A stretch of DNA of 53,307 nucleotides from assembly GCA_025934835.1 (NCBI GenBank), contig JAICWL010000010.1:1-53307 (forward strand). The letters run 5' to 3'. The notes beneath the pieces were generated by a model. That model worked only from the letters and a program-made list of their open reading frames with translations. It did not search any database and was not told the origin of the DNA. Below are positions 1 to 53,307 of the stretch, one piece after another (positions within the stretch are counted from its first letter, which is position 1; every line of letters begins with the position of its first letter). Position numbers and translations under genes: made by a program. The DNA comes from Fimbriimonadaceae bacterium (GTDB taxonomy: Bacteria > Armatimonadota > Fimbriimonadia > Fimbriimonadales > Fimbriimonadaceae).

Positions 1-678
1 AAAACCATGTACCGCGGCCTCAGAATGGTGGACTTCCTGGTCCAAAAGGGAAAAATAAAATCAGCGCTGCGGTACTTCGATCAACTAGAAGCACAAACAC
101 CCATCGATGACCGGACTTACGTAGACAACCCCTTCTATGCGGAATTCGGGATATCCCTGGAATACTTGGCCGGTGACCTGGATGATGCGTATGCCGATAC
201 GGTCGATGCGTTCAGCAAGCCCGTGAGTGGCGACAGGCCGTGGCTGCTACTTGCGATGGTTGCCGCCGCCAAAGGCCAGGTTTTTAGCGGCGAGCTCGAA
301 TATTGCAAGAGGATCATCGAGTCTGACCATAATCTGGGCGCCAGCCCGTTGAACGCCCTACCCGATTGGAGTCCCAATAATCCGAAGGATGTAGAAGCAG
401 CCGCGTGCCTGGCCTATGTGTTTCGCAGAAACTTTGAGGTCCAGTTTGCCGAACGAGCACGGGCCTTGTGTCCGCGAAGTCCAGCAATTGCAGCCGAATT
501 GCTCTCACGATATGCGGTCGCTGGCGAGTTTTCGAAGGCCAGGAAGCTGGCCCGGGGGATGATCTCCAGCTCACTGAGTGAGGTCGAGCGCAATTATTTT
601 GCGGCCGAGCTCTTACGGGCACAGGACAAAGCGGATGTGCCTCCGAAGAAGCCGGTTTTCGACGATGGTGGGGCATGA
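1..678 (+). CDS. Secreted TPR-like protein, tandem copy 1 (5' end outside window)
   Basis: The frame is open from the left edge, so the signal peptide and about 90 N-terminal residues present in the next copy lie outside the window; 225 codons remain. The sequence is mostly helical, with paired-helix segments of tetratricopeptide character (IKSALRYFDQLE, GELEYCKRIIE) and a block KDVEAAACLAYVFRR that recurs in the two copies downstream. It ends in PVFDDGGA, a tail also found in those copies. The visible start YRGLRMVDF lines up with YQGMRKVDY of copy 2, which shows the truncation is due to the window edge. The role is unknown; I infer an extracytoplasmic protein from the signal peptide of copy 2. 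The family is not one I recognise by name. Confidence 0.75.
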   Translation, partial: KTMYRGLRMVDFLVQKGKIKSALRYFDQLEAQTPIDDRTYVDNPFYAEFGISLEYLAGDLDDAYADTVDAFSKPVSGDRPWLLLAMVAAAKGQVFSGELEYCKRIIESDHNLGASPLNALPDWSPNNPKDVEAAACLAYVFRRNFEVQFAERARALCPRSPAIAAELLSRYAVAGEFSKARKLARGMISSSLSEVERNYFAAELLRAQDKADVPPKKPVFDDGGA

Positions 679-712
679 GCGACAACTACCCCTGGCCGTT
701 TCCAGTGTGGTA
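651..712 (+). repeat. 62-base direct repeat, copy A, at paralog junction
   Basis: This segment covers the last codons of copy 1, its stop, and the following 34 bases. It matches 1632-1693 with about 56 of 62 identical positions, which is higher than the match between the bodies of the two genes. It includes an ATGA stop/start overlap at 675-678 and codons for PWPFPVW in the overlapping frame. Confidence 0.8.
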
Positions 713-713
713 A
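675..713 (+). CDS. Possible 12-residue overlapping micro-ORF MSDNYPWPFPVW
   Basis: The ATG overlaps the stop codon of the preceding gene as ATGA, an arrangement that favours translational coupling. The frame runs 12 codons to TAA, 16 bases before the ATG of copy 2. A sister frame at the next junction (ATG at 1656) encodes MSADHPWPFPVWYQEDRS and then continues in frame into the signal peptide of copy 3 until the TAG at 1776. The shared PWPFPVW segment is the only reason to take it seriously. It could be a coupling leader, or a relic of an older N-terminus. Confidence 0.25.
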   Translation: MSDNYPWPFPVW

Positions 714-729
714 GTCAAGAGGCGACAAC

Positions 730-1659
730 ATGCTTACTTTAAAAATGATTGTAGTAGCGACCGCTGTGCTCGTAGAGGGCGCGCATGGCGTGCCACCTTG
801 GGCTGCGTCGCTGCTCTCGCTAGACCGCGTTTCCGAGGGCGCAAGTTCGTCATCGTACGCGACAAATGGGATAGGGCCGCAGGATGGCATAGGAAAACCG
901 TCCTCTGTAGAAGACGTTCACACCGGCTGTGTGCCACCGGGCATTAGCTACTCTCCGCTTGACATTCCTCCGGACCCTTCCGAAGTCTGGGCGAACAAAG
1001 CAGCCTATCAGGGCATGAGGAAGGTCGATTACGATGTGAAAATTGGGCAATATGCCAAAGCGCTTGAATCGTTCGACCGCTTGGCCCGAGGACTCCCTCT
1101 TGCCAAGTTAACGTACTTCGAAGTTCAACCAGCGCTTGAATACCTCACGGGCGGAACTTCACTAGCATTTCGGGATACTGTCGGGGTCGTAAAGGCAAGG
1201 CTGCAAGACAGACAAGCTGCGCCATGGCTTCTCCTGGCTGCCGTGTCTGCTGCGAACGGACGAGTGGTTCCCGGCCAGCTCGAATACTGCGAGAAAGCAA
1301 TTCTGGCCGACGCCAGCCTGGCGTTTCCCGGCTATTCGGTGCCCCATTGGAATCATAGCAAGCCCAAAGACGTCGAGGCAGCCGCATGCCTTGCCTATAG
1401 CTCGCAGGCCCCGTTTGACATCCCATTTCTGGAGCGAGCGCGGAGCCTCGCGCCGTCAAGCCCGTACATCGCGGCGGTGCTCGCGTCTCGGTATCAGACG
1501 GCGCAGCAATTTGGCAAAGCGCGGACCCTGATCCGCATGATGGTTAAGAAGCCGATGAGCGCAAAGGAGCGGGAGTGGTTCGAGCAAGAACTGGGCTACG
1601 ATAGCGGCAAACCGGATAAGCTCCCCATCAGACCGGTTTTCGACGATGGCGGGGCATGA
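730..1659 (+). CDS. Secreted TPR-like protein, tandem copy 2
   Basis: This is the only complete copy, 309 residues. It begins with a hydrophobic segment after a short basic start (MLTLKMIVVATAVLVEG), consistent with a signal peptide. A low-complexity Ser/Gly/Pro stretch follows (residues about 35-90), then the helical-repeat body with AKALESFDRL, GQLEYCEKAI and KDVEAAACLAYSS, and the tail RPVFDDGGA. The start is supported by an AGAGGCGAC purine-rich site just upstream and by the 16-base distance from the micro-ORF stop. The gene lies between two paralogs in the same orientation, with no promoter evident between them, so the three probably form one transcript. Function is unknown; the layout suggests an exported helical scaffold or binding protein. 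Confidence 0.75.
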   Translation: MLTLKMIVVATAVLVEGAHGVPPWAASLLSLDRVSEGASSSSYATNGIGPQDGIGKPSSVEDVHTGCVPPGISYSPLDIPPDPSEVWANKAAYQGMRKVDYDVKIGQYAKALESFDRLARGLPLAKLTYFEVQPALEYLTGGTSLAFRDTVGVVKARLQDRQAAPWLLLAAVSAANGRVVPGQLEYCEKAILADASLAFPGYSVPHWNHSKPKDVEAAACLAYSSQAPFDIPFLERARSLAPSSPYIAAVLASRYQTAQQFGKARTLIRMMVKKPMSAKEREWFEQELGYDSGKPDKLPIRPVFDDGGA

Positions 1660-1693
1660 GCGCCGACCACCCCTGGCCGTTTCCGGTGTGGTA
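1632..1693 (+). repeat. 62-base direct repeat, copy B, at paralog junction
   Basis: Second copy of the junction repeat at 651-712. It again spans the final PVFDDGGA codons, the ATGA stop/start overlap (1656-1659) and the PWPFPVW codons. The third paralog ends at 2645 with PVFDSGGA and TAA and does not carry the downstream half of the repeat. Confidence 0.8.
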
Positions 1694-1709
1694 CCAGGAG
1701 GACCGCTCG

Positions 1710-2645
1710 ATGATGATTCTCAGTGCGATCATGATAGCGAGAGCGGGACTTGGACAAGCAGCCGAGCCGACCCCGTAGTCGGCGGAGCGCCTGCTCGCCT
1801 TGGAGGGGATTTCGCTGCTCCAGAGCGTGCCCATCGTGGCACACAGATCGGCTCCTCCCGCCTGAGGATCCGACCCCCAAGGCCAGTCCGCTACCGGCAT
1901 TCACTACGCAAAGGGCGAAGAAACACAAATCGTCGTGGGTTTGGATGGACGAATCGATTATGACTACGATCGGAAGTTTTCCGAAGCCAACCACTCGAGG
2001 CGTTGGGCCGCATACTACGCCAAGAAAGGCGACCTGCCCAACGCGCTGAAAGTTTTCGACCTATACCAATCCCGTTTTCCCGGTGTGGCTGGTTATGTCG
2101 CCGAGGATCAGATCACGCTCGAGTATGCGATCGGAAATCGGGATCTGGCTTACGCGGACCTGCTGACCAGGTTCCGACGGATAACGCCTGGCGAGGCGAG
2201 ACCGTGGCTGCATCTGGCGGCCTTGTCGGCATCGCAGGGCCGCACCTACCCTGGCGAGCTCGAGTTCTGCGAAAAAGCGATTCACCCCAACCTCTTCGTG
2301 CCCCAGTCGAAGTTTCCGCTGCCGCGCTGGAGCCGAACTAGCCCCATAGATGTTGAAGCGGCAGCATGCCTTGCGAAGAGCTCGCTGACTTACAATACAT
2401 ATGGAAGCGCTTTTCTGGAGCGAGCGTGGAAGCTCGAGCCATCGAACCCAAGTATCGACGCCTACCTAACCGCAAGCTTGACCAGCGACGGTAGATACTC
2501 GATGGCCCGGAATGTTGCCCAGACAATGTTGGTCCTGCCGCTGACGAAAGAACAGTGGATATGGGTTCCTGCACGGCTCGATTTCCTACGTGGTAAGCCG
2601 GACGTGGCGCCGAAGAAGCCGGTGTTCGATAGCGGCGGGGCGTAA
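1710..2645 (+). pseudogene. Secreted TPR-like protein, tandem copy 3, with two nonsense codons
   Basis: Reading from ATG 1710 gives a signal-peptide-like start (MMILSAIMIARAGLG) in the same frame and at the same distance from the helical body as in copy 2, but this frame is stopped by TAG at 1776 and TGA at 1863. No net frameshift is needed, so these are point nonsense changes or readthrough sites. Downstream the body is intact for 236 codons from a GTG at 1935: ALKVFDLYQSRF, GELEFCEKAI, IDVEAAACLAKSS and the tail KPVFDSGGA. A protein started at GTG 1935 would lack a signal peptide. I call it a decayed copy; an alternative is a still-translated cytoplasmic fragment. Confidence 0.6.
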
Positions 2646-2656
2646 GCGAATGGATC

Positions 2657-3673
2657 CTATGCTCCCGCGGCCGAGTAGCCTTCACGAAGTCGCATGAGAA
2701 CCACTTCGCGCTCGGTTGCCGTAATCAGCGCGGCGTTGGCAGCGTTGAGCGTAAGCGACCAGAGGATGTCCGGACCGAAGCCGAAATAGCTCGACGCCCT
2801 CTCCAGCTCCCCGGTGAGAGTCGTGCCGAACATGGGCGGGTCGTCCGAATTGATCGTTACGAAAAGCCCTTCGTCGAGCATCTTGGGCAGCGGATGCTCC
2901 TCCCAGCTTGGGAATATGCCGAGGCACACGTTGCTGCTTGGGCAGACTTCCAAAGGGATTTGGCGGTCTCGGAGTACTCGCACCAGCTCCGGATCTTCCA
3001 GACATCGAACGCCATGACCGATGCGGACCGGATCGGCAACCTCCAGCACCTCCCATATGCTTTCGGGACTGACGGTCTCCCCAGCATGTGCAACCACGGG
3101 CAGCCCCGCCTCGTTCGCCATGCAGAACGCGCGCTCGTACTGGCGGGCGCCGCGCCATTCCTCGCCCGCCACCCCGAGAGCGCAAACCCCTTTGCCGTGG
3201 GCGTCGATGGCCCACTGGGCCACCTCGACCGCGCGCTCGGGCGGGTGCCCGCGTACGATATCGAGAATGAACGCCGCGCTCAGCCCAAGCTTTTCCCGGG
3301 CATATGCCAGCGCGCTTTGCAGCGCGGCGAGCTGATCGGCCCAGGGGATTCCGTTAAACGTCTCGATCGTCGAGGCCGTGTAGGTGATTTCGGAGTGAAG
3401 AATGTTCTGTCGAGCCTGTCCCTCAAGGAACTCTTTGGCGATGGTTTCCACGTCTTCGGCAGTCTTCACGCATTTGGAGACTTCGACGTACACCTCGACG
3501 AAATGCCGGAAGTCTCGAAACCGGTACCACTCCGCAAGACCCTGGGGGGTGTCGGCCGGCAGCTTCCTTCCGTGCCGCTTGGCCAGCTCCAGAACCGTCT
3601 CAGGGCGTATCGCGCCCTCGAGGTGCACGTGCAACTCGACTTTGGGAATCCGAACGACGAAGTCGTCAGTCAT
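2657..3673 (-). CDS. add: Adenosine deaminase
   Basis: 338 residues, the usual length for bacterial adenosine deaminase, which hydrolyses adenosine (or a related aminopurine) to inosine and ammonia in the cytoplasm. The metal site is intact: HVH at residues 15-17 in ELHVHLEGA, then VVAHAGE, then RIGHGVR, then the late Asp pair in INSDDPPMF. EVCPSSN is also typical of the family. The start ATG at 3673 precedes the conserved IPKVELHVHLEGA block by the usual few residues. The gene sits 38 bases downstream of a lipoprotein gene on the same strand and converges with the broken paralog ending at 2645. Substrate could be adenosine, adenine or another purine; the sequence alone does not decide. Confidence 0.92.
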   Translation of the reverse strand: MTDDFVVRIPKVELHVHLEGAIRPETVLELAKRHGRKLPADTPQGLAEWYRFRDFRHFVEVYVEVSKCVKTAEDVETIAKEFLEGQARQNILHSEITYTASTIETFNGIPWADQLAALQSALAYAREKLGLSAAFILDIVRGHPPERAVEVAQWAIDAHGKGVCALGVAGEEWRGARQYERAFCMANEAGLPVVAHAGETVSPESIWEVLEVADPVRIGHGVRCLEDPELVRVLRDRQIPLEVCPSSNVCLGIFPSWEEHPLPKMLDEGLFVTINSDDPPMFGTTLTGELERASSYFGFGPDILWSLTLNAANAALITATEREVVLMRLREGYSAAGA

Positions 3674-3711
3674 GGGCTTCCATTCTGACTCGGGTGAGCG
3701 ATATGGGGCGG

Positions 3712-5166
3712 CTATTTCAGTCTCGGGGGCGGATACCCAGATGTCGCCGGCTTGGGAGGCGGCGGGGTCCCGGTGGAGCGGCCGTCAAGTGCCCAAACAT
3801 AGTCTCTGGCGGCGGCCGCGTGCCACGGTCGGTCCTTGCCGCCATCATCCTTGCCGTCCGCCCCCACGCTCCAAAATACGCCTCTCGAGGCATCGATCCG
3901 GAATTGGCTACCCGAGAACGGGTCGATCGAGCTTGCCTTCGAAAGTCCCCATCGGTAAAGCTCGGAGAGCCTTGATGGGCCGTGCCCGGTCGCTCGGCGC
4001 TCGATCGCGGAAGCCAATACGACCGCGGTAGCTCGCTCGGTGGCCAATCTGCGGAATTCGGCCTCCTGAGCTTGAGCGAAAATCGGCATCATGTCGCGGA
4101 TCAACAGCTTGCCGAACGAGTTCGGCACGCTGGAGAACTTTCTCTGCAAACTTCGACTATCTTCCGAAGAGAGCGGTTTTCTGTCGTCGGCGCCCGTGCC
4201 AACGCTTTCAATCGGAGACGTGTCCGGCAAACCCTTGGTCGCCGCCTCGATCTCGGGCGAGAGGTCTTCCTGGCGGCTCCAGGGACTCCGAGCATTCCGT
4301 ATTGCGACTGCGACGATCTTGCTTGCATCCCGCGCAGTCTCGCGGCGATCGTAAGATATCGGCACGCCTTGGAAGAAGTCAGGTGGAAAGCTCATAAGGT
4401 CGGCGACGACCTTGGCCGGGATGCCTTTTGCCGGGTCGGGGATCCCTGCGAACGTCCGCAGCACTGAGTCGTTGAATTCAACCTTGAGTGTCGAATCGAA
4501 GTGGGACGCAGGGTCTGCTTGAACAGCGGCCAGCATCCTGCGAAGCTCAGACCAACCAATCCCCGGCTCGTGCACGATATCGCCCATTCGACGGGCCGCA
4601 ACAGCCTCGCAAGCGATGCCGACAAGATACTGGATCAGCGACCCATGGCCCGCTGTGAGGCGCTTGCCTACCAGAAATGCGGTCGTCATATCACGAGCCG
4701 CGCTCCCGCCATTTTGCCCCGATTCCAGCCTGGCTTGGACTGTGAGCGCTTTTACGAGAGTTTTTAGCGCCGCGAAAGCGGGAAATGTTGTCGCGGCGGT
4801 GTCGTTCAGGTTTGGAATCTCGTCTTGGCGTGGCGGCGCCGGAGCCCAAACCGGACGGCTGGCGGCATTGCGCAGCAAGCGAAAGCTCTCTTGCATCCCT
4901 ACGAGCATCTTCTTCGCCTGCTCGACTTCTTCCGTGGAAGGGTTGGCCGTCAAATCTGTCGACCCATGGACTGTCATCGCCTGCTTCCCAGCGCGAGCGG
5001 CTAGCTGCCAGCCGTTCTGCGAATCTGGCACTGGCTGTCGGTCGAGCCTGACTTGTGGGTCGACCGACTTGGCCAGTTCCCGGATGGTTACTGGCGGATC
5101 GGAAACCGTCTGGATAGCCGAGCAGCCGGAGACAACTAGCAAAGCTACGACAACAGAGATATGCAT
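3712..5166 (-). CDS. Large lipoprotein with a pseudopilin-like C-terminal segment
   Basis: 484 residues. The N-terminus MHISVVVALLVVSGCS is a short lipoprotein signal with the lipid-carrying Cys at residue 15. The body is soluble, Ala/Arg-rich and helical, with no domain I recognise. Near the C-terminus (about residues 430-455) there is DPFSGSQFRID followed by FWSVGADGKDDGGKD, a segment resembling the C-terminal end of type II pseudopilins and of many planctomycete-like secreted proteins, where it forms a calcium-binding or folding motif. It is probably cotranscribed with add, 38 bases downstream. The function is unknown; attachment to a membrane is well supported, while any link to adenosine metabolism is only positional. 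Confidence 0.75.
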   Translation of the reverse strand: MHISVVVALLVVSGCSAIQTVSDPPVTIRELAKSVDPQVRLDRQPVPDSQNGWQLAARAGKQAMTVHGSTDLTANPSTEEVEQAKKMLVGMQESFRLLRNAASRPVWAPAPPRQDEIPNLNDTAATTFPAFAALKTLVKALTVQARLESGQNGGSAARDMTTAFLVGKRLTAGHGSLIQYLVGIACEAVAARRMGDIVHEPGIGWSELRRMLAAVQADPASHFDSTLKVEFNDSVLRTFAGIPDPAKGIPAKVVADLMSFPPDFFQGVPISYDRRETARDASKIVAVAIRNARSPWSRQEDLSPEIEAATKGLPDTSPIESVGTGADDRKPLSSEDSRSLQRKFSSVPNSFGKLLIRDMMPIFAQAQEAEFRRLATERATAVVLASAIERRATGHGPSRLSELYRWGLSKASSIDPFSGSQFRIDASRGVFWSVGADGKDDGGKDRPWHAAAARDYVWALDGRSTGTPPPPKPATSGYPPPRLK

Positions 5167-5233
5167 GAGTTCTCAAAGAGATTGTACGGCAACCGAGCGG
5201 ATGGCTCGCCGATCCCAAAGAGCTGTTCCTTTG

Positions 5234-5678
5234 CTACGGCGGCTCGGTGCGCTCGACTTCCGCGCGCTCTCGCCGCAGGGTCACAGTCTGATCGTGCGGG
5301 GCTGAAACCAGATCGTTCCGAGTGTGAATCTCCTCTGTGACGATCCGCCGTGTTTCGGCGACCACCACCTCTTCCATCATGGGCACGACCAGCCTAGCCC
5401 CTTGGCATCCAGCTTGCTCGGGAGCTTCGAACTCGCGGTCGACTTGCACGCGCTCCTCCACGACCGGCACGACGAACCTAGTTGGCTCTTTGATGGCGAC
5501 CGGGCCACGGCTGGGCACCTCGGTCCAAGACTTGCCCTGATAGCGGGGGTCATTCGAGAGCTGATAGCCGTGCCGGCAAGCCGGGCGTAGTGCTCGTAGG
5601 CGGCCTCGGTGCTCGCACAGCGGCGCTGAAGTCTTCTCGGAACGGGCGGTCATCGAGCTCCCAGACCGCCTCGTTCAT
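5234..5678 (-). pseudogene. DUF2382 (YsnF/AvaK-like) protein gene, broken by two frame changes
   Basis: Three frames carry consecutive pieces of one protein. From ATG 5678 one frame reads MNEAVWELDDRPFREDF; the next piece, STEAAYEHYA, is in a second frame; the rest, RHGYQLSNDPRYQGKSWTEV, is in a third and runs to the stop at 5234. The last part holds two DUF2382-like segments (VVPVVEERVQVDRE and VVPMMEEVVVAETRR) and ends RRERAEVERTEPP. Intact relatives, as I recall them, join a short ELDDRPFREDF-type head, a GYxLAND motif and DUF2382 repeats, and are stress-associated. Two separate indels suggest a real pseudogene. The third-frame piece alone is open for 139 codons from ATG 5653, so a shortened product is possible. 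Confidence 0.6.
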
Positions 5679-5701
5679 GAACTGCGCTCAGCAGCTATAG
5701 T
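5674..5701 (+). promoter_or_regulatory. Candidate promoter for pyruvate kinase
   Basis: TTCATG (5674-5679) and TATAGT (5696-5701) are separated by 16 bases and lie about 20 bases before the pyk ATG. The -10 box is a good match to TATAAT and the -35 a weak match to TTGACA. It overlaps the start codon of the pseudogene on the other strand. Confidence 0.4.
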
Positions 5702-5722
5702 TCCTTACATGACGGAGACCGT

Positions 5723-7132
5723 ATGAAGCGGCGGACCAAGATTGTTTGCACGATCGGCCCGGCGGTGGATGACAAGCAGCACCTCAAGGCGCTGATCGAC
5801 GCAGGAATGAACGTGGCCCGGCTCAATTGCAGTCACGGCGACTGGGAAACGAGGGCTAAATGGATCGGCTGGCTCAGAGAGCTTCGGTCGGAGATCGCGC
5901 CGTGCGCCATTCTCGTCGACCTCCAGGGCCCGAAGTTTCGGATCGGCAAGGTTCCGGGCGACGGCATCACGCTGGCATCCGGCCAAAAGGTCACGCTCGG
6001 AAAGGGTAGGGATATTCAGATCCCGATCGAGCAGGACGAGATCCTGCGCGCGATAACGGTCGGCTCGAAGCTGCTGCTTGGCGATGGCGAGATCGAGCTC
6101 AAGGTGACCGCCAAGGACGATAAAAGATTCGAGGCCAAAGTGTCCGTTGGAGGCATGCTCCGAAGCCATAAGGGGGTCACTCTCGTCAACAAGGTCTTCG
6201 ATACGCCGGCGCTAACGGAGCAGGACAAAAACGATGTCGAGCTGGCGGCCAAGCACGGCGCCGATTACATCGCGCTGAGCTACGTCAAGAACGCCAGCGA
6301 CATACGCGAGCTTCGCCGGCTCGTCGATCGGTACGACCCTTCGATCCGCCTATGCGCGAAGATTGAAACGAGGGAGGCGACCCGGGACCTCGACAACATC
6401 CTGAAGGTCGTTGACATCGTCATGGTTGCGCGGGGCGACATGGGCCTCCAGATGGATATCGAGGATGTGCCGCTGCTGCAAAAGAAGATCATCGATTCCT
6501 GCACCTGGGCGGGCAAGCCAGTCATTACAGCCACGCAAATGCTGGAAAGCATGATCACGAACCCCAGGCCCACAAGGGCAGAAGCGACGGACGTTTCGAA
6601 TGCCGTACTCGACGGTACCGACGCCCTAATGTTGAGCGCCGAAACTGCATCGGGCAGCTATCCGGTGGACTGCGTCCGCACCATGGCGCGCATCGCCGAG
6701 AAGGCCGAGGCGCATTTCGACCGGTCGCGCATCGAGCACATGTTCTCGGAGCACGGCAAGAGCGGTGTCAGCCACACGGATGCGATCGCTCACAGCGTGG
6801 CCACTCTGGCGCAGCTTCTGCATCCCAAGGCGATCGTCACCACGACCAGCAGTGGTCAAACTCCGCGTCTTGTGAGCAAGTTTCGACCGAAACAACCTAT
6901 TTTGTGCGCGGCATCATCGGAAAGAGTACAGAATCAAATGGCTGTCGTATGGGGCGTCGAAGCGGCGCTGATTCCTATGGATGGGACGACGGAAGAGGCC
7001 GTGCACTCGGCTGTCGACGCCTTCCTCAGGAAAAAGCGATTGAACTGTGGTGATTCGATCATCATCACCGCAGGTGTGCCGATCGGCGTTGCAGGCAACA
7101 CCAACATGATCCTGACCGAAGTGGTTTCGTAA
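5723..7132 (+). CDS. pyk: Pyruvate kinase
   Basis: 469 residues, standard length. It converts phosphoenolpyruvate and ADP to pyruvate and ATP in the cytoplasm, the last step of glycolysis. Visible landmarks in order: TKIVCTIGP near the N-terminus, ARLNCSHGDW, LVDLQGPKFRIG, KIETREA, the active-site segment MVARGDMGLQ, ITATQMLESM and DALMLSAETASGSYPV, and a C-terminal allosteric domain ending in AGVPIGVAGNTNM. The common Phe of ARLNFSHG is Cys here, a minor change. ATG 5723 gives the normal short N-terminus and has a purine-rich site (GGAGACC) upstream. The next gene begins 3 bases after the stop, so an operon with the two small genes downstream is likely. Confidence 0.96.
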   Translation: MKRRTKIVCTIGPAVDDKQHLKALIDAGMNVARLNCSHGDWETRAKWIGWLRELRSEIAPCAILVDLQGPKFRIGKVPGDGITLASGQKVTLGKGRDIQIPIEQDEILRAITVGSKLLLGDGEIELKVTAKDDKRFEAKVSVGGMLRSHKGVTLVNKVFDTPALTEQDKNDVELAAKHGADYIALSYVKNASDIRELRRLVDRYDPSIRLCAKIETREATRDLDNILKVVDIVMVARGDMGLQMDIEDVPLLQKKIIDSCTWAGKPVITATQMLESMITNPRPTRAEATDVSNAVLDGTDALMLSAETASGSYPVDCVRTMARIAEKAEAHFDRSRIEHMFSEHGKSGVSHTDAIAHSVATLAQLLHPKAIVTTTSSGQTPRLVSKFRPKQPILCAASSERVQNQMAVVWGVEAALIPMDGTTEEAVHSAVDAFLRKKRLNCGDSIIITAGVPIGVAGNTNMILTEVVS

Positions 7133-7135
7133 GCC

Positions 7136-7396
7136 ATGCGGAAGAAGTCGCGAATCAACGCAGTCATCATCGTTCTCGCCGTTATCACCGGCATTGGTTT
7201 GAGCCTCAAACCATGGCGCGTGTACATCAAGCAGCGTGCCGATACGGCGCGCCAGGTGCGTGAGATGCGCCTATCCGAGTCGAAGCAGGAAGCTCTCTTG
7301 CAGCAGCAGGCCCAGCGCCGAAGCAGCATCGGACAGGAGGAGCAGGCTCGCGAATCGGGCTACCTCGGGCCGGGCGAGGCGCCGATCAAGCCTTGA
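7136..7396 (+). CDS. Small membrane-anchored coiled-coil protein
   Basis: 86 residues. Basic start MRKKSRI, one transmembrane helix (about residues 8-25, NAVIIVLAVITGIGLSL), then a charged Glu/Arg/Gln helix likely to form a coiled coil (residues 30-70, including SESKQEALLQQQAQRRS), and a Gly/Pro tail ending in EAPIKP. It starts 3 bases after pyk, and its stop codon overlaps the TTG start of the next gene. No named family is recognised. The topology (cytoplasmic basic end, helix, extracytoplasmic coiled coil) is inferred from charge. Confidence 0.7.
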   Translation: MRKKSRINAVIIVLAVITGIGLSLKPWRVYIKQRADTARQVREMRLSESKQEALLQQQAQRRSSIGQEEQARESGYLGPGEAPIKP

Positions 7397-7959
7397 TCGC
7401 TGTACTCTTAGCTGCGGCTTTTGCCTGGAGTGGCACGCTCACGGTGCACTACGTCAATCGAAGCGAAGACATCGATTACTCGGATGTTCAGCGGGTTGGG
7501 TTCGTTCTTAACGGTGACGGCTCGCAAAAGATCTCATGGAAGCTCACGGAGACCCGACTTGGCTCCGACTCCGTGCCCGCACCCAATGGCACGATCGCTG
7601 AGCAGATATTAGTCACGCCAAAGCTGACGTGGACGGGCGTCCGTGATGAGCTGCAGGACAGGATCACGCGTCTTTTTGCCGCCGCGATCGCCTCGCAAGG
7701 GCACACGTTTCGTTGGAGCTTTCAGGCGCAGGCGAGCGGACTCCCAGCCGGCGACATTACTGTGAAGGCGAGCCACAAGGGCTTTGAATGGAGGTACGCC
7801 GAGACCGGCTCTCCCTTCGCCATAGCCGCGCACGGCTCTGGGAAGATGGATACAGGCAGCGGAGCCCTCGTGGCGTTCGAGGGCGACATCGACTCGATGC
7901 GCATTCCCGGCGGCGATGCGCAGGTCACGGTCGGGCTAAGTTTCAAGCGAGAGTCGTAG
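7393..7959 (+). CDS. Secreted protein of unknown function
   Basis: 188 residues from a TTG start that overlaps the previous stop (TTGA). MIAVLLAAAFAWSGTL is a short signal peptide, possibly cleaved after WSG. The mature part is beta-rich with alternating polar and hydrophobic residues (LTVHYVNRSEDIDYSD, VQVTVGLSFKRES near the C-terminus) and without cysteines, consistent with an exported beta-sandwich. I recognise no family. The four-base overlap suggests translational coupling with the anchored protein upstream. Confidence 0.65.
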   Translation: MIAVLLAAAFAWSGTLTVHYVNRSEDIDYSDVQRVGFVLNGDGSQKISWKLTETRLGSDSVPAPNGTIAEQILVTPKLTWTGVRDELQDRITRLFAAAIASQGHTFRWSFQAQASGLPAGDITVKASHKGFEWRYAETGSPFAIAAHGSGKMDTGSGALVAFEGDIDSMRIPGGDAQVTVGLSFKRES

Positions 7960-8114
7960 GGCGTCGCGCGCGGGGCCGATGGCGTTCCGTTTCTAATTCC
8001 TTCGCCGTTGCGACTCCGCGAACGATCGGTCCCACGAACGGCCATGAGCGCTCCCGCTTACTTTACTTCCAAGTGCGTGCTAAGGTCCCCTCGCACGGCT
8101 CCGTGCGCCTTGAA

Positions 8115-8135
8115 AATGCTGAACAATTCAGCATT
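8115..8135. promoter_or_regulatory. Perfect 21-base palindrome upstream of secreted protein gene
   Basis: AATGCTGAA and TTCAGCATT form 9-base arms around CAA in an otherwise empty 220-base gap. It lies 45 bases before the ATG at 8180 and begins just after a possible -35 box TTGAAA. It could be a repressor operator or a short hairpin. No T tract follows, so it does not look like a terminator. Confidence 0.45.
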
Positions 8136-8179
8136 CTAAACTGATTCTTGTGATAGTATGGTCGTTACAAGTGACGTGC

Positions 8180-9753
8180 ATGAATAGAATGCTGTGGGTT
8201 CTCATGCTTTTCGGCGCACTCATTGCTGCGGCATCGGCGCAATGGGGCTACTCCGTTTCGTATTCGGGAGGCTCGACGAGCATTACGAACGGGAGCCCGA
8301 GTGGACCGTACAGCTTGGCAAACGGAATCTAGGGACGGGGGGCACGGGTTTTACGGCTAGCTGCTCGGGAACCATTACCGCTACGTTCACTTGGACCGGT
8401 CCAAGCGGTACGGCTCCAGGTTATGCGGTTGTAACGCAAACGTGCTCTGCAGGTGCGTGGACGTATTCGGGATCGGTGACCGTTTCGAATAGTTTCGGAG
8501 ACGCGGTGCAGACCCACACGAGCTCGCCGCCTCCCTACACGTCCAAGAATTGCGGATACGACGCGAGCGGAAACCTGATCCCGCATTACTTGATCAAAAC
8601 GGCTGGGTCATCGTTCACCGTTACGTGCGCACCGTCGGCGACCGGCACGGGCGTCCCTTGCAGCGTTGGAGTGGGCTACACAGCGCATGCCGACCCGATT
8701 CAGGTGACGGTCTCGGGGGCGTGCGTCGATCCCTCGGACTCTTCACTGAACTGCCTCGTTGGGCAGCACATCGTGTATGGCGTGAGCGCAGGACCGCTCG
8801 TGCCTGTGGCCTTCGACTGGTCGAACATCGGCAGCGAGGCGCATTGGTTTTCTTATACCGTGTACGGCGCCATCGGCTCCGCCGGTAACAACGGCGACTA
8901 CTACGCCAAGCGAGAGACCTGGGGCCCGTCTCAAGGCTGGGACACGCAGGCGACCGTGCCCGTTTACTACGACAAATCCGGAGCGGGCGCCTTCTACACG
9001 GATACTCCTACGTGCGCCGTTTCGCTTTCGGATCCCAAGACCGGTGCGGTGATCGGCAGTGCCACTGCGACCGCCAACGTGAGGGTGTGGGGTCCATATT
9101 TCTGGTTTACGCAGCTTCACGGGGCGCCCGTCATCTATCACACAGACAACCTTGGCAACGTGGACGGCGTCGAAGTAGATCAATCGGAAGGCGTCGAGTG
9201 GGAATCGGCGGTAGGCACGGAAGCTCTGTTTGCGATCACAAATTCCGAAGACTACGGTCAGTGGGCATACGCGCAGATTATCAACAGCCTGCTGCGTCGG
9301 CGAGAGGGCTATAACTTTATCTGGGTTACCGCTGCGCAGGCCACCTTATGTCTGGACACGTCTTGGCCCTACGATCCGACTAACCACCCCCTTCCGACGG
9401 GCTGGAGCTACGGAAACGGGTGGGTCGCGGATAGTACCGAGGAAACACGGAGATATGCTGACACCGGCGACGCGCCCTCTCTCGTCAGCACCAGCTCGGA
9501 CCTCGGGTTCGACGTTCACGACAACTTTTCCATGCATTTGATGTACCAGCCGCCCGCGGTGCTTCCGGGCGACCCCGACCCTTCCGAGTGGATTCCCTTG
9601 AGCTACGACAATTGGGGCTGGGACGCAAACCCGACGAGGAGCACGCCCGTAAGCCCTTGGCCCGCGCTCTTCGGCTCAACCTGGGACAACGGGAAGACCG
9701 ACTGGCCAGAGTGGACGCTCCAATGGGAGAACGTATTTGTAAGCAACGGGTGA
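8180..9753 (+). pseudogene. Secreted beta-rich protein gene with an apparent one-base frameshift
   Basis: ATG 8180 begins a clear signal peptide (MNRMLWVLMLFGALIAAASA) followed by a Ser/Gly-rich start that stops at TAG 8330. The same protein style continues at once in the +1-shifted frame from about 8325 (NLGTGGTGFTASCSG) and remains open to 9753, about 525 residues in total if joined. Adding one base near 8325 would join the two. The mature part has repeated cysteines, many Ser/Thr/Gly residues, and segments such as TASCSGTITATFTWTG that suggest an immunoglobulin-like extracellular fold. The G6 run at about 8334 lies after the stop, so slippage there would not rescue it. It may be a true lesion or a sequencing error; the following gene starts 5 bases after the stop. 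Confidence 0.6.
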
Positions 9754-9758
9754 CCAAA

Positions 9759-10667
9759 ATGAAAATCCTCATTCCGATTCTTTTTGTGGCAGGCGCAGGC
9801 GCCTTGGTCGCGTTCTTGCCGTTCGAGAATGTCCGTGCGGTGAAAGCGATTACAAAGACGCCACCCACACCCGCGATGAAGGCGAGATGGGCAATCAGGA
9901 GAGCCGACACGAATCGAGTGTTCCGGGTTTGGAAAGATCAGCACAATCCCAAGCGCGCCGCGGAAATGATGCAGGCGATGATCGCTCGCCGCGAGTTTTT
10001 CCCAGCTTGGACCCTTGCCGAGGCGTACACCGACGCCGGCGAGTATGCCCAAGCTCTGGAAGCGTACCGTTCGATTTTCGTTTACCCTCACGAATGGAGC
10101 TCGACCGAAGAGCACAATCTGGGAACGATCGATGCCTACAGGCAGATGGCGCGCAAGTTGGGCGCCGGGAAAGACGTGGCGCACGCCAACGACCTGCTTC
10201 TGAAGTACTACACGCCGCTCGGCAACGAGCCGCCGTTATTTCCACCCGACTCGAAGCCCAAGACGATCGAGGCTTTCGTGGACATGATCCTGGCCTATAA
10301 CCGGGGGGCGCATAACAACGGCGTGGCGTATGCCGAGCGCGCGGTCGCGGCGAGGCCCAACGATCCTGTGTTTCAATGGATCGCCGGCGACATCGACTTT
10401 GATGCGCGCCACTTGCCACAGGCAAAAGCCCATTTCCTCATCGCCCACAAGCTGGGGGGACTCGACAAGGGCAGTCGAAACCGGATGGATCTGGACATGA
10501 TCGATCTTCAGACGACGAAGGCCGATCCGAGTCTTCTGCGCCGCAGTCCGGTGAAAGTAGTCGACCCACCAACCGGGCCGCGAGTTGTGCAGGCCGGCAG
10601 TAAGCCGTTGTATTACGATCTTTATACCGGGCAGCGCGTTCAGAAGCCGTGGTCTCTAGCTCGCTGA
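9759..10667 (+). CDS. Membrane-anchored or secreted TPR-like protein
   Basis: 302 residues from ATG 9759, chosen because it gives a hydrophobic N-terminal helix (MKILIPILFVAGAGALVAFL) directly after the start and lies 5 bases past the previous stop. Helical repeats follow: MMQAMIARREFFPAWTLAEA with GEYAQALEAYRSI, and later GVAYAERAVAARPNDPVFQW with HLPQAKAHFLIAHKLGG, both typical of TPR helix pairs. The C-terminal 40 residues are Pro/Arg-rich and probably unstructured. The role is likely protein-protein contact outside the cytoplasm; partners are unknown. It resembles the repeat proteins at the left edge in style but not in sequence. Confidence 0.7.
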   Translation: MKILIPILFVAGAGALVAFLPFENVRAVKAITKTPPTPAMKARWAIRRADTNRVFRVWKDQHNPKRAAEMMQAMIARREFFPAWTLAEAYTDAGEYAQALEAYRSIFVYPHEWSSTEEHNLGTIDAYRQMARKLGAGKDVAHANDLLLKYYTPLGNEPPLFPPDSKPKTIEAFVDMILAYNRGAHNNGVAYAERAVAARPNDPVFQWIAGDIDFDARHLPQAKAHFLIAHKLGGLDKGSRNRMDLDMIDLQTTKADPSLLRRSPVKVVDPPTGPRVVQAGSKPLYYDLYTGQRVQKPWSLAR

Positions 10668-10677
10668 TGGTAGCCTC

Positions 10678-11313
10678 GTGGCCGTGGACGAAGGCCATGT
10701 CGGCGTTGACGAGAGCGGCAAGGGCGATTTCTTCGGGCCGCTCGTTGTGGCTGCGTGCTTCGTGGGGCCCGAGCACCTTGCCGAGCTCGACGGCGTGAAG
10801 GATTCGAAAAAGCTCACGGACCTGCAGTCGCTTTCGCTGGCGCGAAAGATTAGAGCGGCTTGCCCACACTCGGTCATCGCGATAGGCCCGCAAAAGTACA
10901 ACGAGCTGTACGCCAAATTCAAGAACTTAAACCTGCTGCTGGCTTGGGGCCACGCCCGGGCTATCGAGAACGTGCTCGAAATCCAGCCGGCGAACATGGT
11001 GATTTCCGATCAATTCGCAGCGGGAGGAGCGGCGGTGAAGCGGGCCCTATACGAAAAGGGCCGATGCGTCGAGTTCCGCTCCATGGTGCGCGCGGAAGCG
11101 GACGTTGCCGTGGCTGCAGCGTCGATCCTCGCCCGCGCGGAATTCCTATTTCGTCTCAGGAAGCTCGGGGAGGAACACGGAATCGATCTTCCGAAAGGTG
11201 CCACCAACGTGATCGCGACCGGGAAACGACTCGTGGCGAAAGAGGGCGCCGGCGTGCTCCCAAACGTCGCGAAAATGCACTTTAAAACGGCTCGGCAAGT
11301 GCTCGACGACTAG
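10678..11313 (+). CDS. rnhC: Ribonuclease HIII, short form
   Basis: 211 residues from GTG 10678. The segment VGVDESGKGDFFGPLVVAA (acidic residues at about 11-12) carries the DESGKGDFFGP signature that separates RNase HIII from HII, followed by GVKDSKKL and MVISDQFAAGG with further metal-binding acids. The enzyme cleaves RNA in RNA-DNA hybrids and helps remove Okazaki primers. Typical RNase HIII proteins are near 300 residues because of an N-terminal TBP-like substrate-binding domain; that domain is absent here, with the catalytic motif starting at residue 8. No in-frame extension upstream looks like it. So this is either a minimal HIII or an HII/HIII intermediate. Confidence 0.88.
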   Translation: MAVDEGHVGVDESGKGDFFGPLVVAACFVGPEHLAELDGVKDSKKLTDLQSLSLARKIRAACPHSVIAIGPQKYNELYAKFKNLNLLLAWGHARAIENVLEIQPANMVISDQFAAGGAAVKRALYEKGRCVEFRSMVRAEADVAVAAASILARAEFLFRLRKLGEEHGIDLPKGATNVIATGKRLVAKEGAGVLPNVAKMHFKTARQVLDD

Positions 11314-11338
11314 CCGGCAGCGCAGGTAATGTGTGCCC

Positions 11339-11830
11339 ATGAGCGATTTCGAGACGTCTTGGGCGTTGTCCCGAAAGCGATTCGTGGATGAAGTTTCGGA
11401 CCTCGACACGGAGCAGCTCCGCTGGCGGCTGCACCCCGGCACCCTGAGCATAGGCGAAATGGCATTGCACGTTGCGGGGGTCGAGGTTTCGTTTGCCACG
11501 CAACTGCTCGGACTTGAGAGGTCGGCGATGCAGGAGCGATTGAAGGCGGCCGCGACTGAAGGAGTGGTCAACGACCATCCGTTCCCCTTCGAAGAATCGG
11601 AAATAGACGCAGAACAGGTGCATAAGGCGCTCGCCCAGGCGCGCCATTTGGCCGAACAGGTGATCATCGAGCCTAGCGCCGAGATTCTCTCAAAGCAGAT
11701 CAAGAGCGCTCTTGGCCCGGTCATCACCGGCGATGGCGCTCTTGCCCGGCTCGCCTTCCACCCCGCATACCATCAAGGGCAGGCGTACCTGGTCCGGAAC
11801 GCGCCGGGCTTTCCCCAGGCGCAGAGGTAA
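11339..11830 (+). CDS. DinB-like four-helix metal-binding protein
   Basis: 163 residues from ATG 11339; a GTG two codons upstream is also possible. The pattern fits the DinB/YfiT superfamily of four-helix bundles with a three-histidine metal site: GEMALHVAG near residue 45 and AFHPAYHQGQAYLVR near the C-terminus (last two His separated by three residues). Members include bacillithiol- and mycothiol-dependent transferases and many uncharacterised proteins. The substrate is unknown. It follows rnhC by 25 bases and precedes the ThuA gene by 12, so a shared transcript is likely. Confidence 0.72.
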   Translation: MSDFETSWALSRKRFVDEVSDLDTEQLRWRLHPGTLSIGEMALHVAGVEVSFATQLLGLERSAMQERLKAAATEGVVNDHPFPFEESEIDAEQVHKALAQARHLAEQVIIEPSAEILSKQIKSALGPVITGDGALARLAFHPAYHQGQAYLVRNAPGFPQAQR

Positions 11831-11842
11831 CCTTCTGCCGGC

Positions 11843-12517
11843 ATGGCGGAAGGAAAGAAGGCGCTGATCGTTTGGGGTGGATGGGACGGCCACGAGCCGG
11901 ACAAGGTCGCAAGGCTATTCGAGCAAATACTTCAGGCCGAAGGATTTCAGGTCGAAGTGAGCGACACGCTCGATGCTTTTGCCGATAAAGACAAAGTATT
12001 CGCCCAGAACCTTCTCATTCCGATCATGACGATGAGTCGGATCGCAGCGGAGCAACGCGACCCGGTGATCGAAGCGGTAGCCAAGCGCGGCATCGGATTG
12101 GCCGGCTGCCATGGCGGGATGTGCGATGCGTTCCGGGAAGACACCGAATGGCAATTCATGACCGGAGGCCAGTGGGTGGCGCATCCGGGCAACGACGGCG
12201 TGCGGTACAGGATCGAAATCGACCGGACGAACCCGCATGAGATTACGGACGGTATCGCGGATTTCGATGTCGTGAGCGAACAGTACTATCTTCAAACAGA
12301 CCCGGGCAACAACGTGCTCGCTTTCACGCGCTTTCCGAACCCGGAGGTCAAGGGCGGCCCGCACGTGGACAACCCTTGCAAGATGCCGCAGGTATGGACG
12401 AAGCGGTACGGCTCTGGAAGGGTGTTTTACAATGCGCTCGGCCATCACGCCGACGTTTTGGAGTCGGGAGAGCCGCGCGAGATCATGCGCCGCGGTTTCA
12501 TATGGGCCGCCAGCTAG
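11843..12517 (+). CDS. ThuA-like domain protein
   Basis: 224 residues. The start KALIVWGGWDGHEP, the central GLAGCHGGMCDAF and EWQFMTGGQWVAHPG, and the end GSGRVFYNALGHHADV match the ThuA (trehalose utilisation) family, which has a glutamine-amidotransferase-like fold. The Cys-His pair in GCHGGM sits where a class I amidotransferase nucleophile elbow would be. No signal peptide is seen, so it should act in the cytoplasm, probably on a sugar or sugar derivative; the reaction is not settled for the family. It is the last gene of the run starting with rnhC. Confidence 0.85.
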   Translation: MAEGKKALIVWGGWDGHEPDKVARLFEQILQAEGFQVEVSDTLDAFADKDKVFAQNLLIPIMTMSRIAAEQRDPVIEAVAKRGIGLAGCHGGMCDAFREDTEWQFMTGGQWVAHPGNDGVRYRIEIDRTNPHEITDGIADFDVVSEQYYLQTDPGNNVLAFTRFPNPEVKGGPHVDNPCKMPQVWTKRYGSGRVFYNALGHHADVLESGEPREIMRRGFIWAAS

Positions 12518-12629
12518 CCGCCTAGTACAAGAGTCGAGCAAAAACCAATATCTCGCTTCCTTAACTCGCCTATGCTGTCGTAAAGTGTGGTTCTATGTCG
12601 CGCACGCGCGAACGGAGGATTTTATTTCG

Positions 12630-13853
12630 ATGAATCGAACTCGCATTGCTGCTCTCGTCCCGCTGGTCGGACTGATTTGCGTCGCGGTTGCAGACCCCAA
12701 CTTCATTGTTCCTTCGACGACGGTCGAGCATCCGGGGGATCTTGGGCATCGAGCCCACACCAATCACCTGATCTATGTTGGCCCTCCTCAATTCTATGAG
12801 GGCCCGCCGCCACTGGCTCAGATTCCATTCGCAGATCGGATGCTGGCCAACAACGGTCCGGCCATGTTGCTTGCCGGCGTGGCGGGCTACCATCCGGACA
12901 ACATCCGCGGCGCCTACGGCTACGCGAATCCATTTGGCACCACCGAGGGTGGAGGCATCATCGGCATCGTGGACGCTTATGGCTACAGCCAGAACGTCGT
13001 GTCGGACTTCAACACGTTTAGCAGCAACTTCGGCTTGCCGACTGAAAGCGGCAGCCACACGGTGCTGCAAGTCGTAGGCCAAAACGGTGGCGCGGTCCCA
13101 GCCACAACGAATGAGGGCTGGTCGCAGGAGCAGGCTCTCGACATCCAGTGGGCGCACGCGATGGCTCCCGCAGCCAAGATTCTGCTTGTCGAGGCAAATT
13201 CGACCTCCTACACCGACCTGTTCGCGGCTGTCGATACTGCGCGCAGTCTCGGCGCCAGCCAAATCTCGATGAGCTTCGGCGGAGGGGAATTCAGTACGGA
13301 GAGCTCGCTCGACAGCCATTTCACGGGCGTGCCAACGTACTTCGCGTCCTCCGGGGACAGCGGCGGCAGCAGGGAGTATCCGGCGGAGTCCCCGAACGTC
13401 GTCGGCGTTGGCGGCACAACGCTCCGTGTGAGCGGAGATTCATACTCCAGCGAAACCGCTTGGAGCAGCAGCGGCGGCGGCATCAGCGCCTACGAGGCCC
13501 GCCCGAGCTACCAGAGTGTTATCTCCCGGATTGTGGGATCGCATCGTGGTACCCCGGATATCGCCGCGGACGCCGACCCCAGCACGGGCGTGGCCGTATT
13601 CGCGCCGTACCAGGGCGTCTCGCGTTGGCTGGTCTTCGGCGGCACCAGCGTCGCCAGCCCAGTTTGCGCCGGTATCGCCAACGCCAACGGCGGTCTGCAC
13701 GGGGGCAGTACACAGAGCGAGCAAGGTTACGTGTACAGCCACACCAGTGGCTTCCACGACATAACGTCCGGCCACGCCGGCCGCAATCGCGCCGCGACGG
13801 GTTGGGACGCGATCACGGGTTGGGGTTCGCCCAAGTCCCCGTCCTCCCTGTAA
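12630..13853 (+). CDS. Sedolisin-type (S53) serine-carboxyl protease, secreted
   Basis: 407 residues from ATG 12630, preceded by an ACGGAGGAT ribosome site. A signal peptide (MNRTRIAALVPLVGLICVAVA) is followed by a short Pro-rich stretch and a subtilisin-fold domain with sedolisin residues: Glu167 and Asp171 in SQEQALDIQWAHAMAP, Asp243 in FASSGDSGG, and Ser340 in GGTSVASPVCAG. The C-terminal DITSG and WDAITGWGSP resemble the S53 calcium site. Such enzymes cleave proteins outside the cell, often at low pH. The usual 150-200 residue activation prodomain is missing; only about 85 residues lie between the signal peptide and the catalytic domain. It stands alone, with a hairpin terminator after the stop. 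Confidence 0.87.
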   Translation: MNRTRIAALVPLVGLICVAVADPNFIVPSTTVEHPGDLGHRAHTNHLIYVGPPQFYEGPPPLAQIPFADRMLANNGPAMLLAGVAGYHPDNIRGAYGYANPFGTTEGGGIIGIVDAYGYSQNVVSDFNTFSSNFGLPTESGSHTVLQVVGQNGGAVPATTNEGWSQEQALDIQWAHAMAPAAKILLVEANSTSYTDLFAAVDTARSLGASQISMSFGGGEFSTESSLDSHFTGVPTYFASSGDSGGSREYPAESPNVVGVGGTTLRVSGDSYSSETAWSSSGGGISAYEARPSYQSVISRIVGSHRGTPDIAADADPSTGVAVFAPYQGVSRWLVFGGTSVASPVCAGIANANGGLHGGSTQSEQGYVYSHTSGFHDITSGHAGRNRAATGWDAITGWGSPKSPSSL

Positions 13854-13863
13854 ACTCGATCGT

Positions 13864-13892
13864 ATGGGCTCTATTCAATGAATAGGGCCCAT
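13864..13892. terminator. Bidirectional hairpin between convergent genes
   Basis: ATGGGCTCTATTCA pairs with TGAATAGGGCCCAT (one G-U pair) around a single-base loop position, giving a 14-base stem in the 41-base gap between the convergent protease and carboxypeptidase genes. AT-rich sequence follows on the plus side. It can serve both transcripts. Confidence 0.75.
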
Positions 13893-13894
13893 AT

Positions 13895-15466
13895 TCATTT
13901 GCTGCCGGGCAGCTTCAAGACTTTCAGGATCGGCAGGTCCGAGCCCTCTTTCCAATCTTTCACAAATCCCCACGCAACTGCGCCGTCGTCCGATTCCGGT
14001 TCCAGGATGTTGAACGCGAGGATTCCGAGCGGTTGAGACGTAGGCACCAGATAGGATCCGGCAGGAACTTTCTCATCGACCCGGCGATAAGCTCCGTCGA
14101 GCATCACCAACTTGTGGTTTTGGAACGGCCTGGCCGCTACTACGGCCTTTTGGACGGTGAACGCCAAGACGGGCAGCGATTCTTCGGCTTCGACCCGCTC
14201 CATGCGGATGCCGTGACGCTTTAATAGCTCCACCGTCGCTTCTTCCGATGCCGGAACCACGTAGCCTGCGGGGAACGTCGCGGATCGAACGGCGCGGAAT
14301 CTGTCGTATACCGGCATGGCGACCTCTTCGATCGCAGTCGGGCGCGTCGCGCTGCCGCGACCGGAAACGGAAGCCTTTTCCAGGAGTATCGGCTCGACGC
14401 CGCGAGATGCCATCTGGAAACGAACGCCTAGCCTCGGCGCGGTCTTGGGATTCCTGCCCCAGCCTTCCACGCGCCTATCGGCGTTTCGGGTCACGCGCAT
14501 GACTTCGCCTGAGTGAGCAGCTACCCATTCGAGAATCAACGACGCGAATTCGTCGGTTGCCGAGATTCGGTCTTGAAATGGGATGAACGTGGCAGCTTCC
14601 GAAAGAAAAGAGAGGCGGTTCCTCAGCCCCACGTAGTTCGTGCAATATCGGCCCTCTTGACCGAACGTGTACCAGGCTCGCTTTCCACCTCGAGATTCCA
14701 CGTTGCCGTAATCGAACAGCTCTTTGTGGTAGCGAGCCCGCATCGTCGATCGAATCCACGGCAGCGCTTCGTCGCGCGCCAGCCGCATAGCGTCCGGCTC
14801 CGTGTTCGGATTGAGCGGCGGGGAGTATGTCAACTCGTAGCCGTGACGCGTGCCGTCCGTCGTGTGAAGGTCCATCATCACCTCCGGATTCCACGCGGTG
14901 TAAACGTGCTCCAGCACGGCCCGGGTCTCGGGCGCCTCGGCCTTGATGGCGTCCCGATTCAGATCGAGCCCCTGCCCGTTTTCGCGCACGCCCACCATCT
15001 CGGGCCCATCCTGCTCCGGCCGATTGACCGCGACGGGAGCGAATTTCTCGTTTCCGTCGATGTTATAGATCGGAGTTACGAGAAGTACGTATCTCGAAAG
15101 CGGCCCCGAGGGACCGGCTTGCGACAGTCGCCGAAGGATGATTTGCGCCGCTTCTTTTCCCTCCACCTCTCCTGCATGGATGTTCGCCTGGATGTACACG
15201 ATCGGCCGACCGAGCTTGTGCCCTTCCTCAGGAGTGGAAACGGGCGGATACGAGGCGATGACCAGCGGGATGCGACGCCCTCCAGTGCTGGTACCGATCC
15301 ACTGTACGTTGATTGGCGCGCCGGCGGCCATCAGGTCGTCGAGGAACTGCACCACGTCCTCGTAGTGGGAGGTCTCCCGATAGCCGCTTCGCTCGGCCCG
15401 GGTAAGCGGCCAGGATTGAGTGCCGACGGCTGCGAGCAGCATCCCGACGAGCAGAGTAAGCGTCAT
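13895..15466 (-). CDS. Secreted M14-type zinc carboxypeptidase
   Basis: 523 residues from ATG 15466. The frame is open much further upstream, but that part would overlap the divergent iorA-like gene and has no coding character, whereas MTLTLLVGMLLAAVG is a proper signal peptide. Zinc ligands are visible: His97 and Glu100 in ANIHAGEVEGKEA and His201 in MMDLHTTDGTRHG, with GQGLDLNRDAIKAEAPETRA between them as in M14 peptidases. The C-terminal 200 residues form an additional domain. It would trim C-terminal residues or amide-linked groups from peptides outside the cytoplasm. It converges on the sedolisin, and joint protein digestion is plausible but inferred. Confidence 0.85.
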   Translation of the reverse strand: MTLTLLVGMLLAAVGTQSWPLTRAERSGYRETSHYEDVVQFLDDLMAAGAPINVQWIGTSTGGRRIPLVIASYPPVSTPEEGHKLGRPIVYIQANIHAGEVEGKEAAQIILRRLSQAGPSGPLSRYVLLVTPIYNIDGNEKFAPVAVNRPEQDGPEMVGVRENGQGLDLNRDAIKAEAPETRAVLEHVYTAWNPEVMMDLHTTDGTRHGYELTYSPPLNPNTEPDAMRLARDEALPWIRSTMRARYHKELFDYGNVESRGGKRAWYTFGQEGRYCTNYVGLRNRLSFLSEAATFIPFQDRISATDEFASLILEWVAAHSGEVMRVTRNADRRVEGWGRNPKTAPRLGVRFQMASRGVEPILLEKASVSGRGSATRPTAIEEVAMPVYDRFRAVRSATFPAGYVVPASEEATVELLKRHGIRMERVEAEESLPVLAFTVQKAVVAARPFQNHKLVMLDGAYRRVDEKVPAGSYLVPTSQPLGILAFNILEPESDDGAVAWGFVKDWKEGSDLPILKVLKLPGSK

Positions 15467-15596
15467 GTGCTCATTTTGTACGGAAGCGGCAAGCAAAAAT
15501 TGCGGGTTGTCGGCGTTCAAAGCAGTGCCGTGCCCGTATAACCAAATTGCAAGGTCTGGCTCCCGGTGCGCCGTGTGGGCGGTTTCAGCAGATAAA

Positions 15597-15627
15597 TTGC
15601 GGCAATCGCTGGAACCGGGGCTAGAAT
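15597..15627 (+). promoter_or_regulatory. Candidate promoter of the molybdenum hydroxylase operon
   Basis: TTGCGG (15597-15602) and TAGAAT (15622-15627) are 19 bases apart and end 17 bases before the ATG at 15645, within the 178-base divergent gap. The -10 box is good; the spacing is long. An AAGAGGAGA ribosome site follows. Confidence 0.35.
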
Positions 15628-15644
15628 CGAAGAGGAGACTACGT

Positions 15645-16106
15645 ATGGCCCAATACAACATCAGCGTCAATGGAGAGCAGCACCAGGTCGACGCTCCGCC
15701 CGACACACCGATGCTTTGGGTGCTCCGAGACAGACTCGGCCTCACCGGCACCAAGTACGGGTGTGGAATCGCTGCTTGCGGTGCGTGCGCCATCTTGCTC
15801 GACGGCGCCGAGGAGCGAAGCTGCCAGCTGCCGATTTCGGAAGTCGGCTCCAAGAAGATCGTTACGATCGAGGGTCTCACCAGAGACGGCAGCCATCCCG
15901 CGCAGCGTGCCTGGATGGAGAACGACGTTCCACAATGCGGATACTGCCAGCCCGGCCAGGTGATCGCGACGGCGGCGCTCCTGAACAAATCGCCCAAACC
16001 CACCGATGCCGAAATCGACCAGGTATTCGAGACGCACATTTGCCGGTGTGGCACCTACCATCGAATTCGCGAGGCCGTGAAGCAAGCGGCCAAGGAGACG
16101 TCATGA
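15645..16106 (+). CDS. iorA: Molybdenum hydroxylase [2Fe-2S] subunit (IorA-like)
   Basis: 153 residues. The N-terminal half is a plant-type ferredoxin domain with GTKYGCGIAACGACAILLDG plus a further Cys in ERSCQLP; the C-terminal half is the second [2Fe-2S] domain with PQCGYCQPGQ and HICRCGTYHRI. This is the electron-transfer subunit of xanthine oxidase-family enzymes, here of the two-subunit isoquinoline 1-oxidoreductase type. It passes electrons from the molybdenum centre of the next gene product. The stop overlaps the next start (ATGA). No separate FAD-binding subunit is nearby, so a cytochrome or other carrier is probably the acceptor. The symbol is by family resemblance; the real substrate is unknown. 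Confidence 0.9.
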   Translation: MAQYNISVNGEQHQVDAPPDTPMLWVLRDRLGLTGTKYGCGIAACGACAILLDGAEERSCQLPISEVGSKKIVTIEGLTRDGSHPAQRAWMENDVPQCGYCQPGQVIATAALLNKSPKPTDAEIDQVFETHICRCGTYHRIREAVKQAAKETS

Positions 16107-18175
16107 GCCTGGCTCCTTCTCGAACCGCGTCCCCGGTGACGCGCCGAACGGTTCTCAAAGTCATCGGCGGCGTTGGGGCCGGCCTGATGCTCGGCTGCTT
16201 CGCCGATGCCGGCCGCATTACTGCAGGCGAGGGCTCTAAGGCCGCCCTCGCACCGAACGCGATCGTACGCATCGATCCCAACGGCGACGTGATCGTTACG
16301 GTCATGCGCTCCGACATGGGCCAAGGCGTACGCACGTCGTTTGCCATGCTGGTCGCCGAGGAACTCGACGCTGACTGGAACAAGGTGAAAGTGCTGCAAG
16401 CCCCTGCCGACGAGGAGAAGTACGGCAGCCAGCAGACCGGCGGCAGCAGCAGCATCACCTCGCACAATCGAGACCTGCGCCGAGCCGGTGCGGTCGCCAG
16501 GGCCCTGCTCGTAGGCGCGGCCGCAAAGACATGGGGAGTCGATCCTTCGAGCTGCACCACAGATGCGGGAGTCGTGAAGCACGCCTCAAGTGGCAAGTCG
16601 CTTTCCTATGGCGAGCTAGCAGGGACGGCTGCGACCCTGCCGATTCCGACCGAAGAGCCGAAGCTGAAGGATAAGAGTGAGTTCAAGCTCATTGGCAAGC
16701 CCACGAACCGGGTCGACAACCACGACGTAGTTACGGGCAAGGCGATCTACGGGATGGACGTGCCGGTCGAAGGTGTGGTGCACGCGGTCGTCGCACGCCC
16801 ACCAACGATCGGCGGCTCGTTGAAATCGTTCGACGACAAGGCGGCCCGGCAAGTGCCCGGAGTGATCGACGTCGTGAAGATCGGAAGCGGCGTGGCTGTC
16901 GTGGGCCTGGATACTTGGGCCGCGCTGAAAGGCCGCGATGCCCTCGTGATCGATTGGGATCGGGGCCCTAACATAGGGGTGAGCTCGGCAACCCTTCACG
17001 AGGCGATGGTGAAAGAGGTGCGCAGTCATGACGCCGCTCCTGCAGGGGCCAAAGTGGTGGCCGCGACTCTCGAGTTTCCGTTCTTAGCACACGCTTCCAT
17101 GGAGCCGATGAACGCGGTGGCGGATGTGCGACCCGATTCGTGCACCGTTTGGGTGCCCACTCAGAATCCCAGCGGAGCGAAGGAAGCTGCCGTGGATGCC
17201 TCGGGATTGCCCGAAGACAAGGTCACGGTGAACGTCACACTTCTCGGCGGCGGATTCGGCGGGCGGCACAAGGCCGATTTCGTATCGGACGCCGTGGAGA
17301 TTTCCAAGGCCGTTAAGAAGCCCGTCAAGTTGCAATGGTCGCGAGAAGACGACATGCGCAACGATGATTACCGCCCCGCGAGCCACCACTCGTTTCAGGG
17401 CGCCGTGGACTCGTCGGGGAATCCCGTCGCATGGAGTCATCAGGTCGTGTTCGCGCGCGGCCGTGGTGGTCGCGGTTACCGAGACGCGGGCATCATGTAC
17501 GCCATCCCAAACGCAAAGCTCGCCGAAATGGGGACCGACAGCCCCGTGCGGACCGGGCCGTGGCGCTCGGTCGACCACACTCAGGTGGATGTGGCGAACG
17601 AATGCTTCATCGACGAACTGGCTTCCGCGGCCGGCCAAGACCCCCTCGAGTTCCGCCAGAAGCACCTGCGCGACGAACGAGTCAAGAAAGTGCTGAACGC
17701 TGCAGCGCAAAAGGCCGGCTGGGGCACACCGCTTCCCGCCGGCCATGGAAGGGGAGTCGCATGCTTCTCGGCCTACGGCTCGTGCTCCGCGTACGTCATG
17801 GAGGCGAGCGTGGAGGGGGACAAATTCAAACTGCACCGCGTGGTCGGCGTCATCGACGTCGGCACCGCTGTGAATCCGAGGGGCGTGCAAGCTCAAATGG
17901 AGGGCGGCTGCGTGGACGGCCTTTCGACCGCGCTGAAGGCCGAGATCACCGTCGATAAGGGCGCCATCGTGCAGAGCAACTGGGGCGAGTACGACTGGCT
18001 TCGCCTCAATGAAATGCCCGAATTGGAGATCTATGTGATGGATTCCGGCGGGCCGTTCGGAGGGATGGGCGAAGTCGGCTATCCACCGTCCCCCGCAGCG
18101 CTCGCGAATGCGGTGTTCGCCGCGACTGGCAAGCGCGTGCGCATGTTCCCGATAAAGGTCTCCGAGTTGGCGTAG
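16103..18175 (+). CDS. iorB: Molybdopterin-binding hydroxylase subunit (IorB-like), Tat-exported
   Basis: 690 residues from ATG 16103. A twin-arginine signal (TRRTVLKVIGG, then GLMLGCF) predicts export in folded form, perhaps as a lipoprotein through the Cys of LGC. Family motifs include MRSDMGQGVRTSFAMLVAEE, QQTGGSSS, GGGFGGRHKADF, GPWRSVDHTQ and the late GGPFGGMGEVGYPPSPAALANA, whose Glu (in MGEVG) matches the catalytic glutamate of the family. The protein oxidises a carbonyl or heterocyclic carbon with water, feeding electrons to the preceding iron-sulfur subunit. Substrate is not evident. It is followed 5 bases later by xdhC. Confidence 0.9.
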   Translation: MSLAPSRTASPVTRRTVLKVIGGVGAGLMLGCFADAGRITAGEGSKAALAPNAIVRIDPNGDVIVTVMRSDMGQGVRTSFAMLVAEELDADWNKVKVLQAPADEEKYGSQQTGGSSSITSHNRDLRRAGAVARALLVGAAAKTWGVDPSSCTTDAGVVKHASSGKSLSYGELAGTAATLPIPTEEPKLKDKSEFKLIGKPTNRVDNHDVVTGKAIYGMDVPVEGVVHAVVARPPTIGGSLKSFDDKAARQVPGVIDVVKIGSGVAVVGLDTWAALKGRDALVIDWDRGPNIGVSSATLHEAMVKEVRSHDAAPAGAKVVAATLEFPFLAHASMEPMNAVADVRPDSCTVWVPTQNPSGAKEAAVDASGLPEDKVTVNVTLLGGGFGGRHKADFVSDAVEISKAVKKPVKLQWSREDDMRNDDYRPASHHSFQGAVDSSGNPVAWSHQVVFARGRGGRGYRDAGIMYAIPNAKLAEMGTDSPVRTGPWRSVDHTQVDVANECFIDELASAAGQDPLEFRQKHLRDERVKKVLNAAAQKAGWGTPLPAGHGRGVACFSAYGSCSAYVMEASVEGDKFKLHRVVGVIDVGTAVNPRGVQAQMEGGCVDGLSTALKAEITVDKGAIVQSNWGEYDWLRLNEMPELEIYVMDSGGPFGGMGEVGYPPSPAALANAVFAATGKRVRMFPIKVSELA

Positions 18176-18180
18176 GATCC

Positions 18181-19140
18181 TTGCGAGACCTCGTCCCGAC
18201 CTTGGAAGCATGGCGAACTGCCGGAAGGCAGTTCGCCATTGCGACCGTGGTCGATGCCTCCGGCTCATCGCCGCGACCCGTCGGCTCGTCGATGGCAGTT
18301 CGCGAGGATGGAGTATTCGCAGGCTCGGTCAGCGGCGGCTGTGTGGAGGGGGCCGTGATTGCGGCGGCTCTGGATGCGCTTCATGACGGTCGCCTTCGCT
18401 CGCTCGCTTTCGGAGGCGAGCCCGATGCCTCTCTGTGGCAAATCGGCCTCTCGTGCGGGGGCAGCATCCAGGTCTGGGTCGATCCCACGCCGTTTCCTTG
18501 GGACGATATCCTGCGTCTGCTGAAATCCGACGAGCCGTTCGCGCTCGTGACTCGCGAGGACGACGGAGCGAAAGCCGTTCGGGTCGAATCGCCTGAGCCT
18601 GTCAGCGCGATGGCGGAGCTCGATGGCCGTCGGCATTTCGTCCAGGCATTCCCTCGGCGGGAGCGGCTCATCGTCGTGGGAGCGGTTCATATTTCGATCC
18701 CGCTTGTGAAGCTGGCAAAGGACCTCGGCTTCGAAACCATCGTCATCGACCCTCGAGCAACCTTCGCCGACGAGGAGCGATACGAGGTTCGGCCCGACCG
18801 CCTCATTGCCAAATGGCCGAATGAAGCGCTGGACCCGCGCATGCTTACCGAGCAGACTTATGCCGCGGTGTTGACACACGACCCGAAGATCGACGACCAG
18901 GCGCTAGAGTTGCTGCTGCAAAGCCCAGTGAGGTACATCGGCGCCTTGGGAAGCCGATCGACCCACGCAGAGCGCCGCGACAGACTCGCGAACGCCGGGC
19001 TCCAACCGGCAACCCTCGACCGAATTCACGGTCCGATCGGGCTGGGAATCGGCGCACGCACGACGGAAGAAATAGCGCTCAGCATCATGGCGGAGATCGT
19101 CCAGGTTCGGCGGGCCCCCGCGTCGGGTGAGAAAGAATAA
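18181..19140 (+). CDS. xdhC: XdhC/CoxI-family molybdenum cofactor maturation factor
   Basis: 319 residues from TTG 18181. The N-terminal XdhC_CoxI domain shows ATVVDASGSSPRPVGSSMAV, SVSGGCVEGAV and GLSCGGSIQVWVDP. The C-terminal Rossmann-like domain has RLIVVGAVHISIPLVKLAKD and the end GPIGLGIGARTTEEIALSI. Such proteins bind and help sulfurate the molybdenum cofactor and insert it into xanthine oxidase-type enzymes. The position directly after iorB fits this role and implies cytoplasmic maturation before Tat export. A GC-rich hairpin follows the stop. Confidence 0.92.
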   Translation: MRDLVPTLEAWRTAGRQFAIATVVDASGSSPRPVGSSMAVREDGVFAGSVSGGCVEGAVIAAALDALHDGRLRSLAFGGEPDASLWQIGLSCGGSIQVWVDPTPFPWDDILRLLKSDEPFALVTREDDGAKAVRVESPEPVSAMAELDGRRHFVQAFPRRERLIVVGAVHISIPLVKLAKDLGFETIVIDPRATFADEERYEVRPDRLIAKWPNEALDPRMLTEQTYAAVLTHDPKIDDQALELLLQSPVRYIGALGSRSTHAERRDRLANAGLQPATLDRIHGPIGLGIGARTTEEIALSIMAEIVQVRRAPASGEKE

Positions 19141-19163
19141 GGGCCCCGCTTCCGCGGAGCCCC
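19141..19163 (+). terminator. GC-rich hairpin after xdhC
   Basis: GGGGCCCCGC-like left arm (from 19141) pairs with GCGGAGCCCC around TTCC, with TGTTGATTCTT following. It lies in the 45-base gap between convergent genes and probably ends the iorA-iorB-xdhC transcript. Confidence 0.7.
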
Positions 19164-19185
19164 TGTTGATTCTTAGCCGGTCAGG

Positions 19186-20229
19186 CTAGTCGTTGACTCG
19201 CATGACCACGTCGTGATTCAGGCGAACGCCTAGCTGAGTACCAGCCGGCAGGCGCACGTTCGAGGTTTGACGCTCGTTCTTCTGGCCGCCGACGATGTAA
19301 CCCAGCAGCCCGCCGATAACGGTGCCTTCGAGCGGCCGCTTGGTCAGCAGGCCGACGACCAGGCCGGCGCCGGCGCCATAGCCCGCATAGACCATCCGCT
19401 GGTCTTTCGCTTGACCCCGGGCGGTCAGCACGCCGTTCGCGTTGCGCTCGAGATTCGCGTTGTCCAGGCCAATGAGCGAGCCGTCGATCGCGTAAGCTCG
19501 GCCGTCGGGCAGTCGAACCCGATTGAACGCTAGCTCGAGCATTCCGGGTTCGTTTCCTTGTTTGGGCCGCGCGGCCAACACTTTGCCCTCGACCTCGCTA
19601 CCGGCGGGCAAGGGTCCGTACGCGCCGTCGCCCGAAGTTTGCACCGTCGCGGTGAACTTATCGCCGCTCATGGAGCCGTTCGAGCTCAACCCGTTATCCA
19701 GGGTCACAGGGATGACCGTTGCCGCATCAAGCGTTACCGAGTGGGTGTGTCGAACCCGCATCGGTCTATCGTTTTGCGTTTGGCCTCGGTTTAGCCCCTG
19801 GCCGTATCCGTTGCCTCCAGTGGTAATCATGACGACCTGGTCCGCTCCGTTCCAGTCGACGCTCGCTCCGAGCGCCTCGCTGAGGAATCGGATCGGGACC
19901 ATCGTGCTGCCAGCGATCACCATCGGCGCCGTGTCCATTTGAACTCGCTGGCCGTTCACGTTCGCCACAGTTCTGCCGATGTGCAACGACACGTCTCGGT
20001 CGGCGTTCGCGGCCTCGACCTTTTGGGTCGCAGGGTTCCAATCGACAGTGGCTCCCAATTGCTCGAAAACTCCGCGCAGTGGCACCATCACGCGTCCGTT
20101 TACGAATCTGGGTCCGGCGCCGCTGAAGTGGACCGGCTGGCCGTCGACCGTTACGGAGATGCCTTGGGCACCTGCCATGGCTGCGGCCAAACTCAGGCCC
20201 GCCAAGGCGGCAAATCTAACGTTTTTCAT
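19186..20229 (-). CDS. Secreted copper amine oxidase N-terminal-domain protein
   Basis: 347 residues from ATG 20229, preceded by AAAGGAGAGCGAG. A signal peptide (MKNVRFAALAGLSLAAAMAGA) is followed by two copies of the Cu_amine_oxidN1-type module: VTVDGQPVHFSG...RVMVPLRGVFEQLGATVDWN, and MVIAGSTMVPIRFLSEALG...DWNGADQVVMI. These modules are non-catalytic stalk or wall-associated domains. The C-terminal half contains PVTLDNGLSS, then PLPAGSEVEGKVLAAR and a glycine-rich hydrophobic stretch (YAGYGAGAGLVVGLLT, VIGGLLGYIVGG) that may associate with membrane, and ends LPAGTQLGVRLNHDVVMRVND. No oxidase domain is present. The exact role is unknown; a cell-envelope structural protein is likely. Confidence 0.83.
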   Translation of the reverse strand: MKNVRFAALAGLSLAAAMAGAQGISVTVDGQPVHFSGAGPRFVNGRVMVPLRGVFEQLGATVDWNPATQKVEAANADRDVSLHIGRTVANVNGQRVQMDTAPMVIAGSTMVPIRFLSEALGASVDWNGADQVVMITTGGNGYGQGLNRGQTQNDRPMRVRHTHSVTLDAATVIPVTLDNGLSSNGSMSGDKFTATVQTSGDGAYGPLPAGSEVEGKVLAARPKQGNEPGMLELAFNRVRLPDGRAYAIDGSLIGLDNANLERNANGVLTARGQAKDQRMVYAGYGAGAGLVVGLLTKRPLEGTVIGGLLGYIVGGQKNERQTSNVRLPAGTQLGVRLNHDVVMRVND

Positions 20230-20333
20230 CTCGCTCTCCTTTTGTTCGATGCACCGAAGGTGCAAGGCAGTCCAACTGACTGATCTCAACATATGACGAT
20301 CAAAACAGGGACGAGGGTCCCGAGTGGTTTCCC

Positions 20334-23354
<3,021 letters not shown>

Positions 23355-24320
23355 CTAGGAAGACTCTTCGATGCGGCATTCGTTCCAGAGCCGTTCGATA
23401 AGCTCGGCTGCGCTGGGAACATCTCGAATCTCATCGACCCCCGAGCCGGCGTAAAGGCACATCGCTTCGATGTTCCCGCTCATGCCTTCGCGCGGCGCCA
23501 TATCCGAGTAACGCGCGACGGGACCCGTCGGGCCGTTGGCCATCACCTCGCCCTCGCCCGGACGGGAGCCTTTCGGCGGGCTTCCGGCCGCTTCCCAGGC
23601 GTTGAAAGTAGAATTTCTCAGCACACGATGCATCGATTGAGGCCAACCATCTCCGAAGCACACGGTGAGGGCCGTGGCGTTTGGGGCCGCCTCCACCAGG
23701 GCTCGCCGGTACTCCGAGTGAGCCCGGCTCTCCTTGGTGGCGACGAATCTCGTGCCGAGCATTGCTCCGGCGGCGCCGAGCGCGAGAACCCTGGCCACGT
23801 GCGCGCCGCACGCCAGGCCACCGCAACCGATCACGGGCACATCTCCCGCCTCCTCGACGACTAGCGGAAGCAAAAGCTCCAGAGAAGTCGTCGATTGGAC
23901 GTGCCCGCCCGCTTCGACTCCTTGGCAGATCAAGAAGTCGGCCCCTGCGTCGAGGGCGCGCCGCGCTCCGTCATGACTCACCACCTGCACTCCTGCCCTT
24001 GCTCCTGCGGCGTGGACCTTGGGGACGAGCGGCGTCGCGTCGCCCCAGGAGAACGTTACGAACGGCGCGCCGGCGTCGAGGACAGGATGTAGCGCGTGGG
24101 GCGGGAAGGCGAGCGCGAAGTTCACCTGAAAAGGGTTGTGGGTTGCTTCGAGGACTTGGCGCACGTTTCGGGCAGCGACATCGGGCTCTGTCCAAGTCAG
24201 CCCCATGGCCCCCATGCCGCCCGCCCGCGATACTGCGGCGGCGAGTTCCGGCCCCGCGACCGAGCCCGTGGGCGCCTGGAAAATCGGGAATCGAAGATCG
24301 AATGGCGCCGTGCGTTGCAT
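23355..24320 (-). CDS. Nitronate monooxygenase family FMN protein
   Basis: 321 residues with the TIM-barrel pattern of the 2-nitropropane dioxygenase / nitronate monooxygenase family: FPIFQAPTGSVAGPELA at the N-terminus, FALAFPPHALHP, VTFSWGDA, ADFLICQGVEAGGHV and the phosphate-binding GCGGLACGAHVARVLALGA, then MLGTRFVATKES. The family oxidises nitronates with FMN, but many members are enoyl reductase-like or unassigned. No signal peptide. It ends only 24 bases upstream of lacZ on the same strand, so the two may share a transcript, though a functional link is not evident. Confidence 0.83.
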   Translation of the reverse strand: MQRTAPFDLRFPIFQAPTGSVAGPELAAAVSRAGGMGAMGLTWTEPDVAARNVRQVLEATHNPFQVNFALAFPPHALHPVLDAGAPFVTFSWGDATPLVPKVHAAGARAGVQVVSHDGARRALDAGADFLICQGVEAGGHVQSTTSLELLLPLVVEEAGDVPVIGCGGLACGAHVARVLALGAAGAMLGTRFVATKESRAHSEYRRALVEAAPNATALTVCFGDGWPQSMHRVLRNSTFNAWEAAGSPPKGSRPGEGEVMANGPTGPVARYSDMAPREGMSGNIEAMCLYAGSGVDEIRDVPSAAELIERLWNECRIEESS

Positions 24321-24375
24321 CGAGATTCAGTATCCGCTCTTGCGGCGGCAAGCGCCCAGGGAATACAGTACTCCC

Positions 24376-24819
24376 ATGACCAATTCTGAGCTCGCAGACA
24401 AGCTAAGGGACTTGCGCGATTTCCTGATTATCGCCGGCTACGAGGAGTCCCATGCGACTCGCTACACCCAGATCGCTCGGTATATAGAGCGACTGCCCGA
24501 GCCCGTCGAGGTCATGCGGCGCGAGGGCAGGCTGAAGGAGGTTCCCGGAGTCGGAGGTCTGATTGCAACTTACATTAAGGAGATCATCGATACCGGCACA
24601 TGCTCGAAATTTGCCGACTGGGAGAAGGAGGCGCCGCTTAGCGTTCTCGAGCTTGTTCGCATCCCGAGCGTGGGCGCAAAAACCGCGAAGCGTCTTTTCC
24701 AGGAGTTCGGCATCGACTCGGTTGCTTCCTTGAAGAAGGCGATCGAGGAGGGCAGGCTCGAAGGCGCGCCCGGCATCGGGCCGAAGATGATTGAGACGAT
24801 GCGCGAATTCGCGGGCTAG
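24376..24819 (+). CDS. Helix-hairpin-helix protein resembling the N-terminal domain of DNA polymerase X
   Basis: 147 residues from ATG 24376. The first 60 residues (ELADKLRDLRDFLIIAGYE and RYTQIARYIERLPEPVEVM) resemble the 8-kDa domain of family X polymerases. Two helix-hairpin-helix motifs follow: KEVPGVGGLIATYIKEI and VRIPSVGAKTAKRLFQEFG, with a third short one in EGAPGIGPKMIETMREF at the end. PolX proteins continue with a nucleotidyltransferase palm domain and a PHP domain; neither is present. It should bind DNA, perhaps gapped or bent, and could act as a repair accessory. Its stop overlaps the stop of the HDOD gene on the other strand in the palindrome CTAG. Confidence 0.78.
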   Translation: MTNSELADKLRDLRDFLIIAGYEESHATRYTQIARYIERLPEPVEVMRREGRLKEVPGVGGLIATYIKEIIDTGTCSKFADWEKEAPLSVLELVRIPSVGAKTAKRLFQEFGIDSVASLKKAIEEGRLEGAPGIGPKMIETMREFAG

Positions 24820-25676
24820 TTTTGGAAGCCGTCGAACAACTTTTCTTGCCGCTCGTAAGCTGCGTTGAGCTCGACGCACATCGGGTTGATCTCGTCCGGA
24901 GCGATTGAGAGCCGCTTCAGCGCTTTCGGGTCCAGATTGCGCTTCAACCGATCGAGTCCAAGTCCAAGCATGGCCGCCAGGTTGTCGGCGACGTGCACGC
25001 AGTCTATGATCGGCAACTGCTCGGCGCACTCGCTGGGCTCATGATGGTATCGGAGCGCCGCCACGAGCGGCTTCGGCAGGTTCCAATACTCCGCCAGCAG
25101 CGCTCCCACTTCGGCGTGGTCGAATCCCAGCGTGCGCCTCTCGACTTCTTCGATCGGGGCGTCGAGCTGGAGCGCGAGCTCCATCATCCCGCCGATCTTC
25201 GCTTCGAACCAAACGTTCAGCACAACCTTCCCGAGGTCGTGAAGCAAACCGGCCGCGAAGGCCTGATCGGGGGTGCAAGCGCCCGAGCGTTCGGCCGCCA
25301 TCGACGAGCCCACGGCCGTGGCGAACGAATGGCGCCATAGATCCTTCGGCCCGAGCCCATATCCCGTGAGGGGCTTCGTCATCCAAGAGTAGCTCGAAGC
25401 AAGCAGGCACAGGTTGCGAACGGCGCGCATCCCGAGCACCACTACCGCATCCGGAATATCCATAACTTGGCGCGAGAGGCCGTAATAGGCCGAATTCGCC
25501 AGGCGAAGGACTTTCACGGCGAGCGCAGGGTCTTGGCCCAATACGTCCGCCACGGTCTTGGCACTGCCGGCGGGTGAATCCGCCTCCTTCATAACCGAAA
25601 GGGCCGTGGCGGGAGCCGCGGGCAAATCGGCCGTCTGCTTGATGATATCTTCGAGAGTGAGCGTTGGCTGGACCAT
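24816..25676 (-). CDS. HDOD domain protein
   Basis: 286 residues from ATG 25676. The frame is open upstream to 25802, but MVQPTLTLEDII gives the ordinary HDOD start. The domain shows LPAAPATALSVMKEADS, VLGQDPALAVKVLRLANSAYYG, FAAGLLHDLGKVVLN and RRTLGFDHAEVGALLAEYWNLPKPLVAALRYHHEP. The HD-like residues of HDLGK are present. HDOD proteins are signalling scaffolds, often in motility, competence or stress circuits; most have no proven catalytic activity. No attached output domain is seen. It diverges from a MarR gene and shares a CTAG stop overlap with the helix-hairpin-helix gene. Confidence 0.88.
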   Translation of the reverse strand: MVQPTLTLEDIIKQTADLPAAPATALSVMKEADSPAGSAKTVADVLGQDPALAVKVLRLANSAYYGLSRQVMDIPDAVVVLGMRAVRNLCLLASSYSWMTKPLTGYGLGPKDLWRHSFATAVGSSMAAERSGACTPDQAFAAGLLHDLGKVVLNVWFEAKIGGMMELALQLDAPIEEVERRTLGFDHAEVGALLAEYWNLPKPLVAALRYHHEPSECAEQLPIIDCVHVADNLAAMLGLGLDRLKRNLDPKALKRLSIAPDEINPMCVELNAAYERQEKLFDGFQN

Positions 25677-25919
25677 CCTTGGTTCCTCGATACACTTGAT
25701 TCCACGAACGCTTTGTGAGCCGGTACGCAGATTTGCCGGACAGATTAGTTCATAAAAGGACCTAAAAGTGGAACTTCTGGCGGTCAAACGGGGTTGGAAC
25801 AATCACCAGAGCCGCAAAATCTAAGCGGCCGAAAAGCGTATACGCAGAATCTCTCCTCTCCGGAGCGTCCGAACCCTCTACCCAGGACGTTCCGTTTTTT
25901 TCGTCTGGACGGAGGCTAA

Positions 25920-25947
25920 TTCCTTCAAGATCGATTGATTCTATACT
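25920..25947 (+). promoter_or_regulatory. Candidate promoter of the MarR gene
   Basis: TTCCTT (25920-25925) and TATACT (25942-25947) are 16 bases apart in the 283-base divergent gap. The -10 box is strong. It ends only 12 bases before GTG 25960, so a transcript from here would have a leader of a few bases, or the true start codon is further in. Confidence 0.4.
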
Positions 25948-25959
25948 GGAAGAAAACAG

Positions 25960-26433
25960 GTGGGAACGCATCATCGAGGAACCAACCGGGAGCGTCTTGC
26001 GCTGGACCTGGTCATCAAGCTCAACCGGGCCGCCGATTCGCTCGAAGCGCGCATGATGAGGCACGTCAGGAGTTCGGGCCTCACAGTGTCCCAGTTCGGC
26101 GTGCTAGACGCGCTTTACCACCTCGGGCCATTGTGTCTGGGCCAGATCGCGAAGAAGCACCTACGCACGCCCAACAACATCACGAGTGTCGTGGACACAA
26201 TGGAAAAGTCCGGTCTGGTCGAGCGCAAACGATCCACCGAGGACCGTAGGCTCGTGCGGGTTTCGCTCACGGACCGGGGCCGCGAAGAGTTCGAGAAGCT
26301 GTGGCCTGAGCACGTCGGGGCTGCGCTGCGCGAGACCGCGGTGCTCAGCGCGCAAGAACAAGCCGAGCTTTGCTCGCTGCTCAAAAAACTGGGTCTAGGA
26401 TCGTGCTCCGCCAGTGCCGACGTGGACTCCTAG
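25960..26433 (+). CDS. MarR-family transcriptional regulator
   Basis: 157 residues from GTG 25960. The winged-helix domain is clear: LTVSQFGVLDALYHLGPLCL, GQIAKKHLRTPNNITSVVDT as recognition helix, then EKSGLVERKRSTEDRRLVRV as the wing with the usual Asp-Arg pair, and LTDRGREEFEKLWPEHV. It should bind DNA as a dimer and respond to a small ligand. Its target is probably its own promoter region or the divergent HDOD gene; no target operator could be fixed. The stop overlaps the stop of the opposite gene in CTAG at 26430-26433. Confidence 0.87.
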   Translation: MGTHHRGTNRERLALDLVIKLNRAADSLEARMMRHVRSSGLTVSQFGVLDALYHLGPLCLGQIAKKHLRTPNNITSVVDTMEKSGLVERKRSTEDRRLVRVSLTDRGREEFEKLWPEHVGAALRETAVLSAQEQAELCSLLKKLGLGSCSASADVDS

Positions 26434-26966
26434 GCCCTGAGACCTTCGAAGCTCGCGCGGACGATACGCAGACCGTGGCAATACTCTTCGAACCGATCGC
26501 TGAGTTTCCGGAAGATGGCTGCCTCTTCGGTGTATGGATCGTAGTCGAAAGTGCTTGCTACGTAGTAGCTCATCTGACCCTGCCGGACCGGGTCGAGCAT
26601 CACATCTTTGCCATTGTGGAGCCTCAGTTGGCTCAAAAATTCCGGGAACACGCCGTTCCAAAACAGCAGAAAGTCGCCGATGTGCCTGTGCACCGCTCTC
26701 TCTCGTTCGAACGACTCGGCGTTGAGCCGAATATCGCCCTCCATGACCATCTCGGCAACGGACTCCACGCGGCGCCCGGCGGCGTCCCGGATTCCGAAGA
26801 GCCGGTCGAAGTGAACGAATTCCTCCAGGAGCCGAGCAAGGTATGCCTCGACGTCGTGGCCCCCCTGTAGCTTCATCTCATCGTTGAGGGCGTGGTGTAC
26901 AGCTTGCATGAAGTAGCTCCGTATGGAGCTATCTGCAGAGCCTTCGCCGTTGGGCTGATGCGTCAC
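26430..26966 (-). CDS. Unrecognised helical protein
   Basis: 178 residues, soluble and mostly helical, with no signal peptide or membrane segment. Features that may help recognition are DVEAYLARLLEEFVHFDRLFGI, RAVHRHIGDFLLFWNGVFPE and YYVASTFDYDPYTEEA, rich in aromatic and acidic residues. The ATG at 26966 is the first in frame. I do not recognise the family. It lies between a MarR gene, whose stop it overlaps convergently, and the DUF1501 gene 144 bases upstream on the same strand. Confidence 0.6.
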   Translation of the reverse strand: MTHQPNGEGSADSSIRSYFMQAVHHALNDEMKLQGGHDVEAYLARLLEEFVHFDRLFGIRDAAGRRVESVAEMVMEGDIRLNAESFERERAVHRHIGDFLLFWNGVFPEFLSQLRLHNGKDVMLDPVRQGQMSYYVASTFDYDPYTEEAAIFRKLSDRFEEYCHGLRIVRASFEGLRA

Positions 26967-27110
26967 TGCTAATGCCTCCGTTTTCCTCCACCCTAGAGTT
27001 CTTCAATCTGAGCGCTCGTATCCGCTCGGTATTGATACCGGCTTTTGTTCGGATCCGCCTAATTTCATGGACGCCGGAAGTGGTCCGGAGGGTATCGAAT
27101 CTTTCGGAGG

Positions 27111-28433
27111 TCAGGCGGTAAAGCCCAGACGAGCGGCCCGAAATCCCTCGAAAACAGTGTCCGAGCGAGTATTTCCAAGGCGCGTTTCCAAGAGCTCGGC
27201 AAGGACGGATCGGTAATCGGTGGTGACCTGCACGTCGCCAGGGCCGGAAAGCTGGTGGTCGTCGAGGCCGGGCCAGACGCCCTGAACCGACGGACCTTTC
27301 AGCCCACCACCCATGACGAACATGAGTCCGCCATGCCCATGGTCGGTACCGAGGCCGCTGTTCTCTTCCACGCGTCGCCCGAACTCGGACATAACGACCA
27401 CGTTGACTCGCGACAGGTCTCTTCCCAGGTCGCTCGCGAATGAGGCCAGGCACTTCGCCAGATCATCGAGCATCGAGGGCAGCCACCCGGTGGTCGAGCC
27501 TTGGCCGACGTGGGTGTCCCACCCCCCTTTGTCCAGGCAGGCGATTTCGAGTCCCACGTCCGCCCTTATGAGCGCAGCGACTTCCTGAAGCCCATGGCCG
27601 AGATCGCTATTCGGATAGTGAGCCGCATCCGCCTCGGGACGCACATCCGACAGCTTTCGGACTACCTCGAGCGTTTCCCGCCCGGCGGACGTGACTTCGT
27701 CGTCGCCGGCGCCATACATCTTCGCGAGTCTGCCCATTGCGTCCTCGCGCTGGGGCGATGGAAGGTTCAAATGGTAGTCGCTTACCGATTCGAGCAGTGC
27801 CGCACGAGTCGCTCCGCGAAGCGAATCCGGCATCGTGTTCCCGATTGCTACGGCCCGAAGGGCAGACTTCGACGCGGTTTCGGCAATTGCCATATGGCGC
27901 GCTATCCATCCGGTCGATGGTCCCTGGCCCTGCGTTGCCAGCCCGCGCTCCATGGCGGACATCGCCTCGAAGTGAGAGTGGCTGTCGTCCATCGAACCGC
28001 AGGCAGGAATTGCGACCAGCCTGCCGGTTTCGAAGAGCGACATCAGGGGCGCCAGCGACGGGTGCAGTCCGAAGCGGCCGTCGAGCCGTATGCTCGCGTC
28101 TTTAGATCGCCCAGGCGCCGGAACCGCCGTTTCCGGCCGCAGGCGGTAGTAGTTCTCCTCAAATGCCGGGACCAAGAAGCTGAGTCCGTCCGCCCCGCCG
28201 CGCAGGAACAGCACCACAAGCACGTTGCCTTGCCGGCCGCGCAGGGCCGGGTGGACGGCGATCTGCGAGAGCGCCGAGCCAGGTGCGATCCAGGAGAGCG
28301 CTCCGATTCCCAAACCGGCAAGCAGACCTCGCCGCGTCAATGCAAACCGCATGCCCGGTTCGCTGGTCGAAGAGCGCTCGGGCGCGGGCCCGGTCTCACC
28401 ATGGCCGTCGCAACTGATCCAGGAGGACTTCAT
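27111..28433 (-). CDS. DUF1501 protein with twin-arginine signal
   Basis: 440 residues from ATG 28433, which has GGAGATG at the right distance. A leader of about 30 residues precedes the twin-arginine motif ALTRRGLLAGLGIGAL. The DUF1501 body (alkaline phosphatase-like fold) shows NVLVVLFLRGGADGLSFLVP, GRFGLHPSLAPL, IPACGSMDDSHSHFEAM, GGWDTHVGQG, and NVVVMSEFGRRVEENSGLGTDHGHGG. The His/Asp residues of DHGHGG suggest a metal site. The protein is exported folded; a phosphatase or sulfatase-like activity is expected from the fold but unproven. It starts 4 bases after the DUF1800 stop. Confidence 0.9.
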   Translation of the reverse strand: MKSSWISCDGHGETGPAPERSSTSEPGMRFALTRRGLLAGLGIGALSWIAPGSALSQIAVHPALRGRQGNVLVVLFLRGGADGLSFLVPAFEENYYRLRPETAVPAPGRSKDASIRLDGRFGLHPSLAPLMSLFETGRLVAIPACGSMDDSHSHFEAMSAMERGLATQGQGPSTGWIARHMAIAETASKSALRAVAIGNTMPDSLRGATRAALLESVSDYHLNLPSPQREDAMGRLAKMYGAGDDEVTSAGRETLEVVRKLSDVRPEADAAHYPNSDLGHGLQEVAALIRADVGLEIACLDKGGWDTHVGQGSTTGWLPSMLDDLAKCLASFASDLGRDLSRVNVVVMSEFGRRVEENSGLGTDHGHGGLMFVMGGGLKGPSVQGVWPGLDDHQLSGPGDVQVTTDYRSVLAELLETRLGNTRSDTVFEGFRAARLGFTA

Positions 28434-28437
28434 CGAT

Positions 28438-29835
28438 TCATCTCCATTGGAAGGTCGGAGAGCACAGGCACAGCGCTGCTCGCTCTTGCGGGTCTGCTCC
28501 CTCGAGCGCGGTCAAAATGCTCTGGTCGGCGGAACGTTCGTGTCGTTCGAAAACAGCTTCGAACGGCTTGGTCACAGCCTTGGTATTCGTGCCCGCGATG
28601 CCGTTCGAAGCGAGTGCGAACGCGAAATTCCATCGGGCGAGCATCGCGCCGGTCCAAGCGGAGGATTTCACCGGATAGCCGTCCGGCATCGGCCATTGGT
28701 AGAGAGATTGGCCCATCGAAGCCAGGTGCGCCTGGAGCGCAGGGCCGCCGTCGGTCTCACAGTCCAGCGCCCGCAGGCTCGAGACCATCAGGTCGAACGG
28801 GCGCTTGAGGATCGGCGTAGCTTTGACGAGTCGGCGGGGCTCCAGGATGGGTCGGAGCGTAGCCCGGATGTCTCCGCCGGAGTCGGCGTAGGCTCTGGCG
28901 GCCAAATGCACCGCGCTTTCATCACTTTCACCGATGAAGACCGAGCACAGCTTGCGGGCAATGTGCTTTGCAGTGGACGGGTGCGACGCCAAAATGTCGA
29001 GTACCGCCTCGCCGTCCGATTCGCCCCCGCCTCGCTCGATAACGTGGCCGAGCACCATTTTCCTTCCGTCGTCGTGCAGCTCGGGGACGTAGCGAAAAGC
29101 GCCTTTATGCCGGAGGAACCTGTTTTCGAGAGTCCAGCCGGTCAGGCATCTCGCTACTTCTTGAACATCCTTTTGCGTGTAGCCTCCGTGCACCCCGAGC
29201 GTGTGAAGCTCCATGATTTCGCGAGCGTAGTTCTCGTTTGGCACTCCTCGGCGGTTCTGCTGATTATCGAGGAATGCGAGCATTGCCGGACTGTGCGCGG
29301 AAGCGCCGAGAAGGTCCCGGAATCGGCCGAGGGCGTGGGGCCGTATCACCGTCGATTCGTCCTGTTCGATGCGAAACGACGCGAGACCCTTCCGAGCGTA
29401 AATATTGAAATGGTCGCTCCAGAACTCCACCATCCGTTCGAGGAGCTGATTCCTTCCATGGACCGCCCGCAGGATCGATATCGCCTGAAGCTGAGCCTGC
29501 ACAGATTCCTCCGGTAGGTCTCGAAGCTCCATCGAGTCCAGATGTAGGACGTCGAACCTAGCAAGCATGAGGAGCAGCCCCGGATCTTCCGGCGAATCCG
29601 CCTCTAGCTGGGAAGCGACAAATGCCTCCTCGCCGGTTCCGCGAACGCGCGCCGAATCTCCCGGGCGCGGTCCGTACGTCAGCCTGTCGAGCAATCGGAG
29701 CTCGGGCCGAATGTCACCGGAGGGGATGGGGAGTGCCGGATCGCGCTGGGAGACTTTCGAAGCCAGTCGGGCGCATCCGGCGGCCCCAAGCGCCCCCGCG
29801 CACATCCCCAGCCATTGCCGGCGAGACGCTCTCAC
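28438..29835 (-). CDS. DUF1800 lipoprotein-like exported protein
   Basis: 465 residues. The N-terminus MRASRRQWLGMCAGALGAAGCARL resembles a Tat or lipoprotein signal with Cys about residue 21. DUF1800 landmarks: RLTYGPRPGDSARVR, MVEFWSDHFNIYARKG, NENYAREIMELHTLGVHGGYTQKDVQEVARCLTGW, IARKLCSVFIGE and QSLYQWPMPDGYP. DUF1800 and DUF1501 genes are paired in many bacteria and their products are thought to act together outside the cytoplasm; the reaction is not known. The start overlaps the stop of the membrane protein upstream (ATGA at 29832-29835). Confidence 0.9.
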   Translation of the reverse strand: MRASRRQWLGMCAGALGAAGCARLASKVSQRDPALPIPSGDIRPELRLLDRLTYGPRPGDSARVRGTGEEAFVASQLEADSPEDPGLLLMLARFDVLHLDSMELRDLPEESVQAQLQAISILRAVHGRNQLLERMVEFWSDHFNIYARKGLASFRIEQDESTVIRPHALGRFRDLLGASAHSPAMLAFLDNQQNRRGVPNENYAREIMELHTLGVHGGYTQKDVQEVARCLTGWTLENRFLRHKGAFRYVPELHDDGRKMVLGHVIERGGGESDGEAVLDILASHPSTAKHIARKLCSVFIGESDESAVHLAARAYADSGGDIRATLRPILEPRRLVKATPILKRPFDLMVSSLRALDCETDGGPALQAHLASMGQSLYQWPMPDGYPVKSSAWTGAMLARWNFAFALASNGIAGTNTKAVTKPFEAVFERHERSADQSILTALEGADPQERAALCLCSPTFQWR

Positions 29836-30335
29836 GGCGCAGCCTTGAACGCCAACGACGGGCGCTGCAACGCGCGGAACCCCGCGCCAATGCTCGCAAG
29901 CAGAGCGATCGGCCAGAAGGCGAACCAGCCGAGCAACGGCAGCATCGAGCCCATGACGAGGAATCCGGCCCCGCGCGAGAACGCGGCGTAGTCGGGCATG
30001 TCTGGCGCCATCTCCTTCAGCCTTTCCCCGATTACCAAGGCGAGGCCCGATCCACCCACCATGGCCACCGAAAGCAACGCGAGCAGCACGATCGTGCCAA
30101 GGATTTTCTGGCCGGGGATGGGCTGGGCTAGCAGGGCGAGGGCCATCAGCAGGGTCGGCACGCCGATCAGAGCGCCGAGGCCGATGGTTCGCCCAGGACG
30201 AGTCAGGAGCACCTGCTGCGCTGTCTCAGCGCGCCGAGTAAAGAGCAGCCCAAAGGCCACGATGAGCGCCCACTGGGTCAGGCATAGGCCCACGATCAGG
30301 GCAACGATAACGAGCACGTCTCCGAGCAGAAACAT
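29832..30335 (-). CDS. Five-helix membrane protein upstream of DUF1800
   Basis: 167 residues with about five predicted transmembrane segments: LVIVALIVGLCL..., TIGLGALIGVPTLLMALALL, ILGTIVLLALLSVAMVGG, GAGFLVMGSMLPLLGWF and FWPIALLASIGAGF. The ATG at 30335 has GGGAGGCGGAA upstream. There are no conserved polar motifs that I recognise. It is translationally coupled to the DUF1800 gene and so probably belongs to the same export or envelope system. Confidence 0.75.
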   Translation of the reverse strand: MFLLGDVLVIVALIVGLCLTQWALIVAFGLLFTRRAETAQQVLLTRPGRTIGLGALIGVPTLLMALALLAQPIPGQKILGTIVLLALLSVAMVGGSGLALVIGERLKEMAPDMPDYAAFSRGAGFLVMGSMLPLLGWFAFWPIALLASIGAGFRALQRPSLAFKAAP

Positions 30336-30729
30336 TTCCGCCTCCCTAAGCCATTAGCGATCTCGCCGTCTTCAGGCTGCAGGTAATCGCTCGAAACAGG
30401 CCATTCGACCCTGCGGGGTTTGCCGGCTGGTGACAAGGGCGGCGCTCCGCGCTTTGAGAATTTGGCAATTCCATGTTGTCTGATCCACGCGAATGGATTA
30501 AAATGCTGCATCCGCAAGGGCGCGGCCTATTTCACGAAACCTTTTGGGAGGGACGTATGACACGCCCTTGTCGGGCATCGACCGCGCCGCTTGAGTTTGG
30601 CGCATTTTGCGGTTGGGGCTTTTCCGCTTGCGGAGGCCGAGGTTGTTGAGGGCTCTCCGGGCCCTGCTCGCTTACAAGCGGGCCGCTTGCGAGCCTGGCC
30701 GCTCTGGCCGCCGCTTTGACCGCCGAGCG
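30336..30729. other. 394-base leader region between divergent membrane-protein genes
   Basis: The region should hold the promoters for the minus-strand operon and for amtB. On the minus strand a 73-codon frame (30296-30517) is open and overlaps the next gene, but it has no clear ribosome site. On the plus strand GGGAGGG precedes an ATG at 30557 that opens 31 codons rich in Cys and Gly, ending at about 30652. A GC-rich inverted repeat lies at 30666-30694. No known riboswitch consensus was found here. Confidence 0.4.
30666..30694 (+). promoter_or_regulatory. GC-rich inverted repeat in the amtB leader
   Basis: GCTCGC and GCGAGC enclose AAGCGG-G-CCGCTT, with a TTAC bulge on the left side. The combined stem would be strong in RNA. 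It ends 35 bases before the amtB ATG and has no T tract, so attenuation or control of ribosome access is more likely than termination. Confidence 0.4.
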
Positions 30730-32202
30730 ATGTGGCGACACGGCACGGCGTTTTTCGGCGGCAAGATAATCGGCTTCGCGGCTTTGCTCGTCGTCATTCT
30801 CTTCTTTCTGGCGTCCGCGGGCGGACGAGCCTCCGCCGCCGATACCTACACGCCCCACGAAACGGCGATGGTCAACGCCATAAACACTGCTTGGACGCTT
30901 GTCGCCGCGTTCTTGGTGTTCGGCATGCAGGCCGGGTTTGTGATGCTGGAAGCCGGCTTCGCCAGGCAGCGCGAAACCGTGAACGTGCTGATGGAGTGCA
31001 TCTTCGACACATGCCTCTGCGGCTTTCTTTTTTGGGGCATCGGCTATGCGTTCATGTTCAGCCATGGCAACGGGTTTATAGGCCAGCACTGGTTCTTTCT
31101 AGCGGGTACGCCTGCGACCTATGAAGCTACGGGCATCCCGATCCTCGCCCACTGGATTTTCCAGTTCGCCTTTGCCGACACCTGCTCCACGATCACCTCG
31201 GGGGCGATGATCGGCCGTACGGGCTTTCGGGGCGACATCTTGTACAGCATCGGCGTGACCGGGTTCATTTATCCGATCCTCGGACATTGGGCCTGGGGTC
31301 CTGACGGCTTCTTGGCGACCATGGGCTCGGCTGGCGGCTTCCTGCCAGGTCTCGGCACGTCGTTTCGCGACTTCGCCGGCTCGACCGTCGTTCATACGAT
31401 CGGTGGAGTGATTTCGCTGGCCGGGGCGATAGCGCTCGGCCCAAGGCTGGGTCGGATCTTCGCGCGGGACGACAAGCTTAGGGGCGGCATGCCACCTCCT
31501 CATAACCTGACCATCGCGGCTGTCGGCGCATTCCTCTTGTGGTTCGGCTGGTACGGATTCAACCCCGGCAGCTCGCTATCTGCCATGGACGCCCAAGGGA
31601 TCGGTCGGATAGCCGCGAACACGACCCTGGGCGCTTGCGCAGGCGGCATGTCGGCAATGCTCGCGACGCTGTGGTTTGGACCGACGAAAGGCAAGTTCGA
31701 CCTCGGCTTCAGCATGAATGGCTTCCTCGGCGGCCTCGTGGCCATCACGTGCCCTTGCTACTGGGTGGATCCGCTGGGCGCGATCATGCTAGGTCTCGTC
31801 GCTGGGGCGCTAGTGGTCATTGGTGTGCATCTCGTCGAGTGGTTAAGGGTCGACGATCCTGTCGGCGCGGTCTCGGTCCACGGCTTGGCCGGAGTCTGGG
31901 GCACGATATCCCTCGGGTTATTCGCTTGCGGCAAATACGGCGTGCCAGGTCCAACCGGCGCCGACAACGCTTCGCCCGTCGCCGGACTGTTCTATGGAGG
32001 CGGCAGTCAGGTGCTGCTCGCTCAGCTCCTCGGCGTCTTGATTGTCGCGGGATGCACGTTCGCGGTAGCGTTTGCCATGATGAATGCGCTCCGCTTGCTG
32101 CCACACCCGTGGAATCTTCGCGTCGAACCGGAAGGCGAGGCCGGGCTTGGCGGGCTCGACGTATGGGAGCATGGCATCGAGGCCTATCCGGCGCAGGCTT
32201 GA
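30730..32202 (+). CDS. amtB: Ammonium transporter
   Basis: 490 residues from ATG 30730; the frame is open to 30607 but the upstream part is Arg/Leu-rich without a signal. A hydrophobic leader ending ASA and then eleven transmembrane segments follow. Diagnostic parts are FVMLEAGFARQRETVN, FADTCSTITSGAMIGR, the first pore histidine in GSTVVHTIGG, FNPGSSLSAMD, and the second in VSVHGLAGVWGT. These twin histidines line the ammonia pore in AmtB. The protein moves ammonium into the cell and is gated by the PII protein encoded 30 bases downstream. Confidence 0.95.
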   Translation: MWRHGTAFFGGKIIGFAALLVVILFFLASAGGRASAADTYTPHETAMVNAINTAWTLVAAFLVFGMQAGFVMLEAGFARQRETVNVLMECIFDTCLCGFLFWGIGYAFMFSHGNGFIGQHWFFLAGTPATYEATGIPILAHWIFQFAFADTCSTITSGAMIGRTGFRGDILYSIGVTGFIYPILGHWAWGPDGFLATMGSAGGFLPGLGTSFRDFAGSTVVHTIGGVISLAGAIALGPRLGRIFARDDKLRGGMPPPHNLTIAAVGAFLLWFGWYGFNPGSSLSAMDAQGIGRIAANTTLGACAGGMSAMLATLWFGPTKGKFDLGFSMNGFLGGLVAITCPCYWVDPLGAIMLGLVAGALVVIGVHLVEWLRVDDPVGAVSVHGLAGVWGTISLGLFACGKYGVPGPTGADNASPVAGLFYGGGSQVLLAQLLGVLIVAGCTFAVAFAMMNALRLLPHPWNLRVEPEGEAGLGGLDVWEHGIEAYPAQA

Positions 32203-32232
32203 CATGAATTGTGAGAACTGGAGATTGGGAAC

Positions 32233-32574
32233 ATGCATTTGATCGTAGCTATCATCCGGCCGCACCGCCTCGAGCCAGTTCGGGAAGCACTGCAAGAGGC
32301 CAACGTAATCGGTCTGACCGTTAGCGATTGCAGAGGTACCGGACGGCACAGATCGGTGACCCACTCATTCCGTGGCTCGCAGTACACCCACGGGCTGGAC
32401 CCGCGAGTGCGCCTCGAAGTGCTTGTCCGCGAAGACCAGCTCACCGAGGCTGTCGACGCCATCCGAGAGGCCGCCGCTACGGGAGAAGTCGGGGATGGCA
32501 AGATTATTGTTCTTCAGGCGGCGGACGTGGTGCGCATTCGCACTAACGAGCGAGGAGAAACCGCGCTCTCTTAG
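32233..32574 (+). CDS. glnK: PII nitrogen regulatory protein
   Basis: 113 residues, standard PII size. It senses 2-oxoglutarate, ATP and ADP and blocks AmtB when ammonium is high. The T-loop retains Tyr51 (FRGSQYTHG), the uridylylation position, and the B-loop GEVGDGKIIV is intact. Several usually fixed T-loop residues differ: Gln39 is His, Lys40 Arg, Gly41 Ser and Lys58 Arg (GRHRSVTHS and DPRVRLEV). Gln39 normally contacts the magnesium and 2-oxoglutarate, so ligand response may be altered. Called glnK because of its position next to amtB. It converges with the gene ending at 32577. Confidence 0.92.
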   Translation: MHLIVAIIRPHRLEPVREALQEANVIGLTVSDCRGTGRHRSVTHSFRGSQYTHGLDPRVRLEVLVREDQLTEAVDAIREAAATGEVGDGKIIVLQAADVVRIRTNERGETALS

Positions 32575-32576
32575 AG

Positions 32577-33269
32577 CTATCCTTTGGGAACCTTGGCCGC
32601 CGGGTCTCCCCACATCTTGCGCATCAGGGCGTATCCCTGCGGGTCGAACGTCTTTAGCTCGGCACGAACGAACGGGTAGCCATCGTTGCGGCCGAAATAG
32701 GATTCCGTGGTCTCCGCGAAATACTCCATCTGGTTCGTGAGCGCGTAGGCCCGCCGCACTCCGCCGTCGTACCAAAGCACGCTGTCGTATTTGTGCGAAG
32801 CCAGGGCAGCGTCGTACGTGGCACGTATCTCCGAATTGTCGAACCCGCCGGGAAGAAACAGGTCGTGGTACGCGTGCGCAAGCTCGTGCATTGCCATCCA
32901 TGGCTGCTCGTAAGGCCACTTGATCAGGTTTTCCAAGTTGCCAAACTCCACGCCGTGCGCCATCGCGGGATCGAGGCCATGGTCGACGAGCCAGCCTTTG
33001 TCGGGATGGAATGCCGCCCCCTTTGTGTACGGGTCGTTCAGTCGGATGAAGAGCGGAATAGACTTGAGCTTGGCCAATGGGCCGTCCGGCACGACTCGCT
33101 CGATTCTCATGAGCTGACACGAGAGCTCATCCTTGGCAGCGACCCATGCCTTGGGACGCTCGAGCAGGACTTGCTCCTCGACGTGGACGTGCCACCCTTC
33201 GATTTGTATGTCCTTGTAAGTCCATGCCGAGGCGACAAGCGCTGTGCACAGCGTGCAGGCGAAGATCAT
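32577..33269 (-). CDS. Secreted gluzincin-like metallopeptidase
   Basis: 230 residues from ATG 33269, chosen because MIFACTLCTALVASAW is a signal peptide; the frame is open upstream but less likely. HELAHAYHD at residues 128-136 is a zinc-binding HExxH motif (His128, Glu129, His132). EYFAETTESYFGRNDGYPF later supplies a candidate third ligand, giving the HExxH plus EYFAE pattern seen in gluzincins of the anthrax lethal factor type. Substrates are unknown. It has no inhibitor or cargo gene beside it and lies 10 bases past the start of a DinB gene on the same strand. Confidence 0.68.
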   Translation of the reverse strand: MIFACTLCTALVASAWTYKDIQIEGWHVHVEEQVLLERPKAWVAAKDELSCQLMRIERVVPDGPLAKLKSIPLFIRLNDPYTKGAAFHPDKGWLVDHGLDPAMAHGVEFGNLENLIKWPYEQPWMAMHELAHAYHDLFLPGGFDNSEIRATYDAALASHKYDSVLWYDGGVRRAYALTNQMEYFAETTESYFGRNDGYPFVRAELKTFDPQGYALMRKMWGDPAAKVPKG

Positions 33270-33279
33270 GGACGCGATG

Positions 33280-33732
33280 TTATCCGTTAAGCTTCTCGAC
33301 GTCGTAGTACAGGACCAGATCCGTCTCCGGGTAAGAAGCATCTCGGCGCCCCAGGCAAAGGCCACGAAGCTCGCCGCGATGGTAAGTGCCATGATTGATA
33401 ACGTGGCGCACTATCTGACCCAGTGAGAGCGTTCTCGGCTCGCCGTTCATTCTCCGGTAGTTCACGGGCGGATCGTGCCGGTTTGCGAACAGCATCGCTT
33501 TCCAGTCTGCGTTGAGCCGCGTCATCGCCTCGTCGGACAGCTCTGCGGCCGGAAGCGCTTCCCCGGACACTCCGGCGCACCGATCGAGCCACAGCTTTTC
33601 CACGGAAATGATGTGGCCCATGATGCCCAAATCGACCGGTTCCAGCAGCTTCGACTGGAGGGAAGCCAGCCAGAGGCGATTCGCCCAAAGGTCGTAATCG
33701 AGTCCTTGCGTCTCGAGATGCCAATCTGTCAC
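33280..33732 (-). CDS. DinB-like protein
   Basis: 150 residues of four-helix DinB type. His residues that would form the metal site are in LGIMGHIISVEKLWL (about residue 40) and VRHVINHGTYHRGELRGL (late), where HGTYHRG is a very common DinB signature. FWANRLW-like YDLWANRLW near the N-terminus is also characteristic. A thiol transferase or hydrolase is possible; no substrate can be named. It is cotranscribed with the metallopeptidase downstream, and diverges from the esterase gene at 33768. Confidence 0.8.
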   Translation of the reverse strand: MTDWHLETQGLDYDLWANRLWLASLQSKLLEPVDLGIMGHIISVEKLWLDRCAGVSGEALPAAELSDEAMTRLNADWKAMLFANRHDPPVNYRRMNGEPRTLSLGQIVRHVINHGTYHRGELRGLCLGRRDASYPETDLVLYYDVEKLNG

Positions 33733-33767
33733 GGCCTATTGTTGCAGCATTCGAGTAACTTCGATGG

Positions 33768-34517
33768 ATGCCTGGGTGCGAGCTCCACTACTTTTCCGAA
33801 GCGCTAAAGATGGCCACCGCCGCGAACGTGATTCTGCCAAAGCCCGACTTGGCCGGTCCCTATCCCGTTATGTTTCTGCTTCATGGACTTTCGGACGACC
33901 ACACGCATTGGTCTCGCCGGACGAGCATCGAGCGATACGTGGAGGATATGCCGCTGATAGTGGTGATGCCGAACGGCGGTCGCGGCTTCTATACGGATGC
34001 GGCGCAAGGCTTTGCATACGAGCTCGCGATGGTCGAGTTGGTCAGGCTCGTAAAGGCGTATTTCCCTACGAAGCCCGAGTGGTGCGTGACGGGTCTATCG
34101 ATGGGCGGCTATGGGGCTCTGAGATTGGCGTTGAGGTTTCCGGACATATTCCGCTCGGCTCACTCCCATTCTGGTGCGCTATGGTTCGGGCACTGGCCCG
34201 CACGCGAAGACGATGATTGGGGCCGGGAATTCGCTCGTGTCGTGGGCCCGGATCCCGCTGGTGGCAAGGACGACCTTTACGCGCTCGTCGAAAAATTGGA
34301 CAAAAAGGACCTGCCGGCGATGCGGATCGATTGTGGCGTGGACGATTTCCTTCTCGACGCCAACCGCGCATACCACGAGCACTTGACCTCGTTGGGCGTC
34401 GAGCACGAATACCAAGAGTTTCCCGGAGCGCACACTTGGGAGTATTGGGACGAGCACGTGCGTGAGGCGCTGGCGTTCCACGCGAAGAACCTTGGATTCG
34501 GGGTTGCCGCCAAATGA
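33768..34517 (+). CDS. Alpha/beta-hydrolase esterase (tributyrin esterase / S-formylglutathione hydrolase-like)
   Basis: 249 residues from ATG 33768. The fold is shown by YPVMFLLHGLSDDHTHW, LIVVMPNGGRGFYTDA, the nucleophile elbow TGLSMGGYGALRLAL with Ser111, the Asp in DCGVDDFLLDAN and the His in FPGAHTWEYWDEH. This order and the HGLSDDHTHW oxyanion region match the esterase D / tributyrin esterase group. It is probably a cytoplasmic carboxylesterase for small acyl esters; no signal peptide is present. A formaldehyde pathway role would need an S-hydroxymethylglutathione partner, and none is in view. Confidence 0.85.
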   Translation: MPGCELHYFSEALKMATAANVILPKPDLAGPYPVMFLLHGLSDDHTHWSRRTSIERYVEDMPLIVVMPNGGRGFYTDAAQGFAYELAMVELVRLVKAYFPTKPEWCVTGLSMGGYGALRLALRFPDIFRSAHSHSGALWFGHWPAREDDDWGREFARVVGPDPAGGKDDLYALVEKLDKKDLPAMRIDCGVDDFLLDANRAYHEHLTSLGVEHEYQEFPGAHTWEYWDEHVREALAFHAKNLGFGVAAK

Positions 34518-34538
34518 AGCCTTGTGTATCCTGATCCA

Positions 34539-34880
34539 ATGGCAGTTACCCAAGCCGCCGTCGAGGGCTTGCTCGAACCGTTGCGAGCCATCCGGCCGAT
34601 CACATCCAGGAAAATGTTCGGCGGAGTCGGCGTGTACTGCGACGGCGTTTTCTTCGCCTGCATCGACGACGACCGACTTTACTTCAAAGCGGACGAGCTG
34701 ACGCTCCCGATGTTTGAAACTTACGGCGCAGAGCAGTGGGAGATCGAAGGGCAGTCGGGCGGCCCGATGCCGTATTGGGAAGTGCCCTCGGCGATCTTGG
34801 CCGACTCCGAGGCTCTCGGCGGTTGGATCGACGCCGCCGTTGGCGTCGCCAACCGGAAGAAAAAGCCCAAGAAGCGCTGA
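34539..34880 (+). CDS. TfoX N-terminal-domain protein
   Basis: 113 residues from ATG 34539. The TfoX_N domain is recognisable in PITSRKMFGGVGVYCDGVFFACID, split here as RKMFGGVGVYCDG and FFACIDDDRLYFKAD, plus MPYWEVPSAIL at the end. This domain occurs in competence regulators such as TfoX/Sxy, but many stand-alone copies have no known role. The C-terminal TfoX domain is absent; the end is a Lys-rich tail KKKPKKR. It lies 21 bases after the esterase stop and converges with the binding-protein gene 9 bases away. Confidence 0.8.
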   Translation: MAVTQAAVEGLLEPLRAIRPITSRKMFGGVGVYCDGVFFACIDDDRLYFKADELTLPMFETYGAEQWEIEGQSGGPMPYWEVPSAILADSEALGGWIDAAVGVANRKKKPKKR

Positions 34881-34889
34881 CCCAATCGG

Positions 34890-36236
34890 CTAGTGCGTCA
34901 TCGTATGGCGTTTCAGGGTCTTGTCGTTGCGCGTTTTCTCCGCTGCGGCCTCACACCGGTCGCAAAACTGCTCGGGGGTTATCTCGCCGTTTAACAGCGC
35001 GGCCATCGCGTTCTCGGACTCTGTGCCGAGCTCGGGATACCACTGCCTGTACTCGCTCGAATACACGGTCTTCGAACTCCGAAAGGCTTCGGCTGCGGGC
35101 ACCAGATAGTCCGGGAGTGGCGGCTTGTCGCTGCCCTTGATCGCCATCAGCGTGCCCTTCTCCTGAACGAATTGGTGCGCCTTGTCGATCGAGGTCATGA
35201 ACTTGTAGAAGTCGATCGCGAGATCGTGGTTCTTGCCTTTGGTGGGCACGATCCAAGGCTCGATACCGATCAGGATTGCGTTCGGATCTCCTTGGCCTCC
35301 GGCCACGACCGGCGGGAGCATGAACCTCATTTTTGCGCCGGCGGGCATCTGGTTCTTCATTTCCGAATACAGCCAGGTGCCGCACGGGATCATGGCTGCC
35401 TTGCCGTTCAGGAAGTCCATCTGAGACTCCGTATGGCTCAGAGCATTTGCTCCTTCCTCGAAATATCCCCTGTCCTTCAGCTCCTTGATCATAGTGGCAG
35501 CTTGGAGCATCGCGGGAGACTTCCACGCGCCCGGAACGATGCTCTGGGCGTCGTCCGTCACCTTCACGCCCCCCACGCTCACGGCCCACGGGAAGAGGAA
35601 TCCGGCGATCATGTAGTACGGATACTTGCCCTGATAGGTGATCGGCGCGATTCCTTTCGCCTTGATCTTCGCGCACAGGTCCAACAGCTCTTGAAAGGTC
35701 TTGGGAGGCTGCCAGCCGTTCTTGGCGAACAGGTCGGGGTTGTACCACCACCCGTTCATGTTGTAGTGGTAAGGCAGCAAGTATTGCTTGCCGTCATATT
35801 GGCCGAGCTTGAGAAGCGCGGGCTCGAACGACTCGCCCCAGGTTTTCGGCGCGTCCTTGCCGGTGTTATAGGGGTTCGGCTGCTTGAGATAGTCGTCGAG
35901 GGCGAGAACCTGACCCTCGTATACGGCGGGCCAGTAGTCGAAGCCCCAACCGGGCCAGGTGAGATCCGGAGGGTTGCCTGCGATGAATCGGGGCCGGAGC
36001 TGTTCCCAAACTCGCGGGCCGCCAGTGACCTTGATGGTCACGCCCGGATGTTTGGCCTCGTACTCCTTGGCGGCCTGCTGAAAGAAATCGATCCCATATC
36101 CGCCTTGGAAGCTGGCGACGTCTAGCTCGCCCGTCGCTCCGACGTTCGTTCCTTGCCCGCCTCCGCCGCTCGGGCCGCAGCCCGCAAGGGCGAGCGCCGC
36201 AGCCGCAGTAATCCACCAAGAATTCGAAAAGCGCAT
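34890..36236 (-). CDS. Sugar ABC transporter solute-binding lipoprotein
   Basis: 448 residues from ATG 36236. MRFSNSWWITAAAALALAGCG is a lipoprotein signal with Cys at residue 20 and a Gly-rich linker after it. The body matches family 1 solute-binding proteins of the CUT1 type: VTIKVTGGPRVWEQLRPRF, NPPDLTWPGWGFDYWP, YNMNGWWYNPDLFAKNGWQ, ITYQGKYPYYMIAG, FLNGKAAMIPCGTWL and PPLPDYLVPAA. The pattern WWYNPDLFAKNGW with ITYQGKYPYYM recalls NgcE-like proteins that bind N-acetylglucosamine or its dimer, so an amino sugar is a reasonable guess. No permease genes adjoin it; a separate transporter is needed. Confidence 0.85.
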   Translation of the reverse strand: MRFSNSWWITAAAALALAGCGPSGGGGQGTNVGATGELDVASFQGGYGIDFFQQAAKEYEAKHPGVTIKVTGGPRVWEQLRPRFIAGNPPDLTWPGWGFDYWPAVYEGQVLALDDYLKQPNPYNTGKDAPKTWGESFEPALLKLGQYDGKQYLLPYHYNMNGWWYNPDLFAKNGWQPPKTFQELLDLCAKIKAKGIAPITYQGKYPYYMIAGFLFPWAVSVGGVKVTDDAQSIVPGAWKSPAMLQAATMIKELKDRGYFEEGANALSHTESQMDFLNGKAAMIPCGTWLYSEMKNQMPAGAKMRFMLPPVVAGGQGDPNAILIGIEPWIVPTKGKNHDLAIDFYKFMTSIDKAHQFVQEKGTLMAIKGSDKPPLPDYLVPAAEAFRSSKTVYSSEYRQWYPELGTESENAMAALLNGEITPEQFCDRCEAAAEKTRNDKTLKRHTMTH

Positions 36237-36382
36237 CTCTGTTTCCCCGCGGAGCCAGAATACATCACGAAGCATGTGCAGCACGATCCGTCCTCGCGAG
36301 GAAGCTTATTAGCGCTTCACTCGGCCCTCCCCCGCTCCTGGCTTGCTCGGGCCTCGCTTGCGGCTATGGCAAAGGGAGCGCC

Positions 36383-37105
36383 GTGCTGGAAGGGATCGAG
36401 TTCGCGCTCGATCCCGGAGAAAGCGCGGTGTTGCTCGGGCCAAATGGAAGTGGGAAAACCACGCTTCTCAAGACGCTCGTTCGAACGCTGCGGCCCACGG
36501 CAGGCAGAGTGCTGTTGGGCGGGGACGACATTGATCGGCTGAGCTACGAGGAGATCGCGCGTCGTGTGGCCTTCGTCCCCCAAGAGGAGCCGGCAGAATA
36601 CGACTTCCTAGTTCGGGATGTGGTCACGCTCGGCACGATCGCCCGCTCGCGGCGGATTTGGGATTCTGAAGAGGATCGCGCCGCCGCGCGGGATGCGATG
36701 CGGCTAGCCGAGTGCGAGGAACTTGCCGACCGGCCGATAACAGAGCTTAGCGGGGGAGAGCGTCAGCGAGTTCTGATCGCCAGGGCGCTGGCCCAAAGCG
36801 CACCTGTCATCCTTCTCGACGAGCCGACGTCGCATCTGGACGTGGCGCATCAGCTTGCAGTGGCGACGCTGGTGCGAAAGCTCACCGGCTCGGGCCGGGC
36901 AGTCCTCGCCGCCGTTCACGACCTCAACCTGGCCCCGCGCATGGCCGACCGGGCCATGCTCATCGATCGGGGGCGCATGGTGATGACCGGCGCGGTCGAG
37001 GAGGTCCTCGCCGACCCACGACTAGACGAAGTGTACGGCGTTCGCTTCGAGCGGAGCCGCGACTCTCGGGGCTTGATCAGGCTTCACGCATTGGAGCCGG
37101 CATAG
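36383..37105 (+). CDS. ABC transporter ATP-binding protein (FecE/BtuD-like), orphan
   Basis: 240 residues from GTG 36383. All ATPase motifs are intact: Walker A GPNGSGKTT, Q-loop VAFVPQEEP, signature LSGGERQR, Walker B VILLDEPTSHLD and switch His in AAVHDLN. The order and the short DDIDRLSYEEIARRVAFVPQ segment resemble iron-siderophore and cobalamin importers. The reading frame continues upstream and encodes LACGYGKGSAVLEG, whose Gly-Tyr-Gly matches the A-loop before Walker A, so the true start is likely an alternative codon upstream (CTG 36338 or ATT 36308). No permease or binding-protein genes of that type adjoin it. Confidence 0.88.
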   Translation: MLEGIEFALDPGESAVLLGPNGSGKTTLLKTLVRTLRPTAGRVLLGGDDIDRLSYEEIARRVAFVPQEEPAEYDFLVRDVVTLGTIARSRRIWDSEEDRAAARDAMRLAECEELADRPITELSGGERQRVLIARALAQSAPVILLDEPTSHLDVAHQLAVATLVRKLTGSGRAVLAAVHDLNLAPRMADRAMLIDRGRMVMTGAVEEVLADPRLDEVYGVRFERSRDSRGLIRLHALEPA

Positions 37106-37108
37106 CCG

Positions 37109-37480
37109 CTACCCACCGTTTCCGTGCAGGTGCTCGCTCGTATACCACTGACCCTGCACCGACGAGTCATTCGGCTTGGGCTTATATGCGGTCGGCGTAT
37201 GAGGGGCGATGAGCGGCATTACAGGCATGCCGTCCGGGCCCATCTGGTGCCCGCCGGTGGGATATCCCTTCGGGGGAGCCTTCTTGGCGGAGCTAACATC
37301 GGCTTTGACGGCTGAGACAATGGCGTTCTTATTGTCCGTATCCCGCGACTGATTTTCAGGCTCGGGCATTTGGTCCGCGTCACTCTTGGATTTCTGGGCC
37401 ATCGAGTTGAATATCGCGCCGGTCACGGCTAGGATAGCTAGCAGCGTGATGAGTAGGATGGGTGCGTGTCGCTTTTTCAT
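37109..37480 (-). CDS. Small membrane-anchored protein with Pro-rich tail
   Basis: 123 residues. A basic start and one hydrophobic helix (HAPILLITLLAILAVTGAIF, residues 5-24) are followed by a polar segment (SKSDADQMPEPENQSRD) and a Gly/Pro/His-rich C-terminus (YPTGGHQMGPDGMPVMPL and HLHGNGG). It is probably anchored with the tail outside. No family recognised. It converges with the ABC ATPase 3 bases away and diverges from the glycosyltransferase. Confidence 0.6.
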   Translation of the reverse strand: MKKRHAPILLITLLAILAVTGAIFNSMAQKSKSDADQMPEPENQSRDTDNKNAIVSAVKADVSSAKKAPPKGYPTGGHQMGPDGMPVMPLIAPHTPTAYKPKPNDSSVQGQWYTSEHLHGNGG

Positions 37481-37563
37481 CGGTTAAAACTCAGGATGGA
37501 TTTTATGGCTCGTGCTATTGTGGACGATTATCTATTTACGGCACGAATCGGGCCAGTGAAGCC

Positions 37564-38649
37564 ATGCGCTTGAGCGACCTAACGGTCGCTATCGACGCCC
37601 GACTCGCTTGCGGCCAGAACACTGGCGACAGCACGTATTGGACCGGCCTGCTGTACGGGCTTAGCCGCATCGCGCCCGATGCCCGCTTTCTTCTTTTGTC
37701 TAACGCTGAAAAGCCTTCGGCGATTCCTTGGCACTCGAGTTTCGAGTGGGTTCGCGTTCCTGGACGCCGATCGAGGTGGTGGAGCGTCGTTCGATTCCCG
37801 ATCGCCGCGCGAAGATTGGGAGCCTCAGTGCTTCACACCCAGTACACGCTCAGTCCGCTTGCCATCTGCGGGGTCACGACGATCCACGACGTATCGTTTC
37901 TGATCGGGCCGGAATGGTTCCGTTTGCGCGACCGCATGTCGATGAGCGCGACGGTGCCTTCTTCTTGCGCACGAGCCAAGCGAGTGATCGCCGTGTCGGA
38001 AACTTGTAAGCAGGAGATCGAGCGGCTCATACCGGCTGCGAGGGGCAAGACCGAGGTCACGTTCAATGCGTGCCCGCCATGGATCGCGGCCAGGCCCAGG
38101 GCGGAGTCGGTCAAAGCCGTCCGCAAGAGCTACGGCATCGACGGTCCTTTCGCGCTCACCGTGGGAACCCGGTGGCCCCGGAAGAATATGGCTCTGGCGC
38201 TGGACGCCGTCCAATTGCTGCCCGACGAGGTCGACCTGCGCCTCGTCGTCACGGGCAAGCCCGGCTGGGGCGAGGAACGCCTTGGCAAGCGGGGCCTTGC
38301 GACCGGGTATGTCTCGAACGAAGAGCTCTCGACGCTCTACTCGGCTGCGAGCTTGTACCTGGCTCCGAGCCGCCACGAAGGCTTCGGCATCCCTATCCTC
38401 GAGGCGATGCGCTGCGGCTGCCCGGTGATGTGCAGCACGGGGGGCGCGCTGCCGGAGATAGCGGGCGACGCAGCGTTCGTCGAGTCCTCGTGGGAGCCCG
38501 GCGCATGGGCCTCGTCGATTGCCCGCCTGGTGCAGGATTCGAGTATTCTGCGAGAGCTCCAGCGGAAGGGGAAACAGCGCGAATCCGAGTTCTCTTGGGA
38601 GCGGATGGCAAAGCGAACGCTGGAAATCTATCGAGAGGCTGTGCTTTGA
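37564..38649 (+). CDS. Glycosyltransferase family 4-type protein
   Basis: 361 residues from ATG 37564. The GT-B fold is shown by VAIDARLACGQNTGDSTYW near the start, HTQYTLSPLAICGVTTIHDVSF, IAVSETCKQEIERL, ALTVGTRWPRKNMALALDAV and, in the donor-binding half, YLAPSRHEGFGIPILEAMRCGCPV with the EX7E motif formed by Glu in HEGFGIPILEAM. STGGALPEIAGDAA follows. It probably transfers a sugar from a nucleotide donor to a lipid or polysaccharide precursor in the cytoplasm. It begins a run of tightly spaced genes, and its stop overlaps the next start (TTGA). Confidence 0.88.
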   Translation: MRLSDLTVAIDARLACGQNTGDSTYWTGLLYGLSRIAPDARFLLLSNAEKPSAIPWHSSFEWVRVPGRRSRWWSVVRFPIAARRLGASVLHTQYTLSPLAICGVTTIHDVSFLIGPEWFRLRDRMSMSATVPSSCARAKRVIAVSETCKQEIERLIPAARGKTEVTFNACPPWIAARPRAESVKAVRKSYGIDGPFALTVGTRWPRKNMALALDAVQLLPDEVDLRLVVTGKPGWGEERLGKRGLATGYVSNEELSTLYSAASLYLAPSRHEGFGIPILEAMRCGCPVMCSTGGALPEIAGDAAFVESSWEPGAWASSIARLVQDSSILRELQRKGKQRESEFSWERMAKRTLEIYREAVL

Positions 38650-38852
38650 TCCACCCGGACTTATTGGAGCTGTTGGGGTGCCCGCTCCACGACGAGCGCC
38701 CTCCGTTCGAGTTGCGCGGGAATTACCTCGTTTGCACCGCGTCGGGCCACGGGTTTCCGATCGTGGACGGAATACCGCATCTCCTGCCCGAAGACGTAAT
38801 CGAGCCGAACCGACTGGAGGAGCTGATCGATGAGCGCGACAAGTCCGTATAA
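38646..38852 (+). CDS. Trm112-like small zinc-ribbon protein
   Basis: 68 residues from TTG 38646, overlapping the glycosyltransferase stop. [17 protein letters not shown] and [20 protein letters not shown] match the Trm112/YcaR fold, ending in IPHLLPEDV. In ordinary relatives the metal site is two CxxC pairs. Here the ligands are Cys12/His15 and Cys30 with His35 (CPLH and CTASGH), a mixed Cys-His set. Trm112 proteins stabilise methyltransferases or occur alone in cell-envelope clusters. It overlaps the aroQ start by 23 bases. Confidence 0.8.
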
Positions 38853-39288
38853 GGTGCTCGTCCTCCACGGCCCGAACTTGAACTTGACGGGCTTCCGCGA
38901 GCCGGACGTTTACGGCAAGAAGACGTTGGACGAGATCGACGGCGAGATTCGCGCTGCAGCCGATGGCCTCGGGTTCGAGCTTCGCATCTTGCAGTCGAAT
39001 TCCGAAGGCGTGCTGATCGATACGATCCAAGAGCACCGAAAATGGGCCGACGCCATCGTGATCAACCCGGGGGCGCTCACCCACTATTCGATAGCGCTTC
39101 GGGACGCGCTGGCGAGCGTGCGGATGCCGGTCGTCGAGGTGCACCTGAGCAATATCCACCGGCGCGAGGAGTTCCGACACAAATCGGTGATCGCTCCGAT
39201 CGCGATTGGCCAGATCGTGGGCTTTGGCGGCTACGGGTATGTCCTTGCGCTGGAAGCGCTCGCGACGATAGAAAGGGGGACCGTCTGA
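38830..39288 (+). CDS. aroQ: 3-dehydroquinate dehydratase, type II
   Basis: 152 residues, normal for the dodecameric type II enzyme, which converts 3-dehydroquinate to 3-dehydroshikimate in the shikimate pathway. Landmarks: [21 protein letters not shown] with the active-site Arg and Tyr, [34 protein letters not shown] and the catalytic His in [16 protein letters not shown]. The usual QSNHEG His is Ser here, a mild departure. ATG 38830 overlaps the Trm112-like gene; the stop shares one base with the next ATG, so translation is coupled to the peptidase gene. Confidence 0.94.
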
Positions 39289-40358
39289 TGAATCATCTCG
39301 ATCGGCTTCGCGCGGCACTGCAGGGAGCGTCCGTCGACGGTCTCATCGTTTCACATCCTGACAACGTCGGCTGGCTAACGGGCTTCACCGGCACGTACGG
39401 GCGGGTAATCGTGACCCCCAAGGACGCGGTCTTTATTACCGACAGCCGCTACACGCTCCAGGCGGAAGAGCAGGTGAGCGGCATGCCCATCCGCTGGTTC
39501 CGCTCGCCCACCGATTCCAACGAGTTCGTCGCCGAGCAGGTCCGGAGCATCGGGGCGTCGCGCATCGGGTTCGAGTCGGCGAACACCACCTATGCCGAGT
39601 GGGAACGCCTCGCTCAGAAAGCCGCCGGAATCGAGATCTATCCCGTAGCCGACCTCTTCGGGCCGCTCAGGATGGTGAAAGACCCGGACGAGATCGAAAA
39701 GGTCCGGCAGGCTTGCGCACTGGCCGATGCCGGCTTCCAACACGTTCTCAGGATGGTTCAGCCGGGCGTCACTGAGCGAGACATCGAGCTCGATCTCGAG
39801 TTCTACATCCGTCGGCAAGGGGCGGAGGCGGCGTTCCCGTTCATCGTTGTCAGTGGCGAGCGAAGCGCGCGCCCGCACGGGCACGCTTCCGACAAGGCGC
39901 TCGCTCCCGGCGATTTCCTGACGCTCGATTTCGGCGCTCGGGTCGATGGCTACAATTCCGACATCACGCGTACGGTCGTCGTCGGCAAGGCCACCGAGCG
40001 TCACCGGGAAGTTTACGCAGCGGTTCTCGAAGCACAGGTAGCGTCGATCGAAGCTATGAGGCCAGGTGTCGCAGCCAAAGACGTGGATCGTCAGTCGCGC
40101 GAGCTGCTTGCAAAGCATGACCTGGCGCAGTATTTCGGCCACGGGCTCGGCCACGGCCTGGGGCGTGTCGTCCACGATACGGGCCGCATGTCGGCATCCA
40201 GCGAGGACGTTCTCGCTCCGAACCAGGTTTGGACCGTGGAGCCGGGGGTGTACATCCCGGGCTTCGGCGGCGTCCGCATCGAGGACGATGTTCTCATCCT
40301 CGATGGCGGAGTGGAAGTGCTCACGAAATCCCCCAAGGAGCTGCTCGAGCTTCCCTGA
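39288..40358 (+). CDS. pepQ: M24 family Xaa-Pro dipeptidase/aminopeptidase
   Basis: 356 residues from ATG 39288. The N-terminal creatinase-like domain has GLIVSHPDNVGWLTGFTG and VFITDSRYTLQAEEQ. The pita-bread domain has the dimetal ligands: two Asp in LTLDFGARVDGYNSDITRT, His in FGHGLGHGLGRVVHD, and Glu in TVEPGVYIPG and GGVRIEDDVLI. It cleaves Xaa-Pro bonds; it could equally be an aminopeptidase P, so the symbol is approximate. AroQ and Xaa-Pro peptidase genes lie together in many Firmicutes and relatives, usually followed by efp; efp is not in this window. Confidence 0.88.
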   Translation: MNHLDRLRAALQGASVDGLIVSHPDNVGWLTGFTGTYGRVIVTPKDAVFITDSRYTLQAEEQVSGMPIRWFRSPTDSNEFVAEQVRSIGASRIGFESANTTYAEWERLAQKAAGIEIYPVADLFGPLRMVKDPDEIEKVRQACALADAGFQHVLRMVQPGVTERDIELDLEFYIRRQGAEAAFPFIVVSGERSARPHGHASDKALAPGDFLTLDFGARVDGYNSDITRTVVVGKATERHREVYAAVLEAQVASIEAMRPGVAAKDVDRQSRELLAKHDLAQYFGHGLGHGLGRVVHDTGRMSASSEDVLAPNQVWTVEPGVYIPGFGGVRIEDDVLILDGGVEVLTKSPKELLELP

Positions 40359-40365
40359 GAGCCGG

Positions 40366-41187
40366 ATGCCCGAAGGATTCGCGCTGCGCGGGTTAGCCAT
40401 CGGCCCCACCGGTCCGGCTTTGGACTTGGACGTGCCCGCCGGCTCGGCGATCGCGCTCGTGGGGCCAGGGGGCAGCGGAAAGAGCCGCTTCCTTCGCGTT
40501 TTGGCCGGGCTCGAAGCGCCGGCTCGGGGCGCCGTTTCTGCGCCGGGCACCGCCTACGCGGGCCTGGGCTCGCTCGATCGGCGCGCCAAGCCACAAGGGC
40601 TGATCCGCCACGGGCACGGCGGGGAAGGGGCGCGCGCTGCCAAGACCCTGGCTGCCGCCCATTTGTACGACGTTCGCGACCGGACGATCGCCGAGCTGAG
40701 CCCCTCGCAAATTGCGCTCTGCGAGCTGATCGTGCCGCTGCTGAGCCCTGAGGCCGTGCTGCTTATCGACGGCCAGCTCGACAGGCTGGACCCGTGGGCC
40801 CTGGAGAGCGTGCTCGACATTCTTTCGGCGCGCAAGAAGTTTGGCGGAAGCTTCGTGGTCGCCACCAATCGGCCGGATATCGTCGAGGGGTGCGACTTCG
40901 TGATCGGGATCAAGGCACAGGAGATTCGCTTCTCCGGGTCCGTGCACGATCTTCTTCGCCGAGGGCCGAAGCAGACCATCGAGGTGGCGACCGAGAACAC
41001 GCCGTCGATCCGTTCGCTCGTCGATCCGCTCGAAGTGCAGGTCGAGGAGATTCCCGGCGGGCTGGCGCTTCACGCCGCCGAGGGCCAGGAGCTGGCCGCC
41101 AAGCTGCTGGCGCAGGGCTACGGCGATGTCCGGTTCATTTTGACTCGTCGCCCGAGCCTGGAGGAGGCTATCCGATCGCTGTTCTAA
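40366..41187 (+). CDS. ABC ATPase-like protein with degenerate catalytic motifs
   Basis: 273 residues from ATG 40366. Walker A is intact (LVGPGGSGKS, Lys39), but the signature motif reads LSPSQIAL (111-118), the Walker B stretch VLLID is followed by Gly136 in place of the catalytic Glu, and the switch-His position holds Asn168 (VVATNRPD). The part between Walker A and the signature is short (about 70 residues) and lacks a clear Q-loop. The C-terminal 80 residues end in RRPSLEEAIRSLF, like the accessory domain of ABC-2 exporter ATPases. It may bind ATP without hydrolysing it and act as a regulator. It sits between pepQ and yeiH, gaps 7 and 4 bases. Confidence 0.75.
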   Translation: MPEGFALRGLAIGPTGPALDLDVPAGSAIALVGPGGSGKSRFLRVLAGLEAPARGAVSAPGTAYAGLGSLDRRAKPQGLIRHGHGGEGARAAKTLAAAHLYDVRDRTIAELSPSQIALCELIVPLLSPEAVLLIDGQLDRLDPWALESVLDILSARKKFGGSFVVATNRPDIVEGCDFVIGIKAQEIRFSGSVHDLLRRGPKQTIEVATENTPSIRSLVDPLEVQVEEIPGGLALHAAEGQELAAKLLAQGYGDVRFILTRRPSLEEAIRSLF

Positions 41188-41191
41188 GCCG

Positions 41192-42157
41192 ATGAAAGAC
41201 AATCTCTCCAGGGTCGTTTTTTTCGTTCTGGCGGCGTGCTGCCTGATCGCCTTGGCGCCGATTTCACAAACGGTAATGGCGCTCTTGCCCCCCGCGGCGC
41301 TGCTCGCGGGAGCCATCCTGGCACTCACGCTGGGCAACCCGTACCCAGCCGAGTCGAAGAAGCTCGGCAAGATCCTGCTGCAGGCTTCGGTGGTGCTGCT
41401 CGGCTTCAGCGTGGACCTCGGGCAGATTCTAACAGCCGGCAAGGACGGCATCCTGTTCGCGCTGGTGTCGATCACGACGGTTTTCGCGCTCGGGTACGGC
41501 TTGCAAAAGCTGCTGAAGGTGCGCCAGGCCACGAGCCTGCTCGTGTGCATGGGGACGGCGATCTGCGGCGGCAGCGCCATCGCCGCGCTGAGCTCGGTGA
41601 TCGATGCTCCGCAAGAGGACATCTCGGTATCCGTAGCGACCGTGTTCGTGCTGAACGGCATCGCGCTGATCCTGTTCCCGCCGCTTGGCCATGCGTTCGG
41701 CATGAGCGCCGGCCAGTTCGGGATCTGGAGCGGAATCGCGATCCACGACGTAAGCTCGGTGGTTGGCGCGGCCACGGCGTTCGGAGGCGGCGCCCTTCAA
41801 GTAGCGACCGCGGTCAAGCTCAGCAGGGTTCTGTACATCGTTCCGATTACGCTGATCGCGTCGTACGCGATGCGCCGCAAGTCGGGTGAGGCGACCGAGG
41901 TGCGGGCTCAGACGCCTTGGTTCGTGGGCCTGTTCATCCTCGCCTCGGTGTTGCGCAGCGAGAGCTCGTTGATTGCGGGGGTCGCGCCGATCGCCAAGAT
42001 CGTGGCGGTTGCGGGCTTCGCGCTCTGCTTGTTTTTGATCGGTGCGGGGATCTCGCGCAAGGTGCTCAAGTCGGTGGGCGTTCGGCCCATGGCCCAAGGG
42101 GTGGCGCTGTGGATTTTCGTCTCGGTGGCAGCGTTTTTCGCGGCCCGGAGCCTTTAG
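41192..42157 (+). CDS. yeiH: YeiH/UPF0324-family membrane protein
   Basis: 321 residues with about nine hydrophobic segments. Family landmarks are LLQASVVLLGFSVDLGQIL, TSLLVCMGTAICGGSAIAALS and GIWSGIAIHDVSSVVGAA. YeiH-like proteins are annotated as putative sulfate exporters, but the substrate is not established. The membrane segments and the ICGGSAIAA motif make the family call firm. It follows the degenerate ATPase-like gene by 4 bases; whether the two interact is unknown. Confidence 0.88.
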   Translation: MKDNLSRVVFFVLAACCLIALAPISQTVMALLPPAALLAGAILALTLGNPYPAESKKLGKILLQASVVLLGFSVDLGQILTAGKDGILFALVSITTVFALGYGLQKLLKVRQATSLLVCMGTAICGGSAIAALSSVIDAPQEDISVSVATVFVLNGIALILFPPLGHAFGMSAGQFGIWSGIAIHDVSSVVGAATAFGGGALQVATAVKLSRVLYIVPITLIASYAMRRKSGEATEVRAQTPWFVGLFILASVLRSESSLIAGVAPIAKIVAVAGFALCLFLIGAGISRKVLKSVGVRPMAQGVALWIFVSVAAFFAARSL

Positions 42158-42190
42158 CCCGGCGGGGTGGCTCGCGGTACGCTGACGGTT

Positions 42191-43069
42191 ATGGCGCACG
42201 TCGTTTCCCCGGCCGCGGAGGAGCTGCTCGATAAGGAGATCAAGGTTCTGGACAAGGGCTTCGTCCGGCTCGTCGATTACCTCGGCGGAGACGAGCGGAT
42301 CGTGCAGGCGGCGCGCGTTAGCTACGGCGCGGGGACCAAGAGCTACCGTCAGGATCGTGGGCTCATTCACTACCTGATCCGCAATTGGCACACGTCGCCG
42401 TTCGAGCAAGTTAGCCTGACTTTCCATGCGAAGATGCCGATCTTCGTGGCCCGCCAGTGGGTGCGGCACCGCATGGCGCGGCTGAACGAGATATCCGGCC
42501 GCTACTCGGTGCTGAAGGACGAGTTTTACGTGCCCGATCCGGAGCACGTATGCTACCAGTCGGAATCGAACAAGCAGGGCCGATCGGAGCCGCTGCCTCC
42601 GGCTGAGGCCAAGAAGACGATCGAGGCGATGCGCGAGGAGCAGCGGCTGCTCTACGCGGCGTACGAGAAGGCGCTCGAAACGGGCGTGGCTCGGGAGCTG
42701 GCGAGGGCCAATCTGCCGGTCTCGCTGTATACCGAGTGGTATTGGCAGACGGACCTGCATAACCTCTTCCATTTCCTTCAACTTCGGCTCGATCCGCACG
42801 CGCAGTACGAGATTCGGGCTTATGCCGAGGCGATTGCCGAGTGCGCCAAGGCCGTGGCGCCGATTGCGTACGAGGCGTTCGAGGAGCATGTTCTCGGTTC
42901 GGTGACCTTCAGCCGAGCGGAATGCGAGGCGCTCGCGGCGATGCTCGGCGGCGGGGCGAACCCGTTGGAGGGGCGGCCGCTCGCCCAGCTCGAGGCGAAG
43001 CTGGCCAAGCTGGCATCGGCGAAGCCGTCCGTGCAGCCGGAGGAGCCGGTGCTTCCTTCCGGGCGTTAA
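42191..43069 (+). CDS. thyX: FAD-dependent thymidylate synthase
   Basis: 292 residues from ATG 42191 (GTG 42167 is also in frame). The ThyX motif RHRMARLNEIS (from residue 92) fits RHRX7S exactly, followed by GRYSVLKDEFYVPDP. The late HNLFHFLQLRLDPHAQYEIR with its catalytic-region His and Arg residues also fits. It methylates dUMP to dTMP with methylenetetrahydrofolate, NADPH and FAD. ThyX replaces ThyA in many bacteria. The C-terminal 20 residues are Pro-rich and extend beyond the core. It is the last gene of the run starting at 37564, and a hairpin follows. Confidence 0.95.
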   Translation: MAHVVSPAAEELLDKEIKVLDKGFVRLVDYLGGDERIVQAARVSYGAGTKSYRQDRGLIHYLIRNWHTSPFEQVSLTFHAKMPIFVARQWVRHRMARLNEISGRYSVLKDEFYVPDPEHVCYQSESNKQGRSEPLPPAEAKKTIEAMREEQRLLYAAYEKALETGVARELARANLPVSLYTEWYWQTDLHNLFHFLQLRLDPHAQYEIRAYAEAIAECAKAVAPIAYEAFEEHVLGSVTFSRAECEALAAMLGGGANPLEGRPLAQLEAKLAKLASAKPSVQPEEPVLPSGR

Positions 43070-43089
43070 TCGGCTCTTTCTGTAGTGCG

Positions 43090-43115
43090 GACTTAGGTCC
43101 AATTTGAACCTAGTC
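43090..43115 (+). terminator. Hairpin after thyX
   Basis: GAC-T-TAGGT pairs with ACCTAGTC around a 9-base loop, with a single T bulge; T-rich sequence (GCAATTTTTAC) follows about 20 bases later. It lies 20 bases after the thyX stop and may end the long operon. Confidence 0.4.
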
Positions 43116-43463
43116 GACGGGAGTTCGTTTCGCAATTTTTACTTTTCGGTTTTTTCGGCCCGTGGTTTTGCGCAGGGCCGGTGCAAGGATATCCATTCGA
43201 CTCGACGGGTCGAGCCGATCAAATTGTCAAGGTGCGCAATAGTAGATACACGTCTACGCAGTTGTTTTGAGCGACTGTTCGAAGGAACCCGTATTTTTGC
43301 GAGGAAATTAGCCGGTCATCGTGGGGGGGTTAGGGCTTATGGCGAGGCCGCGGAGGATCACCGGCTCCGAGTGTAGGCGGCAACTGTCTCTTCTTGCTTC
43401 ATTCTCGGGGTCTGGGACGCCGGGATAGTTTCGTCCACCTCGCTGAAGTCGGATGGCTTCCGT

Positions 43464-43496
43464 GGCGCGTGGCGGGGTATGGGCGTGGTTCTAGCC
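43464..43496. repeat. 33-base direct repeat, left copy, flanking toxin-antitoxin module
   Basis: GGCGCGTGGCGGG-G-TA-T-GGGC-G-TGGTTCTAGCC, identical to 44433-44465 in 30 of 33 positions. This left copy is in non-coding sequence. The two are 969 bases apart start to start, with the toxin-antitoxin pair between them. Confidence 0.85.
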
Positions 43497-43568
43497 TGCT
43501 CATTGCTAGGATTTGATGCTTCGGAGCACATTTGCTCGAGTCGGAATCAGTTTTTCAGGAATTCTGTC

Positions 43569-43622
43569 TACAATCCTAGACAGGAGTATTCCCAATGATG
43601 GGACAATGCCTGTAATGGGAAT
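43569..43622 (+). promoter_or_regulatory. Toxin-antitoxin promoter and inverted-repeat operator
   Basis: A TACAAT -10-like box lies at 43569-43574. Downstream, ATTCCCA (43588-43594) and TGGGAAT (43616-43622) are inverted repeats, and between them TCCCA/TGGGA and ACAGG/CCTGT form additional inverted pairs. A self-repressed operator is usual for such modules. A strong ribosome site AGGAGGAGAA follows, before ATG 43651. Confidence 0.5.
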
Positions 43623-43650
43623 CTAATGCACCCATCAGGAGGAGAACCGT

Positions 43651-43947
43651 ATGGCAACCAAGACCCCCGGATATACAGGACAAGAACTCCGGAAGCCAGA
43701 CGCCCAAGGAAGGATCGTCATCGGAAAGGAACATGTCAACGACACGTATGCAGTCGAAAAACTCAGCAACGGTGACATCTTGCTGCGCCCGGTAGTGGTC
43801 ATCCATAAGCAGGAAGCTTGGCTATTCAACAACGAAGGGGCCCTAGCGTCCGTAAAGCGGGGACTGAAGCAAGCCGCGCGGGGCGAGACACACGACCTGG
43901 GGTCCTTCGCGGACCACGCAAGCGAAGAGCCTTGCGAAGAGGAGTAG
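43651..43947 (+). CDS. Antitoxin, AbrB-like head with a PhD-like tail
   Basis: 98 residues with a strong AGGAGGAG site 7 bases upstream. The N-terminal half has DAQGRIVIGKEHVNDTY and LSNGDILLRPVVVI, the swapped-hairpin pattern of AbrB/MazE-type DNA-binding domains. The C-terminal part (AWLFNNEGALASVKRGLKQA followed by GETHDLGSFADHA) resembles the toxin-wrapping tails of RelE/ParE-type antitoxins. It ends in an acidic tail. It should neutralise the toxin encoded 7 bases downstream and repress its own promoter. The family call is by pattern. Confidence 0.75.
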   Translation: MATKTPGYTGQELRKPDAQGRIVIGKEHVNDTYAVEKLSNGDILLRPVVVIHKQEAWLFNNEGALASVKRGLKQAARGETHDLGSFADHASEEPCEEE

Positions 43948-43954
43948 TTTCGCC

Positions 43955-44242
43955 ATGCCGTACAAGCTGGTCTTCACTTCCGAAGCGAAGGAGCAGCTCG
44001 AGGCGCTAAAGATCGACGAGAAGAAGCTAAAACGAGTTCAGAAGTGCCACGGGTTCATCGAAACGAATCCGAAGCATCCGAGTCTTAGCTCCCACAAGTA
44101 TTCGGTTTTGAAAACAGAGGACCAGCGGGACCTTTGGGAGTCCTACGTTGAGAACCGAACACCTGCCGCGTGGCGGGTGTTCTGGTTTTATGGACCGCAG
44201 AGCGACGTCATTACAATCGTCGCGATCACGCCTCATCCGTAA
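43955..44242 (+). CDS. RelE/ParE-like toxin
   Basis: 95 residues. The small alpha/beta fold is shown by YKLVFTSEAKEQLEAL, the central RVQKCHGFIETNPKHPSL, and the beta end WRVFWFYGPQSDVITIVAITPHP. The Arg and aromatic residues of LWESYVENRTPAAWRVFW resemble the RNA-binding face of RelE-family ribonucleases, though ParE gyrase inhibitors share the fold. GAGGAG lies ahead of ATG 43955 in the antitoxin's final codons. Target (mRNA or gyrase) cannot be decided from sequence alone. Confidence 0.82.
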   Translation: MPYKLVFTSEAKEQLEALKIDEKKLKRVQKCHGFIETNPKHPSLSSHKYSVLKTEDQRDLWESYVENRTPAAWRVFWFYGPQSDVITIVAITPHP

Positions 44243-44432
44243 GAAGAGTGGTCGGACTTGGCAGATTTGCTGCGAAGCTCTATGTGATCGTCGTTGAACC
44301 AAGGTTGTAAGGCGAGGAAAACGCGACTCTTCCCGATGGATCACAGCTCGACGGCTTAGCCTGTCTCCCGTGGCCGCTGGCGCGAGGGTGAGCTCGAGCG
44401 GTGGTCGGCATCTTGGGAAACCGTATGAGCCA

Positions 44433-44465
44433 GGCGCGTGGCGGGATAAGGGCTTGGTTCTAGCC
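44433..44465. repeat. 33-base direct repeat, right copy, overlapping the MFS stop
   Basis: Differs from the left copy (43464-43496) at three positions. It contains the stop codon of the MFS gene (CTA at 44460-44462 on the plus strand) and a few of its last bases. The flanks outside the repeat are not similar in the two copies, so this is a short repeat and not a gene duplication. Confidence 0.85.
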
Positions 44466-45704
44466 GCTGGGTTGCGCGGGGCCGGCGACCCACCAGGCGG
44501 CGATGGCGGGTATGAGGATAAGCGAGGCGCCGAGGATGTAGGGTGAGTACGGACGCCAGAAGAAGAGCGGGTTGCTTATCAGCGGGCCGATGAATCGCGC
44601 CGTCGCGCCGAGCGATTGGGTGATGCCGAAGATGCCGCCCTGCACGCTCTTGGGCGAAGAGCGAGAGATCAGGCTGCTGATGCTCGGCTGCGAGAGGCCC
44701 TGGCATATGCCCATGACCAGCACGACGCAAAGCATCGGCCACCAAAGGTGCATGAACGGAACGAGCGCCAACGCGGGCGCGAGAACCAGGTAGCAGACGC
44801 GCAGAACTCGCACCTCGCCGAACTTCGGCACGACTCGGCGCACGACGCCCCCCTGCATCGTGGCCGCGATGACGCCCACGATCGTCAGGATGTACGCGCC
44901 GTATTCCTGCGAAAGCGCTCGGCCGAGGTGGAAGATCCAGCTCTTGTCCTCGAGCAGGATGAAGAAGGTGGTCTCCAGATTCGTGAAGCCGAGGTTCAGC
45001 GTGAAGAACATCACAAGCAGCAGAGCAAGTCCCGGGGTCGAGGCTGCGATCCGCAGGTTTTGTACGAAGCTGCGCTTTTCTCTCGGCTCCTCGTGTTGGC
45101 GGCTGTCCGGAAGAATCAGCAGGACGTACAGGAAGTTGATAGCCGCGAGAAAAGCGCCGGAGTAGCCCAGAATCGCCGGCGAGCCGTTTCCCAGGTGCGC
45201 GAGCCAAGCGCCGATCGGAGGTCCGAAGATGAAGCCGAGACCGAACGCCGCGCCCACCGCTCCCAGGCCCTTCGCGCGGTGCTCGGGCGCCGTGACGTCG
45301 GCGATGTAAGCAAACGCCACGCCGACGTTCGCCGCAGCTATGCCGGAAATGGCCCTGGATAAGAAGATCGTGCCGATAGACGCGGTGTGCGCGTAAACCA
45401 CGTACGAGATGGTCGACAGGACCGTAGTGACCAGCAACACCGAGCGCCTGCCGGAGTGGTCGCTCATCTTGCCCAGGAAAGGCGCAGTCAGGAGCTGGGC
45501 GAGGCTGAACACGCCGAGCAGCATGCCGAGCACCCACCCGGAGGCTCCCAGCGCGTGGCCACGGAGCTGCACATCCGGGATGAACATGCCGAATCCCAGC
45601 AGGTCGATAAAGACGGTGAGAAAGATCCCGAGTATCGGCGAGGGCCGTAATCCGATGCCGAAGCGGGCTATCAGAGGATCGGTAGTCAGGGGTTCGGCGC
45701 TCAT
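44460..45704 (-). CDS. MFS transporter, TCR/TetA-like
   Basis: 414 residues from ATG 45704. Twelve hydrophobic segments, with the MFS A-motif GKMSDHSGRRSVLL between helices 2 and 3 and FGPPIGAWLAHLG after helix 5 as the C-motif region. The central loop contains PDSRQHEEPREKRS. The resemblance is to tetracycline-resistance-type drug/proton antiporters, but these families also export many metabolites, so the substrate is unknown. It lies 72 bases downstream of the 94-residue gene controlled by a c-di-AMP riboswitch and could share that transcript. Confidence 0.87.
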   Translation of the reverse strand: MSAEPLTTDPLIARFGIGLRPSPILGIFLTVFIDLLGFGMFIPDVQLRGHALGASGWVLGMLLGVFSLAQLLTAPFLGKMSDHSGRRSVLLVTTVLSTISYVVYAHTASIGTIFLSRAISGIAAANVGVAFAYIADVTAPEHRAKGLGAVGAAFGLGFIFGPPIGAWLAHLGNGSPAILGYSGAFLAAINFLYVLLILPDSRQHEEPREKRSFVQNLRIAASTPGLALLLVMFFTLNLGFTNLETTFFILLEDKSWIFHLGRALSQEYGAYILTIVGVIAATMQGGVVRRVVPKFGEVRVLRVCYLVLAPALALVPFMHLWWPMLCVVLVMGICQGLSQPSISSLISRSSPKSVQGGIFGITQSLGATARFIGPLISNPLFFWRPYSPYILGASLILIPAIAAWWVAGPAQPSG

Positions 45705-45744
45705 CGGGCGGGAAAGTTCAGTGTATCCCGCCACGACGGTCGAG

Positions 45745-45760
45745 CGTCGGGCCCCCGACG
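45745..45760 (-). other. Perfect GC hairpin between the 94-residue gene and the MFS gene
   Basis: CGTCGGG and CCCGACG arms flank a two-base centre (read on either strand), a 16-base perfect stem-loop 17 bases after the unknown gene's stop. No T tract follows on the minus strand. It could attenuate or process the transcript between the two genes. Confidence 0.5.
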
Positions 45761-45776
45761 GATTATTCGGGCGAGC

Positions 45777-46061
45777 TCAATTTGCGTAGATCTGCGGCGG
45801 AGCGTGGGGATGGAGTGCTTCCATCGCTTCCTCTCTTACGTCGCGCTGGAGCCGCTCTGCGCTCGATGCCATGCGTGTGAGGCCGGCCGACGAATTCCGG
45901 TCGGCGCTATGAGCGATTTGTGCCTTGGCGTGCGAGAAAGTCCTCGCTTGGATCTTGAGGCTCCGACCGAGCATGATCAGCAATCGGGCCTTGCGGGTGG
46001 GCGTCATGGGAGACTCTCGGATGATCTCCATCCGGCGTCTCACTTCAAACTCTGTGAGCAT
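45777..46061 (-). CDS. 94-residue basic helical protein under c-di-AMP riboswitch control
   Basis: 94 residues with a strong GGAGGAG site 8 bases before ATG 46061. It is soluble, Arg/Lys/His-rich and mostly helical: MLTEFEVRRRMEIIRESP, TRKARLLIMLGRSLKIQA and MASSAERLQRDVREEAMEAL. There is no signal peptide or membrane helix and no family I recognise. It starts 30 bases after the end of a clear ydaO-type riboswitch on the same strand, so its level should depend on c-di-AMP. A role in osmotic, potassium or cell-wall homeostasis is a guess from the usual c-di-AMP regulon, not from the protein itself. Confidence 0.72.
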   Translation of the reverse strand: MLTEFEVRRRMEIIRESPMTPTRKARLLIMLGRSLKIQARTFSHAKAQIAHSADRNSSAGLTRMASSAERLQRDVREEAMEALHPHAPPQIYAN

Positions 46062-46074
46062 CCATGTTTCTCCT

Positions 46075-46089
46075 CCAGGCTGGGCCTGG
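46075..46089 (-). promoter_or_regulatory. Hairpin at the end of the riboswitch, adjoining the ribosome site
   Basis: CCAGGC and GCCTGG pair around three bases (minus-strand reading CCAGGC-CCA-GCCTGG). The right arm directly adjoins AGGAGAAAC, the ribosome site of the 94-residue gene. It could be the switching element of the expression platform, working at the level of translation. Confidence 0.6.
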
Positions 46090-46090
46090 T

Positions 46091-46216
46091 CCTTGCATCC
46101 GCCTGCGAGGTTAGCTGTCGGGTTCGGGCCAAGAACTACCCGCTCTTCATCGCTGAAGAGTTCACCCCTTTCAGTGGGTCCCCCGCTGCCGTTTCCCCAA
46201 CGGCACTCGGCGTAGG
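46091..46216 (-). ncRNA. c-di-AMP (ydaO/yuaA-type) riboswitch aptamer
   Basis: Read on the minus strand, the highly conserved blocks of the ydaO-type aptamer appear in order: GCGGGGGACCCA, GGGGTGAACTC, GCGGGTAG, CCCGAACCCGACAGCTAACC and TCGCAGGCG. A P2-like hairpin (TGCCGTT-GGGG-AACGGCA) lies just before the first block, and CGCC/GGCG near the two ends can form P1. This order and spacing are those of the RF00379 family as I remember it, which binds two c-di-AMP molecules and usually turns expression off. The controlled gene begins 30 bases after the aptamer. The ends of the feature are approximate. Confidence 0.93.
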
Positions 46217-46242
46217 CGCCCCGGCTTCCCGGGACTGGATAA

Positions 46243-46273
46243 TCTATACCCGAACCACGGGCACGACTGACAA
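46243..46273 (-). promoter_or_regulatory. Candidate promoter of the riboswitch transcript
   Basis: On the minus strand TTGTCA (46268-46273) and TATAGA (46243-46248) are 19 bases apart. The -35 differs from TTGACA at one base. Transcription would begin near 46236, just ahead of the aptamer, which fits. Confidence 0.5.
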
Positions 46274-46349
46274 TCGTAGTTATGGATGACAGACCGGCGG
46301 CGTCTTGCGGAATATGGGCGTGAACGAGCCCTCTTTCCGGACGCGATCA

Positions 46350-46361
46350 GAATACGTATTC
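46350..46361. promoter_or_regulatory. 12-base palindrome upstream of the sugar transporter operon
   Basis: GAATACGTATTC is a perfect palindrome 45 bases before ATG 46407. A regulator such as a LacI- or GntR-family sugar repressor could bind here; none is encoded nearby. By chance such a site occurs once in about 4,000 bases. Confidence 0.3.
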
Positions 46362-46406
46362 CTCGTTCCCATCGGGCCGGAAGAGCAGTATCATGTCTGA
46401 AACCCG

Positions 46407-48854
46407 ATGACCAAACGTGGGCTCGCCCTTGTCGCGCTTTGTCTGACGCCGCTTATCGCGCTTGCCCAATCCGCGTCGCCGGCTCCGCAGCAAAGGCAGC
46501 TGATGGTTTGGGGGCTGGGGGTTTCGCCCGACAGCAAGGGGCAGGACGCGGTCATTCGGGAGTTCGAGCGGCGCAATCCGGACATCAACGTTCGGATCTT
46601 GAGCATGGGCGCGGGGGGCATGAACCCTCAAAAGCTGCTCACTAGCATCGTTGGGAACGTCGCTCCGGACGTGATCAACCAGGACCGCTTCACCATCGCG
46701 GACTTTGCGAGCCGAGGGGCTTTTCGGCCACTGGACGACCTGATCGCCCGCGATGAGAAGTCCGACCCGCTTTGCCCCAGAAAGGACCAGTACTACGCGG
46801 CACCTTGGGCGGAGGCCTCCTACGGGGGGCATTTGTACGGCATCCCGACAGGCGCGGACAACCGGATTCTTTATTACAACAAGGCGATTTTCCGGGAAAA
46901 GGCGGCCGATCTCCGCGCGGCCGGACTCGATCCCGACCGTCCCCCCAGGACTTGGAGCGAGGTGCTCGCTTATAGCAAGGTGCTGACCGAGTTCAACAAG
47001 GACGGCACTTTGAAGCGCGCGGGGTTCATGCCGAACTTCGGCAACTCGTGGCTGTACATGTACGCGTTCGAAAACAACGCGGATTTCATGTCGCCGGACG
47101 GCCGCCGTTGCACGCTCGACACGCCGGAATCTGAAGAAGCTCTGAAGTTCATGGTCCAGGGGTACGACCTCGTGGGCGGCTACGAGCAGGCGAAGGCGTT
47201 CGAATCGGGTTTCCTGGGCAAAGAGAACGACGCGTTCATCATCGGCAAGGTAGCGATGAAGATCGACGGGGACTGGACGTTGGCCGACCCGCTCAGCCGC
47301 TACGCGCCGGGACTGGACTTCGGAGTTGGTCCGCCACCCGTGCCGGACGACCGGTATTACCACCGAGGCAGATTCAAGAACGAGAAGGACACGTTCGTCA
47401 CGTGGATGGGCGGATTTTCGCTCGCTATTCCGCGCGGCGCGCACAACGTGCAGGATGCCTGGAAGTTCATAAAATTCGCGACGAGCACGGAAGGAAGGCT
47501 GATCGAGGCTTCGAACCAGATGGCGTGGGACCGCAGACGGGGCCGATTCTACGTGCCTCGCCAGCAAGGCAGCAAGGAAGCCAATCTCGAGTTGTTCAAA
47601 CGGTTCAAGCCGGCGGAGCCGAAGTTTGCGGCGGCCGTCAAGATGCACCTGGAGATGGCGCCGTACGGGCGCATCCGTCCGGCGACGTTCGTGGGGCAAA
47701 AGTTATGGAACGAGCACGCCAAAGCGATGGAGACGGCTTGCTACCACAAGGCATCGCCCCATGACGCTTTGCTGGCCGGCCAGAGAGCGGTCCAGCAGGA
47801 CTTGGACGCCTTCTTCGGCCGGGCGCAGTATCCGGTTATCAATTTGATGGCGCCTTTGGAGGTCGGCGCGGGCGTGCTCGTGATCGCGTTGATCGTGCTG
47901 CTCGTGTTGTTCCTTCGCGCGCCGCTCGGTCGCCTTGCGAAGAACGAGGCCAAGTGGGCGTACATCCTCGTCTCGCCCTGGGTAATCGGTTTCCTCGTAT
48001 TCACGCTCGGGCCGATGCTGGCGTCCCTACTGTTCAGCTTCACCCAGTACGACGTTTTGAACGAGGCCCGTTGGGTTGGGCTGCACAACTTCGCGGACAT
48101 GTTCGGCGCTGACCGCGACAACGTGATGAAGGCGCTGGGGAACTCGGTTTATCTGGCGGCTGCGGGGGTTCCGCTCGGGCTCGCGACCGGTCTTGCGATC
48201 GCGCTGTTGCTGAATACCGCGCAGCGCGGCATGAGGTTCTATCGAACGTTCTTCTATATGCCGGCGATCGTTCCCGGCGTGGCCAGCGCTGTGCTTTGGA
48301 CCTGGGTGCTGACTCCGGATGCGAACAAGGGGCTCATCAACTCGTTTTGGCAGCAGACGCTTTCCCCGTGGCTCGGGGTCACGCCCCCGGCTTGGCTGAA
48401 TTCGGCAGATTGGTCCAAGCCCGCGCTGATACTGATGGGGCTTTGGGGCGCGGGCAGCGGCATGATCCTTTGGCTTGCGGGTCTCAAGGGCGTCCCCAGC
48501 TCGATGTATGAGGCGGCAAGCATCGATGGAGCGAACGGCAATCAGCAGTTTTGGGCCGTCACGTTCCCGACGCTGACGCCGATCGTGTTCTTCAACTGCG
48601 TGATGGGATTCATCGGCGCGTTGCAGGAGTTCGACCGAATGTACATCATGAAGTCCTCGTCGGACGGGACCGTGGGGCCGGACAACTCGATGCTAACTCC
48701 GGTTTATCACCTGTTCACGAACGGCTTCGCGTTCTTCAAGATGGGGTACGCGTCTGCGATCGCGTGGCTGATTTTCGCGATCATCCTGGCTATCACATTC
48801 GTGCAATTCAAGCTCTCGCCGCGGTGGGTGCATAACGAGGTGGAGCAGGCATGA
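46407..48854 (+). CDS. Solute-binding protein fused to a MalF-type sugar permease
   Basis: 815 residues. A signal peptide (MTKRGLALVALCLTPLIALAQ) is followed by a complete CUT1-type binding domain (about residues 30-470) with NPDINVRILSMGAGGMNPQ, PDVINQDRFTIADFASRGAF, GIPTGADNRILYYNKAIF, and VAMKIDGDWTLADPL. A membrane helix (about 486-505, VLVIALIVLLVLFL) and a full MalF/UgpA-type permease follow (517-815), including WAYILVSPWVIGFLVF and the EAA loop YEAASIDGANGNQQFW at about 700. The binding domain is thus tethered outside the membrane to its own channel. The last 4 bases overlap the next permease (ATGA). No ATPase gene is in the operon, so a shared MsmX-like ATPase is likely. Confidence 0.88.
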   Translation: MTKRGLALVALCLTPLIALAQSASPAPQQRQLMVWGLGVSPDSKGQDAVIREFERRNPDINVRILSMGAGGMNPQKLLTSIVGNVAPDVINQDRFTIADFASRGAFRPLDDLIARDEKSDPLCPRKDQYYAAPWAEASYGGHLYGIPTGADNRILYYNKAIFREKAADLRAAGLDPDRPPRTWSEVLAYSKVLTEFNKDGTLKRAGFMPNFGNSWLYMYAFENNADFMSPDGRRCTLDTPESEEALKFMVQGYDLVGGYEQAKAFESGFLGKENDAFIIGKVAMKIDGDWTLADPLSRYAPGLDFGVGPPPVPDDRYYHRGRFKNEKDTFVTWMGGFSLAIPRGAHNVQDAWKFIKFATSTEGRLIEASNQMAWDRRRGRFYVPRQQGSKEANLELFKRFKPAEPKFAAAVKMHLEMAPYGRIRPATFVGQKLWNEHAKAMETACYHKASPHDALLAGQRAVQQDLDAFFGRAQYPVINLMAPLEVGAGVLVIALIVLLVLFLRAPLGRLAKNEAKWAYILVSPWVIGFLVFTLGPMLASLLFSFTQYDVLNEARWVGLHNFADMFGADRDNVMKALGNSVYLAAAGVPLGLATGLAIALLLNTAQRGMRFYRTFFYMPAIVPGVASAVLWTWVLTPDANKGLINSFWQQTLSPWLGVTPPAWLNSADWSKPALILMGLWGAGSGMILWLAGLKGVPSSMYEAASIDGANGNQQFWAVTFPTLTPIVFFNCVMGFIGALQEFDRMYIMKSSSDGTVGPDNSMLTPVYHLFTNGFAFFKMGYASAIAWLIFAIILAITFVQFKLSPRWVHNEVEQA

Positions 48855-50596
48855 CGTTCAGCGACCTCGTTTTCATCGTAGGCACACTGCTGAGTTGGGT
48901 CGGCTGGTACCTGGCCTTTCGCGCGGTGGTCATCGCCACCGACATGTTCATCGGTCGGCCAAGCGTAGGGTCGAAGACGATGCAGCAAAGGCTGCTGTGG
49001 TCGGCGTGCCCCGCGGGGCTCGCGCTCGCAATCGGCGGCGTGCTGCCGATGAAGGCAGGGTCGTCGCCCGGAGTGGCTTGGCGGTTCCCGCTCTTTTGGA
49101 CGGTCATGCCGTACACGGCATGGCTGGGCCTCGCGTGCGCGGCGATGGTGATCGTTCGCGCCGTGCAGGCGTGGCTTGGGCTGAACGGCATGGAACGAGC
49201 GGCCCGACTGAAGGCCGCCGGTTTCTGGGCGCTCGGGGCGGCGCTGTGCATCGTGCTCTATGGGCAAGACCCGGGCAGCAAGATCACGGTCTTGAAAGGT
49301 GGCATATCGATGAGCCCGACGACCGTGGTGTCGATCGTGCTGCTTGCTGCCGGTGCGATCGTCGCCATGACGCTGGCCGGCAGGGCCACGGCGAGCCGGG
49401 GGCTCGCGAAGTCGGTAGTAACCCAGGCGATGCTCGTGGCGGGCTCTCTCGTGTTCGGTTTGCCGTTCGCGTTCTTGCTGGTGACGAGCTTCAAAGAGGA
49501 CCGAGACATGTCCTCGCCCAACGGCATCGTGTGGGTTCCGCGCGTCCAGGATACGAAGCCGTATTTCGATCCGCTGAACCCTACCTACCAAGGGACGTAC
49601 AAGGGGACGACGGTGCAGGGCGTGGTTATCGCTCACCAGCCGAACGGCGACGTGCGGATCGACATCGCCAAACCGCTCGCCATCCGAGGCGTCACGTTCG
49701 ATACCCCGCTTTCGGCGTTGAAGGTCGTGCCCACAGACGCGCCGGTTGTGACCGCTTCGCTAAAAGGGATGCCTATCGAAGGCATGGTTGTCAAAGACCT
49801 CGACGACGGCCGCAAGCAGATCCAGGTGCTGAAGCCTCCAGCGCTCAAGGGCCAGACCGCGCTGTTTCTACCGGGGGACGTTCAGCCGGTGCGTCACATC
49901 GGCTTAAAACTGGACAACTATCCCGAGGCGCTGAGCTATCTGCCGCCGGAAACCGACCAGGGGCTCGTGTATCTCAAGAACACGCTGATCATCGTTGTTC
50001 TCTCGGTGATCGGCACGATCCTCAGCTCGTCGGTCGTGGCGTACGCGTTCTCGCGAATGAAGTTTCCGGGCCGAGACGCGCTGTTTATGATTTTGCTGAG
50101 CACGATGATGCTGCCAGGCGCCGTTACGCTGATGCCGCAGTTCCTCATCTTCCGCCAGCTCGGATGGATCGATACGCTCTATCCGCTTTGGGTTCCGGCG
50201 TTCTTCGCCTCGGCGTTCAACGTGTTCTTGCTGCGGCAGTTTTTCATGCAGGTTCCGATGGAGCTGGAGGACGCGGCGAAGATCGACGGCTGCAGCTACC
50301 TAAAGACCTACTGGAACATCATGATGCCGCAGATCCAGCCGGCGCTCGCGGTAATCGCGATCTGGACGTTCCTGGGGGCCTGGAACAACTTCATGGGCCC
50401 GCTGATATATATCAACTCGCCCGAGAACATGCCGCTCAGCTATGCTCTCCAGCTTTTCCAGGGCGACCGGTCGGGTGAGCCGGGCCTCCTGATGGCGTTT
50501 GCGACGCTGTGTATGCTTCCCGTCCTGCTGCTGTTCTTCTTTGCGCAGAAGTACTTCATCGAGGGCGTTACCCTGAGCGGTTTCGGCGGCCGCTAG
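48851..50596 (+). CDS. MalG-type sugar permease with extra N-terminal helices and a large loop insert
   Basis: 581 residues, about twice the usual 270-300. The first 190 residues add four to five membrane segments with no counterpart in MalG (VFIVGTLLSWVGWYLAF, LALAIGGVLPMKAG, YTAWLGLACAAMVIV, VSIVLLAAGAIVAM). The MalG core begins near residue 190 (MLVAGSLVFGLPFAFLLVTS), but between its first and second helices there is a 150-residue extracytoplasmic insert (about 220-370) including GVVIAHQPNGDVRIDIA and GMPIEGMVVKDLDDGRKQIQ, a beta-rich repeat. The EAA loop LEDAAKIDGCSYLKTYWNIM at about 470 contacts the ATPase. It pairs with the fused permease upstream. Confidence 0.88.
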   Translation: MTFSDLVFIVGTLLSWVGWYLAFRAVVIATDMFIGRPSVGSKTMQQRLLWSACPAGLALAIGGVLPMKAGSSPGVAWRFPLFWTVMPYTAWLGLACAAMVIVRAVQAWLGLNGMERAARLKAAGFWALGAALCIVLYGQDPGSKITVLKGGISMSPTTVVSIVLLAAGAIVAMTLAGRATASRGLAKSVVTQAMLVAGSLVFGLPFAFLLVTSFKEDRDMSSPNGIVWVPRVQDTKPYFDPLNPTYQGTYKGTTVQGVVIAHQPNGDVRIDIAKPLAIRGVTFDTPLSALKVVPTDAPVVTASLKGMPIEGMVVKDLDDGRKQIQVLKPPALKGQTALFLPGDVQPVRHIGLKLDNYPEALSYLPPETDQGLVYLKNTLIIVVLSVIGTILSSSVVAYAFSRMKFPGRDALFMILLSTMMLPGAVTLMPQFLIFRQLGWIDTLYPLWVPAFFASAFNVFLLRQFFMQVPMELEDAAKIDGCSYLKTYWNIMMPQIQPALAVIAIWTFLGAWNNFMGPLIYINSPENMPLSYALQLFQGDRSGEPGLLMAFATLCMLPVLLLFFFAQKYFIEGVTLSGFGGR

Positions 50597-50620
50597 CCGC
50601 CCGCCGGGTCCTGCCGGAAC

Positions 50621-50641
50621 ACCTTCGCCTCCCGCGAAGGT
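50621..50641. other. Hairpin between the permease and the adaptor gene
   Basis: ACCTTCGC and GCGAAGGT form an 8-base stem around CTCCC, 25 bases after the permease stop and 27 bases before ATG 50668. No T tract. It could be a weak attenuator or processing site that sets the adaptor level below the transporter. Confidence 0.5.
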
Positions 50642-50667
50642 CCGTGACTTGGGAGCAATTCAACGAT

Positions 50668-51831
50668 ATGAAACCGTATTTCTTTTTTACTTGGGTGGCG
50701 GCCGCGGCGTTATTGGCCGGGTGCGGGCCCAACTCGACCACGAGTTCGAACGGCGCCGCCGAGCGGTTCACGAAGCCGACCTCGGTCCAGGTGCAGCGCC
50801 GAGACATCACTGGCTACGACATGCTGAAAGGGGCGATCTACATGCCGCCGGAAGCTCAGGTTAGCATCTACCCGAAGTACAACGCGCCCGTGCAGAAGGT
50901 GGACGCGGCGGTCGGGGACAACGTCAAGCGCGGCCAGATTCTGGTGGAGCTTGCGTTCCCGGACGTGCAGGCGGCTTTGCAGAATGCGAAGGACACGTAT
51001 CAGGCGGCCCAGAGCGCCTATGAAAGCGCCAAGACCCAATACGATGGGCCGGTCAAGCAGGCGAAGCAGGCGGTCGACCAGGCCCGGTCCACCGAGCGCC
51101 AGATTCGGAGCCAAACCACGCCGGGCGGGGACGCAACAGATCTCCAGCAGGCGCGTTCGGCCCGCGAGGCCGCCGAGCAGACTTTGCAGCAAGCCACGGC
51201 CGACTTCAATGCGAACATGCTGATCTACAAGCAGCAGCTCGATTCGGCCCAGGCCGCCTTGACGGAGGCGCGGAACGGCGCGAAACAGGCTTTCGTGCGG
51301 TCTCCGATAGGGGGGACGCTGCTCGTCCTGAACGCTCAGGTGGGCCAGACTCTCGGCGGCGACCCGAAGACGCCGGTCGCAACGGTTGCGAATTTGGCTG
51401 CGCTGCAACTCAAAGCAGACCTCACGCCGGAGCAGGTGACCAAGGTCAAGGTCGGAACCCCGGTGGTCGCGCAGTTCAAGGAAACGGGAGATAAGGTGTT
51501 CGACGGCAAGGTCTCGCGCATTCGGACGCTGCCGGGTTCGAGCGGCGGCCCGGTGGTTACCGAGGCTACGATCGACTTACAAAATGTGAGTGCGCTCGTA
51601 AAGCCTGGCATGACGATTACGCTGCTCGGGGTGCGAACCGGCGAAGTCAAGGACGTGCTCGCCGTGCCGGTGCAGGCCGTCGACCAGGATTCGGCCGGCC
51701 ACACGATCGTTCACGTTCAGAAGAATGGCACTTGGACGGACGTTTCGGTGGAAACGGGGCTCAGCGACGGGAACTACACCGAGATCAGGTCCGGCTTGAA
51801 CGAGGGCGACACGATTCAGGTCACGCCGTAG
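50668..51831 (+). CDS. HlyD/RND-type membrane-fusion adaptor lipoprotein
   Basis: 387 residues from ATG 50668. MKPYFFFTWVAAAALLAGCG is a lipoprotein signal, Cys at residue 19. Then a lipoyl-type half-domain (SIYPKYNAPVQKVDAAVGDN and KRGQILVELAF), a long helical hairpin rich in Ala/Gln (about 105-205, including YQAAQSAYESAKTQYD and QDSAQAAL-like DSAQAALTEARNGA), the second lipoyl half (RSPIGGTLLVLNAQVGQ), a beta-barrel domain and a C-terminal membrane-proximal domain with GLNEGDTIQVTP. Such adaptors bridge an inner-membrane pump and an outer-membrane channel, or work with MacB-type ABC exporters. No pump is encoded next to it. Confidence 0.87.
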   Translation: MKPYFFFTWVAAAALLAGCGPNSTTSSNGAAERFTKPTSVQVQRRDITGYDMLKGAIYMPPEAQVSIYPKYNAPVQKVDAAVGDNVKRGQILVELAFPDVQAALQNAKDTYQAAQSAYESAKTQYDGPVKQAKQAVDQARSTERQIRSQTTPGGDATDLQQARSAREAAEQTLQQATADFNANMLIYKQQLDSAQAALTEARNGAKQAFVRSPIGGTLLVLNAQVGQTLGGDPKTPVATVANLAALQLKADLTPEQVTKVKVGTPVVAQFKETGDKVFDGKVSRIRTLPGSSGGPVVTEATIDLQNVSALVKPGMTITLLGVRTGEVKDVLAVPVQAVDQDSAGHTIVHVQKNGTWTDVSVETGLSDGNYTEIRSGLNEGDTIQVTP

Positions 51832-51865
51832 AGGTGCGAACCTGCCTGGGCAGGCTCGCACGACA

Positions 51866-52846
51866 TTAACGCAGCGAGTAGGTGAGCTGCCATTGCGAGT
51901 TGGTCGGCGCGCCGTCCGCTTCGGCATAGGGGTAGATGAAGTTATTCAGCGGCCCCTGATGCTGAGGCGGGCTGAGCGTTAGGTCTCTTCCTCGGGACAG
52001 GGCCACGGCCGAGCGAGGAAGCACCAGGCTCCCAACGAGCGTCTTCTCCACGGCGGGCTTGCCGGCATCCAGCCAGCGGCGTCCGTCCGAGGCGTCTACC
52101 GGCAGCCACTCCCGCGTGGAGCGGTCGTACACCCAGGCCCAGCAATGGTAACCGCCGATTTTGCCCTGTTGCGGAACAGCGTCCGGGGTTGGGATGCCGG
52201 TCAACGGGAAGCCATATTCGATGAACGCGGGGATGCCTACGCTACGGGCGAGCGAGATCAGGTAGCTGTGCAGATCCGAGCAATTACCCTTCTTGTAATC
52301 GCACACGAACGCTACGTCCCCGTCGCCGTAGTGGGGAGACTCTTTCTTGTAGTCGTACTGCATCGTGCCGACGACATGGTCGAAGAGGGAGCGAATCCGC
52401 TCTTCCGGAAGCTTCTCCGAGCCGAGGACCTTCCTTGCAATGTCTGCGTAAGGCTCGCCGGTCGGCACGAGCCGATCCGCGACGAGCTCGGATGCCGGCC
52501 GGATGTCGAGCTTGGTCGCGGTCGTCTTGATTCGGTCCACATCGAAGGAAACCTGCACAGTCACCGGGGAGGTGGGCTTGTCCACGCGGACGTACACCAT
52601 CTGGTTTCCGAACTTGGGCTCTTGGCCGATGCGATATTTCGCCGGGCTCTCCACGCGAAGGTTAGTGACCTTTTGGAAAGCGTCGTCGGACGGGATCGGC
52701 AGCCAGATATCGAGCTTGTCGACTTGGCGCGGAGGCGACACGGTCGCCGTGTAGGAAAAATGGCACGCGATCGAAGCTGCCTTAGGATTCGAGGCTAGCG
52801 CACACGGCGCCAGCAGGATAGCGAGAGTCAGGAGCCGCGGGCGCAT
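51866..52846 (-). CDS. Secreted transglutaminase-like cysteine protein
   Basis: 326 residues from ATG 52846, supported by GGAGGTG 6 bases upstream; a GTG at 52861 is less likely. A signal peptide (MRPRLLTLAILLAPCALAS) is followed by a beta domain (YTATVSPPRQVDKLDIWLPI) and a transglutaminase core with the triad Cys189 (KKGNCSDLHSYLISLAR), His234 (GGYHCWAWVYD) and Asp251 (LPVDASDGRRW). Such proteins hydrolyse or form amide bonds; the family is most often peptidase-like in bacteria. It is convergent with the adaptor gene and lies 62 bases past the MutS stop on the same strand. Confidence 0.85.
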   Translation of the reverse strand: MRPRLLTLAILLAPCALASNPKAASIACHFSYTATVSPPRQVDKLDIWLPIPSDDAFQKVTNLRVESPAKYRIGQEPKFGNQMVYVRVDKPTSPVTVQVSFDVDRIKTTATKLDIRPASELVADRLVPTGEPYADIARKVLGSEKLPEERIRSLFDHVVGTMQYDYKKESPHYGDGDVAFVCDYKKGNCSDLHSYLISLARSVGIPAFIEYGFPLTGIPTPDAVPQQGKIGGYHCWAWVYDRSTREWLPVDASDGRRWLDAGKPAVEKTLVGSLVLPRSAVALSRGRDLTLSPPQHQGPLNNFIYPYAEADGAPTNSQWQLTYSLR

Positions 52847-52908
52847 CTGCGGCACCTCCACAACTTGATTATCATTTTGCCACCGAAAGGATCATACGCA
52901 AGCCGTGG

Positions 52909-53307
52909 CTATGTAGTGTGCTTTTGCTTCCAGACTTCGAGGAATTTTAGCGCGTCCATTGGGGTGATCCGGTCGATGTCGAGGCTCCTGAGCTCTTTGA
53001 TGATCTCGGGATCTTCCGCTTCGAAAAGCGTGAGCTGGATTTTCTGCGCGCCTCGGACCGCAGTCGGCGCTTTGACGCGATCTTCGAGCTCTCCGAGCAC
53101 TTCCTGGGCTCGCCTGAGCACGCTGCCGGGGACGCCGGCCATGCGCGCGACATGGATGCCGTAGCTGCGATCGGTGCCGCCGGGGAGCACGCGATGGGTC
53201 CAGACGATGTCGTCTCCCACTTCCTCGACCGCCACACGAAAGTTCGATACTCCGGGCACCTGCTCGGCGAGCGAATTGAGCTGGTGATAGTGCGTCGCGA
53301 ACATGGT
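52909..53307 (-). CDS. mutS: DNA mismatch repair protein MutS, C-terminal part (5' end outside window)
   Basis: 132 codons, open to the right edge. TMFATHYHQLNSLAEQVPGV matches the late ATPase domain of MutS (the FATHYHEL segment), and RSYGIHVARMAGVP with VLRRAQEVLGELED the following helices and dimer-contact region. The end, with TLFEAEDPEIIKELRSLDID, corresponds to the C-terminal linker and tail. The full protein binds mismatched bases and recruits MutL. Only its last part is visible; the stop is at 52909. Confidence 0.9.
   Translation of the reverse strand, partial: TMFATHYHQLNSLAEQVPGVSNFRVAVEEVGDDIVWTHRVLPGGTDRSYGIHVARMAGVPGSVLRRAQEVLGELEDRVKAPTAVRGAQKIQLTLFEAEDPEIIKELRSLDIDRITPMDALKFLEVWKQKHTT

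Follow-up and report, generated by a model that had tools for sequence, protein, structure and literature searches.

A c-di-AMP-class riboswitch precedes a new family of small, predicted three-helix-bundle proteins in the Fimbriimonas order and probably controls its translation

Riboswitch targets tell what a signal is for, and the published targets of the ydaO class (RF00379) are K+ and amino-acid transporters together with cell-wall and osmotic-shock genes (PMC7266159). A literature search returned no paper on c-di-AMP riboswitches in Armatimonadetes or Fimbriimonas, the supplements of the two primary ydaO papers being outside its reach. Here, we analyzed a stretch of 53,307 nucleotides from a Fimbriimonadaceae bacterium (hereafter the window), in which a sequence-only reading had proposed a c-di-AMP riboswitch on the minus strand, in front of a 94-residue protein.

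By scanning the window against Rfam (cmscan), we found that this claim holds: an RF00379 match at 46222-46085 on the minus strand reached 80.8 bits (E 2.7e-17) against a gathering cut-off of 38 bits, and covered model positions 1-134 of 134. Nothing else in the window matches Rfam at the gathering threshold. All five ordered blocks on which the proposal had been built fall within this single full-length match. The aptamer lies inside the range named at the time, and aptamer plus gene are better bounded as 45777-46222. The same genome encodes a diadenylate cyclase domain (PF02457, E 1e-35) and therefore the ligand, c-di-AMP, can be made. Judged by its match to the model, the window RNA is thus a c-di-AMP-class riboswitch. 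The features of the locus are the following:

46085-46222, minus strand: c-di-AMP (ydaO/yuaA) riboswitch aptamer, RF00379, full length (80.8 bits, E 2.7e-17)
46130-46136, minus strand: GUUCUUG, 5' strand of the predicted pseudoknot, located in the aptamer's last hairpin loop (pairs with CAAGGAC; covaries over 82 riboswitches)
46089-46095, minus strand: predicted pseudoknot 3' strand CAAGGAC (pairs with GUUCUUG), its last base common to the hairpin beside the ribosome site
46075-46089, minus strand: putative expression-platform hairpin CCAGGC-CCA-GCCUGG, 6 bp (homologous leaders have a hairpin there as well)
46070-46076, minus strand: Shine-Dalgarno sequence GGAGGAG (from the sequence)
45777-46061, minus strand: 94-aa riboswitch-linked protein of a new family, predicted three-helix bundle, start ATG 46061-46059 (homologues, AlphaFold, purifying selection)
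44460-45734, minus strand: MFS transporter open reading frame, start GTG 45734 or ATG 45703 (PF07690, E 2e-45)

The 94-codon frame had been proposed as a gene from the open reading frame, and homologues of its product were indeed found. First, the start position and the MLTEFEVRR motif of the frame are common to them. Second, dN/dS ratios (Nei-Gojobori) were 0.07 between G030 and G151, 0.15 between the window's genome (G000) and G005, 0.18 between G000 and G008, and at most 0.40 in the fastest group. Because of these homologues and ratios, the frame is to be taken as a true gene under purifying selection. Overlapping starts (ATGGATG) are present at 46059-46065 on the minus strand, where the upstream ATG at 46065 opens a six-codon frame, MDAHRV. 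The same arrangement occurs in G012 (ATGAATG), most other homologues are without it, and it is probably due to chance. We rejected ATG 46065 as the gene start: the homologues speak for 46061 and do not generally carry the upstream ATG.

The protein had been described as soluble, basic, helical and without a known family. It is basic (pI 11.1, with 16 K+R against 10 D+E) and probably soluble. AlphaFold2, run with 24 homologues, predicted helices at residues 4-16, 21-49 and 55-83 with a mean pLDDT of 90.8, a confident model in which the protein would fold as a three-helix bundle. No Pfam, NCBIfam or PHROG family fits it: scans with 17 members gave scattered, near-chance matches of one or two members each. 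A profile search of the PDB gave nothing below E 0.04, that is no solved structure related by sequence, Foldseek gave no match at E≤0.001, and phage records contained no relative. In the libraries searched (Pfam, NCBIfam, PHROG and solved structures), the protein family is undescribed. The protein also falls outside the known classes of the c-di-AMP regulon, namely K+ or osmolyte transport and cell-wall hydrolases. The suggestion of a new member of that regulon was thus supported: a protein of no known family behind a c-di-AMP-class riboswitch.

To which genomes does this pairing extend? A protein search returned homologues in 16 further genomes (60 relatives), and a profile search across the phylum (291 genomes) counted 33 family copies in 30 genomes of the Fimbriimonas order, leaving out a marginal match that lies within a frame of 692 codons. 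In a GTDB contig scan with a tighter alignment, the named records were all Armatimonadota, Fimbriimonas sp. among them. As far as searched, the family thus appears confined to the Fimbriimonas order of Armatimonadota. The N-terminus of the copies reads MLTEFEVR, or a variant, and coincides with the start of the window frame; a KAR..L motif follows, and a DVR..A block stands at the end. In an alignment of 24 members, identity to the window protein ranged from 23 to 60%, the N-terminal MLTEFEVR block and the KAR motif being conserved.

Homologues that never carry the RNA had been named as grounds for rejecting the riboswitch, and the outcome was the opposite: RF00379 stands directly upstream, on the same strand, of 27 of the 33 copies, the window's included. 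The six copies without it are those of G005, G017, G032 and G138, one in G025 (C6) and, in G031, the second member of a tandem pair. Since genomes carrying the family have only 1-5 riboswitches in 2-6 Mb, chance association can be dismissed, and the association between riboswitch and family is not accidental. Seen from the RNA, a search of 61 genomes gave 82 riboswitches, and 23 of them have a member within 900 nt downstream. This count was made with a profile that includes divergent riboswitch-linked sisters, which profile comparison assigns to the family (hhalign probability 98.6%, E 7e-16). These 23 are spread over 19 of the 45 riboswitch-bearing genomes. The new family is the commonest predicted translational target of RF00379 riboswitches in the Fimbriimonas lineage.

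We then considered how the RNA might control the gene. A promoter-like site had been noted upstream, but a sigma-70 consensus scan on the minus strand did not find it. The hairpin noted beside the ribosome site is present: CCAGGC-CCA-GCCUGG adjoins GGAGGAG and a hairpin recurs there in homologous leaders, while the 61-nt stretch around it in the window is no more stable than shuffled sequences (z 0.14). The pairs formed by the aptamer loop and the 3' strand in leaders of the translational type vary between genomes (GUUCUUG/CAAGAAC, GCUCUUG/CAAGAGC, UGGUUUCUG/CAGGAACCA, CUUUCGG/UCGAAAG). Over the 82 riboswitches, own pairs scored 14.73 against 12.49 for permuted pairs (sd 0.24), with a maximum of 13.43 in 2000 permutations. 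Because the own-pair score lies above all permutations, the predicted pseudoknot covaries. In leaders of the translational type, its 3' strand overlaps or adjoins the hairpin by the ribosome site.

To compare the two states, folding of each leader was started either behind the pseudoknot strand (the "bound" state) or behind P1 (the "free" state), so that the bound state is modelled by strand removal rather than by real ligand energetics. With the pseudoknot formed, predicted accessibility of the ribosome site was lower in 19 of 28 leaders and higher in one. The shift averaged 0.11 in the leaders and -0.02 in block-shuffled controls (Wilcoxon p 5e-5, an optimistic value as the 28 leaders are related). 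In the window leader the predicted change is small (from 0.54 to 0.49) and the hairpin can still form with 5 bp when the pseudoknot is in place, the effect being clear only over the leader set. By eye, an anti-ribosome-site strand CUCCAUG can be seen in G050 and in the C14 and C17 copies of G046.

These computations point to a pseudoknot, to translational control and to an OFF switch. At high c-di-AMP, the bound aptamer together with the 3' pseudoknot would occupy the pseudoknot strand, which would weaken the adjacent hairpin so that the ribosome site could be paired. At low c-di-AMP, the strand would be free, the adjacent hairpin would form, and the ribosome site would stay open for the protein to be made. 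We therefore favor, as the likeliest reading and with reasonable though not high confidence, a c-di-AMP riboswitch that turns off translation of a new family of small basic three-helix-bundle proteins, the protein being a low-c-di-AMP effector.

The opposite direction, in which binding of c-di-AMP would free the ribosome site and the protein would be produced when c-di-AMP is high, is the alternative that survives best, and we consider it unlikely. It would agree with the small difference between states in the window leader and with conserved aptamer bases AACCUC that, once unfolded, could pair with GAGGUU-type ribosome sites in several leaders (by eye). Against this, folding predicts OFF in 19 of the 28 leaders and ON in a single one, and the c-di-AMP riboswitches described so far are mostly OFF switches.

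Still less probable is that the RNA controls transcription termination rather than translation, with the small frame as a by-stander or a leader ORF. Such platforms do exist in the order: about 31 of the 82 riboswitches, counted by motif, carry CACCTCCT and, behind it, a GC-rich hairpin, in most cases with a T tract, and this terminator-like group, many members of which stand before a hisB-hisH-hisA cluster, includes the other riboswitch of this genome. However, another large group, to which the window's riboswitch belongs, runs straight into the ribosome site. In the window leader no T-tract terminator was found, the ribosome site lies 9 nt and the start 24 nt behind the aptamer match, and the frame is under purifying selection and conserved to the level of the order.

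The other riboswitch just mentioned is the one further RF00379 match in this genome (3.33 Mb, 190 contigs). It lies on contig C99 (locus L124, contig positions 48918-49054, minus strand). A terminator-like hairpin stands behind it; the next recognized frame on its strand encodes flagellin, approximately 870 nt downstream. About 14 of the 82 riboswitches (L082, L080, L094, L102 and others) are found mostly 160-260 nt before hisB-hisH-hisA in many Fimbriimonas genomes, most of them with terminator-like platforms. This would link c-di-AMP with histidine synthesis, a connection that is not known to us. A search of this genome for TrkH found none, and one for TrkA_C found a single protein, on neither riboswitch contig.

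The protein had also been suggested as a regulator of the MFS gene downstream. Downstream of the small gene, on its strand, the MFS frame begins after 42-73 nt and no intrinsic terminator was predicted between the two, so that co-transcription is possible. That riboswitch, protein and transporter form one operon, with the protein as dedicated regulator of the adjacent MFS, nonetheless seems to us improbable. The gene order is repeated in G036, and MFS genes of the same group lie near riboswitches in G034, G035 and G020. However, of 16 riboswitch-linked loci that were examined, only those of the window's genome and of G036 have a same-strand MFS behind the family gene, the others having unrelated neighbors, and the MFS is on the opposite strand in G020 and separated by hairpins in G034 and G035. 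The MFS is thus no general partner of the family, and the suggestion was not sustained. Finally, a chance resemblance to the ydaO motif is practically negligible given the E value, the match at every model position and the RF00379 linkage at 27 homologous loci.

Returning to the favored reading, an OFF switch for a low-c-di-AMP effector, the 94-aa protein could act as a soluble adaptor or regulator that binds a partner in the potassium/osmotic or envelope response, a speculative role guessed by analogy with the known regulon of the class, and one we hold to be rather doubtful. Other genes behind riboswitches of the order may be considered along with it. A second riboswitch-linked small-protein family, whose C-terminus often reads PFMEFSS or PFMEYSS, lies behind 9 of the 82 riboswitches, at L155:4565-4960 (-), L114:4530-4955 (-), L139:4584-4958 (-), L151, L156, L157, L104, L128 and L152. 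Tad1/Acb2-like genes follow three c-di-AMP riboswitches in genomes of the Fimbriimonadaceae family: at L087:1969-2301 (+), at L112 (G030:C8) about 48 nt behind the riboswitch, and at L141 (G029:C1) 371 nt behind it. Their products match Tad1 in the PDB (8kbb, E 4.5e-9), 7uav (E 1.3e-4) and phrog_2428 (E 7e-19). The Tad1/Acb2 family is known for phage nucleotide sponges, of which Acb2 sequesters 2',3'-c-di-AMP (PMC12657218). Between riboswitch and sponge, G029 seems to have a distant member of the 94-aa family (profile E 1.2e-5).

Together, the 94-aa family and the second small family lie behind 31 of the 82 riboswitches. It is conceivable, though we propose it only tentatively, that the main translational output of c-di-AMP riboswitches in the Fimbriimonas order consists of fast-diverging three-helix-bundle proteins rather than transport or cell-wall functions, some of these proteins in tandem with Tad1/Acb2-like sponges, as an undescribed effector or buffering layer of c-di-AMP. 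In any case, a well-understood RNA sensor marks here a new family of proteins in a phylum that has been little studied, the pair is conserved across an order, and the pairing makes a role of the protein in c-di-AMP signaling directly testable.

Compared with known structures, the helix arrangement of the 94-aa protein resembles generic three-helix bundles (mite allergen Der f 21, phage T4 UvsY and part of VanR; VIA-align Z up to 9.8), but identity to these is only 8-12% and Foldseek placed none of them at E≤0.001. As Z values to 9.8 are usual among helical bundles, no relationship is claimed, and naming the family from Foldseek or VIA-align was rejected, both giving generic helical bundles only. 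The second small family (M.LL..AE..F...) is like the first in lying directly behind RF00379 with a translational leader and in being a predicted three-helix bundle, and differs from it by the additional C-terminal tail (PFMEFSS); a test for homology between the two found none (hhalign probability 2%), although the folds look alike. With the ydaO/yuaA class, the window RNA shares the sequence and structure of the full model, the 3' pseudoknot strand, the position in a 5' leader and a genome with a diadenylate cyclase domain. In contrast to that class, its target is an undescribed small helical protein and its control is probably translational: the RNA is of a known class and the protein family is new.
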